Positions 1 to 64,000 of a stretch of DNA of 64,000 bases are shown here, piece by piece. Within the stretch, counting starts at the first letter, position 1. Every line of letters starts with the position of its first letter. Made by a program: the position numbers and the translations under genes. The notes under the pieces were generated by a model. That model was given only the letters and a program-made list of their open reading frames with translations, searched no databases and was not told the origin of the DNA. The DNA is from Acidobacteriota bacterium (GTDB taxonomy: Bacteria > Acidobacteriota > Blastocatellia > UBA7656), in the NCBI GenBank assembly GCA_038040445.1, contig JBBPIG010000017.1, positions 62,001 to 126,000 on the forward strand. The letters are read 5' to 3'.

Positions 1-2
1 TC

Positions 3-170
3 CCGAGTATTGATGTGTTCGCCGGCTTCAGCTCGCCGCGCATGATTGAGCGCTGGCGACCGACCGGACAAGCCGAGACGCGCGTCTTGGCGGTCGATAG
101 TTCGCGCGGCGATCGTGCCAGCGACGTGGTTGAGAAAGTGTTGGGCTACGCCAGCGAGTTGTTGAAGTGA
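3..170 (+). CDS. 3' end of an unidentified protein (partial)
   Basis: An open frame enters from the left edge and stops at TGA 168-170, giving 55 residues. They end in a soluble helix-like tail (DRASDVVEKVLGYASELLK). Composition and codon use match the neighbours, so this is probably a real C-terminus. No family is recognised from the fragment. It converges on folA with a 44 bp gap that shows no obvious terminator. Confidence 0.5.
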   Translation, partial: PSIDVFAGFSSPRMIERWRPTGQAETRVLAVDSSRGDRASDVVEKVLGYASELLK

Positions 171-214
171 CGCGGTAGTCGCAACGGAGTTAACCTCTGC
201 GCTTATTCCTTCAA

Positions 215-727
215 TCATCGGCCATCACGCCTTCCGCTCACCCTCTCGAGCAACTTGAAAGTGAACGCGTACTGATTTGTCTCGTCGGCCGGATGATGAG
301 TTTGCTGTGTCTCGATCCATCCCTCGTTGTCCAACTCAGGAAAGAAGGTGTCGGCGTCTACTTCTGCATGAACCTGGGTCAGGTAAACCCGATCGGCTGC
401 GTCGAGCGTTTGAGCGTAGATCTGGGCGCCGCCGATAACGAAGACTTCGGTTTCTTTGCGCTCGCGCGCCATTGCGATTGCGTCTTGAACTGAGCCGGCG
501 ACAAGGCATCCTTCGGGTTTGAAGCTTGCGTTGCTAGTAACGACGATGGTCTGTCTTCCGGGAAGCGGCTTGCCGATGGATTCGAAAGTCTTGCGCCCCA
601 CGATCATATGGTGACCCATGGTCAGCGCGCGAAACTTCTTCAAGTCCGCGGAAAGATGCCACGGCAACTTGCCGGCCTTGCCAATCCCCCGCTTCTCATC
701 CATCGCTACAATGAGAGAAATGATCAC
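215..727 (-). CDS. folA: Dihydrofolate reductase
   Basis: This 170-residue protein has the usual length of bacterial DHFR, which reduces dihydrofolate to tetrahydrofolate with NADPH. Family signatures are clear: the N-terminal [23 protein letters not shown] segment with the Met20-loop-type [12 protein letters not shown] region, the [22 protein letters not shown] nucleotide-binding region and the [12 protein letters not shown] motif with its paired glycines. It is cytosolic. The ATG overlaps the thyA stop codon by 4 bp (ATGA), so the two are almost certainly co-translated. Thymidylate synthase makes dihydrofolate and DHFR recycles it, so the pairing is functional. Identification is secure. Confidence 0.97.
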
Positions 728-1518
728 ACCGCCACCTCGGCTTTGATATGCGGATGAGCCCGGTAGCCCTCGAGCTCAAAGTCGTCATAGTCAAACTCGA
801 ATATCGAATGAACCGCCGCGTTGATTTTCATCCGCGGCAGCGTGAGCGGCTCGCGCGCGAGCTGAAGCCGCGCCTGCTCGAGATGATTAGAGTAGAGGTG
901 CGCGTCTCCGAGCGTGAGAATGAAATCGCCCGGCTCCAGCTCGCACGCTCGAGCAACCATCAACGTGAGCAGCGCATAAGAAGCGATGTTGAAAGGAAGC
1001 CCAAGGAAAATATCGGCCGATCGCTGATAGAGCTGACACGACAGCTTTCCGCCGGCCACATAGAACTGAAAGAGAAGGTGACACGGCGGCAATGCCATTT
1101 TCGGAATCTCACCCACGTTCCAGGCGCTGACGATCAATCGGCGAGAGTTGGGATTGGTTTTGATCTGATCGATCACCTGGCTGATCTGATCGATCGAGCG
1201 CGCATCCGCACTCTTCCACGATCTCCACTGCGCTCCGTAGACCGGACCGAGTTCGCCGTTCTCATCGGCCCATTCGTTCCAGATGTTCACACCATGTTCT
1301 TGAAGGTATCTGACGTTGGTCTCGCCCCGCAGAAACCAGAGCAGCTCATAGATGATCGACTTGACGTGGAGCTTCTTGGTCGTCAGAAGCGGAAAGCCTT
1401 CGGCGAGGTTGAACCGCATCTGATAGCCGAAGACTGACGCAGTTCCGGTTCCTGTGCGGTCTTCCCTATTCGCGCCATTCTCGAGAACGTGCCTCATCAG
1501 GTCCAGATATTGTTTCAT
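724..1518 (-). CDS. thyA: Thymidylate synthase (ThyA type)
   Basis: This 264-residue protein matches the standard ThyA length. It methylates dUMP to dTMP using methylene-tetrahydrofolate. Visible signatures are the [19 protein letters not shown] phosphate-binding loop near residue 20, the catalytic cysteine in [13 protein letters not shown], the following [20 protein letters not shown] dUMP-binding segment, and the C-terminal [11 protein letters not shown] end. It is the first gene of a thyA-folA operon, and its stop overlaps the folA start. No shift in composition or missing residue was seen. Confidence 0.97.
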
Positions 1519-1777
1519 AGCTTGACCATCAGACTGCCCGGATTAAAGCCGTATTCTAAGTGTAGCGCTGTGCCATCAACAAGAGTACACATTAATTAAG
1601 TAATCTGCTGGCTCTCACTGTTTCTGCTAATATCGTTAGCAGGCTTCGGCCGTTGAGTCATAAGAAGTACACGCGCCCTCCATACACCTTCGTATCAACA
1701 GGATTTCGTATTCACAGCTATGACCAGACTAGATCGAAGTGTGGTATCATCGGGACCAAGAGTAGAGGATACTGCCG

Positions 1778-2008
1778 ATGTCACAGAAGAGTATTGATAA
1801 TCCGGAGATCAATGACGATGTTTCGGTCTGGGGTATGCTCCTGGAGGAGACAAAGGCTGAGATCCGGGCAAGCGAGAAACTCACCGATGAGGAAAAGCGG
1901 CTCCTTGATGAAATGGATGAGTTCTCAGATGACGAATGGGAGCCGATAACCGTTTCAGAGAGTCCCCTATCGGAGACGATAATTGCGGATCGTGGAGAGC
2001 GATATTGA
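1778..2008 (+). CDS. Small acidic protein, probable antitoxin of a VapBC-like pair
   Basis: This 76-residue, strongly acidic protein is rich in Asp and Glu (for example EKRLLDEMDEFSDDEWEP) and has no recognised DNA-binding domain. Its TGA overlaps the TTG start of the PIN gene downstream, so the two are translationally coupled in the usual antitoxin-toxin order. An AGAGGA sequence precedes the ATG by about nine bases. The antitoxin role is inferred from position, size and charge, because sequence alone does not place it in a named family. Confidence 0.6.
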   Translation: MSQKSIDNPEINDDVSVWGMLLEETKAEIRASEKLTDEEKRLLDEMDEFSDDEWEPITVSESPLSETIIADRGERY

Positions 2009-2448
2009 TCTGGTTCGCCGACACCAGCGCACTGGTCAAGCGGTATGTAAGAGAATCCGGGAGTGAGTGGGTTCGACGAGAGATCAGGAACCACAAGGTG
2101 TTGATAGCCCAGATCACTCCTGTTGAAGTCGCCGCCGCCCTCGGAAAGAATCTCGCGAAAGGCAAGATTTCGGAGTTTTCCTTCTATCAAGCACGCCGGA
2201 GATTTCTACTGCATATCAAGCAGCACCAATATCGCATTGTGCAACTGAGCGACCGCATTATTGGTGAGGCAATGCGGCTGACATCCGCTCACTCGTTGCG
2301 CGCCTACGATGCGGTTCAACTAGCAACTGCGTTGATAGCGGTAGGCGCGCTCGATCGCAGCCAGTTCCTTTTCATTACCTCAGATTCAAATCTTGAAAAA
2401 GCAAGTTTCAAAGAGGGACTTCCGTCTATTAATCCTGTTACCAGGTAG
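2005..2448 (+). CDS. PIN-domain toxin, VapC-like ribonuclease
   Basis: PIN domain of 147 residues. VapC toxins are Mg-dependent endoribonucleases that cleave tRNA or rRNA. The acidic metal site is visible: the first Asp in WFADTSALVKRY, the Glu in ITPVEVAAALGK, the Asp in LRAYDAVQLATAL and the last Asp in FITSDSNLEKA. The frame is open further upstream, but the start is set at TTG 2005 because GGAG lies seven bases before it, it overlaps the antitoxin stop (TTGA), and the PIN fold begins right after it. Confidence 0.85.
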   Translation: MIWFADTSALVKRYVRESGSEWVRREIRNHKVLIAQITPVEVAAALGKNLAKGKISEFSFYQARRRFLLHIKQHQYRIVQLSDRIIGEAMRLTSAHSLRAYDAVQLATALIAVGALDRSQFLFITSDSNLEKASFKEGLPSINPVTR

Positions 2449-2516
2449 ACAGAGGGTCAGCGTTGATCCTCCATCCTTCATTGCCGATCAGCTGTAAAGG
2501 CCGCTGCGCAATTCCT

Positions 2517-4538
2517 TCAACTCCCCGCGATGTAAGGCCGACTCTGCACGATGTAGAGCTTGCCCTGTCGAAAGACCCATTCGATGTCTTGATCACGCCC
2601 GCCGAACACTCGCTTGATTTCAAGCGCAACTCGGGCTAGCCGCCTCAACATCGCGTCAGTCAGCACGCGGCGTTGCTGTTCAATCGTCACTTCCTTGACG
2701 CCTCCGCGCTCGTCAAACGCCAGCATTGTATCTTCGTCCGAACGCGTCAGCACCTGAATCGTTCCCGCGCCCGGGCGGTAGATGGCCTGCTCGGCCACTC
2801 GACGGCCTTCGACGACTTTTATGCCGAGTCCTCTTTTCGCGTTCACGTAGACCGCGTCGCGATCAGCGGAGTCGAACGGGTCGGTCGTTATCGCCACGCC
2901 TGCGCTGTCGGCGTCGATGCCTGTTTGAATCAGCACGGCCGGGTAAACGCCGAAATGATTCATGCCGAAACTCTCGCGCGCTTCATAGGCTTCGTAGTTC
3001 CATACTGAAGCCCAGACAGTTTTGATCGCTTCCATCAACTGCTCATCGGTGCGAACGTTGGGCACGGTCGTGTAGAGGCCGGCCCCGCTGAAGCTCGGCA
3101 AGTCCTCGGCATTGGTAGAGCTTCGCGCGAACAGTCCGGCGCCGGCGTATTCGCGGTGGACTTTTTCGAGAACGGCTCGGCGGAAGCTCTCGTCGTGATG
3201 GCCTTCCTCGATCCACCGGCGCATCTCGGCGAGACGGTTCTTGCGATAGCGCGGGTCGTGAACGAAGCGGTCTTCTTCGACTGCCGCGGCGATGCGCTCC
3301 TCAAGATGATTCAGGCGAATGAAGGCTTGATAAAAGTAAAATGGAATCGCAAAGCCGGCCGGGACTTCGACGCCGGGCAAGCGCGCATGCACGATCTCGC
3401 CGAGGTTCGCCGACTTGGCGCCGAAGCGAACGGCGTCACGCGCTCGCTGGCGGCTCAGGTCCGTGAGCCGGGCGTAAGCGAGATCTGCGCGCGGCGTAAT
3501 CAGGTCGCTGCGCTTCACAAATTCTCGATTGCGCTTTTCGACCTCGCGCGGATCGGCCGGCGCAAGCGAGTAGTCATTCTCGCGAACTTCAAAACGAACG
3601 TATTTGCCTTCGAGCTGCTTGAAGAGGTTGTCGGCGTTTTTGATGGTGGCGTTTGGAATCGCCCACCCCTTGGCAAGCATGTTGACGTGCGAAAGCGGCG
3701 AAGCCGGCTCGGTGGTGATGATGCCCGACAGCGGCGTCAGATGAACGGGGACCTCTTTGAAGATGACGATCTGGTTGCGATCGATCACCGTGTCCGCGGT
3801 GATACGATCGATTATTCTAAGCTGTCCGATTCCCGCGCCAAGATTCAGCGGTTGATATTGCTGGCCGGCCGCAAGCTCGCTCGCCGTGAGCAGGAGCACG
3901 GACGTTCCGGTCTTGTTCAGTTCGCCGGCTGTCTGTTCGTGAGCGAGCGAATTCGGTTTGAAATACAGCGGCGCGAAAAAGCTGCGTTTGAGAGCGCCGA
4001 TTGTTTCGCTCAACAGATTGCTGGTGAGCCGGTCCCCTTCCCAGAACTCGAACGTGAATTTGCCGGCGGTGGTTTGATACGCAATCGTGCCAAGTATGAA
4101 CCGGCGGTCGCTCTTCAGGTAGTTATTGTCGTAAAACGCGCGGCCACGTTCGAGTGATAGATATGTTGCATTCACGAAGTCTTTGTGAAACTGATACAAC
4201 CGGGAGTTGACGTAGTAGACGCGGTCACGCGAGCGGCGGTCGATTACGAACATCACGTGCGGCAGCGCGTGCAGGCGGCCTCGATAGTAGACTCGGGCCA
4301 GGAGGTCGAAGTCGGCCCTCGAGCTGATTCGCTCGAACGAGCTCGGAACCCGATCCGCTTCCCGATTTCCGGCCGGAGCTTTCTTCTCAGACTCCGGACG
4401 TCGAGGTGATGTTGGAGTTGATTGAGCAGACCGCGCTGCGGTTGTTTCGCATACGAGCGCGAGGCAAAGCGTTAGCGCCCCTGCGCGGAGGATTATCGGT
4501 CGTTGACTATCACCGATTGATCGAATCATTGATCGCAT
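2517..4538 (-). CDS. Secreted PEP/pyruvate-dikinase-like protein with permuted domain order
   Basis: About 670 residues. An N-terminal hydrophobic stretch (ILRAGALTLCLALVC) looks like a signal peptide. About residues 70-250 form an unrecognised domain. A swivelling phosphohistidine-type domain follows (TEPASPLSHVNMLAKGWAIPN, His as likely phospho-acceptor). The C-terminal half is a PPDK/PEP-synthase ATP-grasp domain (ARSSTNAEDLPSFSGAG, VYVNAKRGLGIKVVEG, DIEWVFRQGKLYIVQSRPYI). Histidine domain before ATP domain is the order of glucan water dikinases, not of PEP synthase. The substrate is unknown and a polysaccharide is possible. The start is uncertain: GTG 4556 and two ATGs (4538, 4529) are in frame, none with a good ribosome site. 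Confidence 0.8.
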   Translation of the reverse strand: MRSMIRSIGDSQRPIILRAGALTLCLALVCETTAARSAQSTPTSPRRPESEKKAPAGNREADRVPSSFERISSRADFDLLARVYYRGRLHALPHVMFVIDRRSRDRVYYVNSRLYQFHKDFVNATYLSLERGRAFYDNNYLKSDRRFILGTIAYQTTAGKFTFEFWEGDRLTSNLLSETIGALKRSFFAPLYFKPNSLAHEQTAGELNKTGTSVLLLTASELAAGQQYQPLNLGAGIGQLRIIDRITADTVIDRNQIVIFKEVPVHLTPLSGIITTEPASPLSHVNMLAKGWAIPNATIKNADNLFKQLEGKYVRFEVRENDYSLAPADPREVEKRNREFVKRSDLITPRADLAYARLTDLSRQRARDAVRFGAKSANLGEIVHARLPGVEVPAGFAIPFYFYQAFIRLNHLEERIAAAVEEDRFVHDPRYRKNRLAEMRRWIEEGHHDESFRRAVLEKVHREYAGAGLFARSSTNAEDLPSFSGAGLYTTVPNVRTDEQLMEAIKTVWASVWNYEAYEARESFGMNHFGVYPAVLIQTGIDADSAGVAITTDPFDSADRDAVYVNAKRGLGIKVVEGRRVAEQAIYRPGAGTIQVLTRSDEDTMLAFDERGGVKEVTIEQQRRVLTDAMLRRLARVALEIKRVFGGRDQDIEWVFRQGKLYIVQSRPYIAGS

Positions 4539-4620
4539 CGGGAGGAATTCTAGCACAAGAGAAGAGGCGAGAAAGCGAGGCTGGTACTCGGTCGCTCTCA
4601 GTTTGATGGATGGCAGATCG

Positions 4621-4825
4621 AGAACTTCAAGCTGCCAATCCCGTAGGGATGACCGGTCTATAGAACAAGGGCGCGGCGGAGGTGCCGTAACTCCGTAAGG
4701 AGTTACCTGTGCTTCGGCAAGGGGCGTTTTTGCGGGAACGAGGTAACTCCTAACGGAGTTAAATAACCCTGACGCGCGGCCCTTTCATAGACAAGCGATC
4801 CCTACGGGATTGGCAGCGAAGTTCT
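4621..4825. repeat. 205-bp long-hairpin repeat element (MITE-like)
   Basis: The ends are inverted copies: 4621-4650 and 4798-4825 match except for a 2-base indel, around the shared core CCAATCCCGTAGGGAT. Two smaller palindromes sit inside: GTAACTCC/GGAGTTAC at 4687-4706 and TAACTCC/GGAGTTA at 4744-4761. The whole unit could fold into one long stem with two side hairpins. It fills most of the gap between two minus-strand genes and codes for nothing recognisable. It resembles a non-autonomous mobile or REP-like element; no transposase is present. Confidence 0.75.
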
Positions 4826-4924
4826 CGTTCCGCGATCTATCAAGCCGAGTTGTGACTTGTGTACTAGTATCGAGGGCCGTGCCCTTGAAACTCGGTCCAA
4901 ATGAAGTGCACTTGCTGAAGCGAC

Positions 4925-6181
4925 TCAGATGAGCCTTCTGGGTGTGAGTGTGATTTGCAGCGTTTGTCCTTTGCGGCGAACCGAGAGCTTGCGCGGGACG
5001 GGCTTTTCAAATAACTCGTGCAGACTGGAGAGAGTCAGCTCGGCGGCTGGGCGTCCGTCGACTGCCACGACCACGTCGTCCTGTTGAATCCCTGCCTCCG
5101 TGGCCGGAGAATCCTCGAGCAGCTCTTCAACGCGGAAAGTCTTGTAGTCGGAGCCCTCGGCAATAAACCTCAAACCACTTGAAGCCGAACCGATGGGATC
5201 CTTGAAGCTGGCATTCGGCTCGAAGATGATCCGATTGCGATCATAGTCGAGCAGCACTTTGAACTTGGATAAAATCTGCGCGCCGATGTTGCCCTGTATT
5301 TGCGAACTGGCAAAGGCCCCGCTCTTGTCTTCTGAAAAGAGTGCGAGTGGATTGTCGATTTGGAATTTTCCGATTCTCAGCGAGGCTATTCGGCCGCTGC
5401 GTCCGGTTACCTTTCCGCCAACGCCGCCCCCGCCCATAGTTCTTATCGTCTTCTGCGAAGGTCCCGGAAGATTCTCCTGCTCCACGAAGGGTCTATGAAG
5501 CGCGAGCGAGGCCCCGGATCCAAAATCGAGCACAAACCTCCCCTTGATTGCCGGCCGGCCCGTCACTGTGACTTCGGCATCCATGATCGGATGGCCCCCG
5601 TGGATAAAAGTGAGAGGCAGAATTTCACCCGAGCCCGTATAGGCGAACTTGTTCTTATCGTGCAGCCGCAACACGCGAGCGGGATAGTCAACTTCCACGA
5701 CAAACTGCTTGATGAAATCAGCTCCGATGATCCCATCAATGTCGTGTCCAAATCTCGGCTCCAGACCTTCCAACGGGACGGCCAATACAACGGGCTGCGG
5801 ATTGCCCTCGAGACCCATCACGCTGAGAGAAGCATCTCGAACGTAAGATCCTTTTAGCGTTCCCGCGCCCGCGCCGCCGACATTGATTTCTCCTTGCAGA
5901 TTCAACCCGAGCGATCTAGCCCGGCCTGAATCAACGATGGCGACTTTGTCCCCGGTATCGAATATGAACCACAGCGGATCGGAATTGTTGATTCTGACTC
6001 TTATCAAGATGTGCCGGGTGACCAGCTCGAAGGGAATCACAACCGGGCCGGATTCTGCGGCCCTTTGCGGCTCGCCGCTGCGTAAGAGCGGATGTCGAGG
6101 CGCAGCGGAAACGATCTGATGTGACGCGAAAGCACAGCTCAGTATGAGGAGCGTTGTGAGTAATCTTCTGCGATTCATCAT
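4925..6181 (-). CDS. Secreted retropepsin-like aspartyl protease with PDZ domain
   Basis: The start is set at the Met-Met pair (6181/6178), which gives a signal peptide (NRRRLLTTLLILSCAFA); the frame stays open upstream. The mature protein has a first retropepsin-type lobe with the active-site loop LWFIFDTGDKVAIVDSG and a second lobe where the equivalent loop reads FVLDFGSGASLAL (Asp-Phe-Gly instead of Asp-Thr-Gly). A PDZ domain ends the protein (DSPATEAGIQQDDVVVAVDG). It is probably periplasmic or envelope-associated. A relative with TPRs in place of the PDZ lies at 7110-8723. The target is unknown. Confidence 0.85.
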   Translation of the reverse strand: MMNRRRLLTTLLILSCAFASHQIVSAAPRHPLLRSGEPQRAAESGPVVIPFELVTRHILIRVRINNSDPLWFIFDTGDKVAIVDSGRARSLGLNLQGEINVGGAGAGTLKGSYVRDASLSVMGLEGNPQPVVLAVPLEGLEPRFGHDIDGIIGADFIKQFVVEVDYPARVLRLHDKNKFAYTGSGEILPLTFIHGGHPIMDAEVTVTGRPAIKGRFVLDFGSGASLALHRPFVEQENLPGPSQKTIRTMGGGGVGGKVTGRSGRIASLRIGKFQIDNPLALFSEDKSGAFASSQIQGNIGAQILSKFKVLLDYDRNRIIFEPNASFKDPIGSASSGLRFIAEGSDYKTFRVEELLEDSPATEAGIQQDDVVVAVDGRPAAELTLSSLHELFEKPVPRKLSVRRKGQTLQITLTPRRLI

Positions 6182-6450
6182 ATTGCTTTTCCCCGATTGC
6201 ACCCAGTTTTTCATTAGCCCAGGCGTTTCCGGCTGGGTCACGCGCGCCGATCGATCAGATAGCCCGGGGCACCGGGGCTTCTCGAACGTCGTTCGAATCT
6301 CCAGTTACTCATTGCATTGAACGCCGGTTTCCGTCTTTTGTTTCTCGTCGCTTGGTTTGGATCGTCTGGTCACCGAAACTGTAGCTCAGGTTAGACGCCC
6401 ACCTCGTTGACTTTCGATGGGGGCCGACCTACAATTCCAGCGTCTCCCAA

Positions 6451-7113
6451 GTGCCCAGAAAGCAAACCTGCTTGACCGTACGAGAGCTTAAGCGAATCTA
6501 TTTCGCCAAGCGCCGAGAAATCAGAGACAGACTGGCTGAGTTCGCGAGAGTGGGGCGGACGGGTTCCCCTGAGGCGCTCTTTGAAGAACTGACTTTCTGC
6601 ATCTTCACGGCGGGCGCCAGCGCGCGAATGGGTCTGCGCTCGGTCGAAAGCGTTCGGCCGGTTCTAATGAGCGGCTCAGCGTTGGACATTCAGAACGCGC
6701 TGGTGGGAAGGCACAGATTCCCGAACAATCGCGGAGCTTATGTATACGAGACCCGCGAGTATCTTCGGGAACACTGCGGTCTTCAGTTGCACGAAGCGCT
6801 CAGGGGTCTGAAGGCCGCCGACGAGCGCCGTGACTTCCTGGCCGCCAATCGAAGCGTCCGCGGAATCGGTTATAAAGAAGCGAGTCATTTCTTGCGCAAC
6901 GTGGGTTATCGCGGATACGCGATCCTGGACAAGCACGTGCTGACGCGGCTTGCGGAGTTCGAGGTGATCGAAACGCCGAAGCCGCCATCGACGAAAAATA
7001 GGTACCTGGCGATCGAAGAAAGAGTGAAGCTCTTCGCCGACTCGATCGGCATAGACTTCGACGAACTCGACCTGCTCTTGTGGTACACGAAGACCGGAGA
7101 AATACTGAAATGA
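6451..7113 (+). CDS. N-glycosylase/DNA lyase, Ogg2-type 8-oxoguanine glycosylase
   Basis: A 220-residue protein of the size of the archaeal-type Ogg2 family, which removes 8-oxoguanine and nicks the abasic site. The helix-hairpin-helix segment is clear: VRGIGYKEASHFLRNVGY holds the catalytic lysine (GYKEASH) and YAILDKHVLTRL holds the catalytic aspartate. The C-terminus LLLWYTKTGEILK is also typical. The start is GTG. The downstream aspartyl-protease gene starts within the stop codon (ATGA), so the genes share an mRNA although their roles look unrelated. Confidence 0.88.
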   Translation: MPRKQTCLTVRELKRIYFAKRREIRDRLAEFARVGRTGSPEALFEELTFCIFTAGASARMGLRSVESVRPVLMSGSALDIQNALVGRHRFPNNRGAYVYETREYLREHCGLQLHEALRGLKAADERRDFLAANRSVRGIGYKEASHFLRNVGYRGYAILDKHVLTRLAEFEVIETPKPPSTKNRYLAIEERVKLFADSIGIDFDELDLLLWYTKTGEILK

Positions 7114-8723
7114 AGGTCTACGGTGGAAAGAGCGCTTTGAATATCAGCCGAATGATTCGGCTGGCCGGTTACCTCCTGCTGATCGCCGGTTTGGCCTTCT
7201 CTAATGTGACCCGGCCGCTGGCCAGCGCGCCACCGCCTCAGCAAAAGGAAATCGAATCCAACGCCAAACTTATCCGCAAAGCACGAAAGGTTATGCGAGC
7301 GGGCAAATACGAGGACGCATTAACGATCTATCGCGAGATGTTCGATGCGAGCCCGAGCGACATCCCGTCGCGGCTGGGAGCGAGTCTGGCTTATCTGAAG
7401 TTGCAGTCCTACGTGCACTGCTTCGAGAAGGCCAAGGAAGTTATCAACCTCGACGCGAATAATGCGCGCGCCCACGCGCTTGCGGGGATTTCGCTGCTGC
7501 GGTCCGGATACGTTCGGAGCGCAATCGACGAGCTGCAGCAGGCTCTCAATTTCGATGCAAAAGAGGCGCTGGCGTACGGCGGCGCGGCCGAAATAGATTA
7601 CTACGAGGGCCGGGCCAAAGAGTCTCGCACAAAGTCTTTTTACGCGCACCAACTCGATCCCGATGAACCTGATTACCTGGTGACGTACGCTCGATCTTCG
7701 TCGCGGCTTGAAGACTTCAAGGAGGCTGCCGACGCTTATGAACTCTTTCTTGAGGTCTCGCCTAAGAGCGACAGCGAGCGCCGCGATAGGATTCGAGGAC
7801 TCATTCAATTCTACCGCCAGCTCGCCGGGCTCAGAGTCCATCAGGTGAGCGGCCCGGCCGTTACCGAAGCGCCGTTTCGACTGGGCAGCGATCGGCGGCC
7901 GTACTTGCGAGTCAAGCTCAACGGCCGCGACGCAGTCTTCGTGATAGACACGGGGTCCGGGTTCACGGTGATGTCGAAGGACTCGGCCAAGCGCTTCGGC
8001 GTTTCCGAGATCGCGCACGGCGGCAGGTCACAGGGAGTGGGCGGCACCGGAAAGTTTCAAATTGTCTACGGCCTTATCAGGTCGATTCAGATCGGCGAGG
8101 CAAAAGTGAGAATGGTCCCGTGTTTTATTCGTCCCTTTCATGGGGCGCAGGGACGGGTGCCTGAAGAAACGGCCGATGGCTTCCTCGGGATATCGGTCCT
8201 CTCGCACTTCGTGACCGCGCTGGATTATAAGGCAGCACGCATGCGCCTGGACCGAAGCGACAATCGCGAGTTGCAAATGGCGGCAGCTCCGGGGGTGAGC
8301 TTGATCCCGTTTCGGACGACACAGAACGGGCTTATCAGCGTCGAGACCGAATTCAACGACAACCAGAACATACACGCCATTCTTGATTCGGGCGCCAGTT
8401 CGACAGTGGTTTCAATGGCGGCGGTCGAGCGACTCAATATGCACGATCAATTGATCAAGGGCCAGACCACCAGCGTCATAGGCGCCGCTGGCATAACCGA
8501 CAACGTTCAGATACTTTTCATCCGCAACTGCCGCGTAGCCGATCAGCTCCAGAGCAACCTCCGCGCGCTGGTGTTGGATTTTGGCGCGATCAACGAAACA
8601 TCAGGCTTCGAGCAGAGCGGCATACTTGGCGGCGACTTTCTGCGTCACTTCAGAGTGACAATTGATTTCAATCGCGCATTACTTGCGCTCCAGCCTCATA
8701 CGCCTCCAGTCACAAGACAGTAA
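7110..8723 (+). CDS. TPR plus two-lobed retropepsin-like aspartyl protease, exported
   Basis: Start ATG 7110 overlaps the upstream stop by 4 bp and gives a basic N-terminus followed by a hydrophobic segment (LAGYLLLIAGLAFSN), a signal peptide or anchor. Residues about 55-240 are TPR helices (AGKYEDALTIYREMFDASP, ARAHALAGISLLRSGYVRSA). Two protease lobes follow with active-site loops VFVIDTGSGFTVMS and HAILDSGASSTVVS, both keeping Asp-(Thr/Ser)-Gly. An intact pair in one chain suggests an active monomeric enzyme. The substrate is unknown. It resembles the PDZ-bearing protease at 4925-6181. Confidence 0.85.
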   Translation: MKVYGGKSALNISRMIRLAGYLLLIAGLAFSNVTRPLASAPPPQQKEIESNAKLIRKARKVMRAGKYEDALTIYREMFDASPSDIPSRLGASLAYLKLQSYVHCFEKAKEVINLDANNARAHALAGISLLRSGYVRSAIDELQQALNFDAKEALAYGGAAEIDYYEGRAKESRTKSFYAHQLDPDEPDYLVTYARSSSRLEDFKEAADAYELFLEVSPKSDSERRDRIRGLIQFYRQLAGLRVHQVSGPAVTEAPFRLGSDRRPYLRVKLNGRDAVFVIDTGSGFTVMSKDSAKRFGVSEIAHGGRSQGVGGTGKFQIVYGLIRSIQIGEAKVRMVPCFIRPFHGAQGRVPEETADGFLGISVLSHFVTALDYKAARMRLDRSDNRELQMAAAPGVSLIPFRTTQNGLISVETEFNDNQNIHAILDSGASSTVVSMAAVERLNMHDQLIKGQTTSVIGAAGITDNVQILFIRNCRVADQLQSNLRALVLDFGAINETSGFEQSGILGGDFLRHFRVTIDFNRALLALQPHTPPVTRQ

Positions 8724-8727
8724 GGGG

Positions 8728-8779
8728 GTAGCAGGCTCAGTATCAAACTCGGCATGCAGACTAATAAAGTCTACGCTAC
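8728..8779. repeat. Imperfect palindrome of the GTAGCA/AGTCT family
   Basis: Starts with GTAGCAGGCTC and ends with AAAGTCTACGCTAC, so the ends are roughly inverted. It is the most degenerate of three related copies in the window; the others are at 11661-11731 and 23507-23599. It sits just after a stop codon, as the others do. Confidence 0.5.
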
Positions 8780-8810
8780 TCCCCTGTGGTAGAATGTCTG
8801 TGCGCCCATT

Positions 8811-9275
8811 ATGAAGAAGAGTTTATACCTTGAGACATCGGTGGTCGGCGCCTATCTGGACAACGGCGAACCATTCCGCCGCGACCTGACAATCCGCTGG
8901 TGGGAGCACGAGATGGCCGACTACGCGCCGTACATATCGCCGCTGGTTGTCCGCGAGCTCGAACGGACCGAAGAGCCGCGGCGATCGGCGTATTTGAATT
9001 TGATACGCGACGTCCCGATGTTCGACATCAGCGAGGAAGCGGCGATACTGGCGGAGGGATACGTATCGCGCGGTATCTTTCATCGCAAGCACATGGCGGA
9101 TGCGCTGCACGTGGCGATCGCTTCGGTAAACAAGGCCGATCTGCTGGTGACCTGGGATTTTGGGTACATCGCAAACGTGCATCGGCAATCACGAGTTCAA
9201 TTGTTCAACACGATTGCCGGGTTCTTTGTGCCGATGATCGTGACGCCGGAGTTCTTGATTAGCGCTGAATTTTGA
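8811..9275 (+). CDS. PIN-domain protein, VapC-like toxin
   Basis: This 154-residue protein is a PIN-fold nuclease of a subfamily common in cyanobacteria and soil bacteria. The acidic residues expected for metal binding are visible: Glu in SLYLETSVVGAYL (a Glu-Thr-Ser variant of the usual Asp-Thr-Ser), Glu in LVVRELERT, Asp in HMADALHVAIA and Asp in LVTWDFGYIAN. The next gene (9350-9565) is the small partner usually seen with this subfamily, here downstream of the toxin rather than upstream. The RNA target is unknown. Confidence 0.82.
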   Translation: MKKSLYLETSVVGAYLDNGEPFRRDLTIRWWEHEMADYAPYISPLVVRELERTEEPRRSAYLNLIRDVPMFDISEEAAILAEGYVSRGIFHRKHMADALHVAIASVNKADLLVTWDFGYIANVHRQSRVQLFNTIAGFFVPMIVTPEFLISAEF

Positions 9276-9345
9276 AGTGATACGTGATACGTGATGCGTG
9301 ACCGGAAAACAACACCGTCACGAATCACGCATCACGCATCATCAC
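9276..9345. repeat. GTGATGC-type tandem/hairpin repeat, copy 1
   Basis: The left side carries tandem GTGATACGTGATGCGTGAC-type units and the right side their reverse complement (GTCACGAATCACGCATCACGC), able to form a hairpin around a short loop at about 9302-9316. It fills the whole space between the PIN gene and its small partner. Related copies lie at 10675-10791 and 26508-26565. Confidence 0.7.
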
Positions 9346-9349
9346 TCTT

Positions 9350-9557
<208 letters not shown>

Positions 9558-9565
<8 letters not shown>

Positions 9566-10670
9566 ACAATTGAAAGCAACATCGCTCGCGCTGTTGGCGG
9601 TAGTGGCGGCAGGCTCCTGGCTATCGGTGCGCGCCAACTCACACACGAGTCAGACGCCGCGAGCCGGCGATCGCGGGCTAAGCTCGGCTCCCGCGCCTCA
9701 GGGCAAAACGGTCTTGCTCGACGTTCCTTCGATCGCCGAGCGGGTCAACGAAGTGGTGGTCAACATCCGGTCGAGTTCCGAGAGCGGCGAGAACCTCGGG
9801 AGCGGCTTCATCATCGACCAGCGTGGATTGATTGCTACCAACTTTCATCTGATTTCGAATGCCGAGCCGCGGCGCGGTTCGGGCCAGCGGGGTCCTGAAA
9901 CAAAGGGCCCTCCGAAGCTGGTCACCAGCGTAGCGGTCACCCTGCACGATGGGCGCCAGTTCCCAGCATCGATCAAAGGCTACGATGAAGCGACCGACAT
10001 CGCTCTGCTCGAAATCGTGCCAAACGGGGCACAGCTTCCTGTGGCCGATCTGGGCGACAGCGATGCGCTGCGTGTAGGCGAGTGGGTAATAGCGATCGGC
10101 AATCCGCTGGGACTCGATCACACGGTTACGCTTGGGATCGTTAGCGCTAAAGGACGGACGGGATTCGGGGGCCAGTTCGACGACTTTCTGCAGACAGATG
10201 CGGCGATAAACCCGGGGAACTCGGGCGGCCCCCTCCTGAACGTTCAAGGCAAGATCGTCGGCATCAACACGCTGGTTTTGGAGCGCACGCAGGGTTTGAG
10301 CTTCGCTATACCGATCAACACGCTCAAATCGATCTTGTCCCAACTGATCGACCGGGGCCGGGTCACACGCGGGTTTCTGGGCGTCGAGACTCAGGACGTC
10401 GATGCTGATATTCGCGGGCTGTTGAAGCTCCCGGCCGACTCTCGGGGTGTGCGCGTCGTTCGCGCCGAGCGGGCCACTCCCGCCGCGCGCGCCGGTTTGA
10501 GGAAGGACGATCTGATTACCACAGTCGACGGCCAGTCAATCACGTCGTCCGTGCAGTTCAATCGAATCATCGCCAGCAAGCTTCCCGGCACCAAGGTCGC
10601 GATCCGAATAGTACGCGATGGCCGCGAATACACATTGAATGCCGAGACAGGCGAAGAGACCAAGAAATGA
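9558..10670 (+). CDS. HtrA/DegP-like trypsin-type serine protease with PDZ domain
   Basis: The start is set at ATG 9558, which gives a signal peptide (ATSLALLAVVAAGSWLSVRA) and 370 residues; in-frame codons upstream would extend into the previous gene and a repeat. The trypsin-like triad is visible: His in LIATNFHLISN, Asp in YDEATDIALLE, and Ser in AINPGNSGGPLLN. A PDZ domain ends the protein (ATPAARAGLRKDDLITTVDG). Such proteins degrade misfolded periplasmic proteins. There is one PDZ domain rather than the two of DegP, as in DegS. No sigma-E-type promoter was noticed in front. Confidence 0.92.
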
Positions 10671-10674
10671 AGGA

Positions 10675-10791
10675 AGCGTGATTCGTGATGCGTGATGCGT
10701 GACCAGACTAGTCGAGACGATTCATGTTGGTCCGGTCACGCATCACGCATCACGCATCACGAGTCACGAATCACGCATCACGCTTCACGCA
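10675..10791. repeat. GTGATGC-type tandem/hairpin repeat, copy 2
   Basis: Left arm GTGATTCGTGATGCGTGATG continues into CGTGACC; the right arm starts GTCACGCATCACGCATCACG and is followed by another run of CACGAATCACGCATCACG-type units. This is the longest copy, with about seven units on the right. It fills the space between the protease stop and the next start. Confidence 0.75.
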
Positions 10792-10801
10792 TCTCCCTGC
10801 C

Positions 10802-11659
10802 ATGAGTAAGCCAATCACCGAGGGACCCCTCGAACAAGAAGTAGCGGACGGCGCTGTGATGGCCGAATTGTTTCAGGCCATCGGTTTCGAAGTTGCCGAC
10901 GAACATTCGTACAACCTGCTGGTCGAGTACGTCGAGACCAATGGCCAGCGGACTCGCGCGCAGCGCGGAGAGGCGGCGTTGCACGGAAGGTGTTGGAAGG
11001 TCGGCGACGGGCTTGAAGTCTGGTCCATACTCTACGAACGCGGCGCCGACCTTTATTATGCGGATTGCCGCCCCGCCTTTCGCAGCCGCTACGTTCGCAC
11101 CATCCTGCCGTGGGAGCTTGTCGAATACGACGAAGACGGTGAAGCGATCGTGCGCGGCGGCGTGCGTGGCGCGCCCGACATTGTCTTTGAGCTTCAAAAC
11201 CTGACCGAACTTGATGACGCCGACTTCCGCGAATCGCACCTCCACGTTGCCTTGGCGGGAATAGCCTATGCGGCCCGCGTGCGGCCGTACTCCAGACGGG
11301 TAATCGATCCGCCGGCTCACCGCTTCGACCTCGCTGAGCGTCTCGACGGATTTGCCGACAAAGCGTGTGAAAACGACTATGTGATCAGCGGGCGAGTCCT
11401 ATCGTGGCGCGACATCCGGAACCCGGTCACCGCAGCCGACCTCGTTTGGATTTATGTTGATGCCGCGTCGATTCGTCTCGAGGTTCTCGCCAACCGGCGA
11501 GCGCTGCGCGGGCAACTTAAGATCGGCGCGGAGATTACCGCGAACATATGGCTGCAGGGACACGTGCTCAAAGAGAGCGATTTATCGGCTCGCTACGAAG
11601 GCGTTGATCAAGAGTACGAACAGGCAGATTTCTGGGCCGGGCTCCGCCGTGGAAACTGA
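10802..11659 (+). CDS. Hypothetical protein, unknown function
   Basis: The start is set at ATG 10802 because everything upstream in frame translates the repeat. The 285-residue protein is soluble and acidic, with no signal peptide or membrane segment. It has two regular parts: an N-terminal segment with paired aromatic and acidic residues (YNLLVEYVETNGQ, WSILYERGADLYYADCRP) and a C-terminal beta-rich part (LVWIYVDAASIRLEVLAN, GAEITANIWLQGHV) that looks like an OB-type fold. No named family is recognised. Confidence 0.75.
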   Translation: MSKPITEGPLEQEVADGAVMAELFQAIGFEVADEHSYNLLVEYVETNGQRTRAQRGEAALHGRCWKVGDGLEVWSILYERGADLYYADCRPAFRSRYVRTILPWELVEYDEDGEAIVRGGVRGAPDIVFELQNLTELDDADFRESHLHVALAGIAYAARVRPYSRRVIDPPAHRFDLAERLDGFADKACENDYVISGRVLSWRDIRNPVTAADLVWIYVDAASIRLEVLANRRALRGQLKIGAEITANIWLQGHVLKESDLSARYEGVDQEYEQADFWAGLRRGN

Positions 11660-11660
11660 A

Positions 11661-11731
11661 GTAGGATAGACTTCAGTCTGTGTCTGGCAATTGCTCTTGT
11701 AGCGCAGTTACCCGGCTAAAGTCTATGCTAC
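11661..11731. repeat. Palindromic repeat of the GTAGCA/AGTCT family
   Basis: The left end GTAGGATAGACTTCAGTC and right end GGCTAAAGTCTATGCTAC are near-perfect inverted copies around a loop of about 35 bases. It lies directly after the stop codon of the preceding gene. Related to the elements at 8728-8779 and 23507-23599. Confidence 0.65.
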
Positions 11732-11744
11732 GTCTTTCGACACA

Positions 11745-12365
11745 ATGCGCAAAGGATTGTTAATACTAAGCACCGCGTGCCTGTTGGTTGTCGCCGGGAT
11801 GTTGTTCGGGTGGCGCTATTGGACCCACAGGTATGACACGCTAATCACGGCCGCGGCCCAGAAGCACAGCCTCGATCCTGCGTTGGTGAAAGCAATCGTG
11901 TACGAAGAATCGTTTTTCAGCCCGCACGCGCACAGCTCGCAAAACGCGGTAGGCTTGATGCAAGTGACGCCAGTGGTCGCTCAGGAGTGGGTCGAGTCCA
12001 CTCGCTCGCGTTCGCTGTCGGAAGCTGCTGCCGCGATCACGGGCAAAGCGCCGCCGCCGGGGTCTGAGCCGGGATTTGAAGAGACGTTCGGCGATCCGGC
12101 GGTGAGTCTGCACGTTGGGTGCTGGTATCTTCAATCTCTCTTCAATCGCTACGGAGACGAACCCGACCCCCTCGCGTTCGCGCTTGCGGCCTACAACGCC
12201 GGCCCCTCGAATCTCGAGCGATGGGCTCCAGGTGCTGACCGCTCCAAGATGTCGCGGGACGAGTTCATCGCGCGCATAGATTTTCCGGTCACTCGCAGCT
12301 ATGTTCAGAAGATCGTCCAGCGATACAACAACTACAAGCGCAACGGCGAAATAATAGGGCAATAG
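11745..12365 (+). CDS. Membrane-anchored lytic transglycosylase (SLT domain)
   Basis: A 206-residue protein with an N-terminal anchor (LLILSTACLLVVAGMLFGW) followed by one SLT domain. The catalytic Glu lies in VKAIVYEESFFSPHAHS, followed by AVGLMQVTP and the AAYNAGPSNLERW motif, all typical of soluble lytic transglycosylase folds. These enzymes cleave the MurNAc-GlcNAc bond of peptidoglycan to give anhydro-muropeptides. Short length and single domain suggest a local wall-remodelling enzyme like MltE. A truncated relative is at 52887-53414. Confidence 0.9.
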   Translation: MRKGLLILSTACLLVVAGMLFGWRYWTHRYDTLITAAAQKHSLDPALVKAIVYEESFFSPHAHSSQNAVGLMQVTPVVAQEWVESTRSRSLSEAAAAITGKAPPPGSEPGFEETFGDPAVSLHVGCWYLQSLFNRYGDEPDPLAFALAAYNAGPSNLERWAPGADRSKMSRDEFIARIDFPVTRSYVQKIVQRYNNYKRNGEIIGQ

Positions 12366-12691
12366 AGTACGCCTGAGTTCGCCGCGTCTACCCTTTGCAA
12401 TTCCTCCCGGTCATTGTGAATGAACACCTGTGTATGTGAGCGCCAGTTTGACTGTGGTTTGTTACCATAAGACAACCGGTCCTAAACAAATTAGCTCCTA
12501 ATTCCAACATCCAAAAGTCCTTCAACCGGTAATGCGTCGAGCGGTGTGCGCGGCACGAGCATTGAATAGTCTCAATTGCGCTGATGGGCGTGGCGCGGCG
12601 CCTCGCCAAGGAGTTGCCCCCGCAACATCAATGAAGAGTAAAGTCCAGCGACCGGGCCGATTCAAACAACCGCGCGGTTTAACGCGACTAC
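12366..12691. other. Intergenic region, nothing recognised
   Basis: This 326-base gap precedes the c-di-GMP gene. No conserved open frame, tRNA or clear hairpin terminator was seen. It may hold the promoter of the downstream gene. Confidence 0.5.
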
Positions 12692-15163
12692 ATGTTTGAG
12701 GTGAACGTGAGGCAAGCGGCTAATCTGAAGATCAAGTTGTTCACGGTGATCGCCTCGGTCGCCGGAACTTTCGCGCTTGTCTATTCAATCTACCGCTTGC
12801 GGCTGGAACCGATGCGGCTCGACTGGATGCTGGTTCTCGCTTTCACGATGTTGTTGAGCTGGCGAGCCGAGGTTTGGATTCCCGGCGTGCGCAGCAAGAT
12901 CACCTTGAGCGACACGTTCGTCTGCATCGCGATCCTAATGCTCGGTCCATGGGCGGCGGCGGTGCTGGCGTCGATCGACGGGCTGGCAAGGTCGCCGCGG
13001 GGCAACAAGAAGAATCTCGGATCAACCGCCTTGATCAACATGGGGGCGATGAACATCGCGGTGCTAAGCGCTTCGCTGCTGGCTGTGCGGCTCTTTGGAC
13101 CGCTCGATCGCTTGGTGTACAGCCACGATCGACTCGACCAGCTAACGCTTGCGATCGGCGTGATCACGCTGACGAATTATCTGATCAATAGCAGCATAGC
13201 GGCTACAGCAGTCGGGTTGTTTCGCGGCCGCAATGTCATCAAGACCTGGACTGAAAACTATCTATGGGCTTCGCCGGCTTTCTTTATCGGCGCGGTGGCC
13301 GGCGGTGCGATATGCAAGGTGATAACCGTCTTTGGATTCTACTCGTTCGTCATCTCGCTTCCGATTCTGCTTCTGACCTACATCGCCTACCGAAGCTATA
13401 TGGGGCGGGTCGAAACGTCCAACAAGCACATAGAAGGGCTGACCAAGCTGCACCTGGCGACCGTTGAGTCACTCACCATGGCGATTGACGCGAAGGACGA
13501 TCTCTCGCGGGGGCACATACAGCGGGTGCGGATGCTGGCCGAGGGGCTCGCCCGCGCCGTTGGCTACCCAGACGACCAGATGGAGGGGTTGAAAGCCGCA
13601 GCCTTACTTCACGACATAGGGAAGCTCGCCGTTCCCGAGTACATCTTGAGCAAGCCCGGCAAGCTGAGCGCCGCCGAATACTCGAAGGTCATGATCCACC
13701 CGGTAGTCGGCGCCGACATTCTGAGCAACGTCGAGTTTCCCTACGAAGTCGTTCCCATAGTCAAGCACCATCATGAAAAGTATGACGGCACAGGATACCC
13801 TAGCGGTTTGAAGGGCGAGGAGATTCCGTTCGGCGCGCGGATACTTACAGTCGTCGATTGTTACGAGGCTCTAACAACAAACCGCCCGCATCGCCCGCGC
13901 TTCAGCCGCGAGCAAGCGCTGGAGATGATGCGCGGCGAAGAGGCGCGCACATTTGACCCGGCACTGCTCGAAGTATTCCTTGATATCATCGATTCGCTCG
14001 AAGACAACTTGCCCGCACTCAGCGCGCGCCCGGTTTCGCTGCTGGGTGTCGAACCCCTCGCCGCTGATCGTCGCCTGGAACTGAGCTTTATCCAGGCGCC
14101 CAGAACGCCTACTGAAAAGGCCCTGCGCGATATCGCGGCCGCGCAACGAGAGGTGCTCTCGCTTTATGAAATCTCGCAGACGCTCGGTTCCACTCTAAAA
14201 CTCTCCGAGGTGTTACCAATCGTCGCCGCCAAACTCGAGAACATCGCCAACTTCACCACCCTGGTAATATTTCTCGCGGAGGGGAACCGGCTGCGTGCGG
14301 CCTACGTGATCGGCAAGAACGCCGAGGCGCTAAAGGGCGTCGAGATGTCAGTGGGCGAAGGCGGCGCGGGATGGGTTGCCGAGCATCGGCAGGTGTTGAT
14401 TGGGGGGAGCCCGCTGGCTGACCTTCAGCGGCCGCTGGGTCTGGCTGCCGCAGCGTATCGTTCGACGGCGATATTCCCGCTCGAGCACGACGATTCGCTG
14501 GTAGGGACGCTCGCCCTCTACTGCGAAGAAGATCGCGGATACTCGGCCGATGAGGTCCGCCTGCTCGAGACCATCTCGCATCACACGGCCACCGCTGTCC
14601 GCAACGCGCTGGCTTTTGAGCGGACTCAGGAGTCCGCGCTTACGGATAATCTCACCGGACTGCCAAACTCGCGATACATGTACAGCTTCTTCGATCAGGA
14701 ACGAAGCAGGTCCGAGCGTCACGGTTATCCGCTGGTATTGATGATGATGGATCTGGACGGTTTCAAGAGGATCAACGACACCTATGGCCATCACGTCGGC
14801 GATGAGATACTGCGGCGGGTTGCGCAAGTCTCACGCGGACAGGTTCGCTCGGGAGACACACTGATCCGGTACGCAGGTGACGAATTCGTGGCCGTGCTGC
14901 ATCGAGTAACGCCCGACCTGGTGCTCGAGATGAAGTCGCGACTCCAGTCAGCCGTCGACAGCTTCGCTTACGAGGTGAGGCCGGGCCGCGTGGCGCGCGT
15001 CGGTATTTCCATCGGGTACGCGACCTACGGACAGGACGGCACTGCCATAGACGAGTTGATGGAGGTCGCCGATCAACGCATGTATCAAGACAAGCTCGCT
15101 CGCCGCCGGAACGCATCGTCGTTGCGCGTTGCACCTTTCCCCGCGCGATCGGCGGCAATATAG
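12692..15163 (+). CDS. Membrane HD-GYP / GAF / GGDEF protein (c-di-GMP turnover)
   Basis: A sensor of 823 residues. Residues about 10-235 form several membrane segments. An HD-GYP phosphodiesterase domain follows with HDIGK (307-311) and HHEKYDGTGYP (360-370) intact. About 480-645 is a GAF domain. The C-terminal GGDEF domain has AGDEF (728-732) as its active-site motif, a common active variant, and RSGD (719-722) five residues before it, a good inhibitory I-site. It therefore appears able both to make and to break c-di-GMP. A strong ribosome site joins it to the small coiled-coil gene 12 bases downstream. Confidence 0.92.
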   Translation: MFEVNVRQAANLKIKLFTVIASVAGTFALVYSIYRLRLEPMRLDWMLVLAFTMLLSWRAEVWIPGVRSKITLSDTFVCIAILMLGPWAAAVLASIDGLARSPRGNKKNLGSTALINMGAMNIAVLSASLLAVRLFGPLDRLVYSHDRLDQLTLAIGVITLTNYLINSSIAATAVGLFRGRNVIKTWTENYLWASPAFFIGAVAGGAICKVITVFGFYSFVISLPILLLTYIAYRSYMGRVETSNKHIEGLTKLHLATVESLTMAIDAKDDLSRGHIQRVRMLAEGLARAVGYPDDQMEGLKAAALLHDIGKLAVPEYILSKPGKLSAAEYSKVMIHPVVGADILSNVEFPYEVVPIVKHHHEKYDGTGYPSGLKGEEIPFGARILTVVDCYEALTTNRPHRPRFSREQALEMMRGEEARTFDPALLEVFLDIIDSLEDNLPALSARPVSLLGVEPLAADRRLELSFIQAPRTPTEKALRDIAAAQREVLSLYEISQTLGSTLKLSEVLPIVAAKLENIANFTTLVIFLAEGNRLRAAYVIGKNAEALKGVEMSVGEGGAGWVAEHRQVLIGGSPLADLQRPLGLAAAAYRSTAIFPLEHDDSLVGTLALYCEEDRGYSADEVRLLETISHHTATAVRNALAFERTQESALTDNLTGLPNSRYMYSFFDQERSRSERHGYPLVLMMMDLDGFKRINDTYGHHVGDEILRRVAQVSRGQVRSGDTLIRYAGDEFVAVLHRVTPDLVLEMKSRLQSAVDSFAYEVRPGRVARVGISIGYATYGQDGTAIDELMEVADQRMYQDKLARRRNASSLRVAPFPARSAAI

Positions 15164-15175
15164 GAGGACAAGATT

Positions 15176-15646
15176 ATGACGACGGTTCTTACTGAAGTCA
15201 GAGTGGCCGCCGCCGGCCCGAGCTCGCCGCCTCGAATGAAGATGAGAATGCTGGAACAAATGGCAGAAGCGCTCGAAGACCAGGTCGCCGCGCTTTACCG
15301 GCGCGCCGCCGCCTTCGAAGAGGAAGAGTTTTTGGTCAACCGGGAAATCGAAGAGCGGCAGACCGAAATTAACCGGCTTTTGCTCAAGCTGGAAGTGATG
15401 CGAGCCGAGCGCGACCGGGTGATGGAGAGAATCGAATCGATCTCGCACGAGGCCGCCGCCCTGAGGGAAGAAGTCTTCAATGGGGAAGAAGAGGCAGCAC
15501 TTAACGCGATGGAAGGCTCGCCGTCGAAGGCATCAACAGAGCCGGGATGTGACCGCGCTCAAGCGGCGTTCAGCGACAAGAATCAGGCGAGCGGCGCGAT
15601 GTTTTTCCGCCGTATAACCCCGTCTGAACAGATGCCTAGTCGGTAG
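15176..15646 (+). CDS. Small coiled-coil protein, unknown function
   Basis: A 156-residue soluble protein. Residues about 20-105 are a continuous charged helix with heptad spacing (EQMAEALEDQVAALYRRA, ERQTEINRLLLKLEVMRAE), so a coiled coil is likely. The tail is low in order. It follows the HD-GYP/GGDEF gene by 12 bases and has the strongest ribosome site in the area (AGGAGG), so the two are probably co-expressed. It may be an accessory or scaffold of that protein; this rests on position only. Confidence 0.7.
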   Translation: MTTVLTEVRVAAAGPSSPPRMKMRMLEQMAEALEDQVAALYRRAAAFEEEEFLVNREIEERQTEINRLLLKLEVMRAERDRVMERIESISHEAAALREEVFNGEEEAALNAMEGSPSKASTEPGCDRAQAAFSDKNQASGAMFFRRITPSEQMPSR

Positions 15647-15852
15647 CCGAAGCTGCCGGCAGTCAACCACGGTTCAGAGTTCAAGCTTTAGCTTGCCCGT
15701 TCGATTGACCGGCTCCGAAGCCGCACTCGATTATTTTGACCGATAGCTGAAAACGAAAGGCTAATAGGTCTTTTAGTATTACAGCGCGGCTCGCCCGAGC
15801 TCACGCGAGCAGGGCGCACGTCGCGACTCACGGTCGGGCAACGAGGCGATTG

Positions 15853-16074
15853 ATGTCTTCAAGTAAGAGCGTCGAGAGGCGCAACAACAGTGAGCGCCGG
15901 AAGCAGGAACGCAGGCGGTCGATTCGCTACACGGCGGAGACCTTGATAGTGATCGGGGGAATCACCTGGATCGACAACGAAGGAACTGACCGCCGGCGAA
16001 AGGTCCGCCGCAAGGATGACCGAGAACGAATCGTAAGAAAGATATTGGAAGATGCTTTGTTGGCCGATCGCTGA
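15853..16074 (+). CDS. Very basic small protein, unknown function
   Basis: A 73-residue protein (ATG 15853; a TTG one codon earlier is less likely). The N-terminus is a run of Arg and Glu (VERRNNSERRKQERRRSIR), a pattern that often precedes small regulatory domains, and the C-terminus repeats it (RRRKVRRKDDRERI). A short hydrophobic strand (TLIVIGGITWI) lies between. It could bind nucleic acid or a nucleotide; no family is recognised. Confidence 0.6.
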   Translation: MSSSKSVERRNNSERRKQERRRSIRYTAETLIVIGGITWIDNEGTDRRRKVRRKDDRERIVRKILEDALLADR

Positions 16075-16293
16075 ACAAAGGCGAAATATAACGTCTATAC
16101 GGAGCGACTGAGTCTCAGCGCTAACTTCTTTCTCTTGAGATTCCCTTTAGCAACAGCCAAAGCGGCGGCGTAGACCTCGCACTTCATAAACCCTAATGCG
16201 TGCCGCCGCAGTCCAAATGTCAGCCAACGTTGACAACCCGCAATCAAAGCCGGAAACTTCGGAGTAACATACCGCGCTTCTCCGGAGGATCAT

Positions 16294-18117
16294 ATGAAGC
16301 TATTGCGAAGCTTGATTTGCCTGGCCGCCGCCGCCGCAGTCATCGCATTGTCTGTCGCCCGGCCTGTTGCCGACACCTTTCGCCCGGTAGTAAGAGGCAA
16401 ACGAGGCGCAGTTGCGGCCGGCCATCCGCTTTCCGCCGAAGCAGGACTGCGCTTGCTTCAGCAGGGTGGCAACGCCGTCGATGCCGGCTGCGCCGCGATA
16501 CTGGCCGCTTCAGTTATCGAGTTCTCACACTTCTCATTCGGCGGCGAAGTTCCAATCATCATCAAGCGATCGAACGGCGCGGTGACGGTCATCAACGGCC
16601 AGGGCACGGCGCCGCAACTCGCTACTCGCCAGTTCTTCCTCGATCAAGCGAAGAAAGGCGAGCAACAGAAAGGCCCACCCTTCATTCCATCATCGGGCAT
16701 TCTTCCAGCGACCGTTCCCGCTGTGCTCGATGCAGTAGTGACGGCGCTTGATCGCTTTGGGACGAAATCGCTTGCCCAGGTTATGCAGCCTGCTCTTGAG
16801 CTGGCCGACGGGGTTCCGATCGATGAGCTGCGCGCGGGCTACATCGAAAGAACTCGAAAGGTATACGAGCCGTGGCCGACAAGCGCGAAGGTGTTCCTGG
16901 CAGGCGGCCGCGCTCCGAAACCGGGTGAGATGTTTTCGCAACCCGATCTGGCGCGCACGCTCCGCGAGATAGTCAGAGCCGAGCGAGCGGCGGCTTCGCG
17001 CGGGCGGCACGCCGCACTGACGGCTGCCCGAGATTATTTCTACAAGGGCGTGATTGCAAAACGCATCTCAGACTTCTGCGCGGCGAATGGCGGATTGCTT
17101 CGCGCGGGCGACTTCGCGGCCTTTCACGCGAAGGTCGAAGAGCCGGCACATTCCTCGTATCGCGGCTATGAAGTTTATAAGACCGGTTTCTTTGCGCAGG
17201 GGCCCGTGATGCTCGAGGCGTTGAATATGCTCGAGGGCTATGACCTGCGCGCGATGAAGCACAACTCGGCCGACTACATTCACACGCTAACCGAAGCAAT
17301 GAAGCTGGGATTTGCCGACCGCGATCGCTACTACGGCGATCCTGACTTCGTGCGCGTTCCGGCGAGCGAGTTACTATCGAAGGACTACGCCGCGATGCGC
17401 CGGTCTCTGATTGACGAGAAGCACGCTTCGCTAGAGCAGCGCCCGGGCGATCCGGTGAACAAGAAACCGCTGATCAACGGCGGTCCAAATCCCGCGCTGA
17501 CCGGACAGTCCTCGGTGCCTGAAGCCGAGCGCGCTAACGACACGACCTGCGTCAACGTCATCGATAAGGACGGCAACCTGTTTAGCGCGACTCCATCGGG
17601 CGCGTGGCTGCCCGCGGTGGTCGCGGGCGACACCGGCGTGATGCTTGGTCAACGCATGCAATCGTTCCTGCTGGAGGAAGGCCATCCAAACGTCCTGCAG
17701 CCCGGCAAGCGGCCGCGGATCACATTGACGCCTACGCTGATTCTGAAGGACGGCAAGCCATTCATGGTGCTCTCAACGCCGGGCGGTGACAATCAGGACC
17801 AGTCGCTCATTCAAGTCATGCTGAACATCGTCGAGTTCGGGATGAACGTGCAAGAAGCGGTCGAGGCTCCGCGGTTCCAGACCTTGCACCTCGTGAGCTC
17901 GTTTGACGATCACCGATTCAACCCCGGCATGCTGAACCTTGAAGACCGAATCACGAAAGAAGTGAGGGATGATCTCGCATCGCGCGGGCACAAAGTCGAA
18001 ATGCAAGCGGCGTTCGGGAATCCTTCAGCGCCGACGGTGATAAGGTACTACAGCGACTCGGGGGTGATTGAAGCGGGCGCTGATCCGCGGCGCGGCAGAT
18101 ACGCGATTGCATGGTAA
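16294..18117 (+). CDS. ggt: Gamma-glutamyltransferase family, exported
   Basis: A 607-residue protein with a signal peptide (LICLAAAAAVIALSVA) and a strong ribosome site (GGAGG). GGT proenzymes cut themselves into two chains at a threonine that becomes the nucleophile, then hydrolyse or transfer gamma-glutamyl groups such as that of glutathione. The cleavage site is visible as NDTTCVNVIDKDG, with Thr417 as the likely nucleophile. The usual Thr-Thr-His is Thr-Thr-Cys here, and the glycine-rich N-terminal motif is changed (SFGGEVPIII), so this is a divergent branch and substrates other than glutathione are possible. PSGAWLPAVVAGDTGVMLGQ supplies the small-subunit active-site loop. Confidence 0.88.
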   Translation: MKLLRSLICLAAAAAVIALSVARPVADTFRPVVRGKRGAVAAGHPLSAEAGLRLLQQGGNAVDAGCAAILAASVIEFSHFSFGGEVPIIIKRSNGAVTVINGQGTAPQLATRQFFLDQAKKGEQQKGPPFIPSSGILPATVPAVLDAVVTALDRFGTKSLAQVMQPALELADGVPIDELRAGYIERTRKVYEPWPTSAKVFLAGGRAPKPGEMFSQPDLARTLREIVRAERAAASRGRHAALTAARDYFYKGVIAKRISDFCAANGGLLRAGDFAAFHAKVEEPAHSSYRGYEVYKTGFFAQGPVMLEALNMLEGYDLRAMKHNSADYIHTLTEAMKLGFADRDRYYGDPDFVRVPASELLSKDYAAMRRSLIDEKHASLEQRPGDPVNKKPLINGGPNPALTGQSSVPEAERANDTTCVNVIDKDGNLFSATPSGAWLPAVVAGDTGVMLGQRMQSFLLEEGHPNVLQPGKRPRITLTPTLILKDGKPFMVLSTPGGDNQDQSLIQVMLNIVEFGMNVQEAVEAPRFQTLHLVSSFDDHRFNPGMLNLEDRITKEVRDDLASRGHKVEMQAAFGNPSAPTVIRYYSDSGVIEAGADPRRGRYAIAW

Positions 18118-18130
18118 TGGTTGTTCAGAA

Positions 18131-18454
18131 ATGGATAGATTACTTCATACTCCACAAACCGATCGACGCCCGGAGAATCACACGGCGGATCAGATAACGT
18201 TGCCGGAGGGCGCGATCGTTGAGATAGTCCGCGCGGAGCGGCTGTCGGACTACATGCTGAGGCTCTTTTTTAGCGACGGCGCTGATCGCGTTGTGGACTT
18301 CGAACCTTTTCTGAACAATTCTCAAAATCCGATGATCCGCGCATATCTAGATCCGCAGAAGTTTGGAGGCTTCCGTTTGGAACACGGCGATTTGATCTGG
18401 GACGATTACGGGCTGTGCTTTCCGATCGCGGACTTGTACGAAGGCAGACTGTAG
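18131..18454 (+). CDS. DUF2442-family protein
   Basis: A 107-residue protein starting at ATG 18131, 13 bases after ggt. The central part (VRAERLSDYMLRLFFSDGAD, then RVVDFEPFLNNSQNP) followed by GGFRLEHGDLIWDDYGLCFP matches the pattern of DUF2442 proteins, small beta-rich proteins often found near toxin-antitoxin or Uma2 genes. Function is unknown. The neighbouring Uma2 gene supports an accessory character for this short stretch. Confidence 0.75.
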   Translation: MDRLLHTPQTDRRPENHTADQITLPEGAIVEIVRAERLSDYMLRLFFSDGADRVVDFEPFLNNSQNPMIRAYLDPQKFGGFRLEHGDLIWDDYGLCFPIADLYEGRL

Positions 18455-18495
18455 GTTCGCGGCTCAGTGTTAGGTTAGGTGAAGGAACCACTCAT

Positions 18496-19047
18496 ATGGC
18501 AGCCAAGCTTGAACCTCTTCTAACGATAGCGGACATCGAGTCAATGCCCGAAGACGGAAACCGCTACGAAGTCATTGAGGGGGAACTATTCGTGTCTCGC
18601 GCACCAAGCCTAACGCATCAAGGTGTTGTGGGGAATCTCTTATTCGCTTTCACCGAGTATCTCCGCGAAAACCCGATCGGAAAGGTCTGGCCGGGGCCAG
18701 GAGTGATCTTCAGCGACTTCAGCGGAGTGATACCCGATGTTGTCTACATCAGCAATGAGCGGCGAAGGGAGATAGCCACTGGCACTAGAGTTTCAGGGGC
18801 GCCAGATTTGATTATTGAAATACTCTCTCCTGGAACTGAGAACGAGCGACGCGACCGGCACGCCAAGCGGCAGCTTTATCGGAAGTACGGCGTGAAAGGG
18901 TATTGGATCGTTGACCCAGAGCGCTCAGCAATCGCCATCTACCGCACGAGCAAGCTAAAGCTAGTTGCCAAGCTGGGAATTCGGGACCAGGTAACCACAC
19001 CATTGCTGCCAGGCTTTCGCTGCTCGGTGAGAGACATCCTGCAGTAA
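18496..19047 (+). CDS. Uma2-family (DUF820) putative endonuclease
   Basis: The start is set at ATG 18496, preceded by GAAGGA; 183 residues. Uma2 proteins have a restriction-endonuclease-like fold. The core is visible: YEVIEGELFVSRAPSLTHQG, VIPDVVYIS with a metal-binding Asp, APDLIIEILSPGTENERRD with the catalytic Glu, and the RQLYRKYGVKGYWIVDPE helix-strand. These genes are numerous in cyanobacteria and some soil bacteria, and their role is unclear. No partner gene is obvious apart from the DUF2442 gene upstream. Confidence 0.88.
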   Translation: MAAKLEPLLTIADIESMPEDGNRYEVIEGELFVSRAPSLTHQGVVGNLLFAFTEYLRENPIGKVWPGPGVIFSDFSGVIPDVVYISNERRREIATGTRVSGAPDLIIEILSPGTENERRDRHAKRQLYRKYGVKGYWIVDPERSAIAIYRTSKLKLVAKLGIRDQVTTPLLPGFRCSVRDILQ

Positions 19048-19150
19048 ACGGCGCGTTAGACTGCGGCGACGAAGGTCGTGTGTCGATTCTGAGTTCCGCT
19101 CTTGTGTATCTTGCGCGTCTGGCCAAGAACGACTCTCACACCTGTCGCCT

Positions 19151-21271
19151 ATGTCGCCAATTCAAATCCTAAAGCTTGTCGGATTCGCTACAGGCGCAAC
19201 CCTCCACCTTTACATCGCGTGGCTGATTTGGAACCGGCGGTTCGGCTCGCGCGAGAAGCTCACGCAGCCGGTTCAACTGATCACCATCGTCAATCTCTGC
19301 CTCGGCGTCTGGTTCCTCGGCAATCTGTTCATCACTTTTCACGAGCTGCTGATTGGAGTCGAGCGTCTCACTGTGCTGCTGCGCGCCTGGGACACGCTGG
19401 CGATGACCGCCGTGGCGTTGCTTCCTGCAGCTTTGCTTCACGCACACATTGGCTTCTGGGCTTCGCTTGACGGGTATCGCACGCTCAAGCCACGCGCGGT
19501 CAGGCTCATCGGCGCGGCGCTCTATTTGCCGATGACTTTTCTGCCTTATGCGTTCTACCGAATCAACGTCGGTGACTATCAGCCGTATCTGGTCAAGCTG
19601 CGCATGCTGCTGATTCCGTACTCGATCTGGTACCTGCTGGTGATGATCTCGTCGGCGGTGATTGATTGGTCGATCAAGGACCGCCTCGACCCGCGCGCGC
19701 TGCGCGAGCGAGCGTTCTTTAAGCGGGTGGCAGTGCTGCTCGTGTTGAACGGCCTGTTCGAATTCGTGGTCGTCGCGCTCCTGCGCACAGGCCCCAACGA
19801 CGTGCCGTGGATACTGTTCATTCTATCGTCGCTGCTTCCGATCTTCTTCGTCGCGTATCACGTCTATCGCTACAAGCTGGTCGATGTAGCAGTCAAAGAC
19901 AGCCTGGTGTACGCGGTGTTCGCACTCGTGTTCATAGCCGTCTACACGTACGGTGTGAGGCGTCTGGATCAATTTCTGGTCGATCGATTCGAGATCACTC
20001 CCGGCGTAGTTGAGGTGATCCTGATCCTCGGAATGGTCGCGCTTGCCAGCCCGTTGGTGCGAGTGATCGACCGAATGGTTCACCGGTTGTTCACAAGCGA
20101 GATCGGCTTGTATCGCGACGTGGTGCGGCAGGTGTCTTCGGGCGCTGAAGGCTTCGGCGAGCTGACTTCGCTGGTGCGCTACACGGAAGAGACCATCAGA
20201 CGCGGGCTCGATCTGTCGACCGTTCGAGTCTTGCCCTTCAATGCGGCGGATGCTGGAAGTCCCGAGCGGCGGCTTGCTGAAAAGATGATCGAGTGGAACG
20301 CGGACGCAATCGAAACGGATGACGACGTTCAGGCGATCGGCGCAACTATCGCTTACGCGTTGAGGCGCGAGACCGAGCTTGTCGGGTTGATGTTGATCAC
20401 AGCGGAGCCTCACGCGCTGACTTCTGAGAAGCGCGCGATCCTCGACGTGCTTGCTTCGCAAGTCGCGGTTGAAGTCGAGAGCTGCCGTCTTGTAGAAGAG
20501 AAAGTGCGGCTTGAACGTGAGCTTGCGAATCGCGAACATCTCGCGACGCTCGGGCAGATGGCTGCGCAGGTCGCACACGAAGTAAAGAACCCGTTGTCCT
20601 CGATCAAGTCCATCGCGCAAGTGATGCGCGAAGAGCAAGCGCTATCGGGCTACGAACAGGACCTGAGCTTGATCGTCAGCGAGATCGACCGCCTGAATCG
20701 TACCGTCTCGCAGTTGTTGGCATTCTCAAGGCCGAGCCACGCCGACACGCGCCCGGTCCAGCTTTCCGATTTGATAAGTGCGACAGTCACGCTGGCAAGC
20801 GCCGAAGCCAAAGAACGCGGAGTCGATCTGAAAGTCGAATCGCTCGCCGACGTGACACTGACGGGCGTGCAAGGCGGAGCGTTGCGTGAAGCCTTGAGCA
20901 ATCTTGTGCTGAACGCGGTGCAAGCGACGGAAGCTGGCGGTGAAGTGAAGATTCAAGCGGCCGTCCATACCGTAGCCGCAGACCCGCGTGTCCGTCCGAC
21001 TGATCTTGCGGCAGCGACGCTGACTCTGACCGTGACAGACAGCGGCCCGGGCATCCCGGCAGACGCGCAGCAGCGGGTCTTCGAGCCATTCTATTCAGCG
21101 AAGTCACGCGGCACCGGTCTCGGGCTTGCGATCGTCCAACGCCGCGTCGTCGAGGTTGGCGGCTCGGTTCAGCTCACAAGCCCCGTCGATGATGGCCACG
21201 GCACACGCTTTCGATTGATCGTGCCGATCGCCGCTGTTGGTGAAGAGACTAGTTCAGAGCGGAGGAACTGA
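19151..21271 (+). CDS. Membrane sensor histidine kinase
   Basis: A 706-residue protein. About seven to eight membrane helices occupy residues 1-300, followed by a GAF-like region (about 320-445). A HisKA domain has His476 in QMAAQVAHEVKNPLSSIKS, and the HATPase domain has the N box (EALSNLVLNAVQATEAG), G1 box (DSGPGIPADAQQRVFEPF) and G2 (GTGLGLAIVQRR). It should autophosphorylate and pass phosphate to a response regulator, but none lies nearby, so it is an orphan kinase. The next gene, a secreted VWA protein, starts two bases after the stop and is probably co-transcribed. Confidence 0.92.
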   Translation: MSPIQILKLVGFATGATLHLYIAWLIWNRRFGSREKLTQPVQLITIVNLCLGVWFLGNLFITFHELLIGVERLTVLLRAWDTLAMTAVALLPAALLHAHIGFWASLDGYRTLKPRAVRLIGAALYLPMTFLPYAFYRINVGDYQPYLVKLRMLLIPYSIWYLLVMISSAVIDWSIKDRLDPRALRERAFFKRVAVLLVLNGLFEFVVVALLRTGPNDVPWILFILSSLLPIFFVAYHVYRYKLVDVAVKDSLVYAVFALVFIAVYTYGVRRLDQFLVDRFEITPGVVEVILILGMVALASPLVRVIDRMVHRLFTSEIGLYRDVVRQVSSGAEGFGELTSLVRYTEETIRRGLDLSTVRVLPFNAADAGSPERRLAEKMIEWNADAIETDDDVQAIGATIAYALRRETELVGLMLITAEPHALTSEKRAILDVLASQVAVEVESCRLVEEKVRLERELANREHLATLGQMAAQVAHEVKNPLSSIKSIAQVMREEQALSGYEQDLSLIVSEIDRLNRTVSQLLAFSRPSHADTRPVQLSDLISATVTLASAEAKERGVDLKVESLADVTLTGVQGGALREALSNLVLNAVQATEAGGEVKIQAAVHTVAADPRVRPTDLAAATLTLTVTDSGPGIPADAQQRVFEPFYSAKSRGTGLGLAIVQRRVVEVGGSVQLTSPVDDGHGTRFRLIVPIAAVGEETSSERRN

Positions 21272-21273
21272 GA

Positions 21274-22209
21274 ATGAAAAGAAGGACGAGCCTGCTCTCT
21301 CTTTTTCTTGCGGGCATCCTACTCCCAACCACTCTGGTTCGTTTGCAAGCCCAACAAAGCTCAACAGAGCAGCCAGCTAAACTAGAGGTTGAGAAAGTTG
21401 TACTTGATTTTCAGATTATGAAAAAAGGTGAATTCGTACGAGGTCTCAAGAAGCAGGACCTTTCTGTTTATGAAGATGACGCTAAACAAGAAATCACGCA
21501 ATTCAGCGAAGGCGATCCGCCGCTTTCGATTGTGCTCTTGCTGGACTTGAGCAACAGCATGAGAAAGAGTGTTAGATACGTGCGTGAAAGTGCACAGCAG
21601 ATCGCGCAGGGATTCAACCCCGATGATGAGGTTGCACTCATGACGTTTGCAATTGATGTGGTCCTGGCCCAGCCATTCACCAGGAACAAACAACAGATTG
21701 CTAACGGACTAGGTCAAGTTCCAGTTCCGGCCGGGTACACAATGCTAAATAAGGCTCTAAAGGAGGCGGCTACATATTCGGCCAAGTCTGCTACTCCTGG
21801 CAATCGGCGGGTGATCATCGCTTTTACGGATGATGAGGATACGGCAGGCTCAACTGACTCGCTCAACCAAGCGTCCCACGCTATATTCAGCTCTGGAATC
21901 GTCGTGTGCGGCTTCATAGTTCGCGTCCCGTCCAGAGTATTTTACCCGACGTCGGAGGGCGGCGTTGCCAAACTTGTTCGGCAAACTGGAGGTGTCCCTT
22001 TGTTCGTTGACGAAAGAAAGCTAGGGGAACAAATGGCCGGCGTCGTTAGATTGCTACATCGCCACTACGTCATCGAGTATGTTCCCTCGAATGCCAAGCA
22101 CAATGGGAAGTTTCGCAGAATACGGTTGAGACTTTCGCCCGATGTAGAGAAAAGAGAAGGTAAGCTAGATATCTTGGCCAGGGAGGGCTATTACGCGCCG
22201 ACGAGATGA
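21274..22209 (+). CDS. Secreted VWA-domain protein of the acidobacterial type
   Basis: A 311-residue protein with a signal peptide (LLSLFLAGILLPTTLV) and a good ribosome site (GGAGGA). A short N-terminal beta domain (VVLDFQIMKKGEFVRGL) leads into a von Willebrand A domain with the metal-ion site DLSNS in IVLLLDLSNSMRKS and the second loop IIAFTDDEDTAG. This matches the VWA proteins that are expanded in Acidobacteriota. VWA domains bind protein partners through a metal ion; the partner is unknown. AT content is slightly higher than in its neighbours. Confidence 0.88.
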   Translation: MKRRTSLLSLFLAGILLPTTLVRLQAQQSSTEQPAKLEVEKVVLDFQIMKKGEFVRGLKKQDLSVYEDDAKQEITQFSEGDPPLSIVLLLDLSNSMRKSVRYVRESAQQIAQGFNPDDEVALMTFAIDVVLAQPFTRNKQQIANGLGQVPVPAGYTMLNKALKEAATYSAKSATPGNRRVIIAFTDDEDTAGSTDSLNQASHAIFSSGIVVCGFIVRVPSRVFYPTSEGGVAKLVRQTGGVPLFVDERKLGEQMAGVVRLLHRHYVIEYVPSNAKHNGKFRRIRLRLSPDVEKREGKLDILAREGYYAPTR

Positions 22210-22216
22210 ATAGCAG

Positions 22217-23449
22217 CTACGCGTTCCGGCGGCGGAAGAACCGCATCGTGAACATCGCCGCGCACCAGATGAGACCCGAAGTCGCCATGATCGCCCACCC
22301 GAAGTCTTCGACCATCGATGAGAATCGCCCGGCGATCCCGCCTACCAGCCACGCGCCGAAGAACGTCGTCGCCGAAAGCCGTCGCGCCCAACGGACCTGA
22401 TTCGATATTCGTATCCGCTGAAGCTCGGCTTCCAGAAAATCGTCGTCCTCCATCAAGCGCCCATAGTAGCGAGCTTCACGCCCGGCCATTCTCGCCAGCG
22501 CCACGTCATTGCTTGCAGCCGCCGCGTTGTAGTAGTGAGCCACGTGGGCGAGCTTTCCGTCTCGAAGCGCGATCTCAGCAAGCCCGACGTTCGCGCGAAA
22601 GCGCGCGGGATCAAGCTGGAGCGCACGGCGAAAACAATCGGATGCGCGCTTGAAGTCGAGCCGCTCGAAGAACGCTTCACCGATTCGCTCGAGCAGATCC
22701 GGCTGGTCTCCTGCAAGCCGCGACGCAAGCCTCAAACAAGCATCCGAGCGTTGAAGCAAGCGCGCGTCTTCCCTCTGCGCAGACGAATGAAAGAAGCGGG
22801 ACATCTCGTAAAGAAGTTGCGGATTGCGCGGCTCCTTTTCGTAAGCGACCCGGAAATAGCTGGACGCCTGGGCGAGCTTGCCCGCGAGCTTCAACGAGTT
22901 GCCTATGCGGCGCAGCAGTGGCGCAGGCATCGCCGCGATGTCGCTCTTGAGCACGGGCGAGCCTTTGAGCGCGTTGCCTGTTTCGAAGTATTCGAATATC
23001 TCAGAGGACCGGGGATCCAGTTTGTGCGGGCCGGCCGCGCGGAACAGAGCCTTGATGAACTTCGCATAGGTCGAGCGGTGCGAGCGAACTACTATATCGA
23101 CGCCTGCTCCATTGATGCGGGTGTGATAACTGATTCGCGCATCGCCAGTGGCGAAGCTGACTCGTGTTGTCTCGGTTGTGATAGCTTCGATGTCGGCTAT
23201 CGATAGCTCGCGGCGAATGCGGAACAGATGAGTCAGAAGAAAAGCGAACGGACCGCGATGCCGAATCGTGCTGCCGTCAAACTCGATTCGGTCGAAGACC
23301 GCGGCCACTACTATCGGCGCGAGCAAGGCCCAGCAGGCGAGCGCCGCGAAGAGCCAACCTTGTTTTAACAGAGTCGACCCAACGGTAATCACAACTGCGG
23401 CAGACAGCGTGTAGGGGACGAGTCCGGGGCGTATGCTGATGGTCTCCAT
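22217..23449 (-). CDS. Membrane protein with PH-like and TPR regions
   Basis: A 410-residue protein. Residues about 10-55 carry two hydrophobic segments, and about 55-135 form a beta-rich, PH-like domain (DRIEFDGSTIRHRGPFAFLL). Residues 170-340 are TPR helices (LAQASSYFRVAYEKEPRNPQ, DFKRASDCFRRALQLDPARF). Two more membrane helices (LSATTFFGAWLVGGIAG) end the protein. It probably serves as a membrane-bound scaffold; no enzyme motif was seen. It converges on the VWA gene, with only 7 bases between the two stops. Confidence 0.75.
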   Translation of the reverse strand: METISIRPGLVPYTLSAAVVITVGSTLLKQGWLFAALACWALLAPIVVAAVFDRIEFDGSTIRHRGPFAFLLTHLFRIRRELSIADIEAITTETTRVSFATGDARISYHTRINGAGVDIVVRSHRSTYAKFIKALFRAAGPHKLDPRSSEIFEYFETGNALKGSPVLKSDIAAMPAPLLRRIGNSLKLAGKLAQASSYFRVAYEKEPRNPQLLYEMSRFFHSSAQREDARLLQRSDACLRLASRLAGDQPDLLERIGEAFFERLDFKRASDCFRRALQLDPARFRANVGLAEIALRDGKLAHVAHYYNAAAASNDVALARMAGREARYYGRLMEDDDFLEAELQRIRISNQVRWARRLSATTFFGAWLVGGIAGRFSSMVEDFGWAIMATSGLIWCAAMFTMRFFRRRNA

Positions 23450-23506
23450 CTGGTTGCTTCAAGTCTATTGTGCGGTGAATAGGGAGGCAACACTAATACG
23501 AGCAAG

Positions 23507-23599
23507 GTAGCACAGACTTTAGTCTGTAGTCTGTGTCGCGCCTCGGAACAGCGCATCGTCGCCTTTAGCCAAGCGCACACAGACTAAAGTCTGTGCTAC
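23507..23599. repeat. Palindromic repeat of the GTAGCA/AGTCT family, perfect 21-bp arms
   Basis: Positions 23507-23527 and 23579-23599 are exact reverse complements, starting GTAGCACAGACTTTAGTCTG. The 51-base spacer contains further partial copies of the arm (TAGTCTGTGT). It lies one base from the stop of the minus-strand gene at 23601 and could act as a strong hairpin in its mRNA. It is the best-preserved copy of the family. Confidence 0.85.
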
Positions 23600-23600
23600 T

Positions 23601-24710
23601 TCAAAACCAACGTGCCTCGGCGGACGTCACCGTCATCTCCCGGTCGAGCTCTACACGCATCCGCAAGTCGAAGCGAAGATCGCGCAACGACACGACTGTT
23701 GTCCCGTCGGCTCGCGTTTCGACGCTGGCGGCGCCGTAGCGCAAAAAGTCCAGAACGACTCGCCCTTCGTTTGAGCGGCGCAATGCATCCGCGATCTGCG
23801 GATCCAGCGCCGGCAACTCCCGCCACTGCTCCCGCCGATCGGTGAGGTCGATGTTGCGCGTGTAGACTGCGTCGCCACTCTGCGCTGCGGCCTGCCACGC
23901 GAGCGGGTTGCCAGGCGCGGGCCAAACGGCCATCGAGGTCACTCCGCCGACCTTCAAGGAATTCTGAGCCTCCTTCATTGCCGACTGATGAGCCATCCAC
24001 ATACCGGAGTAGTACAGGGCAAGCAGCAGGAGGGAATATCTTGCGAGCCGCTCGCCTGCGCGGCCCCAGCGAAACAGAGTCCCTGCCACGACAACGCCCA
24101 GTCCCAGGAACCAGATCACGCGAGCCAACGTTGGGACGGTCAACGTCTCTGCATCGGAAACGTGGCGAAGCGCCAGACCGACTACCAGAGCTGCGATTAT
24201 TCCTATCACAAGCCAGAGAAATATCCGCGCGGCATCCGTCGTGCTGAGCCAGACGGCGGCCGACCCGAGTATGAGCCAGATCCACGGATCGACCACAAAA
24301 GCAACGTCGCCATAAAACCACCGATGGCTGAACGGCAACAGCGGGCGCACGCCGTAAACGTTCGTGAAATCCATGAACGCGTGCCCAAGCCCGCCCAGAT
24401 ACGCAAGCAGAAAAATCCTCATCGGCCTTAGCGGCCTTCTAAAAGGGTCGCGGCGCAAACGAAACTGGCGATCGACAAACATCAGCCCAAGCGTCAGCGC
24501 CGCCGCCACCAGCGTCAGCCCGACGAATCCGTGAGTGAAGCCGCGATGATATTCAAGATAGGAGAGTGTGCCGCCCTGAAGGCGCCAGAGCACGTCGACA
24601 TCGGGAAGATTCGATGAAATCACGAGCGCTGTAGTCGCAAGCGGGGTGACGCGTTCGAGCCCTGCTTTTGCAAACGAGAGCCCCAGAAGTGTATGCGCCA
24701 GGTTTTCCAT
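23601..24710 (-). CDS. Membrane-bound metal-dependent hydrolase (YdjM/DUF457 family)
   Basis: A 369-residue protein with the YdjM-type N-terminus: MENLAHTLLGLSFAKAG, then SNLPDVDVLWRLQGG with its Asp-x-Asp pair, and YHRGFTHGFVGL with conserved His residues, which may hold a metal ion. Six to seven membrane helices follow. A C-terminal soluble part (about 260-369) appears specific to this branch. The founding member in E. coli is an SOS-regulated membrane protein with no proven reaction. No LexA-type box was noticed here. Confidence 0.82.
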   Translation of the reverse strand: MENLAHTLLGLSFAKAGLERVTPLATTALVISSNLPDVDVLWRLQGGTLSYLEYHRGFTHGFVGLTLVAAALTLGLMFVDRQFRLRRDPFRRPLRPMRIFLLAYLGGLGHAFMDFTNVYGVRPLLPFSHRWFYGDVAFVVDPWIWLILGSAAVWLSTTDAARIFLWLVIGIIAALVVGLALRHVSDAETLTVPTLARVIWFLGLGVVVAGTLFRWGRAGERLARYSLLLLALYYSGMWMAHQSAMKEAQNSLKVGGVTSMAVWPAPGNPLAWQAAAQSGDAVYTRNIDLTDRREQWRELPALDPQIADALRRSNEGRVVLDFLRYGAASVETRADGTTVVSLRDLRFDLRMRVELDREMTVTSAEARWF

Positions 24711-24758
24711 TTAGAGAAGAGGTGTTAGTAGCGATGCTGGTTTCGGGCGCAAGCCTGC

Positions 24759-25544
24759 TCACGGTTGGACGGGCATGGAAGTTTCGGGAGGCAGTTCTTT
24801 GAGCCGGTCAGGCGCCAATGCTTGGAGCCGCTTCTCAGCCTCCGCTCCTGCCCCTGACGACCGGCCGGATTTGGCCGCTTCCAAATAGGCCTCCACGGCC
24901 TTTTCTGTGTCCCCGGTCTTTTCATAGACCCGGCCGAGACCGACCTCGACCGCTGGTTTCAAAGTCCGCGAGGAACTGAGCAATTGCTGATAAAGCGAAA
25001 TGGCTTTCTCGTCGTCGCCGTTGACGGCGTAGTTTTCGGCAAGCGCAAGCCGCGCGAGGTCCGAGGCAGGAGGATCGTTTTTGTTGACGGCCTGCTCCAG
25101 CAAGCTTATGCCCTTGTCGCGATCGAAGTGAAGGTAGCTAACCCCCGCATAGTAACGACCGATTGAACCGTAGTAACTGGAGTAGTCGTTGGCGAGACGT
25201 TCGAACGCTTCGGCCGACTCTCGCCACCTGGTTTGCTCGTCGGTGTAGAACTTGCCGGTGGGCGGTGTTGCGGTGGTCGATGTGGGATCCTGAACCGGCG
25301 CGTTGAACTTCTCGAAGGCGTCGGAAAACGCGGTCTCGGCCTTTGACTTCCGGTAATCAAAGAAATAACTCCCGGCAACGTAGAGCAGAACAATTCCGGC
25401 AATGACTCCCACAGCAATCACGACCGGCCGCCCGCGCTCCTGGAGCCAGTCCTGCGTCGCCTCGTAGAACCGGATGATCGGGTCGTGTTTGAACTTCATC
25501 TCCTTGACGGAGACCTTCTTCTTCTTTCTGCCTGGTTTCGCCAA
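24759..25544 (-). CDS. Membrane-anchored TPR protein
   Basis: The frame is open for 47 codons further upstream, but the start is set at TTG 25544 because a full AAGGAGG ribosome site stands eight bases before it. The 261-residue product has a basic N-terminus (AKPGRKKKKVSVKEMKFKHD), one membrane helix (VVIAVGVIAGIVLLYVAGSY) and four to five TPRs outside (DEKAISLYQQLLSSSRTLKP, KTGDTEKAVEAYLEAAKSG). The layout resembles YfgM-type tetratricopeptide anchors, which assist outer-membrane protein assembly or regulate stress responses. Only the layout, not a specific motif, supports that comparison. Confidence 0.82.
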   Translation of the reverse strand: MAKPGRKKKKVSVKEMKFKHDPIIRFYEATQDWLQERGRPVVIAVGVIAGIVLLYVAGSYFFDYRKSKAETAFSDAFEKFNAPVQDPTSTTATPPTGKFYTDEQTRWRESAEAFERLANDYSSYYGSIGRYYAGVSYLHFDRDKGISLLEQAVNKNDPPASDLARLALAENYAVNGDDEKAISLYQQLLSSSRTLKPAVEVGLGRVYEKTGDTEKAVEAYLEAAKSGRSSGAGAEAEKRLQALAPDRLKELPPETSMPVQP

Positions 25545-25706
25545 AGCTGTGAGCCTCCTTGGATCTGTGACTGGAGCAAAGCCGGAAGGACGCCTGCGCC
25601 GTCTGGTAAAGCAAACAAGAACATAGCGGCCAGCCTCGCGCGCTGTCAAGAAACACCAGGGAAACCAGTGCCTGCGCGCACGCATTGTGCTAAAGTTTTA
25701 CAAGTC

Positions 25707-25735
25707 GGAACATTCTGGCCGGACAAGGTGTCTAA
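25707..25735 (+). promoter_or_regulatory. Likely ECF (sigma-E-type) promoter in front of the sigma gene
   Basis: GGAACAT at 25707-25713 and TCTAA at 25731-25735, 17 bases apart, match the general ECF sigma-E pattern (GGAAC then TCtgA/TCTAA). It points at the sigma gene 120 bases downstream, as expected for an autoregulated ECF factor. The match is by eye. Confidence 0.5.
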
Positions 25736-25855
25736 CCTAGCGACAAGTGAGGTGAAGGGCCATTGCCCGTTTCGCTTGGAGCTACACGGCGCTCGGCTTC
25801 ATCAGGCCGGGCGGTGGCCCACTCCGGTCAGGCGTTACCGAAGGAGCGCCATTCA

Positions 25856-26506
25856 ATGTCAGCGAGAGACATGGCCGCACTGGAGCAAAATACCCTCGCC
25901 GGTCTCGATCTCGATGCCGGAGCGATAGAGCACCACCCTGAGGCGGGGTTGATTTCCAGATTGCGCGCCCGCGATCTTGCTGCCTTCGAAGAACTGGTGG
26001 CTCAGTTTGAGCGGCCCGTCTACGCGTTGTGTTTTCGCCTGCTCGGAGATGCCGAAGAGGCGCGGGACGCGGCGCAGGAAACCTTCTTGAAGGTCTACCG
26101 GGGACTGGGCGGGTTTCGCGGCGAGGCGGGATTGAAGACCTGGATTTATCGAATCGCGATAAACCAGGCGATGAATCAGAAACGCTGGTGGCGGCGGCGC
26201 CATCGCGACGAGACCATTTCGCTGGACATAACGCGAGGCCAAAGCGATACGACCATCGGCAACTTGCTTCCGGGCCGCGCCCGCTCGCCTGAAGCGCAGG
26301 CGATTTCCAGCGAACGCGAGCACAACATAATGCGCGCGCTCGGCGAGATCAAGGACGAGTATCGGATCGCGCTGATGCTCCGCGAAATTGAAGAACTATC
26401 GTACGAGGAGATCGCCCAGACGTTGGCGATCTCGATTGGAACCGTCAAGTCACGCATCGCGCGCGGACGCGAAGAACTCCGCCGCCGCGTGAAGGATCTG
26501 TTATGA
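25856..26506 (+). CDS. ECF-family RNA polymerase sigma factor (RpoE-like)
   Basis: The start is set at ATG 25856, preceded by AAGGAG; 216 residues. Sigma region 2 is clear (DLAAFEELVAQFERPVYALC, GDAEEARDAAQETFLKVYRG, FRGEAGLKTWIYRIAIN), as is region 4 (ALMLREIEELSYEEIAQTLA, ISIGTVKSRIARGREELRR). Regions 1 and 3 are absent, as in all ECF factors. The next gene is its anti-sigma factor, then a TonB-like gene, so this is an envelope-stress or uptake-type regulatory unit. A candidate self-recognised promoter lies at 25707-25735. Confidence 0.95.
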   Translation: MSARDMAALEQNTLAGLDLDAGAIEHHPEAGLISRLRARDLAAFEELVAQFERPVYALCFRLLGDAEEARDAAQETFLKVYRGLGGFRGEAGLKTWIYRIAINQAMNQKRWWRRRHRDETISLDITRGQSDTTIGNLLPGRARSPEAQAISSEREHNIMRALGEIKDEYRIALMLREIEELSYEEIAQTLAISIGTVKSRIARGREELRRRVKDLL

Positions 26507-26507
26507 A

Positions 26508-26565
26508 GAGTGATGCGTAATGCGTGATTCGTGACCGGAGGCAGCAGGTTTCAACGCATCACGAG
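26508..26565. repeat. GTGATGC-type tandem/hairpin repeat, copy 3
   Basis: GTGATGCGTAATGCGTGATT continues into CGTGACCGG on the left, with a short reverse-complement CGCATCACGAGG on the right. It fills the gap between sigma and anti-sigma genes. Related to 9276-9345 and 10675-10791. Confidence 0.65.
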
Positions 26566-26575
26566 GTCAGTTTTT

Positions 26576-27334
26576 ATGGAATGCAAGAAGTTTGAACTAA
26601 CAGCCTCGGCTTACATAGACCGGCAGCTCCACGAGAATGAGGCGGCTGAGTATCGGGAACACCTTTCGACCTGTGAGGGTTGCCGCTTGCGTCTTGTCGC
26701 GACAGAAGCCGTGTCTCTAGCTTTAAGAAATGCTGATCGGCCGGCGGTCCCGCGTGAGCTTCGCAGCTACATTATGACCGAGGCGACGAGACGTGCTCGC
26801 AGAGAGATCAGTCTATCGGAGAGCCTGCTTATGTGGCTCTTGAAACTGAACCCCCGTCCAGTGGCTTATGCCACCGGACTGGTTATTTCGCTGCTGTCGT
26901 TTTCGGCTCTATTCTCGAGCTTCAGACCGATTCCATTTAGCGAGAGTCAGAGCGAAGCAGCAGCGATATACCCGATCATCAGCGGCTCGGACCGGGAATA
27001 TCACAGCTACAACAATCTGCCTCCCGACCGGGGATTAACTGATACCGAGCACTACTACCAACTGCCGCGCGTACTCGACAACAGCGCACTGGTCAGCTTC
27101 AGCCATATTGCTTACCAGAAGCGCGGCAACCAGGGCATGTCCGCGCTGGTCGAAGTTGATTCGGATGGACGCGGAAGGCTGGTGAATGTTATCGATGCGC
27201 CCACCGACCCATACATGATCGAGCAGTTGTGGTGGTCGCTGCGCAATCGGACTTTTCAACCGGCAACTGTGTCGGGCCGCCCCGTCTCTACTCGCATCAT
27301 CCTGCTGGTGGAGAAGGTCGACGTGAGTGGATGA
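26576..27334 (+). CDS. Anti-sigma factor with zinc finger and TonB-like C-terminal domain
   Basis: A 252-residue membrane protein starting at ATG 26576. The N-terminal anti-sigma zinc finger has the His-x3-Cys-x2-Cys motif in YREHLSTCEGCRLRL. One membrane helix follows (VAYATGLVISLLSFSALFSS). The outside part ends in a domain resembling the TonB C-terminal fold (SALVEVDSDGRGRLVNVIDA, then RNRTFQPATVSGRPVSTRII). It should hold the sigma factor at the membrane until a signal arrives. The TonB-like sensor end is unusual and fits the neighbouring TonB-like gene. Confidence 0.85.
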   Translation: MECKKFELTASAYIDRQLHENEAAEYREHLSTCEGCRLRLVATEAVSLALRNADRPAVPRELRSYIMTEATRRARREISLSESLLMWLLKLNPRPVAYATGLVISLLSFSALFSSFRPIPFSESQSEAAAIYPIISGSDREYHSYNNLPPDRGLTDTEHYYQLPRVLDNSALVSFSHIAYQKRGNQGMSALVEVDSDGRGRLVNVIDAPTDPYMIEQLWWSLRNRTFQPATVSGRPVSTRIILLVEKVDVSG

Positions 27335-27521
27335 AAACCTGTCAGCAATCAGTTGCCGTGTTCGCTTTTGAGTACTGACCGCTGACAACACGCCCCGTCC
27401 GACGAGCGCCTTCCTTTCAGATTCCCGAGAGCGCCTTAACAATTCAACAGAGCGCCTGGCGCGGCATCGTGCTGTCTCATACGTGAGTCACGCGCTGGAG
27501 CTGCGTAAATGGAGAACAGTC

Positions 27522-28301
27522 ATGTTTGATCAGCTAGTTGTGTCTACGGTTCAGAGGAGCAAAAGAAGAACTGCGAAGTTTTTCTTCGGGACTGGGGTTT
27601 TCTATCTGGTGGTGGTCTCTAGCGCCTTCGCTCTTTCGATACTCATGGCCAACCCGAGGCTTGCGGACACGGAAGTCTTGACCCTTGTAGGCCGATTGCC
27701 TTCTCCACGCTCGCCGATTGTCCACGAGATTCGTCAAGGCTCGCCATCCACGACGCCGCCGGACCTTAACAACGTACAGGACTTTGATGCCATTCTAAGC
27801 CACCGCACTACAACACAACGAAGGTTTCCATTGCCGCCCGGCGCGTTCGTTCCGTCGGGTCAAGCTTGGCTAGGCGCGGAAGGTGAGGGCGGCCCACCAT
27901 CCGGCATTGGCAGCCCTGGCGTTTTCGGCGGGGAGAGAATGGGTGATCCGCCACCCACACCTGACCCGCCGAAACCAAAGCCGCCCGCGCAACCAACAGT
28001 AGTGGATAACAAACCGATCAAGGTCCCGTCCACAGTGCTTCAAGGCAAGGCGATTGAACGCCGCAAGCCGTCCTACCCACCGCTGGCGGTTCAGATTCGC
28101 CTTCAAGGCGATGTGGCGGTCGAGATTATTATCGCGCCGGACGGCCGAGTGGAAACCGCGCGAGTCATCAGTGGTCATCCTATTTTGGCTACGTCCGCAA
28201 GAGAGGCGGCGATGGCTTGGCGGTTCGAACCGACGTTGTTGAACAAAGTGCCGGTGCGTGTGACCGGAGTCATCACGTTCGTGTTCAAGCTGAGCGATTA
28301 A
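27522..28301 (+). CDS. TonB-family energy transducer protein
   Basis: The start is set at ATG 27522, after GGAGA; 259 residues. One N-terminal membrane helix (GVFYLVVVSSAFALSILMA), a proline-rich linker (PPPTPDPPKPKPPAQP), and a C-terminal TonB domain (RRKPSYPPLAVQIRLQGDV, AAMAWRFEPTLLNKVPVRV). TonB proteins pass inner-membrane energy to outer-membrane receptors with ExbB/ExbD, but no exbBD or receptor gene lies here. It is also possible that it works with the anti-sigma factor upstream, whose C-terminus looks related. Confidence 0.88.
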   Translation: MFDQLVVSTVQRSKRRTAKFFFGTGVFYLVVVSSAFALSILMANPRLADTEVLTLVGRLPSPRSPIVHEIRQGSPSTTPPDLNNVQDFDAILSHRTTTQRRFPLPPGAFVPSGQAWLGAEGEGGPPSGIGSPGVFGGERMGDPPPTPDPPKPKPPAQPTVVDNKPIKVPSTVLQGKAIERRKPSYPPLAVQIRLQGDVAVEIIIAPDGRVETARVISGHPILATSAREAAMAWRFEPTLLNKVPVRVTGVITFVFKLSD

Positions 28302-28354
28302 GAATGGATTGCCCGCAGGCTTCAGGTCAGGCCGCGATGACGGTGGAGGTAGTT

Positions 28355-28624
28355 ATGGGAAAAACGGAAAGAATACTCTTGCTGTCCGCGCTGATACTCT
28401 TGGGAGCCGGGTGGTCGCTCTACCATTTTGGCTCACAGCTAAACCTCGAGGTGGGCGATTACGATCAGATGCTGGGGGAGCAGGCTCCGGGCGACAAGTG
28501 GCTTTACGTCGGCGGTTTGATGATGCTGATCTCAGGGTCGCTTGCCGCGGCGGCGTTTCGATTCTGGAGGGGAAGCAGAAAAGAGGCCGCAGGCTCGACG
28601 TTGAATGGGTCTCGCAACAACTGA
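28355..28624 (+). CDS. Small membrane protein, two helices, unknown function
   Basis: An 89-residue protein; ATG 28355 is chosen because GGAGG stands five bases before it. Two membrane helices (LLLSALILLGAGWSLYHF and LYVGGLMMLISGSLAAAAF) are separated by an acidic loop (LEVGDYDQMLGEQAPGD). It follows the TonB-like gene by 53 bases and may belong to the same operon. No family is recognised. Confidence 0.65.
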   Translation: MGKTERILLLSALILLGAGWSLYHFGSQLNLEVGDYDQMLGEQAPGDKWLYVGGLMMLISGSLAAAAFRFWRGSRKEAAGSTLNGSRNN

Positions 28625-28810
28625 TGGACCGATACGGGCGCCCCATCGTGGGCGCCCCACAATGCTCATGGCATGTCGCTGAGCAGGTCATCACGTTAGT
28701 GTTCAAGATGGGTGAGTGAGGGTGGCAAGCTCTTTTAGAAACAGAACAGAGAATTAGCTTTGGGCCTCAGGTGGCCTTGGCTCACTTGAAGGGCCACTTA
28801 GAGCCGCACG

Positions 28811-29074
28811 TCAGACGTGAAGCGAGGCATTGAGTATCTCAATGCCTACAAGTTGATCACCTCTGTAGTCGAGAATGACGTAGTCGTTTAGCTCGTCGCT
28901 TCGCGTCGCCTCTCCGTTTTCAGTGAATCCAACATAAACTACGTCTGCCTCGTCATCATACCTGGACCATCTCGGCTCTCCCGGTATGATGATCTGATGC
29001 CCAAGCTGCTGAAGAAAAGAAGCGAGCCTTTCTTCAGCTAGTATCTCTTTTGTCGTGGCCATGTCTTGAACCAT
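28811..29074 (-). CDS. DUF2283-like small protein
   Basis: An 87-residue protein. The second half (SRYDDEADVVYVGFTENGE, then VILDYRGDQLVGIEILNAS) has the DUF2283 pattern of tyrosine, paired aspartates and a hydrophobic end. An internal ATG at 29062 is an alternative start. It lies 12 bases after the lepA stop on the same strand and may be co-transcribed, although its function is unknown. DUF2283 genes often sit beside toxin-antitoxin genes. Confidence 0.72.
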   Translation of the reverse strand: MVQDMATTKEILAEERLASFLQQLGHQIIIPGEPRWSRYDDEADVVYVGFTENGEATRSDELNDYVILDYRGDQLVGIEILNASLHV

Positions 29075-29086
29075 ATCGTCGCATTC

Positions 29087-30889
29087 TTAGTCGTCTACTT
29101 TTAGCACTGCAAGAAAAGCTTCCTGCGGGATCTCTACTTTGCCGACTCGTTTCATGCGCTTCTTGCCCTCTTTCTGTTTTTCGAGCAGCTTGCGCTTTCG
29201 TGTGATGTCGCCGCCGTAGCACTTTGCGATAACGTTCTTGCCAAGCGCCTTCACTGTTTCGCGCGCGATTACCTTGCTCCCGATTGCCGCTTGAATCGGG
29301 ACCTCGAACAACTGCCGAGGGATGAGCTTGCGCATTTTCTCGACCAGCGAGCGTCCCCGGGCGTACGCGAACTCTCGGTGAACGATCAGCGATAGCGCAT
29401 CGACCGGCTCTTCCGCAACCAGCATGTCGAGCTTGACCAGGTCGCCTTTGCGATAGCCGGTCAACTCATAGTCGAACGACGCGTAGCCGCGCGAGAGGGA
29501 TTTCAGACGATCGTAGAAGTCGAGCATTATCTCGGCAAGCGGCAGTTCGTAAGTGAGCAGCACCCGCTTTGGAGTCAGATACTCGAAGCCAAGTTGAGTG
29601 CCCCGCTTCTCCTCGAGCAGCGCGAACAGCGGGCCGACGTAGTCGTCGTTGCTCATTATCATCGCGCGAATGATCGGCTCTTCGATCATCTCGATCCTGC
29701 CGGGGTCGGGAAGCTTCGCAGGACTGTCGATCTCCGTCACTTCGCCGGAGGTCGTGGTCACTCGATAACGCACGGTCGGAGCGGTGGTGATCAGCTCGAG
29801 ATCGAACTCACGCTCCAGCCGCTCTTGAACTATCTCCATGTGCAGCAGCCCAAGGAACCCGCAGCGATATCCAAACCCGAGGGCGGCGGATGCTTCGGGC
29901 TCGTAGAAGAATGACGAGTCGTTCAAGCGCAGTTTGTCCAACGCATCGCGCAGTTCTTCGTACTTGTTCGACTCGATCGGGTAAAGGCCGGCGAAGACCA
30001 TCGGCTTGATACGCTTGAAGCCGGGAAAGGGGGTTAGGGTTTGACGGGCGGCTTCGGTCACTGTGTCGCCGATCTCTACGTCGCTCACGGTCTTGATCTG
30101 AGCGGTGAAGAATCCCACTTCTCCGGCGCCCAGCTCATCGATCTCGCGCGGCTTCGGGGTGAGCACTCCGAGCGCGTCCACCTCGTATTCTTTCTCTGCG
30201 TCCATCAAGCGGACTCGCATGCCCGGCCGGATGACTCCGTCGATCACTCGCATCAGAACGACCACTCCGCGATAACTGTCAAACCACGAATCGAAGATCA
30301 ATGCTTTGAGCGGCTCTGCCTTGTCACCGGCGGGAGGCGGGACCTCGCGCACGACAGCTTCGAGAACTTCGTCGATTCCGGTTCCCATCTTGGCTGAGAT
30401 CATCAAAGCGTTTGCGGTATCGAGTCCAATCGTCTGCTCGATCTCTTCGCGAACGCGTTCGGGCTCGGCGCCCGGCAGATCGATCTTGTTTATCACCGGA
30501 ATCAAATGCAGGTTGTGATCGAGCGCCAGATAGGTGTTCGCAAGCGTCTGAGCTTCGACTCCCTGCGACGCATCGACGACGAGCAACGCACCTTCACATG
30601 CCGATAGGGAGCGCGATACTTCGTATGAAAAATCAACGTGGCCCGGCGTGTCTATCAAGTTGAGCACGTACTGCTGGCCGTCGCGCGCCGTGTAGTCGAG
30701 CCTTACCGCGTGCGCTTTGATGGTGATGCCGCGCTCGCGTTCGAGATCCATCGCGTCAAGCACTTGCTCGGACATCTCGCGCTGAGAGAGCGCTCCGGTG
30801 ACTTCAAGCAGACGGTCGGCAAGGGTGCTCTTACCGTGATCGATGTGAGCGATGATCGAGAAATTTCGGATATGTTGGAGATCAACCAT
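29087..30889 (-). CDS. lepA: Elongation factor 4 (LepA) GTPase
   Basis: The 600-residue length is standard for EF4. GTPase motifs are intact: [15 protein letters not shown] (G1), [14 protein letters not shown] (G2), [15 protein letters not shown] (G3), [11 protein letters not shown] (G4) and SAKMGTG (G5). Domains II, III, V and the LepA-specific C-terminal domain follow ([20 protein letters not shown]). EF4 acts on stalled or back-translocated ribosomes. The gene is divergent from the small gene at 31007. Nothing is unusual apart from lacking a clear ribosome site. Confidence 0.98.
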
Positions 30890-31006
30890 AAGAATTCAGT
30901 GAATGGAGTTTAGGAAAGGAAGTATAGCAGCAGTGAGCCGAATGTGCCGACTCAGTACGAATGAAGTAATGTTGGCGAACATCCAGTGAGTGGTATACTC
31001 GTCACT

Positions 31007-31285
31007 ATGAGCGCAGAGAAACCTTACGTAACAAGCGTTGAGCTGATCTTCCGCGAGAGTGACGGGCAGATGATAAACGCGCCCCTTTTCTTCGAAGCCA
31101 ACGCGCCGATTCCTCTGGCTGGAGAAGAAGTCATTTTCTACGGGGATCGTTTCAAGGTCTTGAGTCGTCAATTCTCGTACCGGATTGGAAACGAAAAGCA
31201 GTTTGCCGATATTCAAGTGCTGTTTACTTGCGAGAAGGTTGCGCTACCGGTCGCGGTGCCGCAATTCATTCCCCATCGTGAGTAG
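31007..31285 (+). CDS. Small hypothetical protein
   Basis: A 92-residue protein starting at ATG 31007; a GTG seven codons earlier is also in frame. It is beta-rich with alternating hydrophobic residues (YVTSVELIFRESDGQMINA, EVIFYGDRFKVLSRQFSYR) and has no signal peptide or membrane segment. No family or motif is recognised. It is divergent from lepA. Confidence 0.6.
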   Translation: MSAEKPYVTSVELIFRESDGQMINAPLFFEANAPIPLAGEEVIFYGDRFKVLSRQFSYRIGNEKQFADIQVLFTCEKVALPVAVPQFIPHRE

Positions 31286-31461
31286 AGTGCGAGATGGCTG
31301 AGTAGCAGGAGTGGATGTCTTTGCGCTGAACTCTAAATAGCGCCGAGTGATGCCGTGGTCCGTCGCAGTCCCAAGGCGATTGTGGTAGAGACTAGGCACC
31401 GCATGGCCGCGGCGACATAGGAAGGCCGATTCGAAACCTGGGCATCCGGCCGGGTCGAACT

Positions 31462-32619
31462 ATGATCATCCAAACTACTGCATTAGTACTCCGCGGCGTG
31501 CCCTCAGAGGGCCTCACCCTACAGCGCGTGTGGCATCTAGATCAGACTGAGTTATCCGTGTCGGCAACAGCTGTCCTCCAAGCGCTATCCAGCGACCAAA
31601 GCGCGAGTGACATAGCCACCCACACTGCCTGGCTTAGCCAAGCCGTTCTGGAGTTTCAGGACGTCCAACCTCTGATTATGCCTCAGGAAGGTCAGTTCCT
31701 GAACCGAAACTATCTCTTTCATGAAGCGTTGGCCGCCTTACGAGAGTGTGTCCTCAGTGGACTCAACGGGTCATATCACGCCTCATTCGCCGTGCTTCGA
31801 TCGGCGCTAGAACTCTTCCTCTCGCACTACTGGTGGCGAAAGCGGCTGCAAGGCGAGGGGTCATATGAAGAGTTCTACCGGTGGCTTTTTGGTGAACTTT
31901 CTGGTCGAAATGATCCTAGCTCAGGGTTTAGAAAACTAGCACGTGAGACCTATGCGGGCCTCAGCCTGTCGTCGTCCGCACGAGACCAAATCGCCATAAC
32001 CGATATCTATGCCAAGCTGTGTTCCTATTCCCACAAACCGATACTTGCTGAAGCGACTACAACGTTGAAAGGTGGGAATGAATTCGGGGCAAGTCTTCGA
32101 GCGACCTCATACTGGCTAGAACTTTTGACAGAAGCTCTGGCGTGCCTGCTTGACTTTGCTATCGCCAATCACCCACAAGCCGTGTTCCCAGTTGATGTCT
32201 GCCGGAAGTTTGGTTTTAACACTCCTGTTGGTGCCCTTATCGATCAGTACAGCTTCGTCCCAATAGAGACAGCCCTTGGCACCTCCAGAAGCACTGAATA
32301 TCAGCGATACTACCGCACCCAAGCCACGCCCGCTTTGCAATCGTATGAAGCGCAGGCTGATCTAAGCAACGATGAGATTATGGCCTCGTGGACTGAGGGT
32401 GGTAGTTTCGACGATGACGAAGACGATTTCGAGACGAGACTATTCCATAGGGTGGTGGCCTCGAAAGCGAACACACGAGCAATTCTGCTTTCATTCTCTT
32501 ACGGAGCACCTCCACATAGCCTCAAGATGAAGGACGGAAAGTTCGAAGTCTCAATGCGGACGTTAGACGGGGAAGTCCAGACAAGGGGAAATGAAAAACG
32601 TCCGATTAGTCGTGACTGA
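31462..32619 (+). CDS. Hypothetical protein with HEPN-like helical features
   Basis: A 385-residue soluble protein of unknown function, slightly poorer in G+C than its neighbours. About residues 85-190 are helical (NGSYHASFAVLRSALELFLS followed by HYWWRKRL, and IYAKLCSYSHKP), an arrangement seen in HEPN-related and other helical defence domains, but without a convincing Rx4-6H motif. The C-terminal third is acidic (FDDDEDDFETRLFHR). Isolated orientation and composition suggest recent acquisition. The family assignment is a guess. Confidence 0.7.
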   Translation: MIIQTTALVLRGVPSEGLTLQRVWHLDQTELSVSATAVLQALSSDQSASDIATHTAWLSQAVLEFQDVQPLIMPQEGQFLNRNYLFHEALAALRECVLSGLNGSYHASFAVLRSALELFLSHYWWRKRLQGEGSYEEFYRWLFGELSGRNDPSSGFRKLARETYAGLSLSSSARDQIAITDIYAKLCSYSHKPILAEATTTLKGGNEFGASLRATSYWLELLTEALACLLDFAIANHPQAVFPVDVCRKFGFNTPVGALIDQYSFVPIETALGTSRSTEYQRYYRTQATPALQSYEAQADLSNDEIMASWTEGGSFDDDEDDFETRLFHRVVASKANTRAILLSFSYGAPPHSLKMKDGKFEVSMRTLDGEVQTRGNEKRPISRD

Positions 32620-32706
32620 GGCTTAAGAAAATGATATACGCGACCACCGAACGAAGCCCAAGGGACGAGAGAACTGCCGTTGAACCGAACTGGCCGGAAT
32701 GATACG

Positions 32707-32940
32707 ATGACCCCCATGAGTTCCTCAGCCGAATCCATTTTCGAATTGAGTCTGTCGGAGAAGCTCCAGTTGGTGGAAGATCTCTGGGATGACATCGCGT
32801 CCACGCCTGAAGAGGTGCCAGTACACGATTGGCAAAAAGAAGAACTCGCGCGGCGAAAACAGAATCTCCTCAGCAATCCGGGTTCAGCGCTGAGCTGGGA
32901 GGAAATCCAGCGGCGAGTTCGCAGCCGATATGGCCGCTGA
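32707..32940 (+). CDS. Addiction-module antitoxin (TIGR02574-like)
   Basis: A 77-residue protein; ATG 32707 or 32716. Its helical pattern (ELSLSEKLQLVEDLWDDIA, ALSWEEIQRRVRSRYGR) is the signature of the putative addiction-module component family that pairs with RelE/ParE toxins. Its stop overlaps the start of the next gene by 11 bases, the expected gene order and coupling. It likely binds its toxin and the promoter; a DNA-binding end is not obvious. Confidence 0.88.
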   Translation: MTPMSSSAESIFELSLSEKLQLVEDLWDDIASTPEEVPVHDWQKEELARRKQNLLSNPGSALSWEEIQRRVRSRYGR

Positions 32941-33238
32941 ACTGCTCTTCGCGCCCGAAGTCGAATGGGATGTCCTCGAGGCCTATGCGTGGTATGAGGG
33001 TCGGCGTCCCGGCCTCGGTGAAGACTTCTTGACTTGCGTTGACGCTTGCGTTCAGGCCATCTGTCGCCGTCCTGAAATGTACTCAGTGGTCTATGACGAC
33101 TATCGAAGGGCCCTGGTCAGGCGATTTCCTTATTCGGTGTTCTACGAATATTCTCAGAACGCAGTGACAGTCTACTGCGTCTTCCACAACTCTCGTGACC
33201 CGGAGAAGTGGCGTCAACGATTGGACTCGCGGTCGTAG
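32930..33238 (+). CDS. RelE/ParE-family toxin
   Basis: A 102-residue protein with the RelE/ParE fold: LLFAPEVEWDVLEAYAWYEG helix, YDDYRRALVRRFPYSVFYEY strands and the VFHNSRDPEKWRQRL end. ParE members poison gyrase and RelE members cut ribosome-bound mRNA; the sequence alone does not decide which, though the RRALVRRFPYSVFYE stretch is typical of the ParE-like set. It overlaps its antitoxin gene by 11 bases. Confidence 0.9.
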   Translation: MAAELLFAPEVEWDVLEAYAWYEGRRPGLGEDFLTCVDACVQAICRRPEMYSVVYDDYRRALVRRFPYSVFYEYSQNAVTVYCVFHNSRDPEKWRQRLDSRS

Positions 33239-33272
33239 TTCTATCGACCAAACCGGTAGGCACCTTTCGTTT

Positions 33273-33536
33273 CTAGGAATCGCGAAGACGATATGCCTCA
33301 TCGCAGATCTCGCGTAGCGTGGGATCGGAGCCGTAGTTGCCAGCAAGACTCGAAACGCTCACTGCGTCGATCTCAAGCGACTGCAATTCGCCGAGCGCCA
33401 CCCGTTGCTGGATCTCGGCTTTTAATCCGGCGATGGCTTGAGCGCGGTCGGGTTTCACTACACGGACATTCGGCGCGCCGATGAGTGATGCCGCGAATTG
33501 ACCGTCGACCGCCTCTACAAAAATCGAGAAGCTCAT
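33273..33536 (-). CDS. Solitary HicB-like small protein, possible antitoxin
   Basis: An 87-residue protein preceded by GGAGGG. The pattern (FSIFVEAVDGQFAASLIGAP, DRAQAIAGLKAEIQQRV, then GSDPTLREICDEAYRLRDS) matches a small family common in cyanobacteria and Planctomycetes that usually precedes a PIN toxin gene. No PIN gene follows here: only 34 bases separate it from the convergent ParE-like gene. It may be an orphan antitoxin. Confidence 0.68.
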   Translation of the reverse strand: MSFSIFVEAVDGQFAASLIGAPNVRVVKPDRAQAIAGLKAEIQQRVALGELQSLEIDAVSVSSLAGNYGSDPTLREICDEAYRLRDS

Positions 33537-33634
33537 ATCGCCCTCCAGGTACTTGAATCTTACAGATTGCTGTTTACCATCTCAAAATGGTTCGAGGCGT
33601 CGAGGGTCAGGCTTTAAATTCCAATTCGGTAGAA

Positions 33635-34615
33635 TCAGTTCGTTTGATCCCGCGCAAGCAGCGCGGCGCCGATCATCCCGGCCTTTGCGCCGAGCTCGGC
33701 GATAACCATCTCGCAGCTATTGAATGAAGGCGGGAATGCGCGGCGGCGAGTCTCTTTGATCGTGGGCTTCAGTATCAAGTCACCGGCATCCATGACTCCT
33801 CCGCCCATGACCACCATCTCGACGTTCAGCAAGTTGATCACCGCCGCAAGAGCGATGCCCAGGAACATGCCGGTGCGCTCCATCATCACCTGAGCCATCT
33901 CATCGCCTTCTCGCGCCGCGTGAGCGATGTCTTCGGCGGTGAACTCGCGGTCGCGCGGGATCGCAAGCCGCGACAGCGACGACGTACGGTCGCGATATAA
34001 CCGCTCGCGTGTGCGCCGAACAATATTCGGGCCGGAGGCGATTGTTTCCAGGCATCCGATATTGCCGCAGGCGCACTCGATGCCTTCAGGGTCGATCGTC
34101 ATGTGCCCGAATTCGCCCGCGAACCCGGCCGCCCCGCGATAGATCTGCCCGTTGATGATCAAACCTGCGCCGATGCCCGTTCCGAGCATCACGAAAAATA
34201 CTTCGCGCCGCCCGCGCGCCGCTCCCACTTGAAGCTCGCCGTATGCGGCGGCGTTAGCGTCGTTATCGAGTATCACCGGCAGCCCCGTCTCTCGTGAGAG
34301 CTCGGTAGTTATGTCTATCCGTGAAAGCGCCGGAAGGTTCGGCATCACCTCGATGCGGTTTGTCTTCCGATTGACCAGGCCGGGTATGCCAACTCCGATT
34401 CCCGCGACTCGTCCTTCTGCATTCGTGTCGTCGCGAAGAGCAAGCGCGGCCTGCACCACCTGATCGAACAAGGCATCGGGGTTCCGCTGTTCAGTCTCAA
34501 ATCGAGTCTCGTGAATGATGTCGCCACTGTAGCTGATGAGCGCGCCCTTGAGAGCGGCCCCGCCGAGGTCGATGCCTATGTAGATTGGAGACGCGGTTTC
34601 CTGGCTCGTTGTCAT
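33635..34615 (-). CDS. ROK-family sugar kinase (glucokinase-like)
   Basis: The start is set at ATG 34615 (326 residues), because the longer frame upstream translates poor sequence. ROK motifs are intact: YIGIDLGGAALKGALIS phosphate loop, VILDNDANAAAYGE catalytic Asp, VMLGTGIGAGLIING, and the zinc-binding EFGHMTIDPEGIECACGNIG end of the ROK signature with Cys-x-Cys-Gly-x2-Gly-Cys. Most members phosphorylate glucose or related sugars with ATP. No sugar transport or regulator gene is nearby, so the exact sugar is open. Confidence 0.93.
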   Translation of the reverse strand: MTTSQETASPIYIGIDLGGAALKGALISYSGDIIHETRFETEQRNPDALFDQVVQAALALRDDTNAEGRVAGIGVGIPGLVNRKTNRIEVMPNLPALSRIDITTELSRETGLPVILDNDANAAAYGELQVGAARGRREVFFVMLGTGIGAGLIINGQIYRGAAGFAGEFGHMTIDPEGIECACGNIGCLETIASGPNIVRRTRERLYRDRTSSLSRLAIPRDREFTAEDIAHAAREGDEMAQVMMERTGMFLGIALAAVINLLNVEMVVMGGGVMDAGDLILKPTIKETRRRAFPPSFNSCEMVIAELGAKAGMIGAALLARDQTN

Positions 34616-34740
34616 AGAGGGTACCCGCGGCGCTGCGGAGACGTTATCAAGCTTAGTTACTGAGAATAACAAAGGCGTCAAACGGATGTCAATTTTGACG
34701 AAGTGCGCTAGAATCCTTCGACCTATGTTGCTCCGTAGTT

Positions 34741-34821
34741 TAGTTTCTGGTTTCAGTTGAGGCTTACTTCGCCACCAGAAACGGGCAAACCGGAAAACTT
34801 CGAACCAGGAACCAGAAACTA
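34741..34821. repeat. Inverted repeat upstream of the DedA gene
   Basis: TAGTTTCTGGTT at 34741-34752 and AACCAGAAACTA at 34810-34821 are exact reverse complements. A further partial copy (ACCAGAAAC) lies between, at about 34773-34782. The right arm ends five bases before the DedA start, so a hairpin could cover the ribosome site. Confidence 0.65.
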
Positions 34822-34826
34822 TAGGA

Positions 34827-35483
34827 ATGTACGAGCTGCTGCAAAGATACGGGCTGTGGGCGGTGTTCTTCGGGACGATGATTGAGGGCGATCTTACGCT
34901 TCTATTTGCGGGCGTGCTTGCCCGGGCCGGGCTCTTCACTTTCGAGGAAGCGCTTGTCGTAGGCACGGCGGGTGGTTTCGTCGGCGACACGCTCAGCTAC
35001 ATGATCGGCGCGCGCTTTCGCGGCCGGGCGCGAACCTGGCACTTCTTTATCCGCGCGCGGCCGCGCGTCGAAAAGCTGATAAGCAAGTTCGGAGTGCTGT
35101 CGGTGTTCATCGTGAAGTACGTATACGGCCTTCGAACCACAAGCGCAATATTCTGCGGGCTGGCCCACTTCGGCTTTCTCAAGTTCGCGCTGCTGACGCT
35201 GGTAAGCTGTGTCGTTTGGGTTGGCGTGCTTTCCGGCCTCGGCTTCACTTTCGCGACCGGCATTGAAAAACTGGTCGGTGACCTCAAACGAATACAAATT
35301 ATTCTGCTCATCGCCGTGATAATAGTTGCTACCGTGTACGTCATCAGCAGGTTCGAGAGGAGAGTCATCGAAGAAGAAAAGGAATTCTTCAATATCAAGG
35401 ACGACAGTAAAGCCGAAAAAGCAAAAGCCTCAGATAAATCCAGACAAGCGCCGGGCCGCAGCCCTAGAGATCGAAACAAGTGA
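34827..35483 (+). CDS. DedA-family membrane protein
   Basis: A 218-residue protein with the DedA core: FFGTMIEGDLTLLFAGVLARA with its acidic residues, GDTLSYMIGARFRG, and KYVYGLRTTSAIFCGLAHFG with the conserved Arg. Several members flip undecaprenyl phosphate or phosphatidylethanolamine. Four to six membrane segments are visible. The tail is charged and low in order (DDSKAEKAKASDKSRQ). Its stop overlaps the GTG of the kinase gene by 4 bases, so both are translated together. Confidence 0.9.
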   Translation: MYELLQRYGLWAVFFGTMIEGDLTLLFAGVLARAGLFTFEEALVVGTAGGFVGDTLSYMIGARFRGRARTWHFFIRARPRVEKLISKFGVLSVFIVKYVYGLRTTSAIFCGLAHFGFLKFALLTLVSCVVWVGVLSGLGFTFATGIEKLVGDLKRIQIILLIAVIIVATVYVISRFERRVIEEEKEFFNIKDDSKAEKAKASDKSRQAPGRSPRDRNK

Positions 35484-37804
35484 TTTCAGAAACCGTTTCC
35501 TATTACCGCATTCTAAGAAAGCTCGGCGCGGGCGGAATGGGCGAGGTCTTTCTGGCGGAGGACACGAGACTGGGGCGACAGGTCGCTCTCAAGTTCTTGC
35601 CGGCTTCCTACCAGTACGATTCAGAGCGGCGCGGCAGGTTCCTCAAAGAAGCTCGAGCTGCGTCGGCGTTGCGCTCACCGAACATTGCAGCCATCTACGA
35701 TATCGGCGAGCACGACGGCGCGATGTTCATCGTAATGGAGTACGTCGCAGGCGAAGTGCTGTCCCAGCGCATCGATCGCGGGACGCTGCCGACGAGCGAT
35801 GTCATCGATATCGCTATGCAGATCGCCGATGCGCTCGACGAGGCGCACTCGCTGGGCGTCATTCATCGAGACGTAAAAAGCTCGAACCTCATCATCAACG
35901 AGCGCGGGCTTGTGAAGATGCTCGATTTCGGCCTCGCTAAGATGATGCAGCCTGGCAGCTCGCGCGATAGCGAAGACCCGACCGCGGCGCTTGGGGGGCA
36001 GACGGCTTTCGGCGTAGTGATGGGGACAGTCTCGTACATGTCGCCCGAGCAGGCACTGGGACGCGACTTGGATCAGCGCTCGGACATCTTCTCGCTCGCC
36101 GTCGTGATCTACGAAATGCTGACCGGAAGGTTACCCTTCGATGGCGCCAGCGCAACTGAGATTGTCGATAACATAGTTCACAAAGAACCTGTCGCCATCG
36201 CTCGCTTCAACTACGACGTGCCGCCAGAGCTGGAGCGCATAGTGCGCAAAGGCATGGAAAAGGACCGCGAGCGCCGGTATTACTCTTCGCGCGAATTGGC
36301 GACCGACTTGCGGAACCTCCTCCGGGACAGTAACACGGCCGCGATTACCGGCGTAGCGGCATCTCGAAAAACGCAAACGCCTCGCCGTACCCGTTCTCGC
36401 AAGCCGATCGACTCGCTGGCTATCCTGCCGCTGATCAACGCGAGCGGAGATCCCGACACGGAGTACCTCTCGGACGGAATCACCGAAAGCATCATCAACA
36501 ACCTCTCGCAGCTTCCCAAGTTGCGAGTGATGGCACGGAGCACGGTGTTCCGTTACAAAGGCAAAGACGTCGACCCGCAGAGCGTCGGGCAGGAGCTTGG
36601 CGTGCGGGCGGCGCTGACCGGCAGAGTGCTTCAACGCGGCGAACTTCTGATCATCAAGGCGGAGCTCGTCGACGCTGAAGACGGTTCACATCTTTGGGGC
36701 GAGCAATACAACCGCGAGCTATCGGATATCTTCACGATCGAGGAAGAGATCTCAAGAGAGATCTCCGACAAGCTCCGGCTAAAGCTGAGCGGCGCGGAGA
36801 AGAAGCGGCTCACCAAGCGCTACACCGAAAACACCGAGGCGTACCGGCTCTATCTCAAGGGACGGTTTTACTGGACCAAGCGGACAGAAGATGGGCTCAA
36901 AAAAGGAATCGAGTATTTCCAGAAAGCGATCGAGAGCGACCCCGGCTACGCGCTCGCGTACGCGGGCCTGGCCGACTCTTACAACATACTTGCAAGCTAC
37001 AGCGCGCTCGCGCCGAAGGACGCATTCCCGAGGGCGAAGGCGGCGGCGACCCGAGCGCTGGAGCTCGATGACAAACTCGCCGAGGCCCACACTTCGCTGG
37101 CTTTCGTTAAGTTTGGATACGACTGGGACTGGGCCGAATCCGAGCGGGAATTCAAACAAGCGATCCAACTAAACCCTGGGTACGCGATTGCCCATAATTT
37201 TTACGCGGTGATACTTGCCGCTCTCGGGCGATTCGATGAAGCCATGGCCCAAATCAAAAAAGCGCACGAACTCGACCCGCTCTCGCTCCCGATAAACACA
37301 AACCTGGGTTTTCTTCTCTATCTCGCACGCCGTTACGATGAGTCGATCCAACAATACCTGAAAACGATTGAACTGGATGAGGGATTTCCGCTGGCTCATC
37401 GCAGGCTTGCTCAGACCTACGAGCGGAAGCAAATGTACAGTGAAGCCGTCGCCGAGTTTCAGAAAGCAAACACGCTCTCGGGCGAGGATGTCGAGGTGCT
37501 GTCGGCTCGCGGACATTTCCACGCAATCCTGGGGGAGACAGAGAAGGCGAATGAGGTGTTGCAGCGCATGGACGCGCTTGCAAGCCGCAAGTATGTTCCG
37601 GCGTACCTCATCGCGAGGATCTATCTTGGTTTGGGCGACAACGACCGCGTATTTGAATTGCTCGACAAGGCCTGTGAGGAAAGGTATGGCTATCTGGCGT
37701 ACCTCAACGTTGAACCGCTATTCGATAGCATCCGATCAGACCCTCGGTTCTCTGATTTAGTCCGCCGCGTCGGCCTCGGCGAGCCTACGACAGAGTCTCG
37801 CTAA
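35480..37804 (+). CDS. Ser/Thr protein kinase with TolB-like and TPR domains
   Basis: A 774-residue cytosolic protein with a GTG start. The Hanks-type kinase domain spans about residues 7-275 with all motifs: LGAGGMGEVFLAED, Lys38 in VALKFL, HRDVKSSNLII and DFGLAKM. About 305-440 is a TolB-like (FlgO-type) domain (LAILPLINASGDPDTEYLSD, GVRAALTGRVLQRGELLIIK), and 450-760 are about eight TPRs. This arrangement is highly expanded in Acidobacteriota. No transmembrane helix was seen between kinase and tail. It meets the cyclase gene tail to tail, with overlapping stops. Confidence 0.93.
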   Translation: MISETVSYYRILRKLGAGGMGEVFLAEDTRLGRQVALKFLPASYQYDSERRGRFLKEARAASALRSPNIAAIYDIGEHDGAMFIVMEYVAGEVLSQRIDRGTLPTSDVIDIAMQIADALDEAHSLGVIHRDVKSSNLIINERGLVKMLDFGLAKMMQPGSSRDSEDPTAALGGQTAFGVVMGTVSYMSPEQALGRDLDQRSDIFSLAVVIYEMLTGRLPFDGASATEIVDNIVHKEPVAIARFNYDVPPELERIVRKGMEKDRERRYYSSRELATDLRNLLRDSNTAAITGVAASRKTQTPRRTRSRKPIDSLAILPLINASGDPDTEYLSDGITESIINNLSQLPKLRVMARSTVFRYKGKDVDPQSVGQELGVRAALTGRVLQRGELLIIKAELVDAEDGSHLWGEQYNRELSDIFTIEEEISREISDKLRLKLSGAEKKRLTKRYTENTEAYRLYLKGRFYWTKRTEDGLKKGIEYFQKAIESDPGYALAYAGLADSYNILASYSALAPKDAFPRAKAAATRALELDDKLAEAHTSLAFVKFGYDWDWAESEREFKQAIQLNPGYAIAHNFYAVILAALGRFDEAMAQIKKAHELDPLSLPINTNLGFLLYLARRYDESIQQYLKTIELDEGFPLAHRRLAQTYERKQMYSEAVAEFQKANTLSGEDVEVLSARGHFHAILGETEKANEVLQRMDALASRKYVPAYLIARIYLGLGDNDRVFELLDKACEERYGYLAYLNVEPLFDSIRSDPRFSDLVRRVGLGEPTTESR

Positions 37805-38460
37805 GCAATCGCTGTTGGAAATAGCGATCGCTCGTACCGGTAGCATTCAATTTTCAATTCGCTGATTTCAAACGACGCCGGCGCGCAGATGTAGCGGTCG
37901 GAGGGTAACGCGTTATATGCGGCGGGCGTCAGCAAAATCTCGCTCTTTTCCGCAAGGTCTTCGCCCAGCTTGCACGCAATGTTCACTTCCGACCCGAAGA
38001 TATCCTTGTCATCGATGACCAGAGTCTCGCCGTAGCCGATTCCGATGCTGCCGAAGATATCGCGCTCGGGCGGGACTACGCTGTTGACCGCGTCAAATGC
38101 CCGAAAGATGTCGAGGGCCGAGTCCAGCGCATGCCCGGGATCTTCAAAGATGGCATACAAATTATCAGCCTCCTGTTTGATGAGCGTACCTCCGTTGCCG
38201 TTCACCGCGGGACTCGCAGCCTCGGCCATCTGATGGATCATCGACAAGTAGTGGATGATTCCATACTGGAGAGTGAGTCGTGAAAACCCAACCATATCGA
38301 GTACAAGGACAGCGACCCTGCGCTCCAAGGCGTCGCGTAACTGCTGGTCGAGCTCGGCTGCCCGTTCGGGAAATTGATTGCGCTCGGAGAGCAGGCGGCG
38401 CATGAGATGGCGGCCGCTGCGAGTGGATGAACCGGCGATGGAGGACGAGACATTCTTCAA
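37801..38460 (-). CDS. Class III adenylate/guanylate cyclase
   Basis: TTG 38460, with AAGG eight bases before it, is the likely start (ATG 38403 is an alternative); about 219 residues, a stand-alone catalytic domain. Metal Asp residues are visible in VLVLDMVGFSRLT and IKQEADNLYAIF. The DIFGSEVNIACKLGEDL helix keeps the transition-state Asn but has Lys where Arg is usual, so activity needs checking. No sensor or membrane domain is present. It converges with the kinase gene, sharing a 4-base overlap of stops. Confidence 0.85.
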   Translation of the reverse strand: MKNVSSSIAGSSTRSGRHLMRRLLSERNQFPERAAELDQQLRDALERRVAVLVLDMVGFSRLTLQYGIIHYLSMIHQMAEAASPAVNGNGGTLIKQEADNLYAIFEDPGHALDSALDIFRAFDAVNSVVPPERDIFGSIGIGYGETLVIDDKDIFGSEVNIACKLGEDLAEKSEILLTPAAYNALPSDRYICAPASFEISELKIECYRYERSLFPTAIA

Positions 38461-38573
38461 CTACACAACCTTCTTGGGCATTTCGTTCGGCATTTCAAAC
38501 CCTGGGATTCAGATTCGATTGCTTCGAGCGGCTATTCGCTGCAAGCTTGGCCGATTCTTCTAGCGTCCGTCGA

Positions 38574-39593
38574 TTACTTGCCCTTGATGAACTCGCGTAT
38601 GTACCCGTCCACAAGCTCGGGCTTCTCGTGAATGACCCAGTGCGTTCCGTCGGGTATGCGTTTGATGGTCAAATGCGGGACGAACTTATCGAGCCCCTCC
38701 AAGTTGCCGGTCAGCAACGCGGTGTCCTTCTCGCCCCATATGACCAGCGTCGGCACCTTGACTTCGAGCGACGGCAAGCCGGCGGCAAAGCTCGCAGCAT
38801 CTTTATCGCCTTCAGCAGGCGGCCCGACGCGCGCGGCGCGATAGTAGTTCAAACCGCCGGTCAGGGCGCCAGGTTGCGACCAGGCTTCGATATAAGCCTG
38901 CTTGTCTTCTTCCGTGAACACACCATTCTTCAGCCCTTCGCCTAACACAATCTGCACGAGAAGGCCGTAGTTGTTGGCCGAAAGAGTCTGCTCCGCGCCC
39001 GCGCTCCGGAACATCAGCATGTAACCGCTGGCCTTTTGTTGAGCCGGATTGTCTCGCAGTTCGCGCTGGAACACGCCCGGATGCGGCGCGTTGATGATTA
39101 CGAGCTTTTCGAGATAGTCGGGGTGAGCTATTGCGAATGCCCAGGCGATTGCGCCACCCCAGTCGTGCGCGACAAGAATGAACTTCTTGTGACCGAGCTT
39201 TTCAGCAAGCGCTCGCAGGTCTTCGACCATGTACTTGACCTGATACTGATCGACCTCGGCAGGCTTGGAGGAAAGGTTGTAGCCTCGCATATCCGGAGCC
39301 ACCGCCTGGTAATCGCGCCCGAACTCGGCGAGTTGATTCTTCCACTCGTACCAGAACTCAGGGAAGCCGTGAACAAACATGATCAACTTCCCCTTGCCCG
39401 CCGTCACATAGTGCAAGCGGACTCCATTCACCTCTGCGTATTCGTGTTTGAACATGGTTCCTTTCGCTTCTTTCTTCTTGCCGTCGTCTTTGCCGGCAGG
39501 CTTCTGCCGCCCGTCAGCCCAAATGAACAGCAGCGTTGCCAGCAGTGCGGCCGAGATCAAGCGAGGGGGCATTGCAGGTCTTTGGTTTTTCAT
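38574..39593 (-). CDS. Exported alpha/beta hydrolase, epoxide-hydrolase-like
   Basis: The start is set at ATG 39593, after AAGGAG twelve bases upstream (ATG 39614 is an alternative). A signal peptide (RLISAALLATLLFIWADG) precedes an alpha/beta-hydrolase domain. The oxyanion motif HGFPEFWYEW and the nucleophile-elbow VAHDWGGAIAW with catalytic Asp are those of epoxide hydrolases and haloalkane dehalogenases. Asp or Glu and the His of GTHWVIHEKPEL complete the triad. It is probably periplasmic. The true substrate cannot be told. Confidence 0.9.
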   Translation of the reverse strand: MKNQRPAMPPRLISAALLATLLFIWADGRQKPAGKDDGKKKEAKGTMFKHEYAEVNGVRLHYVTAGKGKLIMFVHGFPEFWYEWKNQLAEFGRDYQAVAPDMRGYNLSSKPAEVDQYQVKYMVEDLRALAEKLGHKKFILVAHDWGGAIAWAFAIAHPDYLEKLVIINAPHPGVFQRELRDNPAQQKASGYMLMFRSAGAEQTLSANNYGLLVQIVLGEGLKNGVFTEEDKQAYIEAWSQPGALTGGLNYYRAARVGPPAEGDKDAASFAAGLPSLEVKVPTLVIWGEKDTALLTGNLEGLDKFVPHLTIKRIPDGTHWVIHEKPELVDGYIREFIKGK

Positions 39594-39629
39594 AACAGCC
39601 GGTTTCTCCTTCATGCACTTTGCTGTGCT

Positions 39630-39911
39630 CTACTTCTTTTTTGCATTTGGATGAAGATATTCTTGCGGCGGGCCTTCGTAGATGGTGAAGCACCGCTGGC
39701 AACGATGAATCGTGTTTCCAGGCGCCCCCTTGCCAACAACTTCGGGAGGAACGGTCAGCCACTGCTTCACATGCCCGTAACAGTTCTTGCCCTTTTCGTC
39801 TTTGACGGTGCATACGGTCTGCCCCGGCAGGAGCGGTAGGTACTCGCCCGTGGCTTGAGTCCCTGGCTGGATTTCTTTGGATTGGATGTTCATCGCGCCG
39901 GCTTCAACCAT
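39630..39911 (-). CDS. Small protein with cysteine pair, unknown function
   Basis: A 93-residue protein. It contains one cysteine in TVCTVKD, one in KNCYGHVKQW, and a pair in IHRCQRCFTIYEG, enough for a zinc site. No signal peptide was found. An in-frame ATG six codons in (MNIQSK) could also start it. It has a good promoter in front (39945-39972). No family is recognised. Confidence 0.65.
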   Translation of the reverse strand: MVEAGAMNIQSKEIQPGTQATGEYLPLLPGQTVCTVKDEKGKNCYGHVKQWLTVPPEVVGKGAPGNTIHRCQRCFTIYEGPPQEYLHPNAKKK

Positions 39912-39944
39912 GAGCTTACTCTCGTAATGATTTCGAGGCGCTAT

Positions 39945-39972
39945 ATTATGGCACAGGTGAGTTGTTGGTCAA
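39945..39972 (-). promoter_or_regulatory. Sigma-70-type promoter for the cysteine-pair gene
   Basis: On the minus strand TTGACC (39972-39967) and CATAAT (39950-39945) are 16 bases apart, close to the -35/-10 consensus. It lies about 34 bases in front of the start codon at 39911. Confidence 0.5.
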
Positions 39973-39992
39973 TCACCGGGAGCCCGGTCGCT

Positions 39993-40019
39993 TTGTCCGC
40001 ATTCGAGGTTTGATATAAT
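39993..40019 (+). promoter_or_regulatory. Extended -10 promoter for the ferritin-like gene
   Basis: TGATATAAT at 40011-40019 is a perfect extended -10 element. TTGTCC at 39993-39998 could serve as -35, but the spacer of 15 is short. It lies 25 bases in front of ATG 40044. Confidence 0.5.
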
Positions 40020-40043
40020 CTTGAAGCTCAAAGCGAGGCTACA

Positions 40044-40727
40044 ATGTCGCCAAACCAAAGCACGTCTGCGATCACCGGAGAAGAATTCGTAGCATCACTC
40101 GCCGAAGAAAACCATGCAGCGCTCGAGCGGCTCGGGCAGCTCAGCGCGGCGGGCGAAGCGCCTCAGGAGTTGACCATTGACAGGCTTCTCCGCGTCGCTC
40201 TCAAGAATGAACTCGAGGCGAGCGAGGTGGCGGCGATATGGATGGCCACAACTTCGGAGCTCGATGTGAAGCTCGCTTTCGCCCGGCAGACCGGTGATGA
40301 AGCTAAGCACTATCGATTGATTTCCGACAGGCTGAAGGCTATCGGCGTTGATGCCGATGGAATTGATCCGCGAGAAGGGGGCTACTCGGCACTGTTTGAA
40401 TATCTGCGCCAGCTTCAGAGCACGGTGGCGCGGGTGGCCGCAGGTCAGTTCACCCGCGAAGCGATTGCGCTGGTCCGCAACCAGTGCTTTATCGACTTCT
40501 GCGAGGCTCGCGGCGATCACGAAACGGCGGCGCTCTATCGCGACGTGATTCAACCTGACGAGCAACATCATCAGGAACTCGGTCGGCGATTGCTCGCAAT
40601 TTACGCTTCGAACGATAACGAGCAGCAGGTGGCCCGCCAGGCCGCTGGCCGCACACTCGAGCTCGCCGAAGAGATACAGGAAATGGCCCGGCTTAAGATC
40701 GGGATAAGCCGCGCGCCCGGTTGCTAA
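40044..40727 (+). CDS. Ferritin-like diiron protein
   Basis: A 227-residue helical protein. Metal ligands of a ferritin-like four-helix bundle can be seen in order: Glu in LKNELEASEVAAIW, Glu-x2-His in QTGDEAKHYRLIS, Glu in FCEARGDHETAAL and Glu-x2-His in DEQHHQELGRRL. Such proteins handle iron, reactive oxygen or hydroxylation reactions; which one is not decidable. The last 30 residues extend the bundle (TLELAEEIQEMARLKI). A good extended -10 promoter precedes it. Confidence 0.85.
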   Translation: MSPNQSTSAITGEEFVASLAEENHAALERLGQLSAAGEAPQELTIDRLLRVALKNELEASEVAAIWMATTSELDVKLAFARQTGDEAKHYRLISDRLKAIGVDADGIDPREGGYSALFEYLRQLQSTVARVAAGQFTREAIALVRNQCFIDFCEARGDHETAALYRDVIQPDEQHHQELGRRLLAIYASNDNEQQVARQAAGRTLELAEEIQEMARLKIGISRAPGC

Positions 40728-40938
40728 AGCCGATCCAGACACCGCCGCTTTGGTTTTACGTGATGCTCAGCTCAACCGAGATTTGTATTTACTCACCTGG
40801 TCATACCAGATAGCATTAGCCGGGGATTGGGCCAACGTGTAGCCCGGTCTCACGCGCATCCCAACGCTACCGCCCCTCTGTAAGATGCTGAAACTCAGCG
40901 CCGGCCCCTGGTTTTGCCGTCTCCACTAAGAACACGCA

Positions 40939-42285
40939 ATGCCGCAGTTATCAAGAGGCGATATACTCGACCGCATTGCACGGGGTGAAGGGCTTCGAGC
41001 GGCCAATCTCGTGCGGACCGATCTTTCAGGTATGGACCTCGCCCGCGTCGACCTTGCGGAAGCCAACTTGAGAATGGCCGACTTGAATCGCGCGAACCTC
41101 CGAGAAGCGCGGCTGACGGGCTGTTTTCTTAGCGGCGCAATTTTGAACGGAGCCAACCTCACAGGTGCAAACATCGTCGAGTCGAGCATGATTGGCGCGA
41201 CGCTAAAGGGCGCCGACCTGAGCAGGGCTGATCTGAGCGGCTCCGATCTAACCGGCGCCAACCTCCAAGGCGCCGATCTGGCGGGGGCCTATCTTGTTGG
41301 CACTTTCCTGAACGAGACCGATCTCAGCGGCGCGAATTTGAATGGCGCCTTCGTCCGAATGGCCCAAATGGCCGGGAGCAACCTGGCCGGAGCTTCGCTC
41401 GAAAACGCCGATCTTTCCTACACCGATCTCTCCGGCGTTCGCCTCGATGGATGTTGTTTGATCAGCGCTAACTTGATGGGCGCAAACCTTTCGGGCAGCA
41501 CTTTGAAAGGGTGCGACATGCGTGGCGCGGACCTGACCGGTGCGGATCTGAGCGGATGCAACCTGACGGGCGCCAAACTGCGCGATGTGAAGTTCGCGGG
41601 CGTTAAGCTTTCCGACGCGTGGGCTGAGTGGGTGGACATGGCGATCGACGGCATTGAAGATCGCGCCTCGCTCGAAGAGGTATTCGTCGGCATTATAGGG
41701 ACGCCAGTTGCGCAGTTACTCGTCGAGGGCCGGGTCGGCGACGATGTTTGGGTCGTGATACTCGCTCATTTGTGCGCGTTTCAGGTCAGCCATCCGGATG
41801 CCGGCGTACGCCTGAGAGGAATCCACGAGGGCATGAGCGCGTCGGCTCTCTACCTGGAAGCGGATCATGAGTCGAGTCTTGCGGCTTACCTGGCAGAGTT
41901 CGCGGACATAATCGGCAAGGGCTCGCTGGAGCTCTTCGACCAGTTGGCATCAGCGGCCGCGGAACAAAACGAGCGCGCCCCGGGGGCGAATGCTCAGTCC
42001 GCTGACTTCGCTGCACACCTGCCTTCATCCCGGCACGATGGACTGGATCAAGCTCTGAGCCAACTGGCGGGGATGGTCGATGCGCTTCACCAAACCGCCT
42101 TTTGGACAAGCGACAAAGCAGTATTGATTCTCACGGGCAACCGCCAGATATGGCTCGAAGCGACTTCCAACCCAGCACTCACGCTGCGGCCGCCGCACGG
42201 CTCCGCCGTTGGAGTCGATCTAGTGCGCGGCCACTTTGTCACCGATGAGCTTCGACGAAGCAAGACGCTGGCCGGCACTCGATAG
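40939..42285 (+). CDS. Pentapeptide-repeat protein with C-terminal domain
   Basis: A 448-residue protein. Residues about 15-215 are pentapeptide repeats of the A(D/N)LxX type (ANLTGANIVESSMIGATLKG, ADLSRADLSGSDLTGANLQG), predicted to form a right-handed beta helix. The remaining half is a separate soluble domain (GRVGDDVWVVILAHLCAF, SDKAVLILTGNRQIWLEA) that resembles a Roadblock/PAS-like fold only loosely. No signal peptide was seen. Some pentapeptide proteins mimic DNA and protect gyrase; nothing here points specifically to that. Confidence 0.85.
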   Translation: MPQLSRGDILDRIARGEGLRAANLVRTDLSGMDLARVDLAEANLRMADLNRANLREARLTGCFLSGAILNGANLTGANIVESSMIGATLKGADLSRADLSGSDLTGANLQGADLAGAYLVGTFLNETDLSGANLNGAFVRMAQMAGSNLAGASLENADLSYTDLSGVRLDGCCLISANLMGANLSGSTLKGCDMRGADLTGADLSGCNLTGAKLRDVKFAGVKLSDAWAEWVDMAIDGIEDRASLEEVFVGIIGTPVAQLLVEGRVGDDVWVVILAHLCAFQVSHPDAGVRLRGIHEGMSASALYLEADHESSLAAYLAEFADIIGKGSLELFDQLASAAAEQNERAPGANAQSADFAAHLPSSRHDGLDQALSQLAGMVDALHQTAFWTSDKAVLILTGNRQIWLEATSNPALTLRPPHGSAVGVDLVRGHFVTDELRRSKTLAGTR

Positions 42286-42475
42286 CCGGCCACAGCGCAG
42301 AAGCCGAGCCTCAATTAGCGATTTATAATAGAGGGCTAATACGAGTCTAATCTCGCAGGGTTATAATAACGCGGCACTTGTACAAAGCTTCCGGCGCAAC
42401 TCAGCGCTGTGCTAAGCTAAAAGCCGGAGCAGCCCGAGGCTCTGACGTTCACCAGCTTACAACAGGAGTACACCT

Positions 42476-43615
42476 ATGAAAACGACGTTACTTAAGCGAG
42501 CTACGGTCATGATGCTCGCGGCGATGATTGTTTCGCCGACTCCCCTCCTAGCAGATGATAAGAAACCCGCCCCGAACCAGGAGCCCGCGCAAGCCTCGAC
42601 CGAGAGCGGCGTGGGCGCGCCAAAGGGCAAGCTCGCCGACGACGAGAATCCGCTGATGATCGGCAAGCGCAATATCAACAGCCACCAGATTAATTTCTAC
42701 TCGCTTAACAAGGAGGTGAACCTCGGCCGCCAGCTTGCAGCCGATGTCGATCGGCAGGGCAAGTTCGTAGATGACCCTGTGGTGGTTGAATACGTGAATC
42801 GCGTCGGCCAGAACCTCGCGCTGCATTCGGATGCGAAGATTCCTTTCACCATCAAGGTGCTCGATTCGGATGACGTGAATGCGTTCGCGCTGCCGGGAGG
42901 GTTTCTTTACGTCAACAGAGGCGCGATACTGGCGGCCGACAGTGAAGCGGAGCTTGCGGGAGTGATGGCCCACGAGATCGCACACGTGGCTGCGCGTCAC
43001 GGCGTCGAACAGCAGTCAAAGATGACGCTCACAAACTATGCGATGATACCGCTGATCTTCATGACCGGCGGACTCGGATACATTGCTTACCAGGCCGCGC
43101 AGATCGGCGTGCCGCTGACGTTCCTCAAGTTCAGCCGCAACGTCGAGTCGGAAGCCGACAAGCTCGGCGCCCAATATCTGTGGTCAGCGGGCTACGACCC
43201 CAACAACTTCCTGAGCTTTTTTGAGAAGCTCGAGAAAAAAGAAAAACGCAAACCGGGCACTCTTTCGAAACTGTTCGGCTCTCATCCTCCGACGCCCGAC
43301 CGCATCATCAAGGTTCACGACCTGCTGGCGAGATTCCCGGATCGCGACGAGTACACAATCAGCACGTCAGAGTTCAATCGAGTGAAGTCGCGACTGCTTG
43401 CGATCACGAATTCCAAGACGCTCGACGCGGCGGGAAACCGCGAGACGGGTCCGAAGCGCCCGACGCTCAAGCGGCGTAAAGAAGGTGAAGACCCGTCTCA
43501 GCCAAGCACTACCGGTGAAGATGCGAAGGACAAGCCGACGCTGAAGAGGCGCGATAGCGACGGCAAGCCGGCTGATACAAAGCCGCCCGAGACAAAGCCT
43601 CCTGGCCAACTGTAA
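42476..43615 (+). CDS. Exported M48-family zinc metalloprotease
   Basis: A 379-residue protein with AGGAG seven bases before ATG and a signal peptide (VMMLAAMIVSPTPLLA). The zinc site HEIAH (166-170, in VMAHEIAHVAARHG) and third ligand Glu in RNVESEADKLGAQYL are intact. The domain is like BepA/YfgC or LoiP, which clear misassembled outer-membrane proteins. The C-terminus is charged and low in complexity, with RRKEG, TLKRR and PPETKPP segments. A clear terminator follows (43647). Confidence 0.93.
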   Translation: MKTTLLKRATVMMLAAMIVSPTPLLADDKKPAPNQEPAQASTESGVGAPKGKLADDENPLMIGKRNINSHQINFYSLNKEVNLGRQLAADVDRQGKFVDDPVVVEYVNRVGQNLALHSDAKIPFTIKVLDSDDVNAFALPGGFLYVNRGAILAADSEAELAGVMAHEIAHVAARHGVEQQSKMTLTNYAMIPLIFMTGGLGYIAYQAAQIGVPLTFLKFSRNVESEADKLGAQYLWSAGYDPNNFLSFFEKLEKKEKRKPGTLSKLFGSHPPTPDRIIKVHDLLARFPDRDEYTISTSEFNRVKSRLLAITNSKTLDAAGNRETGPKRPTLKRRKEGEDPSQPSTTGEDAKDKPTLKRRDSDGKPADTKPPETKPPGQL

Positions 43616-43646
43616 GCGTTAGTTCATTACTCCTCCGTAAGCTGAA

Positions 43647-43690
43647 GGGCCGGCGGTGCTCCATTGCACGGCCGGCCCGATTTGTTTTTG
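43647..43690 (+). terminator. Rho-independent terminator after the M48 gene
   Basis: GGGCCGGC (43647-43654) pairs with GCCGGCCC (43671-43678), with an inner stem GTGC/GCAC, then GATTTGTTTTT. It lies 32 bases after the protease stop. On the opposite strand there is no T-run, so it serves the plus strand. Confidence 0.8.
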
Positions 43691-43713
43691 TTAGCCATAG
43701 TACCGCGCAGTTA

Positions 43714-46556
43714 TTAGCTCAACCCTCGGAGTAGCCCCTCCGGTCCGATGCGATAGCAGTCAATCTTTGACAATGCTTCCCACTCGAGTCTGGCGGGATT
43801 CTGGATGGCAGTCACCTGAGGCTCGGACGCGCAGTTGAACACAACGTACAGCCAGTACTCATCGCCCAAACTCTGAGCTGTCTTGTACTCATTGGCCGTG
43901 AGCGCTATCTCACCGACTCCGGCTCGTCCCTTCACTTCGATGAACCTTGTTTCGATCTGCTCGCGCGAATCATCGGTGCGAAAACGACGCGAAACAAGAT
44001 CGAAGCCGCGAGTATCGCTCTCGACGCTTTCCACCCTGCAACCTTGCGCTTCCTCAAAAACGATAACCGCTCGAACCGCGACGTTTTCAATTTCAGCGAA
44101 CCGGAGATCAGCCTGCGTGTCCTGCTCGCCAGAGGGCCGAGTCACGGTATAGCCGACAGCCTTGTAAGCCTTCAACCGCTTCTCGTACATGCGATTCAGC
44201 ACGGGCACGCAAGCGTCGACGTAATCATAAACCCGGACGACGTGCTTGTTCGCGTGGAGCCGATGCAGCCGGCCGACGTACTGCTGGACCGTGCCTCGCC
44301 AAGAGATCGGCATAGCCAGGAACAGCGTGTCCAGTCGAGCATCGTCAAAGCCTTCGCCCATGTAACGCCCAGTCGCGAGGATCACACGTTGCTGGTCTTC
44401 AGGCACCGCTTTTATCTGCGAAGCAAGCGCATCCCGTTGCCTCTTGCCCATTCCATAAGGAAGACGTTGGGCACGCGGCGCGATAGCTTCTCGACGAAGA
44501 GTTGTAAGTGGTCCGTACGCTCCGTAAGCACGAGCGGAACCCGCCCGTCTTCGACGGCGCACACAATATCAGAGACGATTAGGTCCGTTCGCTGGTCGTC
44601 ATTAACTAGAGCAGCGTAGATATCCTGTATGCCGATGCCGGTCCATTCCGGAGGCACCGTGAATTCAGTGAACCTGGGTATGACCTCGTGTTGAATAGCT
44701 GAAGCGGCCGCCTGTTTCTTGCTGCTCACGTTGAAGCGAATGGGGCCGCACTGCATAAGGATGATTGGGTGGTGGCCGTCTTTGCGAACCGGCGTAGCAG
44801 TTAGCCCGACAACGTACCTCGCTTTTACCTTCCTCAACACTCGCTCGAACGTGAAGGCGGAGACGTGGTGGCACTCATCCACGATCACCTGGCCGTATTC
44901 GGCAACGAGGTCTTTCACGTCGCCCTTTCGGATCAAGCTCTGAATGACCGCTACGTCTATGCGTTCAGCTCGCGAAGTCTTGCCTCCGCCAATCTGGCCG
45001 ATGTCCTTGACGCTAAGCCCGAGGAAGACAGCCAACCGTTCCCGCCACTGGTCCATTAAATGGCGTCGATGAACGAGGACCAGCGTGTTCACTTTTCGCG
45101 TTGAAATCAGCCGCGCCGCTACCGCCGTCTTGCCGAAGGCAGTCGCCGCGCAAAGGATGCCGTCATCGAAACCAGCGAGAGCATTCGCAGCCTCCGTCTG
45201 ACCCGCCCGAAAGTCGCCGTGAAACTCGACCTCGATGGAGATGCCGCCAAAGCGATGGTCTGACACCTCGACAGCGATTCCGTGGCTTTCGAACAGTTCG
45301 AGCAGTTCTTGCATTAAGCCGCGGGGCAGCGCGATGTGATGATCAAACTCTTCCGCGCAAGCGATAACGCGTGGTTTGGCAAAAGTCGAGAACCGCATTG
45401 CTTGAGCACTGTAGAATTCCGGGTTTTGAAATGCCGCCAGCCGAATCAGGCGATCCAGAAACGCCGCCGGTAAACCCTTCTTTTCGACGTAAAGCATATC
45501 GCCGCGTTGGATTGATACACTGCTGGGCAACGGTTCTTCGATAACTCCAGTGCGTAACCGGCCGGAAGGCGGCAGAGTCCAGGGATCACTCGCGTCATCG
45601 TCCTCGAATGCGCTCCGTCGCACACCGATAATGTCGCCGGTTGGAATCGTGATGCGGATGAGCGATTGAATTTCGTCCTGCGTTAGTCGTCGGATCGAAG
45701 AGAGGAACGCCCACTGATCCTCGTAAGGTCGAAGCTGATTGTCGATGAAGACGCTGTTGCCATTCTCCCGAGGACCGCGCTGCAGGGGCAAGGCTATCAG
45801 GTTCCCGAACCCACCCTTGGGCATCGTGTCCTGACTTGGAAACAAACGGTCATACGAATCGAGGCCCATCGAGTAACGCCGCTCCATCGTGCGGGTCAAC
45901 AGGGCGCTCGCGAGTCTTCGTGCCAGGGCCGCCGGAATCGGGGCTGCAAAGAATATCCAGACGTGAGCTCCGTTCCCCGATCGTGAGCGTTCCAGCGCGG
46001 CTGGAACGCCCAACCCATAACAAGTTTCTAAGAATGCACGGGCGTCCGTTTCCCAGGTCTTCTTGTCGAAGTCCACCGCAACGAACCAGCAGGTATCATC
46101 CTGTAGTAGAGGATAGACTCCGATGGTTTGTCTTCCGAGTAGATGATCTCTGATCACTTCCTCGGTCAGAGGGAAAAGCTTGCTGTGCCGAAAAGATCTC
46201 TTCTGCCCAGGGGAGGTTGCTTGGCTCCACTCGCGAATTCCCGCCGGCGAGTATCCCGTTCGACCGTTCCTCGCTTCCCACCTGACCGCATAGACATCAT
46301 CGCGGCCACGAAACAGATTTCTGAACAACGACACTTTCAGTTCAGGTCGAGAGTCGGCCGTTACAGTAGCTGACGGTTGTGTCTTCTCCGGTTGTGTCTT
46401 CTTATGATCGAGTGAGAAGTGCGCCCCGACAATTGGGGCACGGTCCGCGGAAGGTTCACCGAGTCGAAGCCTCAGATCGGCATTCTCTTTTCGGAGACGC
46501 TCACACTCGGCGCGGGCTCTCTCGATCTGAGTCCTCAGAATCTCATCGCTCTCCAC
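43714..46556 (-). pseudogene. Primase (AEP) - SF2 helicase - DUF3883 nuclease protein, one frameshift
   Basis: Two overlapping frames (about 44412-46556 and 43714-44460) form one protein of about 945 residues broken by a missing base near 44450, between VPNVFL and YGMGKRQRDAL. Domains in order: a short coiled coil; an archaeo-eukaryotic primase domain with VDFD and SGNGAHVW metal/nucleotide motifs; an SF2 helicase with CAATAFGKTAV (Walker A), VIVDECHH and QQYVGRLHRLH (motif VI, after the shift); and a DUF3883 (NOVEIN-type) nuclease-like domain (GFDLVSRRF, RFIEVKGRAGVGEI). The primase domain is of the type called TOTE conflict systems in Pfam, thought to act against foreign DNA. The likely start is GTG 46556 (TTG 46610 is possible). 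It is a decayed gene, a sequencing error, or recoded. Confidence 0.85.
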
Positions 46557-46751
46557 GGTTCTCGACCTCGTGAAAGACTCGCCGCACGCTGGCAGCCCTG
46601 CGGAATTCAACAGGAATCATACGCGCGCCGTCCGTCTGCTCAAAATCGGACGCGAGGCTGGCTTGGTACAGCAGAGATCTGATCGAGAAGATTAATGGGA
46701 GGCAAGAGAGAGTAGCTTGCGAACGGGAACTAGTCAGGCTACTCTCACCGT

Positions 46752-46976
46752 ATGAGCACCGGTGAATTGGTGAAGCAAGTCAAAGCGCTACCGCGTCGTG
46801 AGCGACAGAAGGTCTTCAAAGCGCTCCTCGCACTCGAAGTGAACGAGCAAGCACATTCGCCAATGAAGACTAAGCGTGTGAAATGGCCGGATGTTGAAGC
46901 GCGAGCGAAGCGCATCTTTGGCAATAGCGTGCTTCCGAATCTGGTTCTGCTGGATCGCGAGGAAGAGACCCTCTGA
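46752..46976 (+). CDS. Small antitoxin-like protein of a PIN pair
   Basis: A 74-residue protein starting with MSTGELVKQVKALPRRERQK, then a conserved C-terminal block, VKWPDVEARAKRIFGNSVLP. The block is shared almost unchanged with the gene at 60979-61203, so this is a named-by-homology family. The PIN gene starts six bases after its stop. The antitoxin role is inferred from this position. Confidence 0.82.
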   Translation: MSTGELVKQVKALPRRERQKVFKALLALEVNEQAHSPMKTKRVKWPDVEARAKRIFGNSVLPNLVLLDREEETL

Positions 46977-46982
46977 ACCATA

Positions 46983-47417
46983 ATGGACCATTACGCTGAC
47001 AGCAGCTTCCTCGTCTCCTGCTATCTATTGGACGCTAATACACCACTGGCAAAAGCTTACTTGTCTGGGACGAGCGTGCCACTGGCCTGGACGGCATTGC
47101 ACGCGCTGGAGGTCAGAAATGCGTTCGAGTTGGGTGTCTTTCGCGGCCTGTTGACCGCAGCCGATGTTGCGGCAGCTTGGGCGAATCTGGAGAGCGACCT
47201 GAGGAGTGCCCGCCTGGTTCGTGCGACGGTTAAGTGGCCGGCTGCATTTCGCCGAGCGGCGCGGATGAGCGAACGGCATTCAGCGACAGCCGGCACGCGT
47301 AGTCTCGATATCCTGCATGTCGCTGCGGCGAAATCCATGCGCGCGATTGAGTTCATTTCTTTCGATGGGCGACAGCGGTCACTTGCGAGCGCTACCGGAT
47401 TCCGAGTGGCACCCTAG
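46983..47417 (+). CDS. PIN-domain toxin
   Basis: A 144-residue PIN-fold nuclease. Acidic metal residues are visible: Asp in YADSSFLVSCYL, Glu in ALHALEVRNAFEL, Asp in TRSLDILHVAAAK and Asp in FISFDGRQRSLA. It is coupled to the small gene upstream. Its last 26 bases overlap the 3' end of the AbrB-type gene on the opposite strand (47392-47676), so the two transcripts are partly antisense. Confidence 0.85.
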   Translation: MDHYADSSFLVSCYLLDANTPLAKAYLSGTSVPLAWTALHALEVRNAFELGVFRGLLTAADVAAAWANLESDLRSARLVRATVKWPAAFRRAARMSERHSATAGTRSLDILHVAAAKSMRAIEFISFDGRQRSLASATGFRVAP

Positions 47418-47676
47418 TTTTGGCCCGCTCCTTCATATTGCGCTGGAGAGACTCGATCATTTGATCGGCAGTGTCGAAGGGACCGTACGTGCGGCCTCTG
47501 CGAATATCTTCCAGTCCTTCTTCAATCCGCCTGTCAATGAGGCTCTTGGGCGTGAGCGTGATCTTTCCCTTCTCAAACCTTGCTTCTAGCAGATCGCCTA
47601 CATTCAAGCCGGCCCGTTCGCGGAGCGCGGATGGGAGCGTAACCTCACCTTTGGGTTTCACTTTGACTAACGACAT
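47392..47676 (-). CDS. AbrB/MazE-type antitoxin or regulator
   Basis: A 94-residue protein with the swapped-hairpin AbrB N-terminus (LVKVKPKGEVTLPSALRERA, LNVGDLLEARFEKGKITLTP), a DNA-binding fold used by many antitoxins. The C-terminal half is basic and helical (EGLEDIRRGRTYGPFDTADQ) and often binds a PIN or MazF toxin. No toxin follows on its own strand. The adjacent PIN gene faces it, so pairing with that toxin is uncertain. Confidence 0.85.
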   Translation of the reverse strand: MSLVKVKPKGEVTLPSALRERAGLNVGDLLEARFEKGKITLTPKSLIDRRIEEGLEDIRRGRTYGPFDTADQMIESLQRNMKERAKTRVPLGIR

Positions 47677-47813
47677 ATGAGTATCTGACTGGTTAGAGCT
47701 TTGCTAGAAAATCCAACTCGCTCTCAGTCTACCAGATGCATATCATCCGTCAATCTACTAGAAAGTATAGACGGCCGCTGTGTTTGTGTACTCCATCTTA
47801 TGCTGATACTCGC

Positions 47814-48134
47814 TCATTGTGTCTCGGTGGCGCGCTTCTCCTTGGCCACTTTCTTAGCTTGCTTCTTCTCATGATCGAGACGAACGCGCTCCTCGATGGA
47901 CATCACGATGTCAGGGGCAGGCTGTCCGAAGTGCTTGAAGTATATTTCCTCGATGAACTGCGGCAGGGGGAGCTTCCAAGGCTCCTGCTTGTGGTTGTCG
48001 AGCTTGCCCAGCTTCGCGGGGTTCATTCCCAGCTCGCGCGCCATCTGCACCTGGGCGTGGGAGAGATGGTGGCGCTTTCGCGCGTCGATCCACGCCTGCA
48101 TCTTCTGATTTGGGTTCTTCGTCTTTTTGGCCAC
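47814..48134 (-). CDS. Conserved small protein with HTH-like region
   Basis: A 106-residue basic protein. The pattern (ARKRHHLSHAQVQMARELGM, NPAKLGKLDNHKQEPWKLPL) resembles a conserved family seen in many soil bacteria and may contain a short helix-turn-helix. The lysine-rich C-terminus (DHEKKQAKKVAKEKRATE) looks unstructured. It runs with the next two minus-strand genes as a likely operon. No function is known. Confidence 0.72.
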   Translation of the reverse strand: MAKKTKNPNQKMQAWIDARKRHHLSHAQVQMARELGMNPAKLGKLDNHKQEPWKLPLPQFIEEIYFKHFGQPAPDIVMSIEERVRLDHEKKQAKKVAKEKRATETQ

Positions 48135-48190
48135 GAATCATTCTTTCTCTTGGCTGTCGTCCCATCCCCTCCGCGCTCTGACTTCATCGA

Positions 48191-48607
48191 TCAGCGAACG
48201 CGTGCTGGTTGTCTGACCGCCTTTGTGCTGCCGCGTGTGCGATGGGCGGCAGCGGGTTCGGGAGGGAACGGTTCGAAGCCCAGCCACTTGCGATAGGCGG
48301 CGATGTAGCGAGCTCCCCTCGATCGCTGCGGAACCACAACATCGGAAGCTGCTACGACGTGTTCGGAGCCGTCCTCGCGACGACACCTCGCAGTCAGCCC
48401 GCGCCGCTCATTGCCATCGTAGTCGAACTCGATCAGCGAGACCGGTTCGCCGATGACGAATCCCTCACAGGGCACGGTGACGTGGTCTTCGAAAGCCTGC
48501 CGGAAAGCCCAGAGCTTCTCGTCATCGCGGTAGGCGTCGACCGTGATCTCCTCAATCAGATCGTCCAGAATGGTCCGTTTCTTGTCGTCGTGTTTGGGTC
48601 GGCTCAT
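48191..48607 (-). CDS. Conserved hypothetical protein
   Basis: A 138-residue protein. The conserved part runs ILDDLIEEITVDAYRDDEKL, then LWAFRQAFEDHVTVPCEGFV and LIEFDYDGNERRGLTARCRR, a pattern of a small family of unknown function often found in accessory regions. The last 25 residues are basic and low in order. It lies 34 bases after the interrupted gene at 48642 and 56 bases before the HTH-like gene at 47814-48134. Confidence 0.7.
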   Translation of the reverse strand: MSRPKHDDKKRTILDDLIEEITVDAYRDDEKLWAFRQAFEDHVTVPCEGFVIGEPVSLIEFDYDGNERRGLTARCRREDGSEHVVAASDVVVPQRSRGARYIAAYRKWLGFEPFPPEPAAAHRTRGSTKAVRQPARVR

Positions 48608-48641
48608 CGAATCCTTTTGTTTGTGCTTTGCTTGGGCATCT

Positions 48642-49187
48642 CTACTTCGTGACCCACCTACAAACGCCGCTTAGGTTATGTTGCCCAGATGCGTTCGTCA
48701 ACGGTGACGTCGTCGGTCCTGCCCAGATGACGACGAGGTAGCGTGCGAATTTCAAAGCAGAATCGGGTAGCATCATCCTGAGGGCGCGCTCGATGTCTTT
48801 AGACCTGGTGGCCGGGTCGATCTGATAGAGGGAGCGAACGAACTCAGAAGCGATGTACTTCTTGTCGGCATCAGTCAGATGCTCGGGACCGAGCTGGACA
48901 GCTTCAGTTTCGCCGTAGTCACGGTCATTGATTTCAACTACGCGGCCACTGGACTCATCGACTACGATTCGAGTTCTCCTTCGGAGTCAGTGGAGTACGC
49001 ATTCGTCATCAGTGATGAAGACGGTAAAAGGTCCTGGATAAGGCAACCGTTCTGGAGTGAGTTCGGGAAAGAGCTTTCGCAAGAAGTCGTCAGCGACAGC
49101 CAAGTATTGTTTGCTGGTGACGATGACTATCTCTTCCTGGTCCTCGCAAGCGTAGTTGAGACTATGGCTAAAGCGAAAGCCGTTCAT
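48642..49187 (-). pseudogene. Hypothetical gene interrupted by an in-frame TGA
   Basis: On the minus strand one frame runs from ATG 49187 (MNGFRFSHSLNYACEDQEE) to TAG 48642-48644 with a single TGA at 48987-48989 in the middle. The part after TGA is clearly protein-like (VVDESSGRVVEINDRDYGE, HLTDADKKYIASEFVRSLYQ, ERALRMMLPDSALKFARYLV) and has no start of its own. GC at third positions stays high across the stop. A nonsense mutation is the simplest reading. A plus-strand frame over the first half (48879-49253) also looks coding, so the strand is not certain. Confidence 0.5.
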
Positions 49188-49616
49188 GGACCAGGTAGAA
49201 GGGCAAACTGCGTTCCAATCACAAACGGCAATACCGATATTGAACGACCTTAGTTGCAGCCGTCTCCGGCGTGCGTGACTAGGAATGATCCTGGGACGCG
49301 GAGCAGCGCAGACTAGGTTTGCTCTGTGTGACACCCGGCAAAGCAATATGGTTTGCTAGAGCGGACCGGAGGCAAGCAGAGGGAAGGCTCTTTGCCAACC
49401 TTGGGTTCTGACCAAGCAGAGCCGTTTTCTGCTTGCTTCAAGAAATCATTGTCCGCCCATTTGTGACTTATTCTGCCCGTCTGAAATCAAACAAACCTCA
49501 GGAGCCGAGAGGCTGCCGAGACGAGGTCTATCCAATGCGATGAAAGAACAAATATCACTTGCCCGCAGTGTTGCGCGCATTGAGAAACCATCGCTCAGGC
49601 AAGTCTCGATGAACGG
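49188..49616. other. Intergenic region, nothing recognised
   Basis: No conserved open frame was seen. A plus-strand frame from 48879 ends inside it and a minus-strand frame reaches into it, but neither shows a known motif. The G+C content falls near the right end, at the edge of the AT-rich cassette. Confidence 0.45.
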
Positions 49617-51359
49617 TTAGACGTATTGCCTTGCTCTACATTTTTGCAACAGCTGCTGAAGCTCGGATAGTTGCTTATTAATTTCGTTTCTTCGGCTGCT
49701 GAATTCGTATTCGACTCTCGCCTTAGCGCTTTCATTTTCGTGTTCACTTCTCTCTATTCGCTTCGAGAGTTGATTCTTCGGTATTGTGACTGACAAGAAT
49801 TTTAGAAGGATTTGAAGGACGCCAAAAATGATGATTGGGCCAAGAAAAGTAGTTCCTAAAAACAAGAGAATGGGCCCCCCCATGTTTCCACCCCTCCCAA
49901 ATTGATCAGATGGCCTCATAAGTGGCTGCGCAATAGACCATCCTATTGCAGCAGAAGGGAGAAATAAGATAGCGTACAACCAACCAAAGATACTGTCACT
50001 GCTCTTTCCTTTTATGTTTTCACGCTCCTGTTTTAGAGCGTAAACGTGTTGATTCATCGTGGCCATTTCTTGATTCATTTCCAAATCGAGTCGACGTAAA
50101 TTACTCTCCGTAATTGAAATCTTCTCCGAGAGAGTATCTTCCGCAATTTTGAAAGCCTGCTCGCTCCATTCGTTAGCCTTCGGGAGTATGCCACTATAAG
50201 TGAAAAAGCCCCCTTTCTTGAATTCTTGCTCCAGAGTATTTGAGGCATTAATGTTTTCAGCTAAGCGGTTGTGCGCCCCAACTTTTTGCGCTGTTTCTAT
50301 GGCGCGATTGAGTTGATCAATAGCATGCCGCGCTTTCTGTCCATACTCATCTTTCAGTTTGACCAACAGGGCTTGCACCTTTGGTTTTGGCGCAAGGTCT
50401 CCATCAGTCGTTGTCTTTACTGCGTAGAATCTTTCTGCTCTTACTACTCCTTCGAGCACTTCTGCGGCTTCTGACTCAGCGCCCCCTGCGGCGAGGGCCT
50501 TTGCCTTAACAAAGCCGGCCTCTAGCAGGGATGGCATCAGTGCGAGGGCTCTGTCGGAAAGCTCAACCGCATCTGCCAGTTTTCCTTGCGCGTAACAGGT
50601 GATGCCCGCCTGATGGTAAGATTCTGCGGCTGCGGCTTGCGGCATTATGGATTGTTCAGCCAAATTCGCACCGACACCGTTTGTAAGGACATCAAAGGCC
50701 CTCTCTGCATTTGGACCTGACTCTACAACAGCATACTTTGCCGCTTTTCTAAAGTAGGCCTCTGCCTTTGGCAGATCAAGGAGGTCTGGAGAATGGCGGT
50801 AAATCCTCCCGATAGTATGCAGCACAACATAATCAGTTTTTTCGCGTTTTTCTGCCTCCAGCAGATTGTCTATCGCATCTTGATAGAGGTCACTGTCAAG
50901 AGCGGCGTTTTTGTAATGTTTGAATCCCTGTTCAATAAAATACTGACGCTCTTTTTGTATATCAGGAATGCGAAGCAGAAGAGCGATGTTTCCTAGTAAA
51001 AGATTAGAGATTCTCTGCTGGTCAATCACCTGGGACAATCGCCAGTCAAGCATAGTAGCCATACGATCAACAGACATTTCTAGGGTCGAGAGCCCTGATG
51101 CAAGTTCAGAGAAGCCTTCGTCTAGCCTACCAACAACCATGGTGGCTGCATTTGTTATTGCTTCTGCTTGTTGGCGTGAAGCCTCATCAGTTGATGATCT
51201 CATTGCCTCGGAAGCTTTCCTAATTTCAGTTTCGTATGACTTGGTTTGAGAACGAATAGCAGAAGTAATATCAGTGGTGTACTCCTGCTGCTGTAGATAT
51301 CGCTTCCATTGAGAATAAGCGGCCTCTCCCGATGCTACATTATGAACAAAGTTTGCCAT
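49617..51359 (-). CDS. Large helical membrane protein of the CFI-box cassette
   Basis: A 580-residue protein with AAAGGAG eight bases before ATG. About residues 30-110 are a long helix (EIRKASEAMRSSTDEASRQQ); 130-220 contain the conserved LLLRIPDIQKERQYFIEQGF and YVVLHTIGRIYRHSPDLLDL, LPKAEAYFRKAAKYAVVES blocks, a TPR-like domain known from a widespread hypothetical family. Further TPRs lie to about 310 and a coiled coil at 400-445. Two membrane helices (GWLYAILFLPSAAIGWSIA, ILLFLGTTFLGPIIIFGVL) precede a charged C-terminal helix. Base composition is clearly AT-richer than the rest of the window. Function unknown. Confidence 0.8.
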   Translation of the reverse strand: MANFVHNVASGEAAYSQWKRYLQQQEYTTDITSAIRSQTKSYETEIRKASEAMRSSTDEASRQQAEAITNAATMVVGRLDEGFSELASGLSTLEMSVDRMATMLDWRLSQVIDQQRISNLLLGNIALLLRIPDIQKERQYFIEQGFKHYKNAALDSDLYQDAIDNLLEAEKREKTDYVVLHTIGRIYRHSPDLLDLPKAEAYFRKAAKYAVVESGPNAERAFDVLTNGVGANLAEQSIMPQAAAAESYHQAGITCYAQGKLADAVELSDRALALMPSLLEAGFVKAKALAAGGAESEAAEVLEGVVRAERFYAVKTTTDGDLAPKPKVQALLVKLKDEYGQKARHAIDQLNRAIETAQKVGAHNRLAENINASNTLEQEFKKGGFFTYSGILPKANEWSEQAFKIAEDTLSEKISITESNLRRLDLEMNQEMATMNQHVYALKQERENIKGKSSDSIFGWLYAILFLPSAAIGWSIAQPLMRPSDQFGRGGNMGGPILLFLGTTFLGPIIIFGVLQILLKFLSVTIPKNQLSKRIERSEHENESAKARVEYEFSSRRNEINKQLSELQQLLQKCRARQYV

Positions 51360-51412
51360 TTACTCTGCTCCTTTGTGCAAGTTATCTATCCCGCTTGTAC
51401 CTGGTGGCCGAG

Positions 51413-51589
51413 TCATTTGTTGTACAACCAAGCCTCAGCTTTTGTCATTGCTTCTTTTGCTGAGTATGCCTTGCCAACATAAGTCCAACCTGCCCAATCA
51501 ACATAGACATCTTTGTCATAAGAACTCCATGCCACTTTGAAGAGTTGTCCACTACCCGAGCGAACTGTGCCGATTGTCGGTGCAGCCAT
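51413..51589 (-). CDS. 58-residue protein of the CFI-box cassette
   Basis: ATG 51589 is preceded by AAAGGAG at the correct distance. The product (APTIGTVRSGSGQLFKVAWS, then WAGWTYVGKAYSAKEAMTKA) is a compact, aromatic-rich protein with no known family. It lies between the two larger genes of the cassette with gaps of 13 and 53 bases. Its strong ribosome site and conserved spacing favour a real gene. Confidence 0.65.
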   Translation of the reverse strand: MAAPTIGTVRSGSGQLFKVAWSSYDKDVYVDWAGWTYVGKAYSAKEAMTKAEAWLYNK

Positions 51590-51602
51590 ATGTAAACTCC
51601 TT

Positions 51603-52208
51603 TCACTTTTTGATCCGTCGCAAAAGCGGTTGAAGCAGTACATCCCTTGTGATCTTTCTTAGGAGACGGGATTTAGACAGCAGAAAGGCGAAAGGTGGTG
51701 ACACTTTATAGTAAGTAGTAACGAATATCCTTCCCCTTCTTGAGTTAAGCAGTACGTCATCTCGAAAACGACGAAATAGTACTACCTCTGGAGCAAGGGG
51801 GGAACCATAGGTTGCTGTTGCAATAAAGCAAACCCCAGAGGAGGTTTTCGGTTCGCGTAGTGTCGTACTGTTCAAAGGATTCACGCAACCGCATTCACAG
51901 GTTATTGACTCCAAAATTGTCTGGTCACAGCGGCCACACTCCACGCTAACCCGGGAAGGACTTCCACCTAAACCAATGCTAGTGCTTGAGCAATTGGGAC
52001 AGCCCTTAAGATAATCCGCAAAGCGGTGAATCTTGCCGCATTTCATACACTCAACTGCTAAGTTCGGCAGATTCTCGACAAACTTTCGATCCTCAGAAGT
52101 TGAGGAATCCGAGAGCCCTTCAATCGCTCGGTTAATGCGCAGATTGTAAGTTGCAGGACCAACTCCGATTGGCTTCCATTCAATTTTCTTTTCAACATCA
52201 GATTCCAT
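51603..52208 (-). CDS. Zinc-ribbon protein with C-terminal CFI-box
   Basis: A 201-residue protein with AAAGGAG seven bases before ATG. Residues about 50-110 hold cysteine pairs: VECMKCGKIH, GCPNCSSTS, VECGRCDQT and CECGCVN, enough for two zinc ribbons. The C-terminal 75 residues start with CFIATATYGSPLAPEVVLFR and continue FRDDVLLNSRRGRIFVTTYY, the CFI-box motif that occurs at protein C-termini in many bacteria and is suspected to be a processing or sorting signal. First gene of the AT-rich cassette. Confidence 0.85.
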   Translation of the reverse strand: MESDVEKKIEWKPIGVGPATYNLRINRAIEGLSDSSTSEDRKFVENLPNLAVECMKCGKIHRFADYLKGCPNCSSTSIGLGGSPSRVSVECGRCDQTILESITCECGCVNPLNSTTLREPKTSSGVCFIATATYGSPLAPEVVLFRRFRDDVLLNSRRGRIFVTTYYKVSPPFAFLLSKSRLLRKITRDVLLQPLLRRIKK

Positions 52209-52886
52209 AAACAGTCTCCTTTCTAGTTCTGGCTTTATGGCAGATTTCCCCCAATCAGTCTCTTCGCCTAGTTCGTCTGGTACTGCTTTGAGAACAGATG
52301 CTCAGAATCAAGATTATTGATTCTGAATCGGGCCTACTTCTGTGAAGGCGGCCAGTCTATTTCTAAATCTTTTTCCTGTCAATCCCGACAATGCGGGATA
52401 CTGCAATAGTAAGCGTCTAACTTCAAATCATCGTACTAAAAGCGGCGTGGAATGGTACCGCCGTTAGTACACCTAATCAAGTTGACAAAGTAGCGTAGCC
52501 CAGACTAGCCCGTCCAACAGTCAATCGAACTGCTCGACGATATACGCCAGCACGAAGTCCGAAGAGCTATCGAGCGAGACTACGAAGAAGAGTTCGTCAG
52601 CGAGACGTGACCGAGCTGAGTGAGCGAGAGGCGAGTCCAGCCGAGCGCGTCCGCGATGAGGGCATTCCGACGAGCCCGAGGTGCAGTGCTGGCGGGGAGC
52701 TCTTACGCTATTCAGACCGAGCGCCTAGAACCGGGTACAAAAATAGACCCCCGGGTCGAAATATGTACCCTGGGTACGAAAAATGTAGCCCTCGTTTGCT
52801 CCCACACCGCTGCCTGTTGAAGACTGAGCAAATGGCTGCTCGTGCTCGATGTGACGTGTCTGGGAAGGGACCTGAGTAAGATCGGC
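52209..52886. other. 678-base non-coding stretch with a gene remnant
   Basis: No complete gene was recognised. At about 52515-52610 a plus-strand frame reads ELLDDIRQHEVRRAIERDYE then EEFVSET and a stop, which looks like the tail of a real protein without its start. Tandem 20-bp repeats lie at 52731-52790. The left part belongs to the AT-rich region. Confidence 0.45.
52731..52790. repeat. Three tandem imperfect 20-bp repeats
   Basis: Units CCGGGTACAAAAATAGACC, CCCGGGTCGAAATATGTACC and CTGGGTACGAAAAATGTAGC follow directly on each other. They share the pattern C-GGGT-cgaAAatatGtaC. No function is evident. Confidence 0.55.
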
Positions 52887-53414
52887 TTAGTGCGGGAAGT
52901 AAATAGAGCGGGTAGACTGGGTTCCTGTGGGAGCAGGTCGATACGCGAGCGGAGAAGTATTGGCGGACGAAGAGGCCTGGTTGACTGGCGTTTGAACCTG
53001 CAGGCGCGGCTGCAGAGAGAAGATATTCGTCTGAGCTATACGTCTGAAAACCGATACTCCGCGCGCAACGTAACTTCGTGTTTCGCGGTAGGGCGGCACT
53101 CTATAGCCTGAGTTAATGACTGCATTCTCACCTGCGTTATAGCCCGCCAGCACCAGGTCAATCCTTCCTTCAAACATCATATTGAGGGTTCTGACATACC
53201 TTGCGGCAGCGTCGATCGATTGCAGAGGATCGTGCAAATCGCTGAGGGTGAGTAAGCCATACCTACGTCCGGTCGCAGGAATGAACTGCATCAATCCGCG
53301 GGCTCCTTTATGCGAGACAAGCTGCGGGCGAAAGCGCGTCTCAAGGTAAGCGATAGTCCACAGCGAGCCGAATAGATCGACCTGATCCTCTCGCTTGCCT
53401 TGATTTTGGCAACC
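52887..53414 (-). pseudogene. 5'-truncated lytic transglycosylase
   Basis: The frame is open from 53414 (a TGA stands at 53415-53417) but has no start codon before the active site. It still contains YLETRFRPQLVSHKGARGLM with the catalytic Glu, QFIPATGRRYGL, and AGYNAGENAVINSGYRVPPY of the SLT fold, then a low-complexity tail. From the first ATG only 135 residues would be made, without the catalytic Glu. Therefore it is most likely a remnant of a gene whose front was lost next to the repeat array. Confidence 0.7.
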
Positions 53415-53423
53415 TCACTTCCG

Positions 53424-53632
53424 TTGGCGTCAATAGCGCTTTAATCGCGCCAAATATGTGGAGTGTTTTTGGCGCGAAAGAGGCTTAATTAGCAAGAAGT
53501 GTCGGGAACTATTGGCGCGCACAGAGGTAATTGCGCCAGATATGGTAAAATCGAATGGCGCGAATAGGTTTAATTGCGCCAAACATGGTCGAAGTCCAAT
53601 GGCGCGAATAGAGCCTGATGGTTTGCCGGAAC
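53424..53632. repeat. Array of five palindromic repeats, period 43-45 bp
   Basis: Units start at 53424, 53469, 53512, 53555 and 53599. Each starts with TTGGCGCG or ATGGCGCG; four have a TAAT-like or AATT centre and several end with GCGCCAAATATGG, so single units are inverted repeats (GGCGC...GCGCC). Units 1, 3 and 4 are most complete; 2 and 5 are half sites. The array ends about 35 bases before the Fic gene. The layout looks like multiple operator sites or iterons. Confidence 0.8.
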
Positions 53633-53666
53633 GATTACTGAAGACCGCATCGAAGGGGAACTAGAA

Positions 53667-55031
53667 GTGCCGAGAAAAGTGACCGCCAAGATCGATGAAC
53701 AAGTGCTTGCGCATATCATAAGTTCGCCTGGAGGAATGGGCATCGACGCCCTGTCCAAATTGCTTGGCGACCAAATCAGTCGCCGATCACTCCAAAGACG
53801 TTTATCGGAATTAATCGCGGCTCGCAGACTGATATCCGAAAAGAAGGGGCGCTCGACCCGCTACTTGCTACCCCCGGCGGCAGGTGAAGCGAAGAGAGAG
53901 GAGAGTTCCGTTGCACTATCTCCATCAGGAGTCGAGGTAAGCCGGCAAGTGTGGAGGCCACTGGCTGAGCGCACCCCGGTTGGTTACAACCGCGAGTTTT
54001 TAGACAAGTACAGACCCAACAAAAGTAGCTACTTGACGCCAGAAACGATCGCGCATCTCAACCGTATCGGCCGTACTCCCGACTCAGAAAAACCAGCAGG
54101 CACCTACGCGCGTCACATTCTTGACCGGCTGCTGGTCGACCTATCGTGGGCATCGTCACAACTGGAAGGCAACACTTACTCGTGGCTTGACACGAAGCGG
54201 CTCATCGAGCACGGGCAGGCAGCCGAGGGCAAAGACGCGGCCGAGACCCAGATGATCTTGAATCACAAAGCTGCCATTGAGTTCCTCGTAGATTCAGCCG
54301 ACGACCTGGCGTTCAACAGGCAAACCATTCTCAATCTTCATGCGCTGCTCTCGGATAACCTGCTGCCGGACCCTGGCGCCAGCGGTCGGCTGCGGCGCAT
54401 CGGCGTTGGGATTAACGACTCGGTGTATCACCCGTTAGAGGCGCCACAGCTAATCGAAGAATGTTTTCAACAAGTCGTAGACACGGCCGCTGCCATTCGT
54501 GAGCCCTTCGAGCAGGCATTCTTCGCCATGGTGCACCTGCCCTACTTGCAGCCGTTCGAGAACGTAAACAAACGTGTCTCTCGGCTGGGGGCGAACATCC
54601 CGCTCGTCCGCCTCAACCTATGCCCGCTCTCATTCGTGGACGTGTCGGAGCGCGCCTACATCGCCGGGCTGCTGGGAGTCTACGAACTAAATCGCGTCGA
54701 GTTGTTGCGGGATGTCTTTGTGTGGGCCTACGAGCGATCTTGCCAGCGTTACGTCGCCATTAGCCAATCACTGGGGCAGCCCGACAGGTTTAGGCTCAGG
54801 TTCCGCAACGAACTTACTGAAGTAGTGAGCGAAGCCGTGCGCAACCTCGCGCGGCCCACTGTAGAAGTAGTGACCGCAGCAGCGGTGGACCGCGTGCCCC
54901 CGGAACACTTGGACGATTTCGTCCGAATGGCGGTTAGAGAATTAGACAACTTGCACGAAGGCAACTACGCTCGCTTCAAGTTGCGTCCGTCGGAGTACCA
55001 AGCCTGGCGAGAGTCTCTTCAGCGCGCGTGA
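53667..55031 (+). CDS. Fic-domain protein with N-terminal winged helix, altered active site
   Basis: GTG start with GAAGGGG before it; 454 residues. The N-terminal 70 residues form a winged-helix region (GMGIDALSKLLGDQISRRSL, QRRLSELIAARRLISEKKGR). An inhibitory-helix motif WASSQLEGNTYS fits the (S/T)xxxE(G/N) type. The Fic motif reads QPFENVNKRVSR (295-306), where the catalytic His is Gln and the metal-binding Asp/Glu is Asn. A Fic family with this motif form, and His five residues earlier (HLPYLQPF), exists, so it may have another activity or none. Fic enzymes transfer AMP to proteins. The repeat array upstream suggests autoregulation by its own winged helix. Confidence 0.87.
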   Translation: MPRKVTAKIDEQVLAHIISSPGGMGIDALSKLLGDQISRRSLQRRLSELIAARRLISEKKGRSTRYLLPPAAGEAKREESSVALSPSGVEVSRQVWRPLAERTPVGYNREFLDKYRPNKSSYLTPETIAHLNRIGRTPDSEKPAGTYARHILDRLLVDLSWASSQLEGNTYSWLDTKRLIEHGQAAEGKDAAETQMILNHKAAIEFLVDSADDLAFNRQTILNLHALLSDNLLPDPGASGRLRRIGVGINDSVYHPLEAPQLIEECFQQVVDTAAAIREPFEQAFFAMVHLPYLQPFENVNKRVSRLGANIPLVRLNLCPLSFVDVSERAYIAGLLGVYELNRVELLRDVFVWAYERSCQRYVAISQSLGQPDRFRLRFRNELTEVVSEAVRNLARPTVEVVTAAAVDRVPPEHLDDFVRMAVRELDNLHEGNYARFKLRPSEYQAWRESLQRA

Positions 55032-55148
55032 CACTTCACATGGCGCTGCTGTTACCACAGCAGAGCGCTGCTGGCGCCGGTGGTTCGCGGTCGCGGGCCG
55101 GGCCGGTTGGCCATGGCACCAACACGGGCGATGCCAGACTGGCGATGA

Positions 55149-57404
55149 TCATTTGAATTCTTCCAGGAAGATCAAGCTGACCGGGGCAGTCGGAATCGGT
55201 CTAAAGGCGCTGCCGGTTTGCAAGGCCGCCTGGTCCTCAAAGGTCTTCTCCCATGCAGCGAAGTCGACGCGCAATGATTTTACGGTGCCACGGATTTCTC
55301 GGGTGATCTTGATGAAACTCTGCAATGCGCTGACCGCGCCGATCGGGTTGAGGTTGGTTGCGATGTTCATCCCGGCATTAGCGATGTCGTAGGCGAGCTT
55401 GAGTTTCTCGCCGGTGGTCAGGCCTTCCTTCGCGAGCTTGGAATCCTCCAGACCCGGATAACGGACAAAGAGTCGCGTGTAGTTGTTGCCAAATCGGCGT
55501 CCCTGGGGACCTTCGGTGGGTGTAACCGCGGCCATAAAGATGGGCGACAGCGTGACCTCTTCTTTTGCAAGCTTCAACAAGAGCTGCCCGTTTTTGGTCT
55601 CGACTCTCCTGATCTCCGCGAGTGTTAGTGTGAGGGATTCGAAATCTTGCTCTCTGGAAGAACCCGGATCAACCACCAGGTCTCCCAAGCCATCTTCCCC
55701 GGCGGGTTTTGCGGGCGGAGTCGGTTTGGCTTTCTTGTCGTACGAGCACAAGAAGATGAGCCTTAAGCGATCGCGCCCGAGCTCGCATTTGACGGCGTGG
55801 TCCTGCTTGTGGCCGCGCAACTGTCCGTAAAACGAGACCGGCAGATTCTGAGCGAAAACCGCATCGAAGCAGCGCATAGCTGAACGCCCATCGTTGGCCT
55901 GGAGGAAAACCAGCCCCATTAGTTGATTGGCTTCCGCCCCTAGCGGGAAAAGCGCGAGAGCCGTAGACAGATGATCGCCGGCCTCAGCCAACTGTTGCTT
56001 GGCATAGGCAAAGGGAATTGAGAAACCTCCCACACGATTCAGGTGTTGGCTTTTCTTATAGAGCTTCTTGGTCGCCTTGGCGCGTTGCTTGTAAAGAGCG
56101 GCGCGGTCGTCCATTCCGTTGAAGGTCAGGTTCATTGCTCGATTGAGCAAATTCGAGAGGATGCCTTCGGCCGCATCGACCTCCTTGTCGTATGTGTCGC
56201 GCTTGATCTCGATGGTTTCAAGGTGCAGGCCTGCTGCGTCTCGGGCGGCCGCGTCGGATTCCAGTTCACGAAACCGATTGAAGTACTGTTGCGCCCGTTC
56301 TACATTGCCCATGGCTTCATACAGCAGTGCCAATCTCCACTGGGTGGGTGCGAAGCTGGGGTCCGTGGAGGCAGCCTTTTGAAACTCCACCAGGGCACGA
56401 TCGTACTTGCGCTCTTCGAGTGAGCGGGACGCCGATGAGTAAAGGGTGCGGACCTGGGCGCCCTTCTGTTCGGGCAGTTCGGCCAGGGCATTCAAGTCTG
56501 CGATCCGCAGCCGGACGCGGTCGGAGTCGACCGCCTTGGGAGACATCTGGAGATAGCGGGTGAGCAGGGCGGAAGCCTCGCCGGGTCTATCATTGTCTTC
56601 GGCGCAGTTCGCGAGGTCGAAACTATAGGTGGGGCTGTTGGCCGGAATAGAGCCCAGGCTCTTCAGTGCCTGACACAGACTCGAACTGCGGCGCGATGTC
56701 TTGGCGGGACTCGTGGCTGGGTCGCTGCTGACCGCGGCAGGGACTATGGAGGCATCCGGCTTTTCGGGTCCCCCTTGAAGCGAGGGCGGCCCCTCGTCGA
56801 GCGAAGTCTCAAAACCGATGCTATCGACAAGGCCGTTTACGCTGTCGACTCGACCGCGGTCGGCATCTTTCCAGGCTATAGCCTGCTCGCCGGTAACAAG
56901 GGCGCTTCGCAGTTGTTGGAGTTTGAGTCTTCGTTTGGGGTCCGGGCTTGCGCTAGTCGCCTGATCCAGATATGCCAGCGAGGTAGCAATGTCGCCTGTG
57001 CGCTGATAGCAAAGAGCCAGATCGTAAGAGAGAATCGCGGTCGATTCCCCCAGCTTCAATGCATCCTCGAGCGCCTCCGCGGCAGGTTTGAACTGGCCCT
57101 GATCGTAGAGCTTATGCGCCTTGCGCAGTGCGTCCTTAACCCGGTCATGAATCTCTTCGTCGATGTGCTTGATTCCCTGGATGGCGTCTTTGGTTTCCCA
57201 GAAAGCCTGGGAACTGACATAGCGGGAGCGGGCATCAAGCAATTGACCTGATTTCTCCAGGCCCTTAGCCTCCCTGATCAGGTCATTTGCTTGCTGCTCG
57301 AGAGCCTTCTTCTGAGCCTTTTCCTGATCGTCGGCAAAGGCCACGGGAGCCGACAGCAAAAGAAAGAAGGTCAACGTCAATGTTAATGCTATAGCAGATT
57401 TCAT
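55149..57404 (-). CDS. Large secreted TPR protein
   Basis: ATG 57404 is chosen because GGGAG stands eight bases before it and a signal peptide follows (IALTLTLTFFLLLSAPVAFA); 751 residues. Residues 25-190 and 260-430 are TPR helices (DQGQFKPAAEALEDALKLGE, KYDRALVEFQKAASTDPSFA). The C-terminal third contains a domain around FLCSYDKKAKPTPPAKPAGE and a stretch GEKLKLAYDIANAGMNIATN, not recognised. It may be an envelope scaffold. The tRNA gene lies 53 bases in front. Confidence 0.78.
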   Translation of the reverse strand: MKSAIALTLTLTFFLLLSAPVAFADDQEKAQKKALEQQANDLIREAKGLEKSGQLLDARSRYVSSQAFWETKDAIQGIKHIDEEIHDRVKDALRKAHKLYDQGQFKPAAEALEDALKLGESTAILSYDLALCYQRTGDIATSLAYLDQATSASPDPKRRLKLQQLRSALVTGEQAIAWKDADRGRVDSVNGLVDSIGFETSLDEGPPSLQGGPEKPDASIVPAAVSSDPATSPAKTSRRSSSLCQALKSLGSIPANSPTYSFDLANCAEDNDRPGEASALLTRYLQMSPKAVDSDRVRLRIADLNALAELPEQKGAQVRTLYSSASRSLEERKYDRALVEFQKAASTDPSFAPTQWRLALLYEAMGNVERAQQYFNRFRELESDAAARDAAGLHLETIEIKRDTYDKEVDAAEGILSNLLNRAMNLTFNGMDDRAALYKQRAKATKKLYKKSQHLNRVGGFSIPFAYAKQQLAEAGDHLSTALALFPLGAEANQLMGLVFLQANDGRSAMRCFDAVFAQNLPVSFYGQLRGHKQDHAVKCELGRDRLRLIFLCSYDKKAKPTPPAKPAGEDGLGDLVVDPGSSREQDFESLTLTLAEIRRVETKNGQLLLKLAKEEVTLSPIFMAAVTPTEGPQGRRFGNNYTRLFVRYPGLEDSKLAKEGLTTGEKLKLAYDIANAGMNIATNLNPIGAVSALQSFIKITREIRGTVKSLRVDFAAWEKTFEDQAALQTGSAFRPIPTAPVSLIFLEEFK

Positions 57405-57456
57405 GGTTACGCTCCCTATAGTCGAATTGGGTAAAGGTTGCAATTGTTGAAAGGAT

Positions 57457-57531
57457 TGGTGGCCCCTGGAGGATTCGAACCTCCAACCAAAGGATTATGA
57501 GTCCTCTGCTCTGCCGTTGAGCTAAGGGGCC
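57457..57531 (-). tRNA. tRNA with CAT anticodon (Met or lysidine-modified Ile2)
   Basis: The minus strand folds into a standard cloverleaf: acceptor GGCCCCT/AGGGGCC, D arm AGCTCAACGGCAGAGCA, anticodon arm GAGGACTCATAATCCTTTG with CAT, T arm GGAGGTTCGAATCCTCC, discriminator A, and an encoded CCA (57457-57459). The acceptor stem GGCCCC with AGCTCA resembles E. coli tRNA-Ile2 more than elongator Met, so TilS-modified Ile (AUA) is plausible. The sequence alone does not settle it. Confidence 0.93.
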
Positions 57532-57791
57532 TTCTGCCTTCAAACCGTGGAGCCATATAAGTCCGCGTTCGCTTTGCATGATGCCACCGCGCACCCGTTG
57601 GCAAACTTGCATCTTAGTTGCGCGAATTTCGCAGTGTCAAGCTTGAGCACTCTTCCATACTGCACGACGAACGAAGTGGTAGCGATGGTGATGTGATGAT
57701 GTAGTTGCGAAGCCTTGGACTCAGGTAACAAATAGATCGCAATGATCGCTACGCATCTCAACTCATCGAGTTCGCACTGCGGAGGTGTTGC

Positions 57792-59333
57792 TCAGTCCCC
57801 ATCGGGCGGCACTGTCTCCAACTGCTGGGCGCCGCCCACAACAGGCGCGGCTTTCATGAGCGCAAAGTAAACTATGCCCGACACGAAAAATCCTACGAAC
57901 CAACCATAGTCATAGAGTGGCCTCATCACCGGAATCAGCGCTCGCCCCTCCCCGAGTATCGGTGCACCTCCCCACGCCATCGCGCAACCGAGCAGCGTGG
58001 CCGCTACCGCTCGCCAATTCCAGCCGCCGGCGTAGGTGTAGATGCCGCGCGTCTTGTACAGATCGCCGAGCGCGAGGTGCTTGCGTCTTATCAACCAGTA
58101 ATCGGCGATTAACACTCCGGCAATCGAGCCTAGTCCACCTGAATACCCGCCGAGCCATTTAAAAACATAACCCGAGGGATCAGCCAGCAATCTCCACGGC
58201 TGCATCACGATTCCCAGAATGCCGGTAATCAGCCCGCCCAATCGAAACGTGATCAAGCGCGGAAAGGCGTTTGCAAAATCGTTAGCCGGAGAAACGACGT
58301 TGGCAGCGATGTTGACCGATAACGTCGCGACTACCACCGTGAACATCGAGATCGCCACTACGACGGGCTGAGTGAATTGACCAACTAACTGCACCGGGTC
58401 CCAGATCGTCCTTCCGAAGATAATAGCCGAGGCAGACGTGATGATGACGCCCATTGCGGCAAAGACTACCATCGTTGCGGGCAGCGCTACGGTTTGCCCT
58501 ATCGTCTGATCGCGCTGGCTTCGGCTGAATCTGGTGAAGTCAGGCATGTTCAGCGAGAGCGTGGACCAATAACCGATCATGCCGGTAAGCGACGGGATGA
58601 ACACCTTCCAGAAAGCTCCGAAGCTGCCGAACTTGTCTTCGCCGTGCATAATCGCGCCGAGGCCCTTGGCTTTCCACAACACCCAGACCATCAGTGCGAG
58701 GGCCATAACCAGCACGAACGGCGCGGCCCAGTTCTCAACCTTGCGCAGCAAATCCATGCCGCGATAGATGATGTAGATGTTGAGCAGCCAAAAGAGCAGA
58801 AACGAGATGTATTCAGTCGGCGTGTGCCCCGCGATGAGCGCAGGAGACCCGATCTTATCGCCGAGCAGCGTCTGCCATCCGGGCCACACTACGCGAATCA
58901 ACGTGTGCACGGCCTCTCCGCCGATCCACGCCTGAATGCCAAACCACCCACACGCGACTATTGCGCGCATGAGTGCGGGCAAGTTCGACCCTGTCGTCCC
59001 GTAGCTTGCGCGCGCGAACACGGGAAACGGAATGCCGTACTTCGTGCCGGGATGTGAGTTCAACAATATCGGCGCGAGTACGATTACGTTTCCCAACAAA
59101 ATCGTCACGAGCGCTTGCCACCAGTTCATGCCCAGGTCTATCAGGCTCGAAGCGAGCATATAAGTCGGGATGCAGTGAGCCATGCTGATCCACAATGCGG
59201 CGTAGTTGTAGGTGGTCCAATTGCGCTTCAGAATGGGAACAGGCGCGAGGTCTTCGTTCCACAACGGGCTATCGGAGACGTCTTCGTCGAGCTCGACGAA
59301 GTCCCGCGTATAAAGAGTCCCCAGAGAGGCCAT
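57792..59333 (-). CDS. NCS1-family nucleobase/hydantoin-type transporter
   Basis: A 513-residue protein with twelve membrane helices and NCS1 signatures: LWNEDLAPVPILKRNWTTYN, MAHCIPTYMLASSLIDLGM, ILLNSHPGTKYGIPFPVFAR and VACGWFGIQAWIGGEAVHTL. The family takes up purines, pyrimidines, allantoin, hydantoins or thiamine with sodium or protons. No catabolic genes stand beside it, so the substrate is open. There is a 260-base gap to the tRNA with nothing recognised in it. Confidence 0.92.
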   Translation of the reverse strand: MASLGTLYTRDFVELDEDVSDSPLWNEDLAPVPILKRNWTTYNYAALWISMAHCIPTYMLASSLIDLGMNWWQALVTILLGNVIVLAPILLNSHPGTKYGIPFPVFARASYGTTGSNLPALMRAIVACGWFGIQAWIGGEAVHTLIRVVWPGWQTLLGDKIGSPALIAGHTPTEYISFLLFWLLNIYIIYRGMDLLRKVENWAAPFVLVMALALMVWVLWKAKGLGAIMHGEDKFGSFGAFWKVFIPSLTGMIGYWSTLSLNMPDFTRFSRSQRDQTIGQTVALPATMVVFAAMGVIITSASAIIFGRTIWDPVQLVGQFTQPVVVAISMFTVVVATLSVNIAANVVSPANDFANAFPRLITFRLGGLITGILGIVMQPWRLLADPSGYVFKWLGGYSGGLGSIAGVLIADYWLIRRKHLALGDLYKTRGIYTYAGGWNWRAVAATLLGCAMAWGGAPILGEGRALIPVMRPLYDYGWFVGFFVSGIVYFALMKAAPVVGGAQQLETVPPDGD

Positions 59334-59372
59334 GCGTTCCTCCGATGAATGGGTTAGCGCATTCTAGCAGCA

Positions 59373-59741
59373 TCATCGCTTCGATTCATCATTTTTGTCG
59401 TTGGGATTTCTCTCCAGGTACGGTGTGACGCGTTCTTCGAGCAGTTGAACCAGCTCCGGATCCATGAGCTCGAACTGGTCGGGAATGTACAAACAGATGA
59501 TTCGTTTGCGCAGATAGATTTCTTTGAACGCGGAGTGAATGATGTTGCGCTGCCGCTTCTCCATGACGAAGATCAAGTCGGCCCACTCGAGCAGCTCAGT
59601 TGTAACCGGTACGGTAGCCTGTTTGCCGACACCGGCTGATTTGACCTCTAGTTGAGGACGGCCGCTGAAGACCGTTTCCGCAGTCGGGCTGCGCAAACGG
59701 TTCGCTTCGCAAACAAACAACACCTTCAGCTTTGTAGCCAT
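59373..59741 (-). CDS. Low-molecular-weight phosphatase-like protein
   Basis: A 122-residue protein with the LMW-phosphatase P-loop variant CEANRLRSPTAE (Cys-x5-Arg-Ser) at its N-terminus and the acidic loop YIPDQFELMDPELVQLL. It is shorter than LMW-PTP proper (about 155) and belongs to a family near arsenate reductases and LMW phosphatases. It lies 39 bases upstream of the transporter gene on the same strand and may be co-transcribed. Confidence 0.87.
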   Translation of the reverse strand: MATKLKVLFVCEANRLRSPTAETVFSGRPQLEVKSAGVGKQATVPVTTELLEWADLIFVMEKRQRNIIHSAFKEIYLRKRIICLYIPDQFELMDPELVQLLEERVTPYLERNPNDKNDESKR

Positions 59742-59896
59742 CTAACAACCTTGATTTGCAGAACGTTGCGCAGTGCCTCTCGAACGTTCACCTTCATGCA
59801 GCGAAACTCAAGAACCGGATACGCGCATGGCTAGGGGTTCGAAGCGCGGTCTCTCGAGCGCTCCTTCGTTCGAGCGGTTTGCTGCGTGCCGATTCC

Positions 59897-60307
59897 TCAA
59901 TCGTGTTGAATCGTGTAGTGGTGTCGTTGACCCAGCAAGCAGATAATGCCACCTGGCTGGTCAACAATGACGGTGAAGAAGCCCGTGATGTCACGGCCCA
60001 ATACGTCGATGTCCAGCGATCCCAACTCCGTTACCGCGGCGTAGTGACCGCGGAATACAACCTTGCCGGAATTCTCGCGGGTCAGCCGAATCTGAGTTTC
60101 AACGATGACGGAATCGGCGCCGCCACCCAAACCGCTGATGCCTTCGTGTGCTGTTATCGGTTGGAGACTCAGCTTTGCGAGAGTTGCCGCGCTGAACACG
60201 GTGCGATCGGCCCCGGTGTCGACCAGAAACTCGACCCACTCCCACGAATCATCGCCAGCCAAGACCTCGCCACGAACCATGGGTCTCACGACGCCGTCAT
60301 CACACAT
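59897..60307 (-). CDS. Small retropepsin-like aspartyl protease
   Basis: ATG 60307 overlaps the stop of the upstream gene by 8 bases; 136 residues. It has one retropepsin lobe: WVEFLVDTGADRTVFSAATL with Asp-Thr-Gly, then EGISGLGGGADSVIVETQIR and SLDIDVLGRDITGFFTVIVD. A single lobe means it must dimerise. It is the third retropepsin-type gene of the window. Pairs of this gene and the DUF5678-like gene occur in other soil bacteria and cyanobacteria; the role is unknown. Confidence 0.85.
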   Translation of the reverse strand: MCDDGVVRPMVRGEVLAGDDSWEWVEFLVDTGADRTVFSAATLAKLSLQPITAHEGISGLGGGADSVIVETQIRLTRENSGKVVFRGHYAAVTELGSLDIDVLGRDITGFFTVIVDQPGGIICLLGQRHHYTIQHD

Positions 60308-60620
60308 TAGCCACTTGCCATTTATCAGCATAGATACGGGCCATTTTCTCTCGAGGGATGTAGCGAAGCAGGGTACTACCGTTGTCTTCCGGATGTGCCG
60401 CTCTCGCCTGAGCAAGGACCTCTTCAGGGGTGTCAGCCACAAATAGTTCTTCACCCGCAACGCAGATGCACTTGCCGCGATGGCGCGAATAAACCTCTGG
60501 GATGTGAGCTTGCAACCACGCGGAGTTGCGATCAAAGCGCTCGTCCTGTGCTCGAGCCTTGGCCAACTCTTCGGGGTCGGTCACTTCTTCCATCACTATA
60601 TTGCTTTGCCAGTCTGCCAT
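60300..60620 (-). CDS. DUF5678-like small protein
   Basis: ATG 60620 is preceded by GAGGA; 106 residues. The core (HRGKCICVAGEELFVADTPE, EEVLAQARAAHPEDNGSTLL, RYIPREKMARIYA) matches the DUF5678 pattern. Its stop overlaps the start of the aspartyl-protease gene, so both are translated together. This gene pair is seen elsewhere with the same order. Function unknown. Confidence 0.8.
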   Translation of the reverse strand: MADWQSNIVMEEVTDPEELAKARAQDERFDRNSAWLQAHIPEVYSRHRGKCICVAGEELFVADTPEEVLAQARAAHPEDNGSTLLRYIPREKMARIYADKWQVANV

Positions 60621-60778
60621 GCTTAAGTCCTCGCGAAATAGGATTGGGTTCAGTGCCATTCTATCTTCGGTGCGGCGCTTGGGGCAATGCGAGGGTTTGA
60701 CGGGGCTAGTGGATCGTATCGAGCAGGCGGTCTGCTTTGGCGGGCTGTCATCTGCAACGTAATTCCAGATATCGAGAA

Positions 60779-60973
60779 TCAGGGCGCGCGAGCGGCTTCC
60801 TGAGAACTTGGCGCATTAACGTTGCTTTCTCCGCTTACTCTGCGCGAGCCGCCTTCGCTTTCGCGCTTCAGCTTTGATTGCTTCCATGTCGAGGGGGCAG
60901 AGTCTCCGCTGCCGAGACCCTCCTGAATGTCATTGCGAAGCCGCTCGAGTTTGATTTGCTGTCGGTGGGTCAT
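60779..60973 (-). CDS. Short ParD-like protein (degenerate?)
   Basis: 64 residues. The first half (QQIKLERLRNDIQEGLGSGD) resembles the C-terminal half of ParD-type antitoxins, including the Gly-x-Ser-Gly turn. The tail is low-complexity. It follows the antitoxin-like gene at 60979 by five bases in the place where a toxin would be expected, and no ParE follows. It may be a remnant. Confidence 0.45.
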   Translation of the reverse strand: MTHRQQIKLERLRNDIQEGLGSGDSAPSTWKQSKLKRESEGGSRRVSGESNVNAPSSQEAARAP

Positions 60974-60978
60974 CCGCC

Positions 60979-61203
60979 TCAGAAGGCCTCGTCTTCGCGC
61001 TCCAGCAGAACAAGGTTCGGCAGTATGCGGTTACCAAAGATGCGCTTGGCTCGCGCTTCCACGTCCGGCCATTTCACCGGCTTGGTGCTCGTTGCAAGGC
61101 GCGCCGGCTGATCTTCCTCGAGTGCAAGGACCGCGCTTAGGAATTTGCGCCGCTCACGAGGCGGCAGTGCTTTGACTTGCTTGATAAGCTCGCCGGTGCT
61201 CAT
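60979..61203 (-). CDS. Orphan antitoxin-like protein, paralogue of 46752-46976
   Basis: 74 residues from ATG 61203: MSTGELIKQVKALPPRERRK and VKWPDVEARAKRIFGNRILP, nearly the same as the antitoxin-like gene at 46752 (MSTGELVKQVKALPRRERQK). No PIN gene follows on this strand; instead there is a short ParD-like gene. It therefore looks like a copy that lost its toxin. Confidence 0.8.
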   Translation of the reverse strand: MSTGELIKQVKALPPRERRKFLSAVLALEEDQPARLATSTKPVKWPDVEARAKRIFGNRILPNLVLLEREDEAF

Positions 61204-61257
61204 GCCGTGAAGAATAGCTTGAGAGCTTTCTAGCTGCAAGCAATGCGCGATGTGTCG

Positions 61258-61572
61258 CTATGTGTAACTACCAGGCTGAATGCCGAACGGCCTACCCACC
61301 TTGTCAAGTTCTGCTTTGACGCGCTCCTCGTTGTAGCCGATCTGCCGAAGCAGCTTGGTGTAGTTCGCGATGGCGCCGCGCAACTGCGGATGCTGGTGGC
61401 CCGTGTCGGCGGTGAACCGGAGGAATATTTCCAAGTGGTGCCGCATCAGCGGCTCGGCCTCCGAGAGCCGCTTCGTGGCTTGGAGCAACAGCGCCAGGTT
61501 GTTGAGGCGGATGGCGACGTTGGGATGGTCAGGGCCGGAGATCTGCTCGTCAATCGCCAGCGCGCGGCGCAT
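61258..61572 (-). CDS. TPR tail of a split TIR-NB-ARC protein
   Basis: A 104-residue frame of tetratricopeptide type (kinesin-light-chain-like repeats: GPDHPNVAIRLNNLALLLQA, AEPLMRRHLEIF-like helices). It starts at ATG 61572-61570, sharing its first base with the TGA of the TIR-NB-ARC gene (TGATG). In full-length relatives such TPRs are fused to the NB-ARC protein. The frame before ATG also reads in TPR style (DRYAAEPLM), so it was once continuous. Coupled re-initiation is possible. Confidence 0.72.
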   Translation of the reverse strand: MRRALAIDEQISGPDHPNVAIRLNNLALLLQATKRLSEAEPLMRHHLEIFLRFTADTGHQHPQLRGAIANYTKLLRQIGYNEERVKAELDKVGRPFGIQPGSYT

Positions 61573-62921
61573 CAGCGGCTCGGCCGCGTAGCGGTCAGGC
61601 GCTTCTCTCCGTGGCGCACGCCTTCGCTGGTCTCGCTGGCGGCGCTCTCGAGTCCTTCCAGTCCTTCTTGCTTCAGCCGTTCAAGAAAGTCTACGCACGT
61701 CACATCGCCTGCAAACTGACCGAGAAACACGGCGGCAGTCTCGACTGCGAGCGTGAAGCAGCCCAGCAGCCTTACGATTTCTTGAGCGGCTTCGCGTTCG
61801 GCGACGCGCGAAAACCTTTCGCCCGGCTGGAAGCTCTCGATCAGATCGAGTGCATCCGCTTCCGGCATTTCGTCCACGGCAACAAACGCGCGATCTTGAT
61901 GCCGCGCAAAGAGATCGTTCTCCCCAAGCCGCGTGGTGGCGATGACGTGAAGCCAGTCGACGCCGGGCAGGCGCTGCGTCTGAGCCGGTTCGAGCAGCGC
62001 GGGCCGATCGACGTTGTCCAGAATGAGCAGGCATCGGTGCGGCTCGCGGGCATCGGCCAGGCGGCGCAACTCGGCCAGCACTCGCTCCCACTGGAGTTCG
62101 GTGTCTATCTTCTCGGCGTCGGTAAACTCGATGCCGAGCGCAGGCGCGAGCGTTGTGATGGCGGCGACGAGGTCTTCGCGGCCTTCGCAGCGGACCTGCC
62201 AGCGCCCGCCGCCGTATTCGTGCGCGAATGCGTGGGCGTACTCGATGGCGAGCGCGGTTTTGCCCATGCCTCCAACTCCATGCACCGCAGTGAGCACGCC
62301 GATCTTTTTCAACGCGACGGTTTCCTGCAAGCGGCGAAGTTCCCTCGTGCGGCCGATGAAGTGCGCGTTGTGCGCGTCAACGTTGCCGAGGCTCTGCTCG
62401 AAGCGTTCGCCGCGCAGGATGCGTTCGGCGATCCGTTGGCTGAGTTTCTCCATACGCTCGTGCACTTCGGCTTCGCGAAGCGCCTGCTCGCCTTCGTGAT
62501 ACCACGAGCGCAGATCGAAGTGCTGGCGACGGCGCAACTCCGCAATCCAATCTGTCGAGCGCTGGTCGAAGTCCTTGTCCTGCCAGCCGGGCACTTCGAC
62601 GAAGTAGATAGGCGCCACGCCCTCGCCCACCAGAGCCCGGGCGACTTCGTTCTTGACGTACTCATAAAACTCCCATTCGCAATACTCGCTCTGGAGGTAG
62701 TTGGGCGAGACAAAGGCGAGCAACAGACGAGACTCGCGCAGCCCTTGCAGGATGCGGTGACGCCAGTCGTCCATGCCTTGAATATCAGTGATATCGAAGA
62801 ACGGACGGAGCGGACGGCCGGCAAACGACTCGAAGTCGCGGCCAATGCGTTCGACGAACTCGGTGATGCGCCTTTGCTCATTGTCCCGGCGCGAGTAAGA
62901 GATGAAGAGGTCGTATGGCAT
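61572..62921 (-). CDS. TIR-NB-ARC STAND protein, truncated before TPRs
   Basis: A 449-residue protein. The TIR domain (about 1-150) starts YDLFISYSRRDNEQRRITEF and has a candidate catalytic Glu84 in SEYCEWEFYEYV, needed for NADase activity. The NB-ARC/STAND ATPase has Walker A GVGGMGKTALAIEYA (215-222), Walker B RCLLILDNVD and the sensor VIATTRLGEN. The GLPL-like motif is LGCFTLAVETAA. The end (SETSEGVRHGEKRLTATRPS) is out of frame with the following TPR frame, and most of the TPR array seems deleted. TIR-STAND proteins act in plant-like abortive defence in bacteria. A 14-base gap separates it from the zinc-ribbon gene. Confidence 0.88.
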   Translation of the reverse strand: MPYDLFISYSRRDNEQRRITEFVERIGRDFESFAGRPLRPFFDITDIQGMDDWRHRILQGLRESRLLLAFVSPNYLQSEYCEWEFYEYVKNEVARALVGEGVAPIYFVEVPGWQDKDFDQRSTDWIAELRRRQHFDLRSWYHEGEQALREAEVHERMEKLSQRIAERILRGERFEQSLGNVDAHNAHFIGRTRELRRLQETVALKKIGVLTAVHGVGGMGKTALAIEYAHAFAHEYGGGRWQVRCEGREDLVAAITTLAPALGIEFTDAEKIDTELQWERVLAELRRLADAREPHRCLLILDNVDRPALLEPAQTQRLPGVDWLHVIATTRLGENDLFARHQDRAFVAVDEMPEADALDLIESFQPGERFSRVAEREAAQEIVRLLGCFTLAVETAAVFLGQFAGDVTCVDFLERLKQEGLEGLESAASETSEGVRHGEKRLTATRPSR

Positions 62922-62935
62922 GATCCATCAATGGC

Positions 62936-64000
62936 TCACTCATTCGCGCCTCGAACCGCCTGGTTCAGCACGATCAAGCCTAGCATCGTGCTCTTGGCTT
63001 CCGCGACATAGTCGGGAGTGTCCGGAAGCCTGTTCGCAACCCGCAAAGCGTCCGCAAACCGGCCTTCCTCAACCAGCCTCTGACACTCTTCTACTGCCGT
63101 TTGAAGCAACTTCCTGCTGCTGATCTCACCCGCCAACTCATTCTTGAAATGCGTTACGTGCTCGCTTCGATCCTCCACCCGAGTGACCGCCTCGGCAGCC
63201 TGGTCAAGCTTTCCCTGCGCGACCAATTCCTGAACCTCGTTGAATGTGTCCTGCATAAGCTTCGCCACCACCCTCTCCTCGATCTGGGGAATAAGCTGCT
63301 CTTTGAGTTGCCACATGAAGTTGTCGCCAGGAAGGGCCTCGACCATCGCGAGCGCTTCCTCTATTCGCCCTTCCTGTACGAGTCGCTGCGCCTCGGCAAC
63401 CACCCTCTCAGCGGTGTTGGCCGTCTGAGCGTAGCTGTCCAATCGCCATAGGAGTGCGCGCTTCTCGTCGTTGGTATCGGGTAAGCTCTCGAGGATCCGC
63501 CGAGCTTCTCCAAGGTTCCCGGCCATCGCATACGTTTCAGCTTGCTTCAGAGCAGTCCGTGTCTCCAGCTTCGTCTTTCGACGAAGCCGCGTGCCTTCCG
63601 GGTCTCTAACCGGGGCAGTGAGCCCCTTCGCCAGGTTAATGGCCAGATCGCGCGCGCGAATCGGAGTTTCCTGGTCTTGCTTGATACGCTCGGCGAGCCA
63701 ATCGCTATCGACGATAAACGGATTGAAGCGCAAACTCGCATCGCAGTGCGGGCAGCGGGACTCGAGGCGCGCGTCGGCCCACGCTTCATCGGGCAGCCCC
63801 AGCATGGGAGATCGATCCCGCCTCAGGTCGTTTTCGCGAGCGATCTCCTCAAGTGTGTCTATGATTGTTCCAGACACCGCGAACCGCATCCCACACGAGC
63901 GACAGGCTGCGGTGATCTCGTCGTCCCAACTCCCCTTAGGCTGGAACCCCGCGATGCGAAACCCCCGGTTGAAGAACCAGTAGAGCGCCGGGAAAAACAA
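62936..64000 (-). CDS. Zinc-ribbon TPR protein (runs off the window)
   Basis: At least 354 residues, cut by the right edge. It has two cysteine pairs, TAACRSCGMRF and ESRCPHCDASL, likely one zinc-ribbon domain, then helical TPR-like repeats (LGEARRILESLPDTNDEKRA, LVQEGRIEEALAMVEALPGD, LVEEGRFADALRVANRLPDT). The first residues in view (PALYWFFNRGF) may be part of a hydrophobic segment. It ends 14 bases before the TIR-NB-ARC start, so both are likely in one operon. Function unknown. Confidence 0.75.
   Translation of the reverse strand: MFFPALYWFFNRGFRIAGFQPKGSWDDEITAACRSCGMRFAVSGTIIDTLEEIARENDLRRDRSPMLGLPDEAWADARLESRCPHCDASLRFNPFIVDSDWLAERIKQDQETPIRARDLAINLAKGLTAPVRDPEGTRLRRKTKLETRTALKQAETYAMAGNLGEARRILESLPDTNDEKRALLWRLDSYAQTANTAERVVAEAQRLVQEGRIEEALAMVEALPGDNFMWQLKEQLIPQIEERVVAKLMQDTFNEVQELVAQGKLDQAAEAVTRVEDRSEHVTHFKNELAGEISSRKLLQTAVEECQRLVEEGRFADALRVANRLPDTPDYVAEAKSTMLGLIVLNQAVRGANE

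Follow-up and report, generated by a model that had tools for sequence, protein, structure and literature searches.

What kind of genetic unit is the AT-rich block of three genes in this window (the whole 64-kb stretch that was analyzed), how did it come to lie where it does, and what might its proteins do? The trio comprises three minus-strand genes at 52208-49617, with intergenic gaps of 13 and 53 nt and the sequence AAAGGAG 7-8 nt before the ATG of each gene; the ORF coordinates and ribosome sites are as the preliminary description gave them. Its claim of AT-richness also held in the G+C and codon check it had called for: the G+C content of the trio is 46%, against 56.7% (~57%) for the window, and the GC3 of gene 3 is 0.43, against a mean of 0.68 (sd 0.05) for 24 other long ORFs of the window. 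The composition of the trio is foreign to the window. The limits first given to the unit, 49617-52208, hold for the genes; they do not hold for its extent, since the AT-rich block reaches ~52.5 kb, past the start of gene 1, which agrees with the cassette start at 52420 proposed below. The landing element, the cassette ends and the decayed conjugation genes on both sides are additions of this study. An Rfam search of 46-54 kb of the window gave no matches. Just downstream of the region, at 46752-47676, lie a small gene, a PIN-like gene and an AbrB-like small gene, judged by eye to be candidate toxin-antitoxin modules.

Gene 1 (51603-52208, minus strand) encodes 201 aa, with a cysteine-rich, zinc-ribbon-like N-terminal part and a C-terminal CFI-box domain (127-193). 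The CFI-box identity, first read from the letters alone, was borne out by NCBIfam NF041770, which matches at 86.8 bits (curated cut-off 40). Like the CFI-box-CTERM proteins of NF041770, the protein carries the C-terminal CFIATA...FRD...YY..SPP domain; it differs from them in its cysteine-rich N-terminal part and its 58-aa neighbor gene. The zinc ribbons claimed for it found partial support: ten cysteines of the protein (P0001) fit zinc-ribbon pairs, but no zinc-ribbon Pfam model matched above its cut-off. The predicted structure is confident only over ~127-201, where it forms four helices; structure comparison of the CFI-box model gave no match, and the literature searched contained no mention of the CFI-box. 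Gene 3 (49617-51359, minus strand) encodes 580 aa, with a helical N-terminal part, a weak TPR stretch and one or more hydrophobic C-terminal segments. Its match to TPR_12 (22.8 bits, E=1e-4) lies under the Pfam cut-off of 30.1, as do its other weak TPR matches, so the proposed TPR stretch is a resemblance only. Where two membrane helices had been proposed, hydropathy shows one strong membrane-like segment (~493-528) and a second, weaker one. Searches of 296 other genomes and of plasmids, phages and IMG/VR did not turn up the 580-aa protein.

Gene 2 (51413-51589, minus strand) encodes the 58-aa protein, which was said to have no family, and indeed none was found in Pfam, NCBIfam, PHROGs or PADLOC. 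Its structure is predicted as four strands and a C-terminal helix (pLDDT 88.8, pTM 0.69); structure comparison gave no confident match, and a resemblance to an AP2/arm-type DNA-binding fold (1gcc_A, Z 3.3 over 43 residues, rmsd 2.7) did not rise above unrelated rows. Three homologs were found, 57-81% identical, in records labeled Chloracidobacterium, Acetobacterium woodii and Syntrophaceae (the species label of the record L003 is doubtful for a 7-kb contig). In an alignment of the four sequences, 26 of 58 columns are invariant, and the three homologs and these columns indicate that the gene is real. No relatives were found in plasmids, phages or IMG/VR, and a search of 57 close relatives and of samples of 396, 345 and 348 genomes from three groups returned only genomes already known to carry one; among the 396 sampled same-phylum genomes, the window's own was the single carrier. 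In L003, an array of canonical attC repeats includes a two-gene cassette made up of the 58-aa and CFI-box genes and bounded by attC-like hairpins at ~3315-3375 (by eye) and 4295-4356. In L004 (contig G422:C53), an integron integrase gene stands 2.5 kb away from the 58-aa gene, which is surrounded by attC-like repeats and has a different partner gene in its cassette. The closest relative, L002 (81%), has no attC nearby, which counts against the cassette reading. Partners differ among L002, L003 and L004, and the gene order varies as well, the 58-aa gene being first in L003 and L004 and second in the window. The co-occurrence that the preliminary description asked about was found for the 58-aa/CFI-box pair, in L003, and not for the whole triple; the pair appears to be a module that is also mobile in the absence of gene 3. 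The 58-aa protein represents a new, conserved family of small proteins, which cassettes carry in distantly related bacteria.

The flanks of the trio point to the remnants of a decayed conjugation cluster, virB1-like upstream and virB8-like downstream. Upstream, an SLT lytic transglycosylase (virB1-like) gene lies at 52887-53294 on the minus strand; it is shorter than the 225-aa copy on contig C5 of the same genome (G000), to which 52733-53367 is 85% identical in nucleotides and whose full copy matches PF01464. Downstream, a minus-strand remnant at 48738-49290 matches the virB8-like gene region on C5 with 84-89% identity and that on G003:C56 with 80-91%; the C5 gene itself scores 21 bits against PF04335, just under the cut-off of 23.2. 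A third copy of these conjugation flanks (L051 4940-6410, equal to G003:C34 14940-16410) separates them by just 0.9 kb and seems to hold no large cargo. At the homologous site on G003:C56, a 946-aa gene stands between the conjugation genes in place of the trio. The homology of the two loci breaks at 52418, inside GTTAGAC.

This break adjoins a landing element of 60 nt (52421-52480, minus strand) that carries the promoter-like pair TTGATT-17 nt-TACCAT and the dyad GTACTAACGGCGGT and CGCCGCTTTTAGTAC, and ends at the G (52421) of a G↓TTAGAC junction. The element recurs on C1 and C16 of the same genome at unrelated loci. A covariance model detected seven copies, in four of the seven draft genomes of the family and in none of the other 114 (118 relatives searched): C17 (the window), C1, C16 and C57 of G000, G003:C56, G001:C71, and G005:C65, which is cut by the contig end 157 nt beyond the element. 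The window copy scores 102.7 bits, although it is one of the four sequences that built the model and that match it by construction. TTGRAT/TTGATT-17 nt-TANNAT is kept in all seven copies. A consensus promoter scan did not list the TTGATT/TACCAT pair of the window element; it listed another promoter-like pair at 52382-52354, between the element and gene 1, where a weak terminator-like stem is also found, and these scan results count against the favored explanation. The dyad is conserved and well paired but shows no compensatory changes, so a folded structure is not claimed; matches of the element core in IMG/VR fall in phage coding regions and were dismissed as chance. A second, weaker conserved stretch like TTAGTCTATCTCG lies ~75 nt upstream of the element at C57, C16 and C1 of G000 and at G001:C71, and on this basis the element may extend to ~150 nt.

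What follows the element resembles an integron cassette, proposed here to span 49549-52420 on the minus strand, with an approximate 3' end (~49549). It starts with TTAGACG, and GTTAGAC at 52421-52415 agrees with the crossover motif G↓TTRRRY. At the other end, the R''-type (RYYYAAC) core CGTCTAAC (49616-49623, minus strand) overlaps the stop codon of gene 3 and is an exact 8-nt complement of the cassette start GTTAGACG; it occurs only once in the 6 kb downstream of the junction. All six element copies that are not at a contig end have a cassette starting at the same position, the fixed recurrent insertion typical of attI. Every checkable copy is occupied, and the sequence that follows begins with TTRRRY or similar. 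The reverse complement of the cassette start recurs exactly at the cassette end in five of six checkable copies, over 8-11 nt: TGCGCCCTAAC at C16 (11 nt), GCACCTAAC at C1, GCGTCGAAC at G001 and GCGCTTAAC at G003 (9 nt each), and CGTCTAAC in the window (8 nt); at C57 the complement has one mismatch. Well-folded attC sites (z ~-6) were found in three cases, C1, C16 and G001:C71, and C1, C16 and C57 are followed by additional attC-like sites. Several observations count against the cassette reading. A strict scan found no canonical attC in the window, and no canonical R' was found after its 3' core; a relaxed scan alone gave a degenerate attC-like region (49490-49622, minus strand) with 7-nt arms ACTTGCC/GGCAAGT and no clear R', in which the best 120-nt fold has z = -2.5, against ~-6 at the three sites above. 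At G003:C56, too, there is no attC that folds (z +0.5), and the junction is A↓TT. A three-gene cassette of ~2.9 kb is also unusual, and systems of more than two genes have been reported absent from integrons (PMC12409362).

A search around the seven element copies turned up no adjoining integron integrase gene. The genome contains a complete integron on contig C28 (L025), with intI at 3404-4342, an attI junction near 4527 and, downstream, at least five canonical attC sites oriented like intI. On C33 (L022/L026), a truncated integron integrase precedes an almost identical attI that has a different first cassette, apparently a second, broken integron. The element was absent from the searched surroundings (up to ~1.5 kb, some shortened by contig ends) of the IntI genes and IntI fragments in the family. 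As an attI of the genome's own IntI the element was rejected: the covariance model had no match at the IntI loci searched, and the attI beside the intact intI agrees with it only in the last bases, TTCATG↓TTAGG.

Taken together, these features make it likely that the trio is one three-gene integron cassette beside a promoter-like landing element. An integron integrase would have recombined the circular cassette with a short, promoter-bearing, attI-like element that was already in place between virB1 and virB8 in the now decayed conjugation cluster, and the integrase of the C28 integron could have acted in trans. The putative promoter of the element would then drive the cassette, which would thereby occupy a first, transcribed position. 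The earlier view that the unit was horizontally acquired and self-contained is supported by its composition, its cassette boundaries and the rarity of the 58-aa gene within the phylum.

Three other explanations were weighed. The cassette may have been inserted at an attG-like genomic site, with the 60-nt element being an ordinary conserved promoter region and a good secondary target rather than an attI. Insertion at attG sites has been reported (Loot et al. 2024, cited in PMC12901181 and PMC12444791), and the disagreement with the attI beside the intact intI fits this explanation; but attG insertion is described as broadly distributed (PMC12444791), while here the same element recurs at unrelated loci with every checkable copy occupied, and further attC-like sites follow at three of them. 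We regard this explanation as rather unlikely, and the attI-like reading of the element is preferred with somewhat better than even confidence. It is improbable, in turn, that the trio is ordinary accessory cargo of the conjugation locus, acquired through recombination that was illegitimate or linked to a transposon, with complementary ends that arose by chance. Contig C5 does hold a Mokosh system in the same virB1-virB8 gap without the element, and the attC of the window is poor; however, an exact 8-mer within ~25 nt of the last stop is expected by chance at ~4 in 10,000 (a simple count, as are all such estimates here), and the same kind of end complement occurs in five of six checkable copies.

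A last alternative accepts the cassette and disputes its function: the trio would be a toxin-antitoxin or addiction module, in which the 58-aa gene stabilizes the cassette. Toxin-antitoxin cassettes are common in chromosomal integrons, and the 58-aa gene keeps different partners in its three relatives. Nevertheless, the gene order varies, no known toxin or antitoxin family was matched, and in size the 580-aa protein greatly exceeds the usual members of such modules; we hold this alternative to be a poor prospect.

For the three-gene cassette favored here, the most likely role would be that of a membrane-linked defense or stress device formed by the three proteins. In such a device, the 580-aa protein would be the membrane scaffold or the effector, the small 58-aa protein would act in binding or as an adaptor, and the cysteine-rich CFI-box protein would be a partner. 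The defense-island check suggested earlier gave a mixed answer: a PADLOC search of the trio proteins returned no family at E<=1, whereas like landing sites carry defense-type cargo. On C1 (L054 4408-5623), a DUF5343 + HEPN_Swt1 pair (PDC-M34A/B) forms the first cassette behind the element and has a clear attC; a second unit with a 158-aa membrane-like protein comes next. On C16 (L055 4327-5031), a TIR protein that matches PADLOC PDLC00424 (ThsB) over its full length is first in a cassette array after the element; at G001:C71, a 151-aa protein occupies the same locus beside a homologous gene. In the paralogous conjugation cluster on C5 (L052 6184-11438), a Mokosh-type MkoA (803.6 bits) and MkoB lie between the virB1-like and virB8-like genes. 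The 946-aa, 151-aa and small cysteine-rich cargo proteins had no match, so not all cargo is defense. Because element copies hold other cassettes that include known or candidate anti-phage defenses, the trio is a plausible new defense module. Integrons, chromosomal and mobile, are reported reservoirs of defense genes (PMC12409362); with this, the partly defense-type cargo of these sites and the lack of a PADLOC match, a defense function is possible, at somewhat less than an even chance. More tentative still is the wider proposal that dispersed, promoter-bearing solo attI-like sites without an integrase act with a distant integrase to place cassettes, often of defense genes, in a transcribed first position at several chromosomal loci, where the trio would be a new three-gene defense module. 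Integron platforms are usually recognized from an integrase or from attC clusters. If the proposal is true, a repeatedly occupied promoter-like site without a nearby integrase means that several expressed first positions can exist in one genome, and reading what follows each copy would be a way to find defense genes.

Compared with known systems, the trio resembles a CALIN (IntegronFinder, PMC9024848) in its complementary R''/R' ends, with no integrase nearby and a complete integron elsewhere in the genome. A CALIN is reported where there are two or more attC sites and no attI (PMC9024848); the window has no such set of sites, and the trio sits singly by a conserved promoter-like element, contains three genes and has a degenerate attC of its own. 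The element is like a classical integron attI with its Pc in that a promoter-like pair precedes a fixed crossover point at which the first cassette starts. It differs in occurring in several copies per genome, none with an adjoining integron integrase gene, and its sequence resembles the attI of the genome's own integrase only at the crossover. The trio shares with attG insertions (Loot et al. 2024, cited in PMC12901181 and PMC12444791) a cassette placed outside an integron, although attG sites are described there as widespread and divergent and here one 60-nt sequence recurs. Finally, the chromosomal-integron defense cassettes of Darracq et al. (2025), as presented in PMC12409362, are likewise small accessory modules in first position, and the cargo of the element is partly of the defense type; the trio differs from them in having three genes and no listed defense family, and is a candidate defense module only.
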